This document shows, in pieces, positions 1-45,697 of a stretch of DNA of 45,697 bases. The notes below the pieces were generated by a model, which worked only from the letters and a program-made list of their open reading frames with translations, did not search any database and was not told the origin of the DNA. The position numbers and the translations under genes are program-made. Where the stretch lies: NCBI GenBank assembly GCA_009839975.1, contig VXOP01000113.1:1-45697 (forward strand), given 5' to 3'. Positions within the stretch are counted from its first letter, which is position 1. Every line of letters begins with the position of its first letter. The DNA comes from Candidatus Poribacteria bacterium (lineage in GTDB: Bacteria; Poribacteria; WGA-4E; WGA-3G).

Positions 1-578
1 CGACCACCGATTTCAACATCCGTAAGATGGTGGGAAGCGTCAGATGTTTATAAGTGACATACATTAAGCAACCGCTAGATCCCACCGCGACCCATTTCAA
101 GCGTAGGGATCGCATTTTTTTCTGGTAAGCTTCGGTGTAAACCTCAACGTATACTGACGTTTTTCCGATGAATCGCTCAGTAGCCGGTTTTGAATCGTAG
201 GAATAAATCACCCAGTATGAACCTACAGCTGTAATGCCAGCACACCCAACGAACGCATAAGGATTACCGAGACTATATCCGAACCAACCACCATTGCTTT
301 CTCTACCAAGAACAACTGCACCTACCAAACCTGTAGTTAAACTCAGTATAGGAAGGCAAGCACCCATTCCGATGGACACAAATATATTGTGGTCGGTACT
401 TGCATCTTGTTCTGCATCTGCTATAGCTTGACGTTGTATGGCGTTTACATCTTGTGTGGCATCTTTGGGAACATCCTGTTGCGTCGTATTCTGTTGTGCA
501 AGGATAACAAAGGGGGCGCTGAAGGTCAGCACAACCATTAAAATGACTAATGTGTGGAACGTAGAATAAAACCTCAAT
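1..578 (-). CDS. Hypothetical membrane/secreted protein, 3' end outside window
   Basis: Manual reverse-strand translation is open from TTG at 578 to the window edge: MRFYSTFHTLVILMVVLTFSAPFVILAQQNTTQQDVPKDATQDVNAIQRQ..., with a signal peptide-like N terminus. GGAG lies just upstream of the TTG. Absent from the ORF track. Confidence 0.7.
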
Positions 579-631
579 TTCGCCTCCAATTATGGTAGAG
601 TTTTGATCATTGATAGTATATAAACTAATTG

Positions 632-698
632 TATTATAAATAGTAGATTAAGTCAAATTATAAAATTAATATTATATTTATGTCTACTATTTATAATA
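632..698. repeat. 16-bp perfect inverted repeat in AT-rich intergenic DNA
   Basis: tattataaatagtaga (632-647) and its exact reverse complement tctactatttataata (683-698), upstream of the ORF at 745. Confidence 0.85.
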
Positions 699-744
699 TG
701 ACGTATTATTTGATAAATAGATAGATTTGTAATACTATATAACT

Positions 745-3700
745 ATGATGAATGCCTTGAAAAATTTAATATCACTTTGCCATGAACGGCACAAGAATCC
801 ACTCCGACAACGCAGGACAGAGATATCCCCTGCTGTTCATAATAGAGGGTATCCACACCAACACACCGTCTATTGTGCTCGCAATTATCCTGTGCTGCTT
901 GATGATTTAGAGGATGCTGACATTTCTGTTATGCCGATAGGTCACGCACCAGAAAACGATCAGGGTCCGAGTTACTTTGGTGGAGAACGTTTTTACGAAC
1001 GTCAAAGAATAAAAGATTGGGCAATGGAACAATGGGATAATTCGTGGGGTATTAACGTCTATACTGGCACACCCTCTGGAAAGGACAGGGAACATTGGCA
1101 TGATCTCGTATTCACTTATGAGGGAATATGTACTGCCCCTGATGCTGTTCTGCGCTGTGTTGAATTGCTCGTTAATTTTGTTGAGAACCCACTACTGACA
1201 CTAACAAAGTCAGGAGGGTTACGCTTTTCTTGCAGGGTGCAGGATTACCTACATCCAAATACCGATGAGGCAATATATTATATCCATAAAGGCACACCGA
1301 CATCGGATAATCCACACCAGCGCATCGTATTTCTTGAAATGTTAGGGAAAGAGGGATATAGTTGCTGGGATGCACGCTACGAAATCCTGACTGGAAACTT
1401 ATTAGACCCACCTGTTGTTATGAAAGAGGTCCTGTTTTCCCCTATCAATGCACTCCGTGCTGAACTTCACGAACCCATATTGTATGGAACAGATAAACCG
1501 AAAATTAAACCTGATACGACTCCCTTAGACTTCGGTTCATATCTGCTTAATATCGCAAAGCAAGCATTCTTAAAGCGCGGTTTTTCTTATCTCCGGAAAG
1601 ACAACAATGTTCACCTTTGGAATAAAACCGTTGACAACGTTGATGATGGACATGTTGCATTGTGGGAAAGCGAACATATTATTTGGGTATGTGCATCCAC
1701 AGATGGTTTTGGTATACCAACGACTTCAACACCAATTACAGATGTTTGGGAAGATACAGGACTGCTGCCACAGATACCCGCTGCGGGGATGCCTGTTAGC
1801 GAAGAGATATTAGCTGCTCGCGAAGGAAGAATAAGTCCTTTAGCGATAAAACGCTTACCACCGATACTACAGAAATCGGAACCAACCCGAACAGTAGAAT
1901 GGGATCCGGATCAGATTACCGACAAGTTGAAAGAGTCTTTTGATCAAAATACGCGTGTTATCGCGCTTATTACTGAAAACTGTAAAGAAGAAAACTTTGA
2001 ATTAGAATTGGATCTCCTCACCAATTACCCAACCTGCCTAAATCTACCAAATAGCAAATTGGCAGAAGCAGCAGAACAACGAGTCCAAGAGAATTCACAA
2101 TCAGTCGTTTGCTGGAAACCTCGTAAGCATCTATGGGAAAAAGTGGAAGAAATACCCGTTGATGAACGCATGGCAAATCCGTTCCAACACGGCAATATGT
2201 GTGAAGATGCTGATCGGTGTGATAGCCTTGAGAAAAAGGGTGGAAACGCGAGTGAAAGTATCTGTCCGCAGTGTCCCGTCTATACAACCTGTAAGGAACG
2301 CGGTTATTTATCACAATACCACACATTACAACATGCAAAATCACAAATAACGACTATACCCCAACTGTTTTTCAATCCACAATATGCTGATGTTGCTAGT
2401 AATATGCTAAAACAGGTGGATAATACAGAAAGACTGTGTATCATAAACGGGGTGCGTTTCTTTGATTTATTCCCTAGATGTGAACTCTCAAGAAGACAGA
2501 TAGAAGCGTGGACCGTGAACTGGCAGGGAGATGTTTTGGGTGATTTTGCCAAAGTTTTATTGAGTGCTTTAGAAATCAAATATAAATCTCAGACAGAAGC
2601 TGCCAATAGAATTCGACTTGTAATCCAGATGTTTGAATGGCAGGAAGAAACGATCATTGAACAGATGTGTCAGGTCAAAGATCCAAGAAAAGGGGTGCCA
2701 CTGTCTATGGCACAAGCCATCCAGATAGGTACATTAGGTACGGCAACTGTGGAAAGCATCGATAGGTTTCCGACAGTTTGTCAAAACCCAAATTGGACGT
2801 TTTGGCATCAACTCAAATGTTTCTGTACACACTATTCTACGGATAATAATCCACCGATGGAATGGGATGAAAATATCCTAAGATTCCGAGTGCCACCCAT
2901 GCTACACCAAGATGTCAAACGTCTATTGTTAATATCTTCCACGAACTTAGATAGACATCTTCCACAAGTATTCCCAAACGAGGAAAGACAAGTTATCCGT
3001 ATTAAACCCACCACATGGCAGCCGGGAAATATCCTTTTTCAAATTCGAACTGGCACCTTTCCACGAAATATGATGTTGGACATTCACAACAATTGGCAAT
3101 ATGTCGGCATATCTAAGCTTGGACTACATTATTTACTTTCTATTCTTGCAGAAGTTGAAAGGGTGCCAGATGTAAAACATGCAATTATCACGCGTAATAC
3201 ATTAATCCGACACTTAAGAGGTGTCGCCGAAAAAGAAAACGTTTGTTTCGTAACAATTTACCAAGCATTGAAAGAGTTTGAAACATCTTTTAAGGAAGTA
3301 GATGTCATCTGGATCATCAGCACACCCGAAGTAGGACCGTGTGCTGTTTGGTCAAGAGCACATATTTTATTTGGAAATGACGAAATTCCGCTGCGCTACG
3401 AAAGAGATTCAGAAACCGGATACTACAAAGACGAACGCTTACAAAGTGTTTACGAAGAAAGGGTAATTAGTATACTCTCCCAGATAATAGTATATGCGGG
3501 ATTGGATCGTTTCAAGGATAAGAAGGTTGTTTTATTATCAAGCTTAGAATTACCGAACGTCACTAATAGGCCGGAAGTCCTACTTTTTGACTGGGAGGAT
3601 TTTGAGATAGCCGGTGGAATAGACAAACTTGCAGAGACGATACGTACACGGCAACGTTTTGAAACTGAACGCGAAAATATAACAGCCGAAACAAGTAGAG

Positions 3701-3960
3701 AAGAGGTTGAACGAATTTTGGGATGCTCTGTTCGGCAGGCGAACCGCCTCCTACAAAAGATGAGAGGTAGGAATATCTTACGTGCCCCTTACCGAAATGA
3801 GATACTCTCTTTGCTTGCCGATGGTGAGAAAAAAACAGCTGAGTTAGTTGCTGCACTTGAAGGAACGCCACAGGCGATAAACTATGCACTTTCAAGGCTC
3901 GTTGAAAAAGCGGAAATTGTCCGAGTTCAACGCGGTGTGTATACCCTTCCAAAATCTTAG
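745..3960 (+). CDS. Primase/helicase-like protein with Cys cluster and C-terminal winged helix; ATPase motifs appear degenerate
   Basis: Intact 1071-aa ORF. N-terminal prim-pol-like block (WGINVYTGTPSG...LTLTKSGGLRFSC), Cys cluster (CEDADRC...CPQCPVYTTC), helicase-like C-terminal half, and two HTH-like segments at the end (CSVRQANRLLQKMRGR; ...ALSRLVEKAEIVRVQRGVYTL). Confidence 0.6.
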   Translation: MMNALKNLISLCHERHKNPLRQRRTEISPAVHNRGYPHQHTVYCARNYPVLLDDLEDADISVMPIGHAPENDQGPSYFGGERFYERQRIKDWAMEQWDNSWGINVYTGTPSGKDREHWHDLVFTYEGICTAPDAVLRCVELLVNFVENPLLTLTKSGGLRFSCRVQDYLHPNTDEAIYYIHKGTPTSDNPHQRIVFLEMLGKEGYSCWDARYEILTGNLLDPPVVMKEVLFSPINALRAELHEPILYGTDKPKIKPDTTPLDFGSYLLNIAKQAFLKRGFSYLRKDNNVHLWNKTVDNVDDGHVALWESEHIIWVCASTDGFGIPTTSTPITDVWEDTGLLPQIPAAGMPVSEEILAAREGRISPLAIKRLPPILQKSEPTRTVEWDPDQITDKLKESFDQNTRVIALITENCKEENFELELDLLTNYPTCLNLPNSKLAEAAEQRVQENSQSVVCWKPRKHLWEKVEEIPVDERMANPFQHGNMCEDADRCDSLEKKGGNASESICPQCPVYTTCKERGYLSQYHTLQHAKSQITTIPQLFFNPQYADVASNMLKQVDNTERLCIINGVRFFDLFPRCELSRRQIEAWTVNWQGDVLGDFAKVLLSALEIKYKSQTEAANRIRLVIQMFEWQEETIIEQMCQVKDPRKGVPLSMAQAIQIGTLGTATVESIDRFPTVCQNPNWTFWHQLKCFCTHYSTDNNPPMEWDENILRFRVPPMLHQDVKRLLLISSTNLDRHLPQVFPNEERQVIRIKPTTWQPGNILFQIRTGTFPRNMMLDIHNNWQYVGISKLGLHYLLSILAEVERVPDVKHAIITRNTLIRHLRGVAEKENVCFVTIYQALKEFETSFKEVDVIWIISTPEVGPCAVWSRAHILFGNDEIPLRYERDSETGYYKDERLQSVYEERVISILSQIIVYAGLDRFKDKKVVLLSSLELPNVTNRPEVLLFDWEDFEIAGGIDKLAETIRTRQRFETERENITAETSREEVERILGCSVRQANRLLQKMRGRNILRAPYRNEILSLLADGEKKTAELVAALEGTPQAINYALSRLVEKAEIVRVQRGVYTLPKS

Positions 3961-3961
3961 A

Positions 3962-4011
3962 AATGAATTGCCCTACTACGAACCTGCAAGTCTGTAGTAG
4001 GGCAATTCATT
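3962..4011. terminator. Large perfect hairpin between convergent genes
   Basis: aatgaattgccctactac ... gtagtagggcaattcatt: 18-bp perfect arms, 14-nt loop, directly after the stop at 3960 and before the convergent stop at 4118. Confidence 0.7.
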
Positions 4012-4117
4012 GCCGTTAGGATATTAGCGAATTAATAACTTAATCTTCATACAGATTGTGTTACAATACACCCAATCTTTCAGAATGGCTATGAGTGTCA
4101 AGGGTATTGTCTGTATA

Positions 4118-4906
4118 TCAACGGGATTTAATGTTACCCCATGTTGTAGTGAGTTTTTCTTCGGGTTCTACAGACAGAAACTCACCTGCTTTAACTTGAT
4201 TAATTTCGCTTTCAGATAATGCACGATTAAAAATGTAGTACTCATCCAGCAACCCTTGATACCAACGACCATTTTTGTGGTGTCCAATTCCTGCGTTCAC
4301 TCCCCATTCAGCGGATAGTTTTCCTGAACCTTTGACTGAATGCGTTTCTTCACCATCAATATAGGTCTTAGCATCACCACTATCACTATCATAAGTACCA
4401 GCGAAATGAACCCATTCACCTGCATCAATTACGGGACCCGGATTGATATTGAAAACTTCAGTATTTGTCTCATTTCGATGGAAGAAACGGAATCCACCAG
4501 GACGGATTTCCATGTGATAAAGTCCACTTTCAATTGTTGTACCAATGGCATCAAGCAGTGTTTGCGGATCCGTGGAACCGTTGTGGTTAACCCAAACAGC
4601 TAATGTGAATCCATCTACCGGACCGTTCTCAAACTCCGGACCATTCATATTAATCCATACATTGGTTTCTAAAGCGATGGCTTTTCCATAAACACCTTTT
4701 TCCCATGTAGCATTTCCCTCTACTTCCCCATCGTTACCGCTTTTTGACCCATCTTTAACCGTGTTACTTTCTTCATCAAAACTATAGTAAACGGACAATG
4801 TCGGGTCATTTAAATCAGCCTGAACTGAAAATACACAGGTCCCCAAAAATATCAATACGGTTAGATAGATGGGTAGTTTCTTAACAATATTAACATATAT
4901 ATACAT
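4118..4906 (-). CDS. Secreted LamG/concanavalin-like domain protein with C-terminal KLTTTWGNIKSR
   Basis: Signal peptide; LamG pattern (YSFDE...DGSKSGNDGEV...GKAIALE...FTLAVWVN...WVHFAGTYD...TYIDGEE...GIGHHKNGRWYQGLLDEYYIFNRALSESEI). Confidence 0.85.
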   Translation of the reverse strand: MYIYVNIVKKLPIYLTVLIFLGTCVFSVQADLNDPTLSVYYSFDEESNTVKDGSKSGNDGEVEGNATWEKGVYGKAIALETNVWINMNGPEFENGPVDGFTLAVWVNHNGSTDPQTLLDAIGTTIESGLYHMEIRPGGFRFFHRNETNTEVFNINPGPVIDAGEWVHFAGTYDSDSGDAKTYIDGEETHSVKGSGKLSAEWGVNAGIGHHKNGRWYQGLLDEYYIFNRALSESEINQVKAGEFLSVEPEEKLTTTWGNIKSR

Positions 4907-4928
4907 GCTCTACTCCTCTATGTGTAAC

Positions 4929-5729
4929 CTAATGGGATTTAATATTTCCCCAGGTAGTTGTGAGTTTATTTTGTGGTTCAACTGGCGTTATAAATGCCCC
5001 TTCCATAATCTGCTGTATCTCATCTGCAGACACAGCGCGTGCGAAGATGAAATAATCATCCAGCATCCCGTTAAACCATCGTCCATTCTTATGGTGTCCG
5101 ATTCCTGCAGAAACACCCCAATTAGCTGCAAGTTCACCACCTCCAACAGCACTGTGAGTTTCTTCACCATCAACATAAGTCTTTATCTCACCACTCTCCA
5201 CATCATAAGTACCAGCAAAATGAACCCATTTGTCAGCTTCTAACACTGGACCCGGGTTGATATTAAAGACAGTTGTGTTTGTATGGTTTCTATGGAAAAA
5301 ACGGAATCCACCAGTTCGAATTTCCATGTGGAATAGTCCACTACCGTGGTCTGTACCGATCGCATCAAGGAGTGTCTGAGGATCAGATGAGCCCGTATGG
5401 TTAACCCAAGTGGCTATTGTGAATCCATCATTGGGAAGATTCTTGAATTCGGGACCGTTCATGTCAATCCACGAATCGGTTTCTAACACTATCGCTTTCC
5501 CCATTACACCATCTACCCGATTGACGTTGCCGACTATGGTTCCATCATTTCCACTTAGGGAACCATCAACGACAGTTTCACCCTCTCCATCAAAGCTATA
5601 GTAGACAGAAATTGTCGGATCACTCAGGTCAGCATTGGCAGTGAATATACCAACACATAACATGGCAGCTATTACAGTCAAGATATGAAACGATCTAATA
5701 AATTCAAAACGCATTTTTTTATTCTCCAA
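4929..5729 (-). CDS. Secreted LamG domain protein, tandem paralog, C-terminal KLTTTWGNIKSH
   Basis: Strong colinear similarity to the 4118..4906 product, including N-terminal signal and C-terminal tag. Confidence 0.85.
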   Translation of the reverse strand: MENKKMRFEFIRSFHILTVIAAMLCVGIFTANADLSDPTISVYYSFDGEGETVVDGSLSGNDGTIVGNVNRVDGVMGKAIVLETDSWIDMNGPEFKNLPNDGFTIATWVNHTGSSDPQTLLDAIGTDHGSGLFHMEIRTGGFRFFHRNHTNTTVFNINPGPVLEADKWVHFAGTYDVESGEIKTYVDGEETHSAVGGGELAANWGVSAGIGHHKNGRWFNGMLDDYFIFARAVSADEIQQIMEGAFITPVEPQNKLTTTWGNIKSH

Positions 5730-5992
5730 TTATTTTAGATTTATAGTTGTAGGTTGTGAAGGTCATCCTTCGTGTTCAGTGGATAATTCCTATAATCACC
5801 TACATTGATCTTGCGACATATATTAGTCATTATACCGATTGCATTTTACAAATCTTTCTGATTTTTGTCAACAAAAAAATGTTTCATACTTTCAATCTAC
5901 ATATCATTCAATTTTCTGAAACCACTTCTATTTCATGGACATGTTCCAATAATATATGTTAACATGTAAAAAACCGATAAGGAGATAGAACA

Positions 5993-6850
5993 ATGGAACA
6001 TAGCGTTATAATTCGCTGCATGATTATATGTATCCTCTTTTCCGCATTGATGATCTTACCAATATATGCAACAGATGTGACTGTTGGATTTTTGGCAGGA
6101 AGTAATCAACTCGGTGAAGTAGAGGAAGCTGCTTATGATTGGGTAGAAGATACATTTCAAACGAAGATGCTCATAGCTGACAAGAGTGGTAACTTTAAAA
6201 CGAATACCGGGTCAGCGATGAAGTTAGACCAATTTGCTGTGTTATGGCTTTTCTATACAGAAACGAACACGTTGCCAGAACCCTTTCTTGAAGATGCAAC
6301 TAAAAAGAACATCCTTGATTATTTGGATGTAGGTGGTAGTGTATTCCTCTCTGCACTCGGACTTAAGTATGTTATAGATTTAGAAGTTGATGAAGGTAAC
6401 GTACGCGTCTTTCAACCACTCGGTAAAGGTCCACCTGAAATTGGGGTTATCGCAACTGATGATCATAAAGATCATCCTGTGTTTGAAGGTTTTGATACGG
6501 GTGATCCCATTTTTCTTACGAGTATGGATCAACCGGGTTTTACCGCAGATTTCATCAATTTTAAAGCAAGTCCTCCAGCGGGTAACATACTTGGCACAAA
6601 AACACGGGATGGTGGTGCAGGTGCCGGCGAACGTCCGCTTGTTGAATACGAGGTAAATGATGGCAAAATCATCACACTCGGACATCACAACGGGGTCTAT
6701 ACTGATACGAACTCTAAGGAGGGTGAAAACCTGAGAAAACTGTCTGAGAACGTGCTAAATTACCTCGGTGAGACCTCAGTTTTTTTCGCTGTTCAACCCG
6801 ATGGAAAATTGGCAACTACGTGGGGTAATCTAAAGTCTGCATTGCGATAA
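5993..6850 (+). CDS. Secreted ThuA/GATase1-like protein with C-terminal KLATTWGNLKSALR
   Basis: Signal peptide (CMIICILFSALMILPIYA); GATase-like fold cues (LDYLDVGGSVFLSALG, DHPVFEGFD, KIITLGHHNGVY); aaggagat upstream of ATG. Confidence 0.65.
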   Translation: MEHSVIIRCMIICILFSALMILPIYATDVTVGFLAGSNQLGEVEEAAYDWVEDTFQTKMLIADKSGNFKTNTGSAMKLDQFAVLWLFYTETNTLPEPFLEDATKKNILDYLDVGGSVFLSALGLKYVIDLEVDEGNVRVFQPLGKGPPEIGVIATDDHKDHPVFEGFDTGDPIFLTSMDQPGFTADFINFKASPPAGNILGTKTRDGGAGAGERPLVEYEVNDGKIITLGHHNGVYTDTNSKEGENLRKLSENVLNYLGETSVFFAVQPDGKLATTWGNLKSALR

Positions 6851-6883
6851 ATATGGTAAGTGTTCGCATTACAATCGTATTTC

Positions 6884-6919
6884 TGTAGGAGTGATCTCCA
6901 AATCGGAGATCCTTCTACA
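6884..6919. terminator. Palindromic repeat/terminator-like hairpin
   Basis: tgtaggagtgatctccaaatcggagatccttctaca, 34 nt after the stop at 6850. Same family as the tgtaggag...ctcctaca hairpins elsewhere in the window. Confidence 0.6.
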
Positions 6920-6956
6920 TAGTACGTGCGTTAATTGCAAACACTTTCAATCCATC

Positions 6957-7229
6957 CTAAAGCAGATCATCGTGCGGTTCTACCTGTCTGACCCCAACGG
7001 CTGGATTTAGACGAGAATGATGCATTAACCAATAGGCAGTAGTAACTATTATTCCGCCAAAAAGTGTGGCAATTAACCATATCTCAGGCTGAACGAAAAT
7101 AGCACTTCCCCTCTGCTTGGCATCCCGATAGATGCCGATGGCAAAAGAAATATGTACAATTGCTACTACTATGACAAAGAAAAAACTCCAAAATCCGAAT
7201 ATAATTGCCTCAAAGAATCCTATTCCCAT
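6957..7229 (-). CDS. Small two-TM membrane protein
   Basis: 90 aa with two hydrophobic segments (FWSFFFVIVVAIVHISFAIGIY; IWLIATLFGGIIVTTAYWLM); GGAGG upstream of ATG. Confidence 0.6.
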   Translation of the reverse strand: MGIGFFEAIIFGFWSFFFVIVVAIVHISFAIGIYRDAKQRGSAIFVQPEIWLIATLFGGIIVTTAYWLMHHSRLNPAVGVRQVEPHDDLL

Positions 7230-7266
7230 TATGTTCCTCCGTTATGTTCTCATATATGTTTAATAT

Positions 7267-7395
7267 AGGACTTACGCATTCCCCCTTGATAAGGGGGGTT
7301 AGGGGGTTTAAAAGTCTTTATTTCAATGATATTTTAGTGATTTAACCCCTAAGTCCCATTATCAGGGGGACTTTAAGAGAAACTGCGTAAGTCCT
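7267..7395. mobile_element. MITE-like element with 12-bp perfect terminal inverted repeats
   Basis: AGGACTTACGCA at 7267-7278 and TGCGTAAGTCCT at 7384-7395; G/C-run subterminal palindrome (cccccttgataaggggg); no coding capacity. Confidence 0.7.
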
Positions 7396-7421
7396 GAGAT
7401 ATTTAGTTTACACATTCTAAT

Positions 7422-10400
7422 TTACATGTGTGTTTGTGAGCTCCACTTCACCAAATAGTTAGATGGCATTTCGTGGATAAACATAGATGCTACCTGTCCT
7501 CGGTCATTGAAACGATATAAAGTAGAAGATAGATATAGTTGTTCTTGTGCCCGCGTCATGCCAACATAGAACAGACGCCGTTCCTCTTCAAGTTCCGCCA
7601 ATGTTAGACTACTCCTACCTATTGGAAAATTGCCATCCTCCATTCCTATGATAAAGACAACAGGAAATTCTGTCCCTTTTGCAGCATGTAATGTCATGAG
7701 TGTGAGTTGCTCTGTTTTATTATCAAGCTCATCAAAACTGGTTAGTAGTTTCTGGTAATCTAAGAAATCGGTCAGTGTATGTCCGTGTCCCACTCTTTCA
7801 AAGTTTAGGACAAAATTCAGGAATCGCGACTTGTGTTCAATCCAATCACTGTCCTCCTTGTCAACAGGGACATCAGACTCCCTAAGCAAATTGAAGAATT
7901 CAGATACCTGTTCTTTCTCTGTCTGTTCAAAAGGTAAATCAACGGATAAGACATCATGATTGACTTTCGCATACCTTTTCGCAGCATTTAGATATGCTTT
8001 AGTTTCATGTGATATTTCCACTTCATCAATATCAGAGGTCTTAGCAAGGATACCAGCACCAATCAATGGTAAGAATTCAGTGAGTGATTTTACCTGCTGT
8101 TTCTGTGTGTCAATTCTGATGAGTTCCTTGAAGATTTTGCGGTTGACTTCTACATCCTCCTGTGCACTATGTAGACGGTTGTATCCAATTCCGAATTTTT
8201 CAGCAAGTGTCTGAATATTGCAGCGCTGTCTTGGGAAGAGCCTTCGTGCAGTCACAAGCGTGTCATAATGCGGATTCGGCAATCCTCGGTTCAGGTGTTC
8301 TTGAAGGACACGTTCAAGAATAGGGTTATCATAATTCACGACATTGTGTCCGATAAGAATACGATCTTGAATGAAACTGCACAATTCGGGAAGCACCATT
8401 TCAATACTCGGGCAATCTTTAACGGTCTCTTCATTTATGTCGTGAATACGAGTAGTTTCTTTCGGTATATATCCACCTGGGGGTCTTACTAATCTATAGT
8501 ACCGTTCTATTCCATTCCCAACAGCATTGAGTCGCTGTGCGGCTATCTCAACGATATTCGCATATCTCGTATCAACCCCTGTCGTTTCCAAGTCGTAAAT
8601 GACCATATCTGACATGTTTGGTGATTCAAAACGACTTAATAGACGTTGACATAGTCTAAGGGCAGCGATGCTGCGAATACCATCAGATTGAAGTTGAAGT
8701 GTACTGATACCTTCTGCAGCGGTTGTTCCGATTATTATAATGCGCGAATCTGCTGATGTTTCGTCCAACTCACCGAAATCTCCAATTAGGAGATTGATTC
8801 CATTTTCGTTCAGATGCGGTTTACTTCTGTCCATATCTTTCGGTAATAGTTGTATCTCTACATTCTTATTCAGATAGGTTTTCAAGGTCTGATGTATGAT
8901 GCTTGCTGCACAGTATTCATCTACTCCGTAGTTTGCAGTAATCTTAATGGGTTCATCGCGATCAAGCGCGCTATACAGTACATCCTGTATAAGGGAAACA
9001 TTCTGCATTTCGGGTTGTCTTTCAATTGTTCCCAGTTCCTTTTGACGGTATGGTGACCGAAAACTATCCAATGTTGCAAATAACTTCTGGGCAATTTTAT
9101 CTATCTTCTCCTCTTTTATCTCCTCAGATAGAGCCTCAAGTCGATCCCAAAATTGCCGAATGTTGCGTCGTGTAAATGGACCAACATCTTCTGGATACGC
9201 ATCAATGTTCTTTAAGAGTTCTGCTAAAGTTATTTCCTTGCGGATCGCTAACCACTTGAGTCGAACCCAGGTTAGATCGTCAATCCGTTTTTCAGGAAAG
9301 TTGATTGCATTCTCAAGGTCTTGTGGGAGGTGCCACTGAATGAAACGGAGGTAGGAGAAGATACCTTTACTGATTTCTTCATCAAACGAATTCGTAGGTC
9401 GGATACGTTGAAATTTTATCTTCTGCCTGAGTAATTCCTCTGCTAAAACATCCGCAAGTTTGTGCGTCCGGTAGAAGATGGCGATATCGCGATAGGAGAC
9501 ACCCCGGTGTCTAATCAGATTTCGGATGATTTCTATAATATATCGTGCTTCCTCGGTAGCTGTACTAAAGGTATAGTGATATATATTCCATCCCACATCT
9601 CTGTGTGTTTTAAGTGTGTGCTGTTTCTGTCGTTCCGTATTCCTACCGATCACTTCTTCTGCAGCACGTAGTATCCTCTCACTACACCGATAATGCTCAT
9701 CCAATTCAACGACTTCAGGTGAGAAGTCCTCTATAAAATGCTCAATATATTGCGGATTAGACCCGCGCCAACTGTAAATTGATTGATCAGCATCCGCAAC
9801 TACCATTAGGTTGTTATTTGGTGGTGCAGTGATGAGTTGAAGTAACGCATACTGGACACTATTCACATCGTGGTACTCATCCACAAGTATATAAGAGATG
9901 TTTTTGTGGTAATCAGTTTGTATTTCTGAAACTTCTCTGAAAAGTTCAACCGTCTTAAGTAGCAGATCATCAAAGTCAAGTGCATTGTATTCTGTGAGTT
10001 TGTCCTGATAGGCACTGATTGCCCGCTTTATGTTTTCTTCCGCATCAGGATCATCTATTTCTGCGATGACATCGGGATCAATATACAAGTCATCCGATAC
10101 GTTTTTTAGCTTATCCCGAATTAATTGTTTACCCTCACTGATGATATTTCGCAGCCGCCATGAAGGGTAGATGCGTGAGTTCAGATTCAATTCCCGTACC
10201 ACCTCTTCCAAGATTTCGTCTTGGATTTCTTGATCAAAGATAGCGAAGTTCTCACTGAGACCTATCTGTTGTGCATGTTTTCGTAGTACTCTTACGCAGA
10301 ATGCATGAAAGGTGCTGACCTTTATATCGGAACCGTGTGGTTCACCGATCTCTTTGTTAACCCGTTCTCGCATCTCTTCGGCAGCTTTATTCGTGAAAGT

Positions 10401-10571
10401 GATAGCAAGGATGTTGTAAGGTTTGATTCTGTGTTCCCGAATTAAATACCCGATGCGATGTGTGATGACTTTCGTTTTACCGGTACCTGGACCCGCAATA
10501 ACGAGTATCGGTCCGTCTTTATGTATGACTGCTTCAGTCTGTTTTTCATTTAAGCTGTGTAAAATGTTCAT
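7422..10571 (-). CDS. UvrD/PcrA-like helicase with internal DnaQ-like (DEDDh) 3'-5' exonuclease domain
   Basis: Walker A GPGTGKT, VDEYHD, QSIYSWRG, TLHAAKGTEFPVVFIIG, EEERRLFYVGMTRA. Internal exonuclease YDLETTG...GHNVVNYDN...LHSAQED. The ORF extends to 10661 but MNILHSLNEKQTEAV at 10571 looks like the true start. Confidence 0.9.
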   Translation of the reverse strand: MNILHSLNEKQTEAVIHKDGPILVIAGPGTGKTKVITHRIGYLIREHRIKPYNILAITFTNKAAEEMRERVNKEIGEPHGSDIKVSTFHAFCVRVLRKHAQQIGLSENFAIFDQEIQDEILEEVVRELNLNSRIYPSWRLRNIISEGKQLIRDKLKNVSDDLYIDPDVIAEIDDPDAEENIKRAISAYQDKLTEYNALDFDDLLLKTVELFREVSEIQTDYHKNISYILVDEYHDVNSVQYALLQLITAPPNNNLMVVADADQSIYSWRGSNPQYIEHFIEDFSPEVVELDEHYRCSERILRAAEEVIGRNTERQKQHTLKTHRDVGWNIYHYTFSTATEEARYIIEIIRNLIRHRGVSYRDIAIFYRTHKLADVLAEELLRQKIKFQRIRPTNSFDEEISKGIFSYLRFIQWHLPQDLENAINFPEKRIDDLTWVRLKWLAIRKEITLAELLKNIDAYPEDVGPFTRRNIRQFWDRLEALSEEIKEEKIDKIAQKLFATLDSFRSPYRQKELGTIERQPEMQNVSLIQDVLYSALDRDEPIKITANYGVDEYCAASIIHQTLKTYLNKNVEIQLLPKDMDRSKPHLNENGINLLIGDFGELDETSADSRIIIIGTTAAEGISTLQLQSDGIRSIAALRLCQRLLSRFESPNMSDMVIYDLETTGVDTRYANIVEIAAQRLNAVGNGIERYYRLVRPPGGYIPKETTRIHDINEETVKDCPSIEMVLPELCSFIQDRILIGHNVVNYDNPILERVLQEHLNRGLPNPHYDTLVTARRLFPRQRCNIQTLAEKFGIGYNRLHSAQEDVEVNRKIFKELIRIDTQKQQVKSLTEFLPLIGAGILAKTSDIDEVEISHETKAYLNAAKRYAKVNHDVLSVDLPFEQTEKEQVSEFFNLLRESDVPVDKEDSDWIEHKSRFLNFVLNFERVGHGHTLTDFLDYQKLLTSFDELDNKTEQLTLMTLHAAKGTEFPVVFIIGMEDGNFPIGRSSLTLAELEEERRLFYVGMTRAQEQLYLSSTLYRFNDRGQVASMFIHEMPSNYLVKWSSQTHM

Positions 10572-10741
10572 TTCTCGTCTTCTGTTTCTTAAGAAATTAG
10601 TGTGGTGTTTTTCAATAAATTTTTGGAAATAAAAGTGGTTGACGCAAATTCTATAACGCAAAAGAAAGTATATAACAAATTACCCAAAAATACAAGGCCC
10701 AAAAAAATGAGGAATTTGCGTATTTATCAGTACAATTCCTG

Positions 10742-11806
10742 TCAACAATATCTAAGTTCTTCTAATACCACCGTTGCGTAACTGCCAGCAGGTAATGTAA
10801 AAGAGAGACGCACGCCGTTGTCAACTGCCTTTACTTGATGCAGATCCATCTGAATACGCAGCGGTCTACGTGTGCCTGGTAATCGCACACCCGCAACCTT
10901 GCGAAAAGACTCTGGTTTAACTCCCTCTGCTGATAGTAATTCTTGCTCCATTTCCAAAACTTTACCGGTAGGTTGTCGCATTTTATACCCAAAGATAGGG
11001 CCGGAAGGACTAATTTCAAATGCATCAGCCCGTGGTTGTTCAATCTCCGCGTTTTCAACGAGAAAAGGGGCACCATTACGATGCTTGATCGCTATATCAC
11101 CATCCAACAACTGACCTAAATCGGGTAGTCTTTTCTCCAAAATACGATTAAACAGATATGCCTGATATGCTGATAGGTAGAGTCTCCGCTTACGGTGTGG
11201 AATACATGCAACTACTTTTTCAAGTGTATCATGTTTTCTCATACCTTTAATCTGCTTTGCCAAATCAGTGAACTGTGCCGTTTCAGTATCAAGCACATAT
11301 TCTAATGCTCTCTCCCAATCCTTATTTAGTAATGCTTTCCCTATCAGGTGTGAATCCTGTTTATTGCCGAACCGTTGTTCACCATACCGATTTGGTACAC
11401 TTGCTGTTGATAGCTGTACCATTTTTTTCTCAACATCGAGTAAGGTATGCGGGGAAGTATAACGTAATGTTATTTCAAAACGATTGGCTTTCAGATGTCC
11501 TACACGTAATTTATGTGAATGGCGTTCTGCCCATAAAATCTGAATTTGTGGGACCTTTAACTTCAAAATCTGTTCAGGTGGTATTCCTTCAACAGACAGT
11601 ACCTGTGTTGTGATTGCATGTTTATCCTTCAGACCGGCATATCCGATACTTTTATGATTCACATGGAGTTCACGCGCAATTCGATTTATTGCCTCATAAG
11701 TGGTGAGACTGCGTTTCCGAATAGCGAAGAAAGTATGTGTCCCTGATCGTGAAGGTTCATATAGAGGTATTTCTTCAACGATAAAGTCTTCAGGCTCAAA
11801 TCTCAT
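10742..11806 (-). CDS. truD: tRNA pseudouridine(13) synthase TruD
   Basis: MRFEPEDFIVEEIPLYEPSRSGTHTFFAIRKRSLTTYEAINRIARELHV...IGYAGLKDKHAITTQ...NRYGEQRFG is characteristic of TruD. Confidence 0.93.
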   Translation of the reverse strand: MRFEPEDFIVEEIPLYEPSRSGTHTFFAIRKRSLTTYEAINRIARELHVNHKSIGYAGLKDKHAITTQVLSVEGIPPEQILKLKVPQIQILWAERHSHKLRVGHLKANRFEITLRYTSPHTLLDVEKKMVQLSTASVPNRYGEQRFGNKQDSHLIGKALLNKDWERALEYVLDTETAQFTDLAKQIKGMRKHDTLEKVVACIPHRKRRLYLSAYQAYLFNRILEKRLPDLGQLLDGDIAIKHRNGAPFLVENAEIEQPRADAFEISPSGPIFGYKMRQPTGKVLEMEQELLSAEGVKPESFRKVAGVRLPGTRRPLRIQMDLHQVKAVDNGVRLSFTLPAGSYATVVLEELRYC

Positions 11807-11971
11807 CTCATTTCTCTACAAGTTCATAAATATAGCAGTGTTTATGTGTCGAGGTTGTGCCTGCAACGCATTAACTATTACCTTGACATTGGTCTAAGAA
11901 AATGATAAATTATAAGTGTTAATAAAACGCCCTTTGAAGAATAATCGCTTATTTAAATAGGTTCAAAAGAC

Positions 11972-13885
11972 ATGCCAAAAATCAGAATCCTCTCAGCAGA
12001 TGTAGCGAATAAAATAGCTGCAGGTGAAGTTGTTGAACGGCCCGCATCTGTCGTAAAAGAACTCATTGAAAACGCAATAGATGCCGAAAGCACAAGCATC
12101 CGAGTTGAAATCCGTGCAGGGGGTAAAAGTCTTATTCGTGTGTCGGACAACGGAACGGGCATGGAACGTGAAGACGCTCTCCTCGCTTTAGAACGCCACG
12201 CTACCAGCAAAGTCAATAATATAGAAGACCTTGAAAATATTAACACATTCGGTTTCCGCGGTGAGGCGTTAGCAAGTATAGCCTCTGTATCACAATTTGA
12301 ACTCCTAACCCGTACCGTTGATGCGGTTCAAGGCACAAAGATTAGTGTTGATGGCGGTGTGTTCCGTTCTGTTGAGGAGAGTGGGTGTTCCCCCGGTACG
12401 CACATCTCTATCAATAACCTTTTCCACAATGTGCCAGCACGTCTCAAATTCATGAAGACTGAGACAACTGAAATAAACCATATCACGAAACAGGTGACAT
12501 GGGCTGCGTTAGCACACCCAAAAATACATTTCGTCCTCTCTCATAACGGCAGAACCATCTTGGATGTTCGGGCATGCGATTCAAATCTGGAACGGGCCAG
12601 ATTGGTATATGGTAAAGAATTTGCTGATAATCTTATAGAATTCAATGAAGAACTGCCGGATTTCAAACTATCGGGTATGCTCGGAAAACCTGATTTTAAC
12701 AAACCCAACAGAGAATATCAACTCTTTTTCATGAATCAACGTCCGATTCGTAGCAGTATGATCGCTGCAGCACTCAAAGAGGGACTCAGTGCAACAATTC
12801 AGAAGGATCGTCACGCTGTAGCAGTACTCTTTATGACGCTTGAACCCAATACGGTTGATGTGAACGTCCATCCTGCTAAGATAGAGGTGCGGTTCCGAAA
12901 TGAACGCACGATTTTCAGTGGAATTGTGAAGATGATTCGCAACGTCATAAATAAAGAGAAGTTTATACCGAAAATTGAAACTTCTGTAAATAGAACACCT
13001 GAAAGAACCCATACTGAAGATGTCCCGGATGGAATTGCACGTGTTGACACCCATCCGAGAAACAAGGCACATACCATTACACAGCAACCCGCCACACCTC
13101 AAACTTATCCTACAGATAGAAATGTAGAACGCAAGCAGACACCCTTCGGAGAAACAAGGCGCACGAAGAAAACTGAATCTGAACCCATTCACACTGAACC
13201 TAATATTGACGAAGGTAGTAAAACAGATACGGAAGTACCCAGAACCGTGGTGCAACCGTCACAACAGTCCATCCCAGAAGGTGTGAAACTCAAACTCCTT
13301 GATTTTGAGAATGTGGAGTTGAAAACAAATCTTTTCAAAACATATATTGTTGCTGAAGGTGAAGATAAAGTCTTTTTTATTGACCAACATGTCGCTGCAG
13401 AACGGGTGCTGTATGAACGCTTTGTTAACCAACTCAAGTCAAACGGAATCCCTGTACAAGGGTTATTACTCCCTGTTACTGTTGAAGTGACTCCACAACA
13501 GATTGCCGTTTTCAAAGTCCATGGTGAGATATTTGAGAAACTCGGTTTTGAATTGGAAGAATTTGGTGGCAATACGATACTCATCCGTGCCATGCCTGCA
13601 CCGCTACCCACGCGAGCTGCTGCACAGACAGTAACGGATATACTTGACAAACTCCCTGAACAACCGCATGCTGAAGTAGCGTTACCTAAAGCGATAGACG
13701 ATGCGTTGATTACCCTGGCATGCCGTGCTGCTGTAAAAGCAGGCGATACCTTAGATGCTAAAGAGATGATAAACCTTGTTCGTGAACTATCAGAAGCAAA
13801 ACTACCCTTCAACTGTCCGCATTCACGACCAATTATCATTGAAATGGAACGGGATGAATTGGAACGCAGGTTTCATAGACAATAG
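11972..13885 (+). CDS. mutL: DNA mismatch repair protein MutL
   Basis: IRILSADVANKIAAGEVVERPASVVKELIENAIDA...DNGTGM...ATSKV...FGFRGEALASIASV; C-terminal dimerization region. Confidence 0.97.
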   Translation: MPKIRILSADVANKIAAGEVVERPASVVKELIENAIDAESTSIRVEIRAGGKSLIRVSDNGTGMEREDALLALERHATSKVNNIEDLENINTFGFRGEALASIASVSQFELLTRTVDAVQGTKISVDGGVFRSVEESGCSPGTHISINNLFHNVPARLKFMKTETTEINHITKQVTWAALAHPKIHFVLSHNGRTILDVRACDSNLERARLVYGKEFADNLIEFNEELPDFKLSGMLGKPDFNKPNREYQLFFMNQRPIRSSMIAAALKEGLSATIQKDRHAVAVLFMTLEPNTVDVNVHPAKIEVRFRNERTIFSGIVKMIRNVINKEKFIPKIETSVNRTPERTHTEDVPDGIARVDTHPRNKAHTITQQPATPQTYPTDRNVERKQTPFGETRRTKKTESEPIHTEPNIDEGSKTDTEVPRTVVQPSQQSIPEGVKLKLLDFENVELKTNLFKTYIVAEGEDKVFFIDQHVAAERVLYERFVNQLKSNGIPVQGLLLPVTVEVTPQQIAVFKVHGEIFEKLGFELEEFGGNTILIRAMPAPLPTRAAAQTVTDILDKLPEQPHAEVALPKAIDDALITLACRAAVKAGDTLDAKEMINLVRELSEAKLPFNCPHSRPIIIEMERDELERRFHRQ

Positions 13886-13919
13886 ATAGCAGAATCAATC
13901 CTTCGTGGAGGTAACTTCC

Positions 13920-16733
13920 ATGAAAAAAGCACGGCTATCCCTCATAACACTTCTCTTCACATTTCTACTAATCCTACCAAACACATTTGCACAAGATCAT
14001 ACGACTTGGAGTCTGCCAGATGGTGCTGTAGCGCGCCTCGGTAAAGGTGAAATTACAGGAAATATCGCTTTCTCACCTGATGGCAATCGGCTTGCAGTTG
14101 CAAGTGCTATCGGTATCTGGATATATGATGTGCGACCGGGTAAAGAAAAAGAGCTTAATTTACTTCCAGAGAATAAAGGTTGGGTTACATCTGTAGCGTT
14201 TTCTCCAAATGGTAGTATTATTGCGAGTGGATGTACTGATGGAACTGTCAGACTGTGGGACGGAGTCACAGGACACCATAGAACAACACTTGGTGGTGAT
14301 GGCAATGGTGGTATTACTACCGTGGCTTTTTCACCTGATGGGAACACTATTGCTTCTGGTAGTTATGATCATATTATACAGGAATGGGATACACAGACAG
14401 GCCAACTCAAGAATACACTTTATGGACATACGGGTTTTGTTAACTATGTTGTATATTCATCAGATGGAGAGACAATTGCGAGTACAAGTCGGGACAAAAC
14501 TGTGCGGTTGTGGGATGCTCGGACAGGAAAACCCAAAACTACATTTATAGAGAATCAGCGAGAAGCAATCTGCGTGGCGTTTTCACCGGACAGAAAGAGT
14601 GTTACCAGCGTGAATAAATCAGGAAAAGTGCATTCATGGAACACGCGCACTGGAGCACACAAATCTATACGTCTAAGAATGGGATTGGCAATCCCTTCTG
14701 TAGCGTTTTCCACGAATGAAAATCTCGTTGCAAACGGTAAAATCAATGGATACGTTATGCTATGGGACTTATCTACGAGCCAACATATCACCACACTTAG
14801 AGGACATACAAACCGCATCTCTGCAATCACGTTTTCTGCGGATGGGAAGAGAATTGCTACTGCCAGTTATGACGGAACTATAAAGTTATGGAATACACGT
14901 ATAAAGGAAAACATGCGTGTGCTTGAAGGACATAAAGCGGGTGTCTATTCTATCGCATTTTCTCCAGACAATAAAATTATCGCTACAGGAGGCTGGGATG
15001 GAACAGTCCGGTTGTGGGATGTTCACATTGCACAACCACCTGTGATTTCTATACTCAAAGGTTTGCGAAACACAATCACAAGACAGCATAAACTCTCTAA
15101 ACGGCATGGACATACAGAAGCAGTGACCTCTCTGGTTTTCTCGCCTGATGGGAAAACCCTTGCTACCACAAGTGCTGATAGAACAGTACGACTATGGGAC
15201 AGACGCACAAGAAAACATATTATTACGCTTAAAGGACATACATTGGCGGTTCTTGATATGGCATTTTCACCGGATGGTGAAACTTTCGCTACCGTTAGCG
15301 TAGACAAGACTGTACGCTTGTGGGATACCCGTACATATAAACACAAAAAAACGCTCATGGGACATACAAATCCAGTAACAGCCATAGATTATTCTCCAGA
15401 TGGCACAACCATTGCTACAGGAAGCACAGACAATACAATACGGTTATGGGATACACATACTCACCTACACAGAGATACTCTCACCGGACATGTGGATGTG
15501 GTTTCAGATGTAGAATTTTCACCAGATGGAAAAACAATTGCAAGTGCAGACAATACAGTACGATTGTGGGACTCCAAAACCCTTAAACTCAAAAACACGC
15601 TTATTGGACATACAAAGAGTGTCACTGCGTTGGATTTTTCTCCAGATGGAAAGACTATTGTCTCCGCGAGTAGTGACAGAACATTACGATTATGGAATAC
15701 ACGCGCACCGCAACATAATGTTTCCACGCACATTGGACATTTATATGAAATCACTAATGTTGCTTTTTCCCCTGATGGAAAAACAATTGCCACAGATGGC
15801 AGTCCCGCGACGTATAGGTCAGTACGCCTATGGGATATACGTATAGCGCAATACAAAACTCACATACTCAAAGGTCATACGGCAGGAATCAAATCACTGG
15901 CATTTTCGCCGGATGGCAGAACAATAGTCAGTGGAGGCGAAGATGCAACAGTACGTTTATGGGATACTCACACAAGAAAACCCATCGTTGCGTTTAGAGG
16001 ACATACTGATTGGGTCAGTGCTCTTGCTTTTTCACCAGATGGAAATACCATAGCCAGTGCAAGCCATGACAAAACAATTCAATTGTGGAACACAAAGACA
16101 CTTAAACACAAAAACACATTAAGTGGTCATACTGAATGGGTCAGGGCTCTTGCTTTTTCACCAGATGGCAACACAATCGCTACGGGTAGCTGGGACAAGA
16201 CGGTGCGATTGTGGAATAGACATATAGGAGAACACATTACTTCTTTTGCAGGAGATTTTGGCAAGGTTACTGACGTCTGTATTTCTCCTGATGGAAATAC
16301 GATTGCTTTTAGGAGTGAGGAAGGGTTAGTACATTTGTTTGATGTGAACACAAGGAAGCCTCAGATTACGCTGTCTGGAGAGCCATTTAATCTCACTTCA
16401 GTAGCGTATTCTCCAGATGGAAAAACACTCGCAACTGGATGTACAGATGGAATGATACTTTTGTGGGATGCTTTGACAGGAGAGATAAAGATGTCTGATC
16501 CTAAAGGAAATCCATTCGCGGTCGGTTCCCTTACTTTTTCACCTGATGGTTCCATAATTGCCAGTGTGAATTCGGATAAAACCATACGTTTATGGGATGC
16601 ACGCACAGGGAAACATATTACAAAGATTTTGGATGCTAAACAGAGATCCATATCCATAGCGTTTTCATCTAATGGAAATACGCTCGCGAGTAGCAGCGAT
16701 GATGGCACAATACTTCTGTGGAAAATACGTTAG
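13920..16733 (+). CDS. Secreted multi-WD40 beta-propeller protein
   Basis: Signal peptide (MKKARLSLITLLFTFLLILPNTFAQ), leader TTWSLPDGAVARLGKG, then tandem WD40 repeats (SPDGKTIATGSxDxTVRLWD). The ORF call at 13905 uses GTG inside the ribosome-binding site; ATG at 13920 follows GTGGAGG. Confidence 0.92.
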   Translation: MKKARLSLITLLFTFLLILPNTFAQDHTTWSLPDGAVARLGKGEITGNIAFSPDGNRLAVASAIGIWIYDVRPGKEKELNLLPENKGWVTSVAFSPNGSIIASGCTDGTVRLWDGVTGHHRTTLGGDGNGGITTVAFSPDGNTIASGSYDHIIQEWDTQTGQLKNTLYGHTGFVNYVVYSSDGETIASTSRDKTVRLWDARTGKPKTTFIENQREAICVAFSPDRKSVTSVNKSGKVHSWNTRTGAHKSIRLRMGLAIPSVAFSTNENLVANGKINGYVMLWDLSTSQHITTLRGHTNRISAITFSADGKRIATASYDGTIKLWNTRIKENMRVLEGHKAGVYSIAFSPDNKIIATGGWDGTVRLWDVHIAQPPVISILKGLRNTITRQHKLSKRHGHTEAVTSLVFSPDGKTLATTSADRTVRLWDRRTRKHIITLKGHTLAVLDMAFSPDGETFATVSVDKTVRLWDTRTYKHKKTLMGHTNPVTAIDYSPDGTTIATGSTDNTIRLWDTHTHLHRDTLTGHVDVVSDVEFSPDGKTIASADNTVRLWDSKTLKLKNTLIGHTKSVTALDFSPDGKTIVSASSDRTLRLWNTRAPQHNVSTHIGHLYEITNVAFSPDGKTIATDGSPATYRSVRLWDIRIAQYKTHILKGHTAGIKSLAFSPDGRTIVSGGEDATVRLWDTHTRKPIVAFRGHTDWVSALAFSPDGNTIASASHDKTIQLWNTKTLKHKNTLSGHTEWVRALAFSPDGNTIATGSWDKTVRLWNRHIGEHITSFAGDFGKVTDVCISPDGNTIAFRSEEGLVHLFDVNTRKPQITLSGEPFNLTSVAYSPDGKTLATGCTDGMILLWDALTGEIKMSDPKGNPFAVGSLTFSPDGSIIASVNSDKTIRLWDARTGKHITKILDAKQRSISIAFSSNGNTLASSSDDGTILLWKIR

Positions 16734-16780
16734 TTGTAAGTAGAACGAATAAAATCTGCATTTGAAAAGTGGGTATTGAA

Positions 16781-18721
16781 ATGAAAACAGAAAGCCTATC
16801 ACTCATCACCATTTTTTTGTTTTTTCTATTTTTACTAAACACCTTTGCACAAGATTATACGACATGGAGTTTGCCAGATGGTGCTGCGGCACGCCTCGGT
16901 AAAGGTGAGATCACTGGAAATATCGCTTTCTCACCTGATGGCAATCGGTTAGCAGTCGCAAGTTCTATCGGTATCTGGATTTACGATGTGCGGCCGGGTA
17001 AAGAAAAGGAACTCGATCTACTCATAGGACATACAGGAAGTGTCACTGCCATTGCATTTTCTTCTGATGGTAGATTACTTGCAAGCGGAGGTAAAGACGA
17101 AACAATACGATTGTGGGATGGTGTAACGGGAGAACAGAAAAAACAACTCACCGGACACAAATGGGCAATATCTTCATTAGCGTTTTCACCTGATGGCAAG
17201 ACACTCGCATCTGCAATTGGACTTCATGCTGAAAAGATACCCGCAGAGATAGGTATACAGATAGACATTAAATTATGGAACATAGATACAGGTGAAGCCA
17301 CAACTACATTCAGAGGTCACACTAAAGATATTACTTCATTAGCGTTTTCACCTGATGGAAAAACACTCGCAAGTAGTGGTAAGGATAGCAAGGTATTATT
17401 ATGGAATGTTGCAACTGGCAAAAATGCCATGCTACTAACTGAACATGATGGAAATGTTTTCTACGTAGGTTTTTCACATGATGGCAAAACTTTCGCTACA
17501 GGCAGCTGGGACGAGACCGTGAAACTATGGGATGCCAAGACAGGTAGTCTCAAGAATACAATTATTGAGAAAGGGATAGCAGGCGTTTCTTCAGTAGCGT
17601 TTTCACCAAAGGACTCAACTATTGCTGTCGGGGGTTACGATATAATTCGGCTTTGGGACCTACAGACAAAAACCCATATAAGGTCATTCAAGGGACATAG
17701 TAGAAGCATTTCTTCAATTGCATTTTCTCCAGATGGCAACACGCTTGCCACTGTTAGTGATAAGTCTGATGATACAATTATGTTATGGGATTTGCAGGCA
17801 GCGAAACATAGAAAAACAATTAAAGACCATACTTCAGACGTTACGTGTTTAGCATATTCCCCAGATGGCAAAACAATTGCGTCAGGAAGCAAGAATGGTG
17901 ATGGCTATTTATGGGATGCTCAAACAGGAGAACACAAGGCAACACTAAAGGAACATAACGATGTGATACAATTTATAACCTATACATCTGATGGCAGTAC
18001 CATCATTACCGGTGGAGGTGGACGGGATAGGTCAGTCCATCTATGGGAGGGTCGTAAACGTCTATTGCAGACACATACACGAAAACCGAAATCTGCACTT
18101 ACTCTAAATACCAGTGCTACTATTTCTATGACATACTCTCCTGCTGGTAATTTGATTGCAGCTATAGGTAGAGGGAGACGGAATTTGATGTTATTGAATG
18201 CTAAAACTGGACGTGTCGTAGGCGTTCTTGGCGATCCATCACATAGTTCAAGAAGTGTTGTCTTTTCGCCAGATGGAAGTATCCTTGCAGATGCAGATAA
18301 TTCCTTGATAATCCGATTGTGGGATCCTAAAACAAAACAGATCAAAAAAATGCTAAAACTACATGGACGTTTTGAACAAGGAAATACCCACATGGCATTT
18401 TCTCCTGATGGTAAGATTTTAGCCAATACAAGAGAAGAGGATACTGTGCAACTCTGGGATGTTGCTACGGGAAAAGAGATAGCCTTGATGAAAATGCCAG
18501 AATCGGGTGTTACAGAAGTCCAGTTTTCACCCAACGGTGCTCTCATTGCTACGGGTTTTAAGGATGGCACAATGCACATATTTAGCAGACATACAGCGGA
18601 GCACATAGCAGGTTTTAAAGGACATACGGAAGGTATTTCTTCACTCACATTTTCTCCTGGTGGTCGCACGATTGCCAGTGGCAGCTATGATGGAACTATT
18701 CTAATCTGGGAATTGCAGTAG
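16781..18721 (+). CDS. Secreted multi-WD40 beta-propeller protein, paralog
   Basis: Signal peptide MKTESLSLITIFLFFLFLLNTFAQ; leader TTWSLPDGAAARLGKG; tandem WD40 repeats. Confidence 0.9.
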   Translation: MKTESLSLITIFLFFLFLLNTFAQDYTTWSLPDGAAARLGKGEITGNIAFSPDGNRLAVASSIGIWIYDVRPGKEKELDLLIGHTGSVTAIAFSSDGRLLASGGKDETIRLWDGVTGEQKKQLTGHKWAISSLAFSPDGKTLASAIGLHAEKIPAEIGIQIDIKLWNIDTGEATTTFRGHTKDITSLAFSPDGKTLASSGKDSKVLLWNVATGKNAMLLTEHDGNVFYVGFSHDGKTFATGSWDETVKLWDAKTGSLKNTIIEKGIAGVSSVAFSPKDSTIAVGGYDIIRLWDLQTKTHIRSFKGHSRSISSIAFSPDGNTLATVSDKSDDTIMLWDLQAAKHRKTIKDHTSDVTCLAYSPDGKTIASGSKNGDGYLWDAQTGEHKATLKEHNDVIQFITYTSDGSTIITGGGGRDRSVHLWEGRKRLLQTHTRKPKSALTLNTSATISMTYSPAGNLIAAIGRGRRNLMLLNAKTGRVVGVLGDPSHSSRSVVFSPDGSILADADNSLIIRLWDPKTKQIKKMLKLHGRFEQGNTHMAFSPDGKILANTREEDTVQLWDVATGKEIALMKMPESGVTEVQFSPNGALIATGFKDGTMHIFSRHTAEHIAGFKGHTEGISSLTFSPGGRTIASGSYDGTILIWELQ

Positions 18722-18802
18722 TTCCTCTCAAAACGGGTGGTGTAAATATTTTGCCACCATAATTGTCGAATTAAGGAAATACGAGAGCGATAATACCCCA
18801 GG

Positions 18803-18902
18803 CCGGTAGGTGCGATATCCTTATCGCACCGGATCCTCCGCGGAACCTCCCGATAGACCGTATTAGACAAAACCGGTGCGATTAGGAAATCGCACCTACC
18901 GG
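18803..18902. repeat. 100-bp palindromic intergenic element
   Basis: ccggtaggtgcgatatccttatcgcaccgg (18803-18832) inverted against ccggtgcgattaggaaatcgcacctaccgg (18873-18902), 2 mismatches in 30 bp. Confidence 0.8.
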
Positions 18903-19043
18903 GATATGAAGTGTGTAAATATTTTCAAATGTCACTATAAATACAGTTTCAAGTAGAAGAATTATGCGACCGTTTTCTATCCTACTCGCGTCATTATAGT
19001 TGAAACCACATGAATGTAATCTTTTCTTTTATTGAGGTGTCTG

Positions 19044-21773
19044 ATGAAACATAATGATGTTGACCTTATCCGCCGTATACGTGAGGGTGATGATTCTGCT
19101 TTTACACATCTTGTGGAAGAATATCAGAAGCAGGTTCACGCACTCGCTTGGAAAATCATAGGCGATTTCCATATCGCTGAAGAGATAGCACAGGATACCT
19201 TCCTTAAAGTCTATCAGAAACTGGATACTTTGAAGAATCCGCAACAGTTCGCTGGATGGTTATATGTGATTACTTCACGTTTGTGTTACAGATGGATACG
19301 AAAGAATCGTAAGCAAGCAGAATTACTTGATGATGCAGAAATTGGCATGTTGGAAGAAACTGCCTATTCCAAGTATGTTGCGGATGAAAACACAAAAGTT
19401 AGAATAGAGGCACAACGCAAGGTAGTTCATAAACTACTTTCAAAACTACAGGAGAGTGAACGCACGGTGATGGTTCTGCATTATTTTAGTGAAATGACCT
19501 GTGAAGAAATAAGTCGCTTTTTAGGCGTATCTACAAGTGCGATCAAAAGCCGTCTTAGTCGTGCAAGACAACGTCTCAAGAAGGAAGAACCGATGATTCG
19601 AGAGGCACTTAGCAATTTTCAAATTACGCCAAACTTAACTGAGAACATAATCAGACAAATTGAACATCTCAATCCCGCCGCACCATCAGCAGGCAATCCT
19701 ATTCTACCTTGGGCGTTAGCTGCTTCCAGTTTTATCATAGTTGTGTTGATTCTTGGAATGGGAAGTAGAAAATTAGCGCGATACCAGCAACCCTACAGTT
19801 TGAATTTGGAGGCTGCCATGGCAGTAGAACTAATTGACACGCAAATTGTCAGGGATATTGATGAAAAACCGGAGGTTAGGACCTTGCAAGGTAATAGATC
19901 AGATAAAACCGGTACAGATAACAATACCGGCCAGGAATCAAATCAGGCTTTCAACGATCAAGTGGACTATACACAATGGGGATTACCTGATGGCGCAAAA
20001 GCACGTATCGGTAAAGGTTGGTTAACAGGTAATATGGCATTCTCACCAGATGGTAGACGGCTTGCAGTTGCAGGTATCATCGGTACTTGGATATATGATG
20101 CGCGTCCTGGAAAAGTAAAAGAACTCGATCTCTTAGCAGGTCACACTGATAGAGTCCGATATGTATCATTTTCTCCGGATGGAAATAGAATCGCGAGTGC
20201 AAGTAACGATATGACGGTACGTTTATATGAGGTAGCCACAGGAGAGCACATTGCAACATTTGAGGGACATACAGGACCAGTTGGTCGCTTAGCGTTTTCA
20301 CCGGATGGAGATACTGTCGCTACTGGCAGTTCAGACCACACAGTGATGTTATGGGATGCATACACAGGAAAACATAAGAAAACACTAAAAGGACATTCAG
20401 ATTGGGTTAGTTACGTAGCATATTCCTCTGATGGAAAAACAATTGCCACTGGTAGTGGAGATAAGACGACACGTCTGTGGGACGCACACACAGGAGAACA
20501 TAAAACAACACTGAAAGGACATTCTGAGACGGTAGATATCATAGCATTATCTCCTGATGGAAAGACAATTGCTACCGGAAGTGAAAACAAGACTGTCTGG
20601 TTGTGGGACATCCAAACAGGAAACCATATTATCACCCTCAAGGGACATACAGGTGCAGTCAAGACTGTTTTGTATTCTTCAGATGGCGAGACAATTGCTA
20701 CCGGAAGCTCAGACAATTCAACCCGTCTCTGGGACGCAAAAACAGGAAAACAATTACACAAGGCTATACTTGGTGATCAAAAGGCGTCGATCTTTTCCAT
20801 AGCATTTTCTCCAGATGGGAAGACTATTGCTACTCGAAATGATTTTAATGTGCGATTATGGGATGTCCATACCGGGCAACAGAGAGACGTAATTACAGGA
20901 CATATAAGATCGGGACTTGAAGGTATAACCTTTTCTCCGGATGGGAAGACAATCGCCTTCGGAGATAATGAACTGAAAGCACAGGTGTGGGACGTGAACA
21001 CAACACAGCCGAAAATGGTTCTTTCAGGTCATACTGGACATGTCAGAAGTGTAGCTTTTTCACCAGATGGAAAAACTATCGCTACGAGTAGTTATGACAA
21101 AACAGCAAGAATATGGGATGTTAACACCGGAAATATGATCAATACACTTACTGGTCATACGAAATATGTTAACGCAATCGCTTATTCACCGGATGGAAAG
21201 ACACTCGCCACAGGCAGTGATGATAAAACTGTACGACTGTGGGACGCAAAAACAGGCGATCACATATCTTCACTAACAGATCTTGGAAATCCTGTTTGGG
21301 ATCTTGTCTATGCCCCAGATGGAAACACTATCGCGTGTGCCCTTTGGATGGGTTGTAGAGTAGAATTGTGGAATTCTCATTCACGGGAACGTATTACGAA
21401 ATTTCGTCTACGTTCAACGAAATTTAGTACACCAGCCACTTTCGTAGCTTGTTCACCTGATAGTAGGACTCTCGCCACACTTGCTGCAAAAAAATCAGTG
21501 CAATTGTGGGACTTAAACACAGGAGAAAGTATTGCTATGTTCAAAGGACATACGGATGAGGTTACGACAGCTGCTTTCTCACCTGATGGCACGCTCCTCG
21601 CAACAGGGAGTGATGACTATACAGTGCGGCTGTGGGATATTCATAATAAAACACATCTAACGACGCTACAGGGACATACATTGAGTATCCAATCGGTTGC
21701 GTTTTCACCCGATAGCAGTACACTCGCCAGTCTTAGTTATGATGGCACAATTCTATTTTGGAAAATACATTAA
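19044..21773 (+). CDS. ECF RNA polymerase sigma factor fused through a TM segment to a WD40 propeller
   Basis: Sigma region 2 (DDSAFTHLVEEYQKQVHALAWKIIGDFHIAEEIAQDTFLKVYQKL...FAGWLYVITSRLCYRWIRK), region 4 (LQESERTVMVLHYFSEMTCEEISRFLGVSTSAIKSRLSRARQRLK), TM (ILPWALAASSFIIVVLILGMG), then TQWGLPDGAKARIGKG and WD40 repeats. Confidence 0.92.
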   Translation: MKHNDVDLIRRIREGDDSAFTHLVEEYQKQVHALAWKIIGDFHIAEEIAQDTFLKVYQKLDTLKNPQQFAGWLYVITSRLCYRWIRKNRKQAELLDDAEIGMLEETAYSKYVADENTKVRIEAQRKVVHKLLSKLQESERTVMVLHYFSEMTCEEISRFLGVSTSAIKSRLSRARQRLKKEEPMIREALSNFQITPNLTENIIRQIEHLNPAAPSAGNPILPWALAASSFIIVVLILGMGSRKLARYQQPYSLNLEAAMAVELIDTQIVRDIDEKPEVRTLQGNRSDKTGTDNNTGQESNQAFNDQVDYTQWGLPDGAKARIGKGWLTGNMAFSPDGRRLAVAGIIGTWIYDARPGKVKELDLLAGHTDRVRYVSFSPDGNRIASASNDMTVRLYEVATGEHIATFEGHTGPVGRLAFSPDGDTVATGSSDHTVMLWDAYTGKHKKTLKGHSDWVSYVAYSSDGKTIATGSGDKTTRLWDAHTGEHKTTLKGHSETVDIIALSPDGKTIATGSENKTVWLWDIQTGNHIITLKGHTGAVKTVLYSSDGETIATGSSDNSTRLWDAKTGKQLHKAILGDQKASIFSIAFSPDGKTIATRNDFNVRLWDVHTGQQRDVITGHIRSGLEGITFSPDGKTIAFGDNELKAQVWDVNTTQPKMVLSGHTGHVRSVAFSPDGKTIATSSYDKTARIWDVNTGNMINTLTGHTKYVNAIAYSPDGKTLATGSDDKTVRLWDAKTGDHISSLTDLGNPVWDLVYAPDGNTIACALWMGCRVELWNSHSRERITKFRLRSTKFSTPATFVACSPDSRTLATLAAKKSVQLWDLNTGESIAMFKGHTDEVTTAAFSPDGTLLATGSDDYTVRLWDIHNKTHLTTLQGHTLSIQSVAFSPDSSTLASLSYDGTILFWKIH

Positions 21774-21825
21774 AAAATGCCTCGTTTGATGGGAATTGCA
21801 ACGTTGAAATCTTGGAGGAACACAG

Positions 21826-22323
21826 ATGCGATCTAACATAATATCATTGAGTGGCGTACAGGGATCAGGCAAGACGGCAGTAGCAAAACACCTAAGGACG
21901 TATATACCCGAAGCTATTATTTATGATGGCAAATTTGGATTTAAAAAATACCTAAACAATCAACAAGAAACAGGAACTGTTATCATAGTTGAATATGCAT
22001 CTGTCATACTTTTTCCTGATGAATGGCTTGATGAGAGAAGTATAAAAAGGTTTGCGAAATGTGATCTTATTGACAGAAAATACTTTCAAAAAGGTAAACA
22101 TTTTTTTCTGGATATACAGTCCGAGATGACTCAGTATGAAAGGCTGTTAAAACGACACAACGGAATAGATAACGGATACATACAACTGATGAGGAAGGAA
22201 TACGTTCACAGAACTCAATATCTAAGGATGTTGTCAGACAAAGGGTATTTTACAAAGGTCATAATCGTTGACGAAAAATCAATTGACAAAATTACTGAAG
22301 AAATAATGGAAGCCATAACCTGA
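21826..22323 (+). CDS. P-loop nucleotide kinase-like protein
   Basis: ISLSGVQGSGKTAVAKHL Walker A; 165 aa; GGAGG upstream. Confidence 0.6.
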   Translation: MRSNIISLSGVQGSGKTAVAKHLRTYIPEAIIYDGKFGFKKYLNNQQETGTVIIVEYASVILFPDEWLDERSIKRFAKCDLIDRKYFQKGKHFFLDIQSEMTQYERLLKRHNGIDNGYIQLMRKEYVHRTQYLRMLSDKGYFTKVIIVDEKSIDKITEEIMEAIT

Positions 22324-22332
22324 TACACAATA

Positions 22333-22881
22333 TTAGAAATCTTCAGGGAATACGATAGAAACCGTGTCATTTTTGACAGATTCTGTGAAATGTGCTAGCA
22401 GTTCCTCTTCATTCTGGGTAGGATATACATAAGACAAGCGAAGATATTCAATAATTAACGGGTCAAATGTGCCGATGTATTCAAAGTAAAACTGCCCAAG
22501 TGTATTTTCAGTCAGCCTTTTTGCGAAAGCATCTTGTAATCTATCGTATCCATTCGTAACTGTGGCATCATCAGATTTCTCGGTTCGAAATATGCCAACC
22601 AATTCTATCCAGAATCCCTTGCTAAAATTGAGTTCTTCTATTAGGATGGTCTCGGAGTCTATGAATATTGCCGAATAATCTCCAGCTGTTTCTGCTTTTT
22701 GTTGGGACTCTGTTCTCCGCTGATTGACTCGCGCCATGTCGGCACGTGCCTTTTCTAAATTCGTCGGTGTCTCTGGTGGTGGAATAACTTCCTTAATAGG
22801 TTGTGACATGCCTTGATCACAACCTGTAAATAGTATGACCAGAAAAAGACTTACGACATACAACTGTGCAATTAACCGCAT
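22333..22881 (-). CDS. Putative lipoprotein
   Basis: MRLIAQLYVVSLFLVILFTGCDQG lipobox; agggagaaaa before the ATG at 22881 (ORF track start is 22917). Confidence 0.65.
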   Translation of the reverse strand: MRLIAQLYVVSLFLVILFTGCDQGMSQPIKEVIPPPETPTNLEKARADMARVNQRRTESQQKAETAGDYSAIFIDSETILIEELNFSKGFWIELVGIFRTEKSDDATVTNGYDRLQDAFAKRLTENTLGQFYFEYIGTFDPLIIEYLRLSYVYPTQNEEELLAHFTESVKNDTVSIVFPEDF

Positions 22882-22905
22882 TTTTCTCCCTTTTGCCAAT
22901 TGATA

Positions 22906-23099
22906 TATAGTGAACATTAAAAATAATGATACAAGGTACCTGTAGGAGCGATCTCCGAATCGCGACTTAATGTAGTGAAAGTCGGGAATCGGAGTTCAAA
23001 TCAACGGTATGAATCATGGCGAATGCCATGCACGCATTCGCCCAAAGGCATTCCTCGCTTACATCTCAAAATGTCCCATTAATTCAAAAGTTTACTATA
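22906..23099. mobile_element. MITE-like element, TATAGTGAAC family, copy 1
   Basis: Terminal inverted repeats tatagtgaacatt... / ...ttcaaaagtttactata; ends and flanking blocks shared with 37852-38001; internal hairpin modules. Confidence 0.75.
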
Positions 23100-23114
23100 A
23101 AACTAAATAGATAG

Positions 23115-25001
23115 TTAGAATACCCAAACCGCCATCTGTCCCGCTTCCCGATTGCACCACGCATAATAAGGAATTGCAGTAACATCTGTCTGTTTCAAAT
23201 TCGGTTCTGAAAGATATAGGTTATTATCCCAATCGGTGGGATCATATACTGTACCTGTGCCGCGAATTAACGTGATGCCACCAAGAAGTGTGCTGTCAAA
23301 CACCGCTTCCATATAACCACTCTTAGCAAGCGATAACGTCTCAAAAGCACCATCTGGATTGTCAGCATCCTCAAAACAGTATACAAGTGGACCCCGCTGT
23401 AATGCTATCCTCCCAAGATTCTCTCTAACATAAGGGTGCGCGTAAACCCGTTCTACTGGCATGTCTAAGTTCAATTGAATGCTATCGTCTGCGTTCCACG
23501 TTCTATCAATTGAAAGATAACCGTTAGTGCCGACAGTTGCACGTTGTGTTTCACCATTGATGGTCACATCAAATTTGCCACACCAATCAGGAATCCGCAA
23601 ATTCAGATTAAACTTTACCGGTTTCTCTGGTTCAATAGTTATCTTTACATCTCCAGACCACGGATAATCGGTTTCTTGTGTCAATTTCACGGGGACATCC
23701 GCTACTGTGGCATCAGCAGTACCACCGACATATAAGTTCACCCACAGGTCTGCTTCAGATTGTGCATAGATGTATTGTCCGAGAGAACCGATCAGGCGTG
23801 CAATGTTCGGAGGACAACATGCACATCCAAACCACGCATGACGATGTCTTCCACCACGACTTGCTAACGGATTCTGATAGAAGAAATCTGTGCCTTCAAG
23901 CGAAACACCGGAAAGCGCACCATTGTATAGAGCTGTTTCCAACACATCAACATATCGTGAATCACCTTTCAGTAGAAACATCCGATGTGCCCAGAATATC
24001 AATCCGACTGACGCACACGTTTCAGCATAAGCTGAGAAATTAGGTAATTCATAATCTTGTGTGAAACCTTCATTGTGTCCCGAAGGTCCTACCCCACCTG
24101 TGACATAAAGCCGCTTCTCCACATTTTGCCATAAGGCATCCAGCGCAGTCGCAATACCGTTATTACCAGTTTCAGCTGCGATGTCTGCAGCACCTGCATA
24201 GAGATACATGGCACGGACTGCATGCCCCACACATTCAGTCTGTTCATGCATCGGTAGATGATCCTGAGAATAAGTCCCTTCATATTTATCATCTCGTGTG
24301 TAATGATGCTTATATGCCCCGAGACCGCCTGGCAGGTCAGGGTTTTCCAGTTCCTTCTCAAAGACAGATGGTCTTTGTCCGCGTGTCGTGACAAAATAAT
24401 CTGCAAGCGACATATAACGTGCTTCACCTGTTACACGTGCCAATTTGACTAAAGCGAGTTCAATGCCTTGATGACCTGGTAGACCCGCGCGCTTCTCATG
24501 TCCAAAGGTCTTGTCAATGAGATCAGCAAACCGACAGGCCACATCAAGCAGTTTCTGTTGTCCAGTTGCTTGATAATGCGCGACACCTGCTTCAAAGAGA
24601 TGTCCTGCACAATACAACTCGTGCATCATACCCAAATTCTGCCATCTTTTCTCGGGTTCAACTAACGTAAAATAGGAGTTCAGATAACCATCCGGTTGTT
24701 GGCTCTTCGCAATTGTATCTATCACTTCATCCAATTCGGATTCCCATTTTGGATTGGGATGTGTCTGCAATGTATAGGACGCAGCTTCCACCAATTTATG
24801 CACATCCGAATCGTTGAAGAAGATACCCTCAAAATTGCCGGACTCTATACCTGCGGCTTTTGCAAAGTTACTGATCCTGCCGGTTGTTCGGCACTGCTCA
24901 AGTTCATGGGGGATCGTTTTCTCCGAATTTGTCGCCTGTCGGGGTGACCAGAAACGATCATTTATCGTAACATCATTAAATGGTATTGCCTTCAAACTCA
25001 T
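23115..25001 (-). CDS. Glycoside hydrolase family 127-like (DUF1680) protein
   Basis: MSLKAIPFNDVTINDRFWSPRQATNSEKTIPHELEQC...FNDSDVHKLVEAASYTL...DGYLNSYF...YCAGHLFEAGVAHYQATG...CACCPPNIARLIGSLGQYIYA. ATG at 25001 overlaps the upstream gene stop. Confidence 0.88.
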   Translation of the reverse strand: MSLKAIPFNDVTINDRFWSPRQATNSEKTIPHELEQCRTTGRISNFAKAAGIESGNFEGIFFNDSDVHKLVEAASYTLQTHPNPKWESELDEVIDTIAKSQQPDGYLNSYFTLVEPEKRWQNLGMMHELYCAGHLFEAGVAHYQATGQQKLLDVACRFADLIDKTFGHEKRAGLPGHQGIELALVKLARVTGEARYMSLADYFVTTRGQRPSVFEKELENPDLPGGLGAYKHHYTRDDKYEGTYSQDHLPMHEQTECVGHAVRAMYLYAGAADIAAETGNNGIATALDALWQNVEKRLYVTGGVGPSGHNEGFTQDYELPNFSAYAETCASVGLIFWAHRMFLLKGDSRYVDVLETALYNGALSGVSLEGTDFFYQNPLASRGGRHRHAWFGCACCPPNIARLIGSLGQYIYAQSEADLWVNLYVGGTADATVADVPVKLTQETDYPWSGDVKITIEPEKPVKFNLNLRIPDWCGKFDVTINGETQRATVGTNGYLSIDRTWNADDSIQLNLDMPVERVYAHPYVRENLGRIALQRGPLVYCFEDADNPDGAFETLSLAKSGYMEAVFDSTLLGGITLIRGTGTVYDPTDWDNNLYLSEPNLKQTDVTAIPYYAWCNREAGQMAVWVF

Positions 25002-26014
25002 ATTCTTACAGTGACCTCCCTTTTTTCTTTCCATGAGGTAACGATTGCTTCTGTAATCCGTAACGCTTGTAAACCATCCCTACCTGTAGGTGTGGGTGTA
25101 CGGTCATTAAGTAAATCATCAACCAATGCAGCCATACGCAGGGCAAAAGTACCATCAAAAGCGAGTTGTTCCATCCGAAAAATAGATGGACGGTATTCCT
25201 CAACGACCTGATTATCACGTTTCATCAACGTTGCTTTACTGAGGACATTATCAACAACGATCTCCCCTGCCGATCCACATATTTCCAATCGTTCAATTGG
25301 GTGTATAAAATCGCTATCCCAACTTGCTAACAGTGTTGCTACGACCTCGGTTTCATATCGGAGTGAAATTGCCATACTTGTGTAGCAAGCGTCTTCACCT
25401 TCACGTGCTTCGTGTTTTCTCGGTTTTGCCATTTGTGCACATACAGCGACGACCTCGCCTCCGAACCATCGTAAGAGATCGAGCGCGTGCGTTTGTAGCT
25501 CGTAGAGTAAATAGTACTCCCCTTTCCAAGTAGACGCTGGGCCGCCTTGAGACAATTTCATATCCAGATAATATAGTTGTCCTATACTCTCAGCATCAAA
25601 CCATTTCCTTGCTTGTACATAACCTGGTGCGAACCGTCTATTATAATCTATTGCAAGATGAACCCCTTTTTCATCAGCTTTTGCCACCATTTGTTCGGCT
25701 TCATCTATATCTAGCGACAAAGGTTTTTCGGATATTACATGTTTGCCAGCATCAAGACATTCCATTACAGGTTCAAAGTGCAAGTGATCAGCGGTTACGA
25801 CATCAACGAGATCACATTCTTCATTCGTCAGCATCTCATTTATTGAGGGGTACCATCTTTCTAAACCGAGTTCTCTGGCACGTGCTTCTGCTTTGGCAGT
25901 ATCAATATCACATACTGCGACGAGCTCTGCGCCTTGATGTTGCAGATATCCCCTCTGATGTAATAACCCGACACCACCACATCCTACTGCTGCGACTTTT
26001 AGTTTTCCTGCCAT
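24998..26014 (-). CDS. Gfo/Idh/MocA family oxidoreductase
   Basis: KVAAVGCGGVGLLHQRGYLQHQGAELVAVCDID...HVISEKPLSLDIDEAEQMV; Rossmann N terminus and EKP motif. Confidence 0.92.
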   Translation of the reverse strand: MAGKLKVAAVGCGGVGLLHQRGYLQHQGAELVAVCDIDTAKAEARARELGLERWYPSINEMLTNEECDLVDVVTADHLHFEPVMECLDAGKHVISEKPLSLDIDEAEQMVAKADEKGVHLAIDYNRRFAPGYVQARKWFDAESIGQLYYLDMKLSQGGPASTWKGEYYLLYELQTHALDLLRWFGGEVVAVCAQMAKPRKHEAREGEDACYTSMAISLRYETEVVATLLASWDSDFIHPIERLEICGSAGEIVVDNVLSKATLMKRDNQVVEEYRPSIFRMEQLAFDGTFALRMAALVDDLLNDRTPTPTGRDGLQALRITEAIVTSWKEKREVTVRI

Positions 26015-26176
26015 GTTCGTGTCCTCCTTTTATGGACATAAGAAGATTGGACAATTGCGTTAATTGAGTGACAGAAAACAGAAAAAAGGTTAACTCTTTC
26101 GTATCACAGATCCTATCAGTTGTCACCTTTCCCTAAGATGTTATATTATCAGATATAGTGAGACATTGCAAGCGTT

Positions 26177-27985
26177 TTATTGCCTACTCTTCGCTTGACC
26201 CTTATATTGAAGTTGATATAGTCGATAATAGATGCCTCCCTTTTGTAGCAATTCATTATGATTACCTGTCTCGCGTATCTCACCACGGTGCATTACAATA
26301 ATCCTGTCGGCATTTTGGATTGTAGAGAGTCTGTGTGCAATAACGACGGATGTCCGATCTCGCATCAGACGGCTGAGTGCATCTTCAATCAGTAGTTCCG
26401 TTTCTGTGTCAACGCTTGATGTGGCTTCATCCAGAACCAAGATGCTGGGGTCGGATGCTAATGCACGTGCAAATGCGACTAACTGTTTCTGTCCTACGGA
26501 TAACCCGGCTCCATCCTCCTTAATCTCTGTGCTATAGACATCGGGCATTTTCTGGACGAAACGGTCTAAATGTACATCTTTTGAGGCGTTTATTATCTGT
26601 TTATCTGTTATTGTGGTATCTCCTAAACTGATATTACGTTCAATTGAATCAGAGAATAGGAATATATTCTGTTGCACAATACTGATGGCATTACGTAGTT
26701 CTTCCAAATTCATCTTTTGGATGTCCACACCGTCAATCAGTATTTGTCCTTTGTTAATCTCATAGAATCGGCACAACAGATTGATGATGGTTGTTTTACC
26801 TGCCCCTGTATGTCCAACAAGTGCTACTTTTTCCCCCGGTTTAACCCTGAACGATACATCTCTTAAGACATAATCTTCGTCATTGTATGCAAACCAGACG
26901 TTTTTGAACTCTATCTCACCCTTGAGTGTATCAATTCCACGTTTATCGGTGGTTGAGACGATACTCGGTTCTGTATCCATCAACTAAAATATCCGCTCTG
27001 ATGATGCCATTGCATTTTGGAAGATTGTGTATTTCTCGCTGAGTTCGCGGATGGGCCAAAAGAACCTTTCTGCTAGTTGGATGAACGCCACTAATGTGCC
27101 AAACGTCAGCGCATTCTGAACAATCTGTCCGCCGCCATACCAGATAATAACTGCAGTGGCAAGAGATGCCGTAACTTCAATTAGTGGATGGAAGATAGAA
27201 AAGTAAAAAATACTCCGAAGGTTTGCTGCCAAGTATCTTCGGTTTCGTTCGTTAAAGCGGAGATGACTACGGTGTTCTTGTGCAAACAGTTTCATCGTTG
27301 TCATACCGACTATGTTTTCTTGCAAGAAGGCGTTGATGCGTGCATACTGTTTGCGTTGTTCACGAAAAGCGCGCCGTGAGTAGATTTGATAAACGAGTGT
27401 TGCACCAAAGATTATCGGTATAACAGTAAACGCAACACACGCAAGTTGCCAGTTGTAGATCAGCATTGCTACCACAATCCCTAGAATACTCAACAGATTA
27501 CCGAAGGATGTAATGACTCCTGAGGTAAAGAGTTCGTTAAGAACTTGCACATCACCCATCACACGCGTCATCAGACGTCCCACCGGGTTCTTGTCAAAAT
27601 ACTGCACATCCAAACGTTGTAGATGTGAGAATAGCGTCTGGCGGAGATCACGCATCACATGTTGTCCGACCATTAACTGCCGGTATTCCTCAAAATAGGC
27701 AAAGATAAACTCACCTATCAAACTCAGGAGAAACAAACCTGCAAAGATACTCAGACCGTCTAATTCACCCGGAATAATATGTTGATCAATAGCCATCTGA
27801 ATGATAACGGGACCGGCTAAACGGGATAGTGTCGTGCCTATCATAAAGATAGCGATGACGAGTAATTGAAATCTGTACGGTTTGAGGTATTGAATCAGTC
27901 GCTTCATTAAGACTCGGTCATACACTTTTCCGAGTTCTTGTTCCTCGTCGCTATATTCATGGAGTTCTCTACCCATTCCAAACAT
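26177..27985 (-). pseudogene. ABC exporter (TMD+NBD) split by one in-frame TAG
   Basis: ORFs 26984..27985 (TMD, ...FQNAMASSERIF*) and 26177..26983 (LMDTEPSIV...GHTGAGKTT...LSVGQKQL...[11 protein letters not shown]) are adjacent and in the same frame, separated only by TAG at 26984-26986. Confidence 0.75.
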
Positions 27986-27999
27986 CTTGATATTTCCTT

Positions 28000-29763
28000 C
28001 TATAGTTCCTCAAGTTCATCCTGCAACAGTTGTGTTTCATAGATTCCAGCGTATATTCCGTTTTTGTTCAGCAATTGATCGTGCGTGCCCGATTCGACGA
28101 TGCTTCCATCATTTAGGACGACGATGTTATCTGCTGCCTTTACTGTTGATATCCTGTGTGAGATGAGGATAGTTGTCCGATCCTTCATTATCTCGTCAAG
28201 TCGGTTGAGTATTGTGTCTTCTGTCTGTGTATCAACATTCGTAAAGGCATCATCAAGTATAAGAATTTTGGGTTTAATTAGGATGGCTCTGGCAAGTGCA
28301 CTACGTTGACGTTGTCCGCCAGAAATCGTAATTCCGCGTTCACCGAGAAAGGTTTGTAGACCGTCAGGGAATTCCTCAATCTGTGATAGCAGATCAGATG
28401 TGTGTGCAGCAGCCTTTATCTCTTCGTCATCGGGTGTCTCAACGCCATAAGCGATGTTATTCCGTAGATAGTCTGAAAACAGGAACGGTTCCTGCTCTAC
28501 AAAGCCTATATTAGAACGCAGCACGTTTAAGGGTATATCCTGTATATCTACACCGTCAATATAGATAGTGCCTCGTTCTGATTGTCGGATGCGCGGGATA
28601 AGATTAACGAGTGTGGATTTTCCTGAACCTGTTCCCCCAACAATCGCGAGCGTTGTTCCACGTTTAACCCTCAAATTGACGTTTTTTAACACAGGGGGAC
28701 CGCCGTTGTAAGCAAAGTTAAGGTTTCGGAATTCTATCTCTCCTTTGATGTTTTTTATATTCCATTTGACAGTTTTACCATCAATTATCTCAGGTTCTTC
28801 ATTGAGAATAGTATTGAACCGATTCATTGATGCTGCACCCCGTTCAAATGTGTTAACAATAAACCCCAGCATTATCATCGGACGGACCATCATCATAAGA
28901 TATGCGTTGAAAGCGATAAATTCACCGAACGTTATCTCCTGTTGAATGACGAGAAGTCCTCCCATCCAGAGAAGAACTACTCTACCAATGCCAGGGAGAA
29001 ATCGGAACAACGGAAAGAAAAAACTCATCAAGCGAATCTGTTTATGATTACTGTTGACAAATTCCTGATTGAGTTCCCTAAAATGTTCTACTTCATTGGC
29101 TTCAAGTGTGTATGCTTTAACCACACGAACACCGGATAGGTTCTCCTGAACCTTTGTATTCATCACAGAGAATGCTTCTTGAATCCCTTCATAGTGCGTA
29201 TGAAGACGTTTTCCAAGCAATCGGATGATTATCGCAAGTATCGGATACGGTAACAGTGCAACCAGTGTTAGTGTGACATCAATCTGTAGCATAATGACGA
29301 GTGCCAGACCGAAAAACACGATTGCATCGGCAGTATACATGATTGCACTGCTTAGGACCATGCGAATAGCGTTGAGGTCGCTGGTTGCTCTTGTCATCAA
29401 GTCGCCGGTGCGGACATTGTCATAGTAAGAGGCTGATAGTTTTTGTAGATGAAGGAAAAAGTCGGCGCGAAGATGAAACTCAATTTTTCTGGCGACACCC
29501 TGAATGGTACGTCTCTGGAAAAAACGGATAATACCCCCAACAAGAGCAACACCGAAAATAAGCGCAGCAAAGAACAGAATCCTACCACTTGAGAGTGTGA
29601 TATTTGTGTCTCTAAAACCGCGCTCTAACGCATCAAATACTGCCTGCAAAATCATAGGACTAATCAGCAGAAGTCCATTCGTTATCAGAACAAGAATGAA
29701 ACTCAATATGATGGTGTATTGGTAACGTATAACGTATTTTTTGAGACCGAATAGACTGCGAAT
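28000..29763 (-). CDS. ABC transporter, fused permease/ATPase; likely partner of the split exporter
   Basis: TMD plus NBD (GGTGSGKST, ISGGQRQRSALARA, LILDDAFTNVD). The ORF track starts at TTG 29706 inside TM1; the frame extends upstream as RSLFGLKKYVIRYQYTIIL to an ATT at 29763 preceded by TGGAGGAAAC. Confidence 0.8.
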   Translation of the reverse strand: MRSLFGLKKYVIRYQYTIILSFILVLITNGLLLISPMILQAVFDALERGFRDTNITLSSGRILFFAALIFGVALVGGIIRFFQRRTIQGVARKIEFHLRADFFLHLQKLSASYYDNVRTGDLMTRATSDLNAIRMVLSSAIMYTADAIVFFGLALVIMLQIDVTLTLVALLPYPILAIIIRLLGKRLHTHYEGIQEAFSVMNTKVQENLSGVRVVKAYTLEANEVEHFRELNQEFVNSNHKQIRLMSFFFPLFRFLPGIGRVVLLWMGGLLVIQQEITFGEFIAFNAYLMMMVRPMIMLGFIVNTFERGAASMNRFNTILNEEPEIIDGKTVKWNIKNIKGEIEFRNLNFAYNGGPPVLKNVNLRVKRGTTLAIVGGTGSGKSTLVNLIPRIRQSERGTIYIDGVDIQDIPLNVLRSNIGFVEQEPFLFSDYLRNNIAYGVETPDDEEIKAAAHTSDLLSQIEEFPDGLQTFLGERGITISGGQRQRSALARAILIKPKILILDDAFTNVDTQTEDTILNRLDEIMKDRTTILISHRISTVKAADNIVVLNDGSIVESGTHDQLLNKNGIYAGIYETQLLQDELEEL

Positions 29764-29826
29764 GGCGGGTTTCCTCCAGAAAATAGTCTGACCTATTCTG
29801 TGAGCAGAACAGGTAATACGTTTTGA

Positions 29827-30105
29827 CGTGAAATTCGGAATGTTGTTTACTCAAGCTTTACAGATGATCTGTTTGACGTTGACGTTGGACTGCCCACAGA
29901 GGGATACCCAAATGACGTCCTCGCTTCAGCAAGGGATATTCCACCCGGCGACACAGGGCAAATTCGCCACCAGTTCACCCATGGACAGAAATTTAGGTTA
30001 GGAGCAACGGGCAATTGGTTCTGTGAGAAGGGGAGCACTAACGCATTTCTTGCGCGGATTTCTGTCGTGCCAACTGAAACAGAGGAAACAGAAGAATCGT
30101 TGTAA
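29827..30105 (+). pseudogene. Orphan coding frame, possible 3' remnant of a larger gene
   Basis: Open frame REIRNVVYSSFTDDLFDVDVGLPTEGYPNDVLASARDIPPGDTGQIRHQFTHGQKFRLGATGNWFCEKGSTNAFLARISVVPTETEETEESL* with no ATG; bounded upstream by an in-frame TGA. Confidence 0.45.
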
Positions 30106-30298
30106 AATAAAAATGGGTAAACTCGGCAAAATTTAATGAAGATCAAAATTTAGCTGATTTTCATAGATTTCTTTACCTCAAATATGTTATCATTGTGAAA
30201 TTGATCATGAATATTGCCGTTTTGTAGGTATTTGCCTAACTCAGAATATCCTCAAGCATTGGTGGTTGATGTTAATTACACAATGTGAAGGAGAAACT

Positions 30299-33190
30299 AT
30301 GCAACATTCCTATTTCTGTTTTCGTGTTCTGGTTTTTCTGTGCGTGCTAAGTTTTTTGAATATCTGCCATGCGAACAATCTGAGCGATGATGAAAAGATT
30401 AAATTCTTTAACTTTCAAGTGAAACCTATTCTGAAGGAGAAATGTCTAAAATGCCACGGTGGTGGTACTGAAATTCACGGTGGACTTGAATTGACAAGTC
30501 GGGAAAAAATTCTTGAAGGCGGACATTACGGTCCTGCAGTATCGTTAAAAAAACCTACTGATAGTTTCTTGCTTGAGATGGTCGGGTATGGTCAAGAAAC
30601 AACTCAAATGCCACCGGATGATAGGTTAGATGATGAATCGCTTGAGATATTAGCAAAGTGGATTAAGTTAGGTCTCCCCTACCCCGTCCAAGATATTGAT
30701 GCTGAAACGACACTTCAAAACGATTCTGATTATTGGGCGTATCGTCCGTTAAAACGTCCTCAAGTACCATCGGTGCATTCATCTGAATGGGTCAAAAATC
30801 CAATTGATGCCTTTATCCTCTCAAAATTGGAGAAGCAGGGATTTAACCCAGCTGAACCTGTGAGTAAATTGTCTCTTATACGCCGCGTATACTATGATCT
30901 CACAGGATTACCACCTTCACCAGAAGCGGTAGATGCTTTTGTCAATAACGCATCTCCTGATGCTTATGAAACACTAATTAATGAACTCTTGAAGTCGCAA
31001 CGATATGGGGAAAAGTGGGGAAGACACTGGCTTGACCTTGTTCGGTATGCAGAGACAAACGGATATGAGCGCGATTCAGACAAACCGTATGTGTGGCGGT
31101 ATAGAGATTATGTTATTGAGGCATTTAACAAAGATAAACCGTATGATGAATTTCTCAAGGAGCAACTTGCAGGTGATGAACTTGATTCCGTAACACCTGA
31201 GAGAATCATTGCCACTGGCTATCATCGACTCGGTGTTTGGGACGATGAACCTGCAGATAGAAAACTCGCTCGTTACGACTATCTTGACGATATTGTTTCT
31301 ACGACAGGACAGGTAATGCTTGGTATGACAATCGGTTGTGCCAGATGTCACGACCATAAAATTGATCCCATTTCAACAAAAGATTATTACAGTATTCTTG
31401 CGTTTTTTCATGACATTGTCCCACACAACCGAGGAACACTTGTTGATATTGGCACACCAGAACAACAGGCGGAACGGAATAGACAGCTCTCAGAAAAACG
31501 ACTTGCTGAAGAAAAATTTAAGGATAAACTCTTTCCAATACAGGAAAACATTAAAATTGAACTTTCAAATATCCATCCTGAACCGATCACTCCAGAAACA
31601 GGGACATCTTCAATTCGGGAATTGACATACCGCTTCTATCGCGACAACTATGAACAGTTTCCTATTGATTTTGATGTTCTTGAACCCTCTGCTGAAGGCA
31701 GACTATTTAGCAATCTTTTCTCGCTTGCTACAGCGAGTAGAAAGAAGAACATAGGCATAGTTTTTGAAGGAACTTTACAAGTTCCAGAGGATGCCATTTA
31801 TACGTTTCATATAAAACTCAGAGGCGAGTGTAGGTTAATTCTCAACGGTCTTAAAGCTGCTGATCTGATTGGTGAACGCAATGTAGAAATTGCACTCAAA
31901 CAAGGGGATTCGTCGCTTCGTCTTGAGTACTTCAACAAAGATTTGGATAATCCACAGCTTGATGTAATGTGGACTGGACCGAACTTTAAGAATCGACCAC
32001 TTTCAACGAAAACGACAATCAATTTTGATAAGTTGCTAAAAACACACACAGAACATTTCAATGCAAACGCACCGCTGAAGGCTTTAGTGGACAAGTATAA
32101 TGAAGTGAAAAAACAACGTGATGAACGCCGTCGTCAACGTGTGCCTTATGAACATCATGCTTTAGCAATTTCAGAAAGTGGCAAGACACCAACCCACATT
32201 CTTCGTCGTGGCAATCCTCATCTTATTGGACGAGAGGTAAAACCTGCATTTCCTGCTGTTCTGAATTCATCTACTGTAGAAATACCACCACTTCCTAAGG
32301 GTGTAAAATCATCTGGTAAACGTCGTGTTTTTGCTGAATGGGTTGCTAGTGCTGAAAACCCGCTAACGGCACGTGTGATGGTAAATCGTATCTGGCAACA
32401 TCACTTCGGCAGAGGAATTGTGCGAACAACAAACGACTTCGGTCAGTTCGGGACAACACCGACACATCCTGAACTCCTTGACTGGCTCGCGTCTGAGTTC
32501 ATTGCCTCTGGGTGGCGGGTTAAAGTTATGCATAAATTGATAATGACATCCAACACTTATTTGATGTCATCTCAGAACAACACAAAATATATTCAACAGG
32601 ATCCAAACAATAACCTATTTTGGCGATTCAACATGCGACGGTTGTCTGCTGAAGAGATTCGGGACTCAGTTCTCAGGATTTCTGGAAAACTCAATCTCAA
32701 AATGAGTGGACCGAGTGTTTTTCCTGAAATACCGAAAGAAGTGTTGGCGACATCTTCCAGACCAGGAGCAGTTTGGGGAAAATCATCTCCTGATGAGGCA
32801 AACCGTCGTAGTATTTATGTGAAGGTGAAACGGTCGTTGCTTGTTCCCATTCTGAACCAGTTTGATCAGGCAAATACTGATTCCACATGTCCTGTACGTT
32901 TTTCCACAACGGTCCCTACACAGTCGCTGACAATGCTCAATGGAAAATTTATCAATGACCAAGCAATCGCTTTTGCAAACAGGATACGATTGGAAGGTGG
33001 TGAGTCCACCGCTGAACGTGTGCAATTCGGACTTCGACTTGTGCTATGTCGTGAACCAGAACCTGCTGAGATTCAAAAGGCATTGACATTCATACAAGAA
33101 TTGCAGCGAGAAGACGTTAGTTCAGAAGTTGCCCTTGAACGGTTTGCATTATTAGCACTAAATTTAAACGAATTTATCTTTTTAGATTAA
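30299..33190 (+). CDS. Planctomycete-type cytochrome c protein (PSCyt1-DUF1549-DUF1553) with PA14-like insert
   Basis: CLKCHGGG and CARCHDHKIDPIS heme motifs; AETNGYERDSDKPYVWRYRDYVI; NRIWQHHFGRGIVRTTNDFG; SAEEIRDSVL. gaaggag before ATG at 30299. Confidence 0.9.
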   Translation: MQHSYFCFRVLVFLCVLSFLNICHANNLSDDEKIKFFNFQVKPILKEKCLKCHGGGTEIHGGLELTSREKILEGGHYGPAVSLKKPTDSFLLEMVGYGQETTQMPPDDRLDDESLEILAKWIKLGLPYPVQDIDAETTLQNDSDYWAYRPLKRPQVPSVHSSEWVKNPIDAFILSKLEKQGFNPAEPVSKLSLIRRVYYDLTGLPPSPEAVDAFVNNASPDAYETLINELLKSQRYGEKWGRHWLDLVRYAETNGYERDSDKPYVWRYRDYVIEAFNKDKPYDEFLKEQLAGDELDSVTPERIIATGYHRLGVWDDEPADRKLARYDYLDDIVSTTGQVMLGMTIGCARCHDHKIDPISTKDYYSILAFFHDIVPHNRGTLVDIGTPEQQAERNRQLSEKRLAEEKFKDKLFPIQENIKIELSNIHPEPITPETGTSSIRELTYRFYRDNYEQFPIDFDVLEPSAEGRLFSNLFSLATASRKKNIGIVFEGTLQVPEDAIYTFHIKLRGECRLILNGLKAADLIGERNVEIALKQGDSSLRLEYFNKDLDNPQLDVMWTGPNFKNRPLSTKTTINFDKLLKTHTEHFNANAPLKALVDKYNEVKKQRDERRRQRVPYEHHALAISESGKTPTHILRRGNPHLIGREVKPAFPAVLNSSTVEIPPLPKGVKSSGKRRVFAEWVASAENPLTARVMVNRIWQHHFGRGIVRTTNDFGQFGTTPTHPELLDWLASEFIASGWRVKVMHKLIMTSNTYLMSSQNNTKYIQQDPNNNLFWRFNMRRLSAEEIRDSVLRISGKLNLKMSGPSVFPEIPKEVLATSSRPGAVWGKSSPDEANRRSIYVKVKRSLLVPILNQFDQANTDSTCPVRFSTTVPTQSLTMLNGKFINDQAIAFANRIRLEGGESTAERVQFGLRLVLCREPEPAEIQKALTFIQELQREDVSSEVALERFALLALNLNEFIFLD

Positions 33191-33241
33191 AACAATCTGG
33201 TTTAAAGTATTGTAGAGCTTCTAAGATCGGAGATTAACTAT

Positions 33242-34735
33242 ATGAGAGGTCGATCTAAGTTAAAAACAGGAACAGATTCACCAAGTAATTTCTGTGGTCA
33301 AACTCGTAGAGAATTTATCGGAAATATTGCTGGTGGGTTTGCATCGCTTGCGTTGACAGGATTATTGTCCACTGATGGCTTCCTTGATTCACAAGCGATT
33401 GCATCAGATGGTGTAACACCCTATCAAAATCCACTTGCGCCTAAAGTTTCACATTTCAACTCAAAAGCGAAACACGTGATTTTCTTGTTCATGTATGGTG
33501 GTCCAAGCCATGTGGATATCTTTGACTACAAACCGAAGTTGTTTGAACTCAACGATAAAACCGTTCAAGTCAAGACAAAAGGCCGTGGTGGTGAAAGGTC
33601 ACAAGGACGTATCGTAGGTCCCAAATGGGAGTTCAAGCAGTATGGAGCATCGGGTCAATGGGTCTCAGGACTATTTCCCTACGTGGCAACTTGTGTTGAC
33701 GACATCGCCTTTATCAAATCAATGACTGCTGATTCACCCTTGCATGGATCTGCTATGCTGATGATGAACGCAGGACGAGTTCTAAGCGGACATCCATCAC
33801 TCGGGTCTTGGGTAAACTATGGTCTTGGTAGTGAAAACGAGAATCTACCTGGTTATGTAGTGATGCTTGATAGAACTGGTGGACCAATTAGCGGTGCGAA
33901 AAACTGGAGTTCTGGGTATATGCCTGCAGTCTATCAAGGTACAGTTTTTCGTTCAGAAGGCACACCTGTTCTCAATTTGGAGCGTCCAGGAGACATTAGC
34001 CAAAATGAACAACGTAAGCTTCTTGATTACCTGCGCGATTTTAATACGACACACCTTTCAAAGCATACTGACAATACAGATCTTGCTGCGCGAATTTCCA
34101 GTTATGAGTTAGCATTTAAGATGCAATCTGCAGCACCAGAGGCAGTAAATTTGGATAGTGAGCCAGAACACATCAAAGAACTTTATGGACTCAATGAAAA
34201 GGCGACAGAGGAATATGGTACAAAATGTCTTTTGGCAAGACGCTTAGTTGAACGTGGTGTACGCTTCATTCAACTCTACTCTGGAGGTGCTCACAATGAT
34301 GCAAATTGGGATGCTCACGGTGACATTCAGAGAAATCATAATAAGCATGCGAAAGCCACTGATAAACCAATTGCTGGATTGTTAAAAGACTTAAAACAAC
34401 GTGGCTTGCTTGAGGAGACACTTGTTGTATGGGGTGGTGAATTTGGCAGACAACCGACAGCAGAATATGCCGAAGGCACAGGACGTGACCACAACTCTTA
34501 TGGCTTCACTATGTGGATGGCAGGAGGTGGAGTCAAAGGTGGGATTAGCGTTGGTGAAACAGATGAACTTGGTAGCACTGCTGTTACGGATCCATTTCAT
34601 GTGAGACACTTACATGCAACAATTCTACATCAACTTGGAATTGACCCGAACCAACTCACCTACTTCCACAGTGGGTTAGAACAAAAACTTGTCGGCGTTG
34701 AAGGTGCAGAGCCAATTTGGCAAGTTATCAGTTAA
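33242..34735 (+). CDS. DUF1501 family protein with Tat-like signal
   Basis: TRREFIGNIAGGFASLALTGLL; KAKHVIFLFMYGGPSHVDIFDYKP; GGEFGRQPTAEYAEGTGRDHNSYGFTMWMAGGGVKGG. Confidence 0.9.
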   Translation: MRGRSKLKTGTDSPSNFCGQTRREFIGNIAGGFASLALTGLLSTDGFLDSQAIASDGVTPYQNPLAPKVSHFNSKAKHVIFLFMYGGPSHVDIFDYKPKLFELNDKTVQVKTKGRGGERSQGRIVGPKWEFKQYGASGQWVSGLFPYVATCVDDIAFIKSMTADSPLHGSAMLMMNAGRVLSGHPSLGSWVNYGLGSENENLPGYVVMLDRTGGPISGAKNWSSGYMPAVYQGTVFRSEGTPVLNLERPGDISQNEQRKLLDYLRDFNTTHLSKHTDNTDLAARISSYELAFKMQSAAPEAVNLDSEPEHIKELYGLNEKATEEYGTKCLLARRLVERGVRFIQLYSGGAHNDANWDAHGDIQRNHNKHAKATDKPIAGLLKDLKQRGLLEETLVVWGGEFGRQPTAEYAEGTGRDHNSYGFTMWMAGGGVKGGISVGETDELGSTAVTDPFHVRHLHATILHQLGIDPNQLTYFHSGLEQKLVGVEGAEPIWQVIS

Positions 34736-34966
34736 TTAACTAAACCAAGCTTGTAAAATTACCAGTTTCAGAAGATTATTATCTTTTTAACGCTAAATGT
34801 GCGTTTGTCATCTTGTTTTGTCTTTAGTCCGATAGAGATGATGTGTTTATTGCACAACGGCGTCCACGTCTTTTGAGTTCTGTAGGTAGGTGCGATAGCC
34901 TTATCGCACTTGATTTACCCTAATCCGCTTCATTGAAGATTTTCGCGTAGGATCCGGCAGAATGCC

Positions 34967-35040
34967 GCGTGGTAGAATGCGCGTGGTAGAATGCGCGTAT
35001 GGCATTCTACATGATTCTACATGATTCTACATGATTCTGC
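34967..35040. repeat. Short tandem repeats within a palindrome
   Basis: gcgtggtagaatgc x2 (34967-34994) followed by ggcattctac and atgattct(a/g)c x3 (35011-35040). Confidence 0.85.
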
Positions 35041-35214
35041 ATTGATCAGGATATCGCCAAATCAACGGTATGAATCATGGCGAATGCCATGCGCGCATTC
35101 GCCCAATGACATTCCCCTCCTACCGGCCTGGGAACACCACTAAATTGACACATAAGGTGCAATTAGGATATCGCACCATAGACGTCAATTTACTGATTAA
35201 CGTTTGTACTTCTG

Positions 35215-35380
35215 ATATACCTTTCGCCCCTCTGGGGCTTGCTCTTGGCGGGAACAACGCTTGCTATACACCTTTCGCCTCTCCGAGGCTTTGGAAAACT
35301 ATCTCAGCACCAGAGGTGCGACAGGTGTATAGAATATACGTTCTATAAGAAACAAAGCACCAGAGGTGCGACAGGTGTAT
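35215..35380. repeat. About 25-bp palindromic repeat family, two direct identical and two inverted divergent copies
   Basis: agcaccagaggtgcgacaggtgtat at 35306-35330 and 35356-35380; inverted relatives atacctttcgcccctctggggctt (from about 35217) and atacacctttcgcctctccgaggcttt (from about 35266). Confidence 0.75.
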
Positions 35381-35711
35381 GGCATAAATTTGAGATTACA
35401 AATCCTCCAGGAAAAGACATTCTCTTAAATTGACGCCTATTGTGCAATTAGGATATCGCACCTACCGGGTTTGAGATATTGAGAATTACCGAATTAAAAA
35501 CTTAATCTTCATACGGGACTGAATATGGGACAATCCCAATAACAAACAATTAGAAATGTTATTCGTAATTCAAAAAAAATGCATCCGTGAATGTGTATAA
35601 GTGATTCTATAGAGTCTGTATGCAGTAAGTCTATTTTCAAGAGTATCTGTTGGTTATACGCAAATCTTGTGTTTTTATGGTAGATTATACAATTAATTCT
35701 ACATTCTGAGT

Positions 35712-35777
35712 TGTAGGAGAGAACTCCGATTCCCGATTAAGCACTATGATAGTCGGGAATCGGAGTTCCCTCCTACA
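35712..35777. repeat. Palindromic intergenic repeat, tgtaggag family
   Basis: tgtaggagagaactccgattcccga ... tcgggaatcggagttccctcctaca: about 25-bp arms with one mismatch. Confidence 0.8.
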
Positions 35778-35827
35778 GAATAGGTGTATAATTATTTATA
35801 TACTTAACCATAATAAGAGGAGAATAT

Positions 35828-37837
35828 ATGGCAAAAAGCAAAAAATGGGATCCTGCTTTATCAAAGCATGAAAACGACGATTTTACGACATGGGAATTAC
35901 CTAAGGGTACAATCGCACGATTAGGACAGGGGAGAATCCATAAAAACATCACACCTTCACCAGATGGGAAGTACTTCCTTGTTCCAAGTGACATAGGGGT
36001 TTGGTGGTATGATATGAACACAATGACTCCAGTTGACCTATGGGACACTGATAGAGGTTATATCTCCACCGTGTCTTTTTCACCGAATGGGAAATGGCTT
36101 GCTACCGATGATGGAGATGGTCTTGTCAAAGTATGGGATGTACATAAGAGAGTTTGCATTTCGCAGATGGAAAGAGATGAAGATGAGAAACCCTACAATT
36201 CTGCTTCCAAGTTGGTCTTTTCAAACGACAGCAAACATCTTGCAGTCTCCAGTCGGCGTGACTACATCCTATACATCTGGAATGTTGAAACAGGTGAACG
36301 GACTGCAAAATTTCACGACAATACAAACTACAGATGGTGGCCCTTTCTACTCCGTCCTATTGCCTTTTCACCAGATGACAGTTTGGTCGCGTGTACTATG
36401 CCTGATGAGAGTCTATTCGCGTATGCTGATCGCAGTAATACAATACGTACTGACCAACATTCTTCTAATTATATTGCTGTGTGGAATATAAAGACAGGTG
36501 AACAATTGACCTGTATTTCAGATCTTCCAGATTTTGTGTATAGTTTAAGTTTTTCACCGTCTGGTGATTTTCTTGCCTCTGGTGGTAGAGATGGTACAGT
36601 TAGGGTATGGTCAGTCGAAAACTGGGAGTTACAGCATACATATCAGAATTACGGAACAGAACGTAAACAGGTTTTCTATACGTCAGAAGGTGTGCTCTAC
36701 GGTTTAGAGATGTTTGACGATGAATTCGTCGTTTGGGACATTGTTAAGGGTGAAAAGTTCAACTGCTACCGTGAAGAATACAGTGTTTTTCAAGGACAAC
36801 ATGTTCCGAAAGGTACACCTTATGTCTCAGAAGCTGAGAGACCCCCTGAATTTATTAAGTGGACGACAGGTGACACCAAACCGAGTTTATGTGCGAATTT
36901 GCATACAGGTGTGCCATTTTCCTTAGTTTTTAGTTCCGATGGTAAAACACTTGCTGGCGGGTATTGGAGCATAGATGCGAAGGTGATGCTATGGCTATGG
37001 GATGCAAAGCAACATTCCTCACCTCCAACCGCTATAAATCTACCCGGTGGTGACTATAATGTCTCTGTGTCATCGGATGGAAGAATCTTCGCAACCGGAC
37101 GCGATGGTGAAGCTGCAAAGGTGTGGGAAATTGGTAACACGGAGACATTAGTAGCAACTTACACGCTTCCCGAACAAGACAGAACTGATACTGAACAGGA
37201 AAGGCAGGTATCAACAGCAGCGTTTGCACACAAGAAAAACCTGATCGCATGCGGAGATAGTGATGGCATGTTGTATGTGTGGGATGTTGAGCAGCAAAGG
37301 TTACGACATAAGCACAAAGCACATGATGGATGGATTAAAAATCTAATGTTTAGTCCTGATGAAAAGTTCCTTTTTAGTGTAAGGTCTACTGGACCTGTCG
37401 CTTATTTGTGGTATGTTGAGAGTGGCGAACAGATTGAATCGTTTCCAGTCAAGTGTGAGTTTATTGCTTTTTCTCCATGTAGTACCTTAATCGCTATAGG
37501 GATGGGGAGAGATATTCAGATATGGTGTATTGAGCAAGGTGAAACTATTTTGAACATACCGCTACCCAGAGAAAGTTGGATGCCTTTTGCGTTATCATTT
37601 TCACCTTGTGGTAAATACTTAGCTTCTGGGGCATGGTGGAAACGCGGTTTTGGTATGAAGAAGTGTCCTGTACATTTGTGGGATGTTGCAAGTGGAGAAA
37701 ACATTGTAGCCTTCCGTGGTGGTCATCCTTCAGATGTTCAGTGTGTTGCTTTTTCACCAGATGGTAAGATTCTTGCAAGTGGCGGTTATGATGGCACCAT
37801 CCTTCTTTGGGATTTGAAACCTTATATCAATAGTTGA
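35828..37837 (+). CDS. WD40 protein without signal peptide
   Basis: Leader FTTWELPKGTIARLGQG followed by WD40-like blades; ends GTILLWDLKPYINS. Confidence 0.88.
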   Translation: MAKSKKWDPALSKHENDDFTTWELPKGTIARLGQGRIHKNITPSPDGKYFLVPSDIGVWWYDMNTMTPVDLWDTDRGYISTVSFSPNGKWLATDDGDGLVKVWDVHKRVCISQMERDEDEKPYNSASKLVFSNDSKHLAVSSRRDYILYIWNVETGERTAKFHDNTNYRWWPFLLRPIAFSPDDSLVACTMPDESLFAYADRSNTIRTDQHSSNYIAVWNIKTGEQLTCISDLPDFVYSLSFSPSGDFLASGGRDGTVRVWSVENWELQHTYQNYGTERKQVFYTSEGVLYGLEMFDDEFVVWDIVKGEKFNCYREEYSVFQGQHVPKGTPYVSEAERPPEFIKWTTGDTKPSLCANLHTGVPFSLVFSSDGKTLAGGYWSIDAKVMLWLWDAKQHSSPPTAINLPGGDYNVSVSSDGRIFATGRDGEAAKVWEIGNTETLVATYTLPEQDRTDTEQERQVSTAAFAHKKNLIACGDSDGMLYVWDVEQQRLRHKHKAHDGWIKNLMFSPDEKFLFSVRSTGPVAYLWYVESGEQIESFPVKCEFIAFSPCSTLIAIGMGRDIQIWCIEQGETILNIPLPRESWMPFALSFSPCGKYLASGAWWKRGFGMKKCPVHLWDVASGENIVAFRGGHPSDVQCVAFSPDGKILASGGYDGTILLWDLKPYINS

Positions 37838-37851
37838 CACATCAACGTATT

Positions 37852-38001
37852 TATAGTGAACATTGAAAATAGTGATACAAAGTCCCTGTAGGAGCGATCT
37901 CCGAATCGCGACTTAACGTAGTGATAGTCGGGAATCGGCCAGAATTATGTTAACTGGCCTCCTACATCGCAAATGTCCCATTAATTCAAAAGTTAACTAT
38001 A
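37852..38001. mobile_element. MITE-like element, TATAGTGAAC family, copy 2
   Basis: tatagtgaacattgaaaatagtgatacaaagtccctgtaggagcgatctccgaatcgcgactta ... aaatgtcccattaattcaaaagttaactata; ends match copy 1. Confidence 0.75.
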
Positions 38002-38037
38002 GATGATTAGGAATACAATACAGATAAAGGAGTCTAT

Positions 38038-40092
38038 ATGAAACAAAACAAGCAACCCACACCAAAAGATGTTGTCCAAGGAGACACGGAAGGAATTACT
38101 TGGGCACTGCCAGAAGGCGCAATTGCACGGTTAGGGAAAGGAAGAAATCCTAAAATAGTACTCTCCCCCAACAGCAAGTATTTCGCAGTGGGAACCATGA
38201 TCGGTCTTTGGTGGTATGATATGGCCTCAAAGTCACCTATCGCGTTGTGGGAGAGTGAAAGAGGGTTGATTTCTATTGCCGAGTTTTCTCCAAATGGTGA
38301 ATGGATTGCAATAGCAAATTGGGACGGCGTAATCAAATTATTAGATGTTCAGAGTGGTGAGTGTCTGGCACACATGAAACGGATGGAAGAGCAGAATCTT
38401 TATTACTATCTCGATTTTTCACCCGATAGTAAGTGGGTTGCCACTGCGAACTGGAAAGGGGATGTTGAAGTTCTGGATGTGTATGAAAACGTTTGTATTT
38501 CACAGATGGACCGAGGTGAACGTGAAGTCATTTCTGCTGATATTAGCCAATTAGAATTTTCTCCAGATGGACGGTACGTTGCTGCAACGGCAGATGAACT
38601 TGATACAAAGGGATCACAGACTTTCATTTGGTGTTCAGAAACAGGTAAGATCATCTGTAAGTTTGCGGGTATGAACTTCGTTTTCTCTCAAGACAGTTGT
38701 CTTTTGGCTGCTGCTACACCTGACGAATCCAACAATGATGGGGATTGGATAGCACAATGTGTATCGGTGTGGGATATAGCGCCGTGTGAACGGATTGCAC
38801 ATTTTGAAGGACATAGTGACTGGGTAGATCATCTCACTTTTTCACTTGATGGTAAGTTCCTTGCATCAAGTAGTAGAGATCAAAGCGTGCGTGTCTGGGA
38901 CATCGCAAAGGGTGAGAAGAAGGATGTTTATACTGATTTTAATTCTTCCCGAATTAAACCATTCTACACGGAAGCAGGTGAGCTACTCGCGATTGTAGGT
39001 ACTGAAGATCTGCTTGATATCTGGAATGTGGAAAGAAGTAAAAAACTATCTATACCTGAAGTTCACACCAACAGTATTGATGCTGCGTTGTTTAAAAAGT
39101 ACCCGCAACTTGTCTATACTGATATAATGCAAAACAGAGAAACCAAGATCGGTAATAACATAAACTTACTGTCAGATATTCGCAGATTTAATGATGTTCC
39201 AGAACCTGTTGTATTCTTACCAGATGGAAAAACGCTTGCAAGTACAAGTGAGTTTAGAGGCATTGTGCTATGGGATATTAAAACTAAACAGGTACAAAAA
39301 ACATTGCTTGAGGACAAGCGAATCACGACTTTCACTGTTCTGCCTTGTGGAAACATTATCGCAGCTTATATCCGCTCAAACGAAGATTTTGGCTATGTGT
39401 GGGATGCTGAGAAACCTGAGGATATTATACTTGAAATAAAAGAGGAAGCACAACTGACGTGGAAAGTTGATTTCACGCCAACAAGTGATCAGATCGCTGT
39501 TAGCAGTAGAGAAGGTACAATTTATAAATGGGATATTGAGAATAAGAAAAGGTTAGAGCCATTCGTGGGTCATAAAGAGCTTATCTGGTCTGTAAAATAT
39601 TCACCAGATGGCAAACGTCTTGTCAGCGGTTCAAGTGATAAAACCGCTCGGGTGTGGGATGCGGAGACAAGTAAAGAGATTGCTACTTTACCACTGAGAG
39701 AGAAAAGCACACTCATGAATATTGCTTTTTCTCCTTGTGGGAGATTCATTGCTGGTGGAATGAATAAAGAACTGCGTTTGTGGTGTGCGGATAGTTTTGA
39801 AATGCTTCTGCTTATTCCCCAGACAGAGACAGAAAGTCCCTACGCATTGGCATTTTCAAGTTGTGGAAACTATCTTGCATCAGGCACTTGGTGGCAGCGG
39901 GGAATGGAGAAAATGGCAATTAGGTTATGGGATATTGCAAACGGAGAAAATATCGCGACGCTCTGGGGACATCCGACAGATATCCAAACGCTTGCATTCT
40001 CACCAGATGACACTGTTTTGGCAAGTGGAAGTTTTGATGGCACTATCATACTTTGGGATTTGAAACCTTTTCTGAAGTTAGAAAACTATTGA
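38038..40092 (+). CDS. WD40 protein without signal peptide, paralog
   Basis: Leader ITWALPEGAIARLGKG followed by WD40-like blades; ends GTIILWDLKPFLKLENY; aaggag upstream. Confidence 0.88.
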   Translation: MKQNKQPTPKDVVQGDTEGITWALPEGAIARLGKGRNPKIVLSPNSKYFAVGTMIGLWWYDMASKSPIALWESERGLISIAEFSPNGEWIAIANWDGVIKLLDVQSGECLAHMKRMEEQNLYYYLDFSPDSKWVATANWKGDVEVLDVYENVCISQMDRGEREVISADISQLEFSPDGRYVAATADELDTKGSQTFIWCSETGKIICKFAGMNFVFSQDSCLLAAATPDESNNDGDWIAQCVSVWDIAPCERIAHFEGHSDWVDHLTFSLDGKFLASSSRDQSVRVWDIAKGEKKDVYTDFNSSRIKPFYTEAGELLAIVGTEDLLDIWNVERSKKLSIPEVHTNSIDAALFKKYPQLVYTDIMQNRETKIGNNINLLSDIRRFNDVPEPVVFLPDGKTLASTSEFRGIVLWDIKTKQVQKTLLEDKRITTFTVLPCGNIIAAYIRSNEDFGYVWDAEKPEDIILEIKEEAQLTWKVDFTPTSDQIAVSSREGTIYKWDIENKKRLEPFVGHKELIWSVKYSPDGKRLVSGSSDKTARVWDAETSKEIATLPLREKSTLMNIAFSPCGRFIAGGMNKELRLWCADSFEMLLLIPQTETESPYALAFSSCGNYLASGTWWQRGMEKMAIRLWDIANGENIATLWGHPTDIQTLAFSPDDTVLASGSFDGTIILWDLKPFLKLENY

Positions 40093-40190
40093 TTCAACAA
40101 ATTTGCAAAACGCATATGTATAAGGTATAATTATTGGGTTCAAAATTACACTAACTATAACAATTACAAAAATAAATATGGAGGTCTACA

Positions 40191-40637
40191 ATGGTAGAAA
40201 AATTTGAACCAAAGGACATTGAAGAAGTTGGTGAAGCATTAAAATACTTCAATGATTTTCACGATGGATACGTTGAGAGTTTTGAAGTAAAGTTTGAAAA
40301 CTACAAGAGCATTGACGAAAACGGCATCGGAAATGGAATTGGTGGGGCAGATATGAGAATTATTCTCATCGTAAATGCTTTTCCTTATGGTAAAGAACAT
40401 AACCAATTGGTGAAAGTTGAATTCCTTGACGTCAAGTCTTATGAGATCATATCTGAGAGACATGAGCCGTTTCCGATGTGGGGTATTTCTGAAGCAGTTA
40501 CAAGCTCTGCCCCTGAACCTTATGAAGATGATATATTCTGGGATTTTCATTTCTTGGGTGACAAAACCACTTTCAATGTAATCTGTTCCAGAATAGTCTT
40601 TACAAATATAGGGTATGTTATGAATGAAGAAAAATAG
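40191..40637 (+). CDS. Hypothetical protein (148 aa)
   Basis: Acidic soluble protein with ATGGAGG upstream of its ATG; no family recognised. Confidence 0.65.
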   Translation: MVEKFEPKDIEEVGEALKYFNDFHDGYVESFEVKFENYKSIDENGIGNGIGGADMRIILIVNAFPYGKEHNQLVKVEFLDVKSYEIISERHEPFPMWGISEAVTSSAPEPYEDDIFWDFHFLGDKTTFNVICSRIVFTNIGYVMNEEK

Positions 40638-40834
40638 TCGTAAATTTTGCAGAAAAGTGTTAAAATACGCATTAGAGAACTCCTTATGGCTTGGTATAAA
40701 GATTTCATTATAACAAAAGAGTTCTCTTAGGTAAAAATCATTCAAATTATTTATCATTCTCACGTTTGTATAGTCTCTACTTATAGGAATTTTGATTTTC
40801 CCGACATGGAACTAGTTCAATAGGGAGTTTTCAC

Positions 40835-41584
40835 ATGGTCAGTTCAAAAGAGATTCAGGCAACTTGTGAAGACATTGTTCGTGAATTTTCTCCGTTACAA
40901 GTTATTCTATTTGGTTCTTATGCCTATGGTACACCATCGGAAGAATCAGATGTTGACCTATTAGTCGTGATGCCAATTCCTAAGTCAGAATTTCGCAACA
41001 AAGCTGTAGAGATTCGTCAAAGAATTCCATATCGCTTTGGAATGGATCTTCTTGTGAGATCACCTGAAGAGATTGCATATCGGGTTTCGTATAATGATTG
41101 GTTTCTGCGTGAGATCACTGAAAAAGGTAAACTCTTATACGGTTCCTATACTGACTATAATTTTGACAAACCGAGTTCAGTCAAAAAGGAAGAAATCTAC
41201 ATGAATCCGTTGACGGTAGAATGGATTGAGAAAGCTGAAGAAGATTATAATTCTGCAAAGTGGCTTCAGGAATCGCCAACCGCTGTCCATAACGCTATCT
41301 GTTTTCATGCGCAACAATGTATTGAAAAGTATTTGAAGGCGTGGTTGCAACAGGAGAACATACCTTTTTCAAAAACACATGACCTTGAAGGATTACTTAA
41401 TTTAATTGTACCAACGCAGCCTTTGTGGAATACTTGGCAACCCGATTTTAAGATAATTAGTTCTTATGCAGTGGATTCTCGTTATCCAGGTGATTCAGTA
41501 TCAGCGAAAGATACAGAACATGCCATTCAGATCTGTGATGATGTGCGACAAAAAATTCGTGTCGAATTGAAAGTAGACACATAG
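40835..41584 (+). CDS. MNT nucleotidyltransferase-HEPN fusion protein
   Basis: MNT motif VILFGSYAYGTPSEESDVDLLVV; HEPN half WIEKAEEDYNSAKWL...AICFHAQQCIEKYLKAWL...KTHDLEGLL...SSYAVDSRYPG. Confidence 0.88.
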   Translation: MVSSKEIQATCEDIVREFSPLQVILFGSYAYGTPSEESDVDLLVVMPIPKSEFRNKAVEIRQRIPYRFGMDLLVRSPEEIAYRVSYNDWFLREITEKGKLLYGSYTDYNFDKPSSVKKEEIYMNPLTVEWIEKAEEDYNSAKWLQESPTAVHNAICFHAQQCIEKYLKAWLQQENIPFSKTHDLEGLLNLIVPTQPLWNTWQPDFKIISSYAVDSRYPGDSVSAKDTEHAIQICDDVRQKIRVELKVDT

Positions 41585-41753
41585 CAAGCATGAACTTTCA
41601 CAAGGGTGTGTAAAGTCATTGTCACCGTTTTTGTCTGAATCGTGCCAATTATATAGCTGGCGCGGAGGACACGGAAGACGCGGAAGGGTGTTTTGGGAAA
41701 GTTTAGTTCAGACAATCCACCGTACAGACGTATCAATCCGCTTTCACATCCGC

Positions 41754-42791
41754 CTAGATCGTTGTCAACTTACCTGCAGGATCAACAGCATATATACCTT
41801 CAGAATCCAAAGCCAACCCATTGATACTGTGCAAGCCTGTTACAACATCCCTAACATTCGAACCGTTAAGATTTGCTTGTTGGATTTTATGCCTATCTCT
41901 CCCATCCCGTGCTGACCAATACATCTTTCGGGTTTTTTCGTCAACAACAAGATGATTTGGTTCTTTCAATCCTGTGATAACTGTTTTAATGTGAGCTCCA
42001 TTGAAAGAAGCGCGATGAATACTGCTGCTACCTGTCCAATAAATTTTTCTTGCATCCACATCCAGACCAATGCTCAATATACGGTTATGCCAATCATCAA
42101 GGATAACTTCAACATCCGAACCATCAAGATTCATTCTCAGAATCTGTCGTATGGATAGGACCACCCAATAGAGTTTTCCCTGTTTCAAATCCAATTTCAT
42201 GTCCCAAGTGCTTGTATTTTTCATATCCTTAACATCTTCAACATCTGTCCCATCGAGGTTTGAACGTTTATATTTTCGATGCGCAACATCTACCCAATAT
42301 ATATGATTTTTCTGATTGTCCAAAGCGATGCACCGTGGTAGGAAGAGGAGTTCAGGATCTATTTCGACGGAATCTCCCCCTTCTGGGTGTATCCATCCCC
42401 GGCACACATCACCTATACAATCCTTGCCCGCGCTACCACCTTCAGGCGGTAAATGATATCCTCCGAAGATTTCTTCTATTTTGGTACCATCAGAATTTGC
42501 ACGCATTATTTTGTTATACCCAACCACTACATCTTTATATTTAGCAATATCTGCTTCTATCCAAAATATCGTGTTATTCTGGAAATCTAAAGAGATATCT
42601 TGTGCATAATCAAGACCCTTTATAACATCCTCAACATTAGACCCGTCCAGATTAGCACGGCTGATAAAACCCCATTCGGACCAATATATTTTCTTTGCGG
42701 CAGCAATCGCCGTATTCTGGATGCAAACCACCATTACCAACGTAACTATAACAGACAAGACCCATTTCTGTTTTATATTTTGATTTTGCAT
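41754..42791 (-). CDS. Secreted YWTD/LDL-receptor class B beta-propeller
   Basis: Signal peptide; repeats such as KKIYWSEWGFISRANLDGSNVEDVIKGLDYAQDISLD and RKIYWTGSSSIHRASFNGAHIKTVITGL. Ends ...AVDPAGKLTTI*. Confidence 0.88.
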   Translation of the reverse strand: MQNQNIKQKWVLSVIVTLVMVVCIQNTAIAAAKKIYWSEWGFISRANLDGSNVEDVIKGLDYAQDISLDFQNNTIFWIEADIAKYKDVVVGYNKIMRANSDGTKIEEIFGGYHLPPEGGSAGKDCIGDVCRGWIHPEGGDSVEIDPELLFLPRCIALDNQKNHIYWVDVAHRKYKRSNLDGTDVEDVKDMKNTSTWDMKLDLKQGKLYWVVLSIRQILRMNLDGSDVEVILDDWHNRILSIGLDVDARKIYWTGSSSIHRASFNGAHIKTVITGLKEPNHLVVDEKTRKMYWSARDGRDRHKIQQANLNGSNVRDVVTGLHSINGLALDSEGIYAVDPAGKLTTI

Positions 42792-42996
42792 TAGATATCT
42801 CCCCTTAACCCTTGAATATCTTTGTTAGACATATTACCACAGGCTACGGTTAATAGCAATTGTATATTCTCAAATAAACCACTCTTAAGGTTTTCAATTT
42901 TACCTTGAATCATGCTATAATAAACATACACGTTTCTGGGATTTCCAAAAGTACTTTAAGGAAAAGAAATAGAGATGACGATCAAGGAGGCTATCT

Positions 42997-45697
42997 ATGG
43001 CACGAAACACCGATAAAGAGGTTAAAGATTACCGACACGACTCATCAAAACGAAAGAACAACCCACCCGCAGGCATCGCTGGACAAGGCAGAACACCCGA
43101 TACACCTAAACAGGAATACGCATACAATCCACACCTTACACCGACACTACGATCCGATCCTTCTGGAGATGTTGACAAAATCCACGAACTTCTTGATAAA
43201 GCACAGCACGAAACACTCACACCGGAAGAAGCACAAAAGATCAGAGATGCGCTCAAACATCACGAACCGTGGTTGGAATGGACGGGTAAACAGGAAGCGA
43301 AATCCTTTACTGTTGACCCTGTAGCGTTGCATGTGCATGAGCACGTCAGCGCGAAAGCCATTCTGAAGGTTGCAGCGCGCGAGAACGTTCAACGCCAACT
43401 CTTTGGTGATCCCCAGCAGGAATATAACGAAGCCGTAAAATTCTATAAGTTTGATGTGAATTGGAGAAATCGGCTGATACTTGGGGATAGTCTGATGGTG
43501 ATGAGTTCTCTTGCGAAACGAGAAGACCTTGCGGGTAAGGTGCAGATGATCTACATTGATCCCCCCTACGGTATCAAGTTTTCCTCCAACTTCCAACCCA
43601 CCGTCTTTCAGCGCGATGTGAAGGATAGAGACCAAGATTTGACTCGTGAACCGGAGCAGATAAAAGCATACCGTGACACGTGGACACTCGGTATCCATTC
43701 CTACCTTGCCTACCTGCGTGACCGACTGATTGTAGCAAAAGATTTGCTGACTGATAGTGGAAGTGTCTTTGTGCAGATTAGTGAAGAAAACATACATAGA
43801 ATCAGGAGTATAATGGATGAAGTGTTCGGTAGTGGAAACTTCCGATCAGTTATAGCCTTCAAAACAACAAGCGCACAGACTACCGAGGACATTTCAAATG
43901 TCTGTGATTATATAGTCTGGTACTTCAAGGATGCTATAAAAGCAAAGAAGCGAAAAATCCTTATTGAGAGAGACGATGCACTATTGGATCGCCAATTTGA
44001 CTATGTTGAAGGTCAAGAAGGATATTTGCAAAAGGCAACACAATTGAAAAACACTGATTCTAAAAGTTCTCGTCGTGTAAAGTTGGATAGTTTAACATCC
44101 CAGCATGAGTCAAAAACGAGATCTGGACCTTACAAGTTTAGAGATGTAACACATTATCCTCATAAGGGAAGACAATGGGCAACTAGTGAAGAAGGGATGG
44201 ATCGATTGGTTAAAATAGATCGAATTCATCCTAAAGGTGACAATATATTTTGGATTAGATATGCAGATGAGTTTGGTTACGTGCCAATGGATAACATGTG
44301 GCTTGATACAACTGCAACAGGCACTAGAAAGTCTGCAGGAGATACAAAGATTTTCATAGTGCAGACAATGTCAAAGGTAATAGCGCGTTGTCTACTCATG
44401 ACCACAGACCCAGGTGACCTTGTCCTTGATCCGACTTGTGGTAGTGGTACAGCCGCTTATGTTGCTGAGAAGTGGGGTAGACGGTGGATTACCATTGATA
44501 CCAGTCGTGTCTCGATTGCACTAGCACGACAACGTCTTTTAACTGCATCTTACGACTATTACAAACTTAAGCTTGAAGCAGATGGCGTTGAAGGTGGTTT
44601 TGTCAATAAAAGAGTGCCGCACATCACCCTTGGAAGTATTGCCAATAACACTGCACTTGATCCTATCTTTGATAATCACGAACCTATCCTTACAGAGAAG
44701 TTGGATATACTAAACAACGCATTAGCAGACATTACACCTGAAATCAGAACGACACTCCAAGCAAAACTGGTAGAGAAGGAGAAACGCGAAGGGAAAAGAT
44801 CCATTACAGATGCAGATAGACGACGTTGGCTGCTGCCGGATACCGAATGGCAGGAGTGGGAAGTGCCGTTTGATACTGACCCCGATTGGCCTGAACCTTT
44901 ACAAGACGCATTAACAGATTACCGTAAAGCATGGCGTGCAAAGATGGACGAGGTGAATGCATGTATCGCAGCATCATCCGAAGGTGAGGAGTTGGTCGAT
45001 CAACCAGAGAAAGATAGTAAAAAGGTGCGGGTGAGTGGTCCCTTCACCGTTGAAGCAGTGCAACCGCCAGAGGAATCGCTTAATACGGAAACACCTATCG
45101 CTGGAGAACCTGATGACATGGACGAGACATTTGACACCGATTCTGAGGAACACGAGTCTGTCAATGCTGAGGCATATCTTGATAAGATGGTGCGTCTGTT
45201 GCGTGAAGATGGTGTTAAGTTTGCGGAAGATCAAAAACAGAAATTCGCAACGCTTGATACACTTGAAGGAGATGTCCTACACGCAGAAGGCAGCTGGGAG
45301 AATGGAGATTCGGATCGCCAAGTCGCTGTGGTGTTCGGTCCACAACACGGACCTGTGACGGTCAAGCAGGTTGAGGAGTGTCTACCGATAGCGTCCCGAC
45401 GCGGTTACGATGAGTTGATATTTGCTGGATTCACTTTTGATGGTGCTGCTCAGGCGACTATCCAGGACGACCCGAATCCCAGAGTCCGCATCCACATGGC
45501 ACACATCACACCGGATGTTGAAATGGATGACCTACTGAAGAAGACATCCACCAGTCAGTTGTTCACCGTGTTTGGTTTACCACGTACGGTGCTTAGTGAA
45601 AATGATGATGGAGAATATGTTATCATGATGGAGGGTGTGGACATCTACAATCCTGTGGACAACACCGTAAGTTCTGCAGGTGCGGACAAGGTAGCAG
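42997..45697 (+). CDS. Site-specific DNA methyltransferase, type III Mod-like; 3' end outside window
   Basis: Manual translation from ATG 42997 (aaggagg upstream): MARNTDKEVKDYRHDSSKRKNNPPAGIAGQG...QMIYIDPPYGIKF...DPTCGSGTAAYVAEKWGRRWI. DPPY precedes the SAM motif (beta-class order). Absent from the ORF track because it has no stop in the window. Confidence 0.9.
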   Translation, partial: MARNTDKEVKDYRHDSSKRKNNPPAGIAGQGRTPDTPKQEYAYNPHLTPTLRSDPSGDVDKIHELLDKAQHETLTPEEAQKIRDALKHHEPWLEWTGKQEAKSFTVDPVALHVHEHVSAKAILKVAARENVQRQLFGDPQQEYNEAVKFYKFDVNWRNRLILGDSLMVMSSLAKREDLAGKVQMIYIDPPYGIKFSSNFQPTVFQRDVKDRDQDLTREPEQIKAYRDTWTLGIHSYLAYLRDRLIVAKDLLTDSGSVFVQISEENIHRIRSIMDEVFGSGNFRSVIAFKTTSAQTTEDISNVCDYIVWYFKDAIKAKKRKILIERDDALLDRQFDYVEGQEGYLQKATQLKNTDSKSSRRVKLDSLTSQHESKTRSGPYKFRDVTHYPHKGRQWATSEEGMDRLVKIDRIHPKGDNIFWIRYADEFGYVPMDNMWLDTTATGTRKSAGDTKIFIVQTMSKVIARCLLMTTDPGDLVLDPTCGSGTAAYVAEKWGRRWITIDTSRVSIALARQRLLTASYDYYKLKLEADGVEGGFVNKRVPHITLGSIANNTALDPIFDNHEPILTEKLDILNNALADITPEIRTTLQAKLVEKEKREGKRSITDADRRRWLLPDTEWQEWEVPFDTDPDWPEPLQDALTDYRKAWRAKMDEVNACIAASSEGEELVDQPEKDSKKVRVSGPFTVEAVQPPEESLNTETPIAGEPDDMDETFDTDSEEHESVNAEAYLDKMVRLLREDGVKFAEDQKQKFATLDTLEGDVLHAEGSWENGDSDRQVAVVFGPQHGPVTVKQVEECLPIASRRGYDELIFAGFTFDGAAQATIQDDPNPRVRIHMAHITPDVEMDDLLKKTSTSQLFTVFGLPRTVLSENDDGEYVIMMEGVDIYNPVDNTVSSAGADKVA

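Follow-up and report, generated by a model that had tools for sequence, protein, structure and literature searches.

A short C-terminal peptide tag, carried by exported proteins of unrelated folds, is very likely a real feature, near-exclusive to the phylum Poribacteria, and has the hallmarks of a signal located at the C-terminus of exported proteins. Its C-terminal position, the export of its carriers, the diversity of their folds, its strong conservation, its near-exclusive, phylum-wide distribution and its interchange with the T9SS C-terminal domain are all established by the sequences. We read it as a short linear signal for delivery to, or fixation at, the cell surface and put the probability of this reading at about 0.6, a figure that does not apply to a T9SS step taken alone. 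Poribacteria are uncultured, mostly sponge-associated bacteria, known mainly from marine sponges. In this uncultured phylum the tag marks out a secretome whose size runs from tens to about ninety proteins per genome, and it provides a one-line rule for finding its members.

Tagged proteins of the window

The window, by which we mean the whole stretch of DNA analysed, is the 45,697-nucleotide contig VXOP01000113.1 of a Candidatus Poribacteria bacterium (GCA_009839975.1). An earlier note, made from its sequence alone, had claimed that three neighbouring ORFs share a C-terminal tag, and this held, the ends reading exactly as quoted. Exported LamG protein 1 (262 aa; 4118..4906, minus strand; ORF translation, Pfam and AlphaFold) ends in VEPEEKLTTTWGNIKSR (4121..4171, minus strand), recognized from the ORF end and the pattern match and forming a low-confidence tail outside the fold. 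Its exported paralogue, LamG protein 2 (4929..5729, minus strand), is 64% identical and ends in VEPQNKLTTTWGNIKSH (4932..4982, minus strand), again seen from the ORF end and a pattern match. The third carrier is an exported ThuA/GATase-like protein of 285 aa with Pfam DUF4960 (5993..6850, plus strand), whose tag VQPDGKLATTWGNLKSALR (6791..6847, plus strand) was delimited by homologue reading and alignment. That this protein has a different, ThuA/GATase-like fold and lies on the opposite strand had also been claimed and was borne out by AlphaFold and Foldseek: the best Foldseek match of its model is 1t0b (E 3.9e-8), and the model of LamG protein 1 is a jelly roll matching jelly-roll lectin domains.

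A further claim, that a propeller at 41754 carries a damaged tag, held as well. This exported YWTD (LDL-receptor class B) propeller of 345 aa (41754..42791, minus strand) has a real tag (41736..41786, minus strand) in which the Trp codon is replaced by a TAG stop; read past the stop, the ORF gives VDPAGKLTTI-stop-ADVKAD-stop in one frame. Since its closest homologue ends in the intact KLTTVWADVKAD, the tag was lost recently by a point change, or the stop is a sequencing error.

Consensus and position of the tag

The consensus of the tag is V-[E/D]-[P/A]-x-[G/D]-K-L-[T/A/S]-T-T-W-[G/A]-x-[L/I/V]-K, usually followed by one to six mostly basic or polar residues. Searched as an exact DNA pattern, KLxTTWG has 43 matches in the genome to which the window belongs, as against none for the reversed pattern, and the form TTW, G/A-type residue, x, hydrophobic residue, K has 56 matches against one reversed control. 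A relaxed core suggested by distant homologues (K, hydrophobic, any three residues, W, G/A, any residue, hydrophobic, K) yields 93 matches against one. A pattern search confined to the window and allowing two mismatches was not significant alone, and the significance of the tag is based on exact matches and on the whole genome rather than on the window. Synonymous codons are used freely within the motif, both conserved threonines being encoded by all four ACN codons, and selection on the tag therefore acts on the peptide and not on the DNA.

In complete matches the motif lies 0–12 residues from the C-terminus, mostly with one to six residues after it. The exceptions are two proteins in which the tag directly precedes a T9SS type A domain and two chance matches outside the phylum. 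The tag is not covered by any Pfam model, nor by any NCBIfam model in a scan of 145 tagged proteins, and a literature search for the motif returned nothing relevant.

Export and folds of the carriers

Three outcomes had been named in the earlier note as refuting a C-terminal signal, namely a motif limited to LamG proteins, equal occurrence on cytoplasmic proteins, and a motif that is merely the last strand of a known domain; none of them was found. A signal-peptide score was passed by 140 of the 147 complete tagged ORFs (~95%) versus 240 of 608 neighbouring ORFs (39%; Fisher p = 2e-39). This score is a crude in-house hydrophobicity rule and not SignalP; among the seven tagged ORFs that failed it, a signal peptide can be seen in three or more, and some others look truncated. 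The cleavage sites resemble those of signal peptidase I, being A-x-A-like in 142 of 145 proteins, with a lipobox in two of the 145.

Laminin_G_3 was matched in Pfam by 92 of the 145 tagged proteins and the 3-keto-disaccharide hydrolase family, DUF1080 being among the carrier folds, by nine, while the remainder belong to F5/8, CBM9, CBM4_9, HmuY, PD40 propeller, ankyrin, DUF4960 and other families or to no Pfam family. Tagged proteins are small (median 263 aa), and 49 of 51 adjacent tagged pairs are arranged in tandem on the same strand. At one locus (L302, G000:C112) four tandem tagged paralogues occur, all with the tag variant KL[AS]VSWAQMK.

As to the third outcome, AlphaFold predicts the LamG fold to end near residue 240, with pLDDT above 90 up to about that point and below 50 for most of the tag; in the model of the ThuA-like protein, the tag is a separate low-confidence helix. 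The tag is thus placed by the models outside the folded domain, and its interpretation as the last strand or helix of the LamG domain was rejected, given also that other folds carry it. Two further candidates were discarded. Amphipathic-helix targeting is not supported by the hydrophobic moment (0.32 versus 0.28 +/- 0.13 for shuffles), and a microcompartment encapsulation peptide was rejected on account of the carriers' signal peptides and this ordinary hydrophobic moment.

Conservation and distribution

Among 30 ThuA loci that were read, the tight tag pattern was present in 28, the other two having one substitution in the TT pair. ThuA homologues retain V...K...W[GA]x[LIV][KR] at their ends even at only 25–33% body identity, and in an alignment of 42 ThuA homologues just ten residues, the Trp of the tag among them, are invariant. 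High conservation without a fixed fold is the pattern of a linear recognition peptide.

The strict pattern occurs in 84 of 85 Poribacteria genomes, the reversed control in none; the 85th genome (G009) lacks the strict pattern but holds 27 relaxed copies. In a partial scan of the species collection of GTDB, C-terminal matches came from Poribacteria with the exception of two records (L101 and L130), other non-poribacterial matches being internal or in spurious ORFs. In 201 genomes of the phylum recorded as Planctomycetota, matches remained at control or background level. The tag is therefore phylum-wide in, and near-exclusive to, Poribacteria, and its spread to other phyla was rejected, only background, chance matches and probably mis-binned contigs having been found.

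The tags of L101 and L130 themselves are genuine, and their contigs are recorded as Pseudomonadota and Planctomycetota. The genomes holding them have only about six relaxed matches each, of which only some are tag-like, and this suggests, without proving it, that both contigs are likely to be poribacterial and mis-binned.

T9SS-like machinery and interchange with the T9SS domain

T9SS-type sorting domains have been reported in Poribacteria by Kamke et al. 2014 (PMC3909097), who did not find the structural genes, the pathway remaining unresolved in their study. In the genome of the window, NPFNPETW, a motif of T9SS type A domains, has 51 matches. PorV-family profiles scored over their cut-off in all 85 genomes, with about 16 PorV-family proteins, and PorU-like C25 proteins, which carry C25 together with its propeptide domain, were matched below cut-off in all 85, with several copies per genome. 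The SprA profile matched in 84 of 85 genomes, as a single large frame, mostly of about 2150–2300 codons, and had no match in 14 control genomes. Its curated cut-off was passed in one genome only; the copy in the genome of the window reaches 164.7 bits against a cut-off of 200, with E 1.9e-48 for the whole protein. The SprA and PorU matches are remote and nearly all below curated cut-offs, and the requirement that the genomes encode a T9SS translocon and its partners (SprA, PorV, PorU) is fulfilled at the level of homologues. SprA-, PorV- and PorU-like genes are thus essentially phylum-wide, which bears on the pathway question left by Kamke et al.

The tag and the T9SS domain replace each other on homologous proteins. 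Homologous YWTD propellers end in either the tag or the T9SS domain, and none of those read has both. Residues about 11–253 of one T9SS-domain protein (L266) are matched by seven whole tagged bodies at 27–36% identity. In an FG-GAP-like family, the tag, with its Leu often Gln, directly precedes the T9SS domain; this family was found in 32 of 85 genomes, with about one protein per genome. Other T9SS-domain linkers (L195, L199 and L036), in front of the PNPFNP domain, read VESRGKKLVTLGQIKR... and resemble the tag. Stop-codon readthrough from the tag into a T9SS domain was rejected: no remnant lies downstream, and the three keyword matches in 171 are unrelated sequence.

Of seven loci sampled in a single genus, six have a tagged gene as the immediate upstream neighbour of the SprA-like gene, in the same orientation, and outside that genus a tagged gene is mostly not next to it; this synteny, being confined to one genus, may reflect a single event. 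Around two PorV genes inspected in the genome of the window, nothing beyond chance distance was seen.

Comparison with known systems

The features tested place the tag outside the PEP-CTERM, LPXTG and TIGR04183 families. Like the tag, the T9SS type A domain (TIGR04183 / FlgD-like Ig domain) sits at the C-terminus of proteins with signal peptides and unrelated folds, is present in the same genomes and interchanges with the tag on homologous bodies. It has been solved in Bacteroidota as a folded beta-sandwich (PMC11285876) and comprises about 90 residues in the proteins studied here, whereas the tag has about 17, is unfolded in models and shares no common motif with it; TIGR04183 was not listed for the 145 tagged proteins in the NCBIfam scan (E up to 0.01).

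PEP-CTERM/exosortase and other short -CTERM systems likewise have a short stretch of homology at the C-terminus of many exported, otherwise unrelated proteins in one genome. Their motif is followed by a transmembrane helix and a basic tail, while the 0–12 residues after the tag motif include no hydrophobic segment, and a signal of this type was rejected. The absence of a transmembrane helix had been claimed in the earlier note and held; of its two analogies, that to T9SS is better supported than that to PEP-CTERM. An LPXTG-type sortase signal, which needs an LPXTG-like motif, a transmembrane helix and a basic tail, was rejected by the motif profile of the tag. Dockerins and docking peptides resemble the tag in being conserved flexible tails common to carbohydrate-binding modules; the tag differs in having no calcium-loop repeat, no cohesin partner that we could find, and a far shorter length.

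Proposed role and rival explanations

The idea of a short C-terminal sorting, anchoring or processing signal put forward in the earlier note is supported by these data, while which of these roles it has, and with which partner, remain inference. In our model, the signal peptide would take a tagged protein through the inner membrane (Sec), the tag would stay flexible until bound, and a common periplasmic or outer-membrane receptor would recognize it, bringing the small protein to the cell surface or fixing it there. For this receptor the T9SS-like machinery, i.e. the SprA-like translocon, the PorV family and the PorU-like C25 proteins, is the most plausible candidate, and the tag would then stand in, in compact form, for the T9SS type A domain of roughly 90 residues. 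That a receptor recognizes the tag, that its carriers are at the surface, that T9SS is involved and that the outer membrane is crossed through SprA are all inferences, there being no data on receptor, localisation or processing.

That a T9SS-like machine reads the tag is the leading specific mechanism, an inference against which we nevertheless consider the odds to lie. The tag has no visible similarity to motifs of T9SS C-terminal domains, a short T9SS signal is to our knowledge not known, and the tag abutting a T9SS domain is essentially a matter of one family in 32 of 85 genomes, in which its Leu is often Gln. Co-occurrence of the tag with T9SS-like genes cannot discriminate because both are phylum-wide. 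A bolder version can be regarded as no more than a possibility: the ~17 residues of the tag would by themselves direct small proteins to export through a T9SS-like translocon, in place of the C-terminal domain of roughly 90 residues, and would be recognized by specialised proteins within the expanded PorV family of Poribacteria. If the tag did prove to be a T9SS signal, a short peptide could do the work of a folded domain.

Several other explanations have to be weighed against a surface signal. The tag could conceivably be a docking peptide, by which small modules assemble on a common surface or extracellular scaffold in dockerin–cohesin style, without any role in transport. The carriers fit this, being mostly single-domain binding modules (LamG, CBM9, CBM4_9, F5/8, DUF1080) of small size (median 263 aa) whose genes often lie in tandem on one strand (49 of 51 adjacent pairs), and so does a flexible conserved tail; however, a scaffold partner was not identified, and docking alone does not explain the interchange of tag and T9SS domain on homologous bodies. 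Doubtful, in our view, is a processing signal at which a dedicated protease or transpeptidase cuts or modifies the protein, for instance to attach it to lipid or polysaccharide. Several PorU-like C25 proteins per genome are available for such a step, and in the FG-GAP-like two-module family removal of the T9SS domain would make the tag the new C-terminus, but the exosortase/sortase layout is absent, as no hydrophobic segment follows the tag, and no dedicated enzyme was seen beside the tag gene arrays.

We find little to recommend the tag as an evolutionary stub, i.e. what remains of the linker after loss of a T9SS C-terminal domain, without a function of its own. It does directly precede the T9SS domain in one family, and some other T9SS-domain linkers look alike (VESRGKKLVTLGQIKR). 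Against this, most of the phylum has the tag in tens of copies per genome and keeps it at 25–33% body identity, both modules occur together in 32 of 85 genomes only, in about one protein each, and no T9SS-domain remnant lies downstream of the stops. A mobile or recombining 3' DNA cassette, as opposed to a protein signal, would account for the common tandem tagged paralogues and is practically ruled out by the free synonymous codons within the motif, the strict reading frame and the C-terminal position.

Other ORFs of the window

Two further ORFs were noted by eye. The 913-aa ORF at 19032-21773 (plus strand) appears to combine an ECF-type sigma factor N-terminus, a hydrophobic segment and a WD40 propeller, and adjoins two exported WD40 proteins. 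A UvrD/PcrA-like helicase ORF (7422-10661, minus strand) contains an apparent inserted segment of a DEDD-type exonuclease (DLETTG...).
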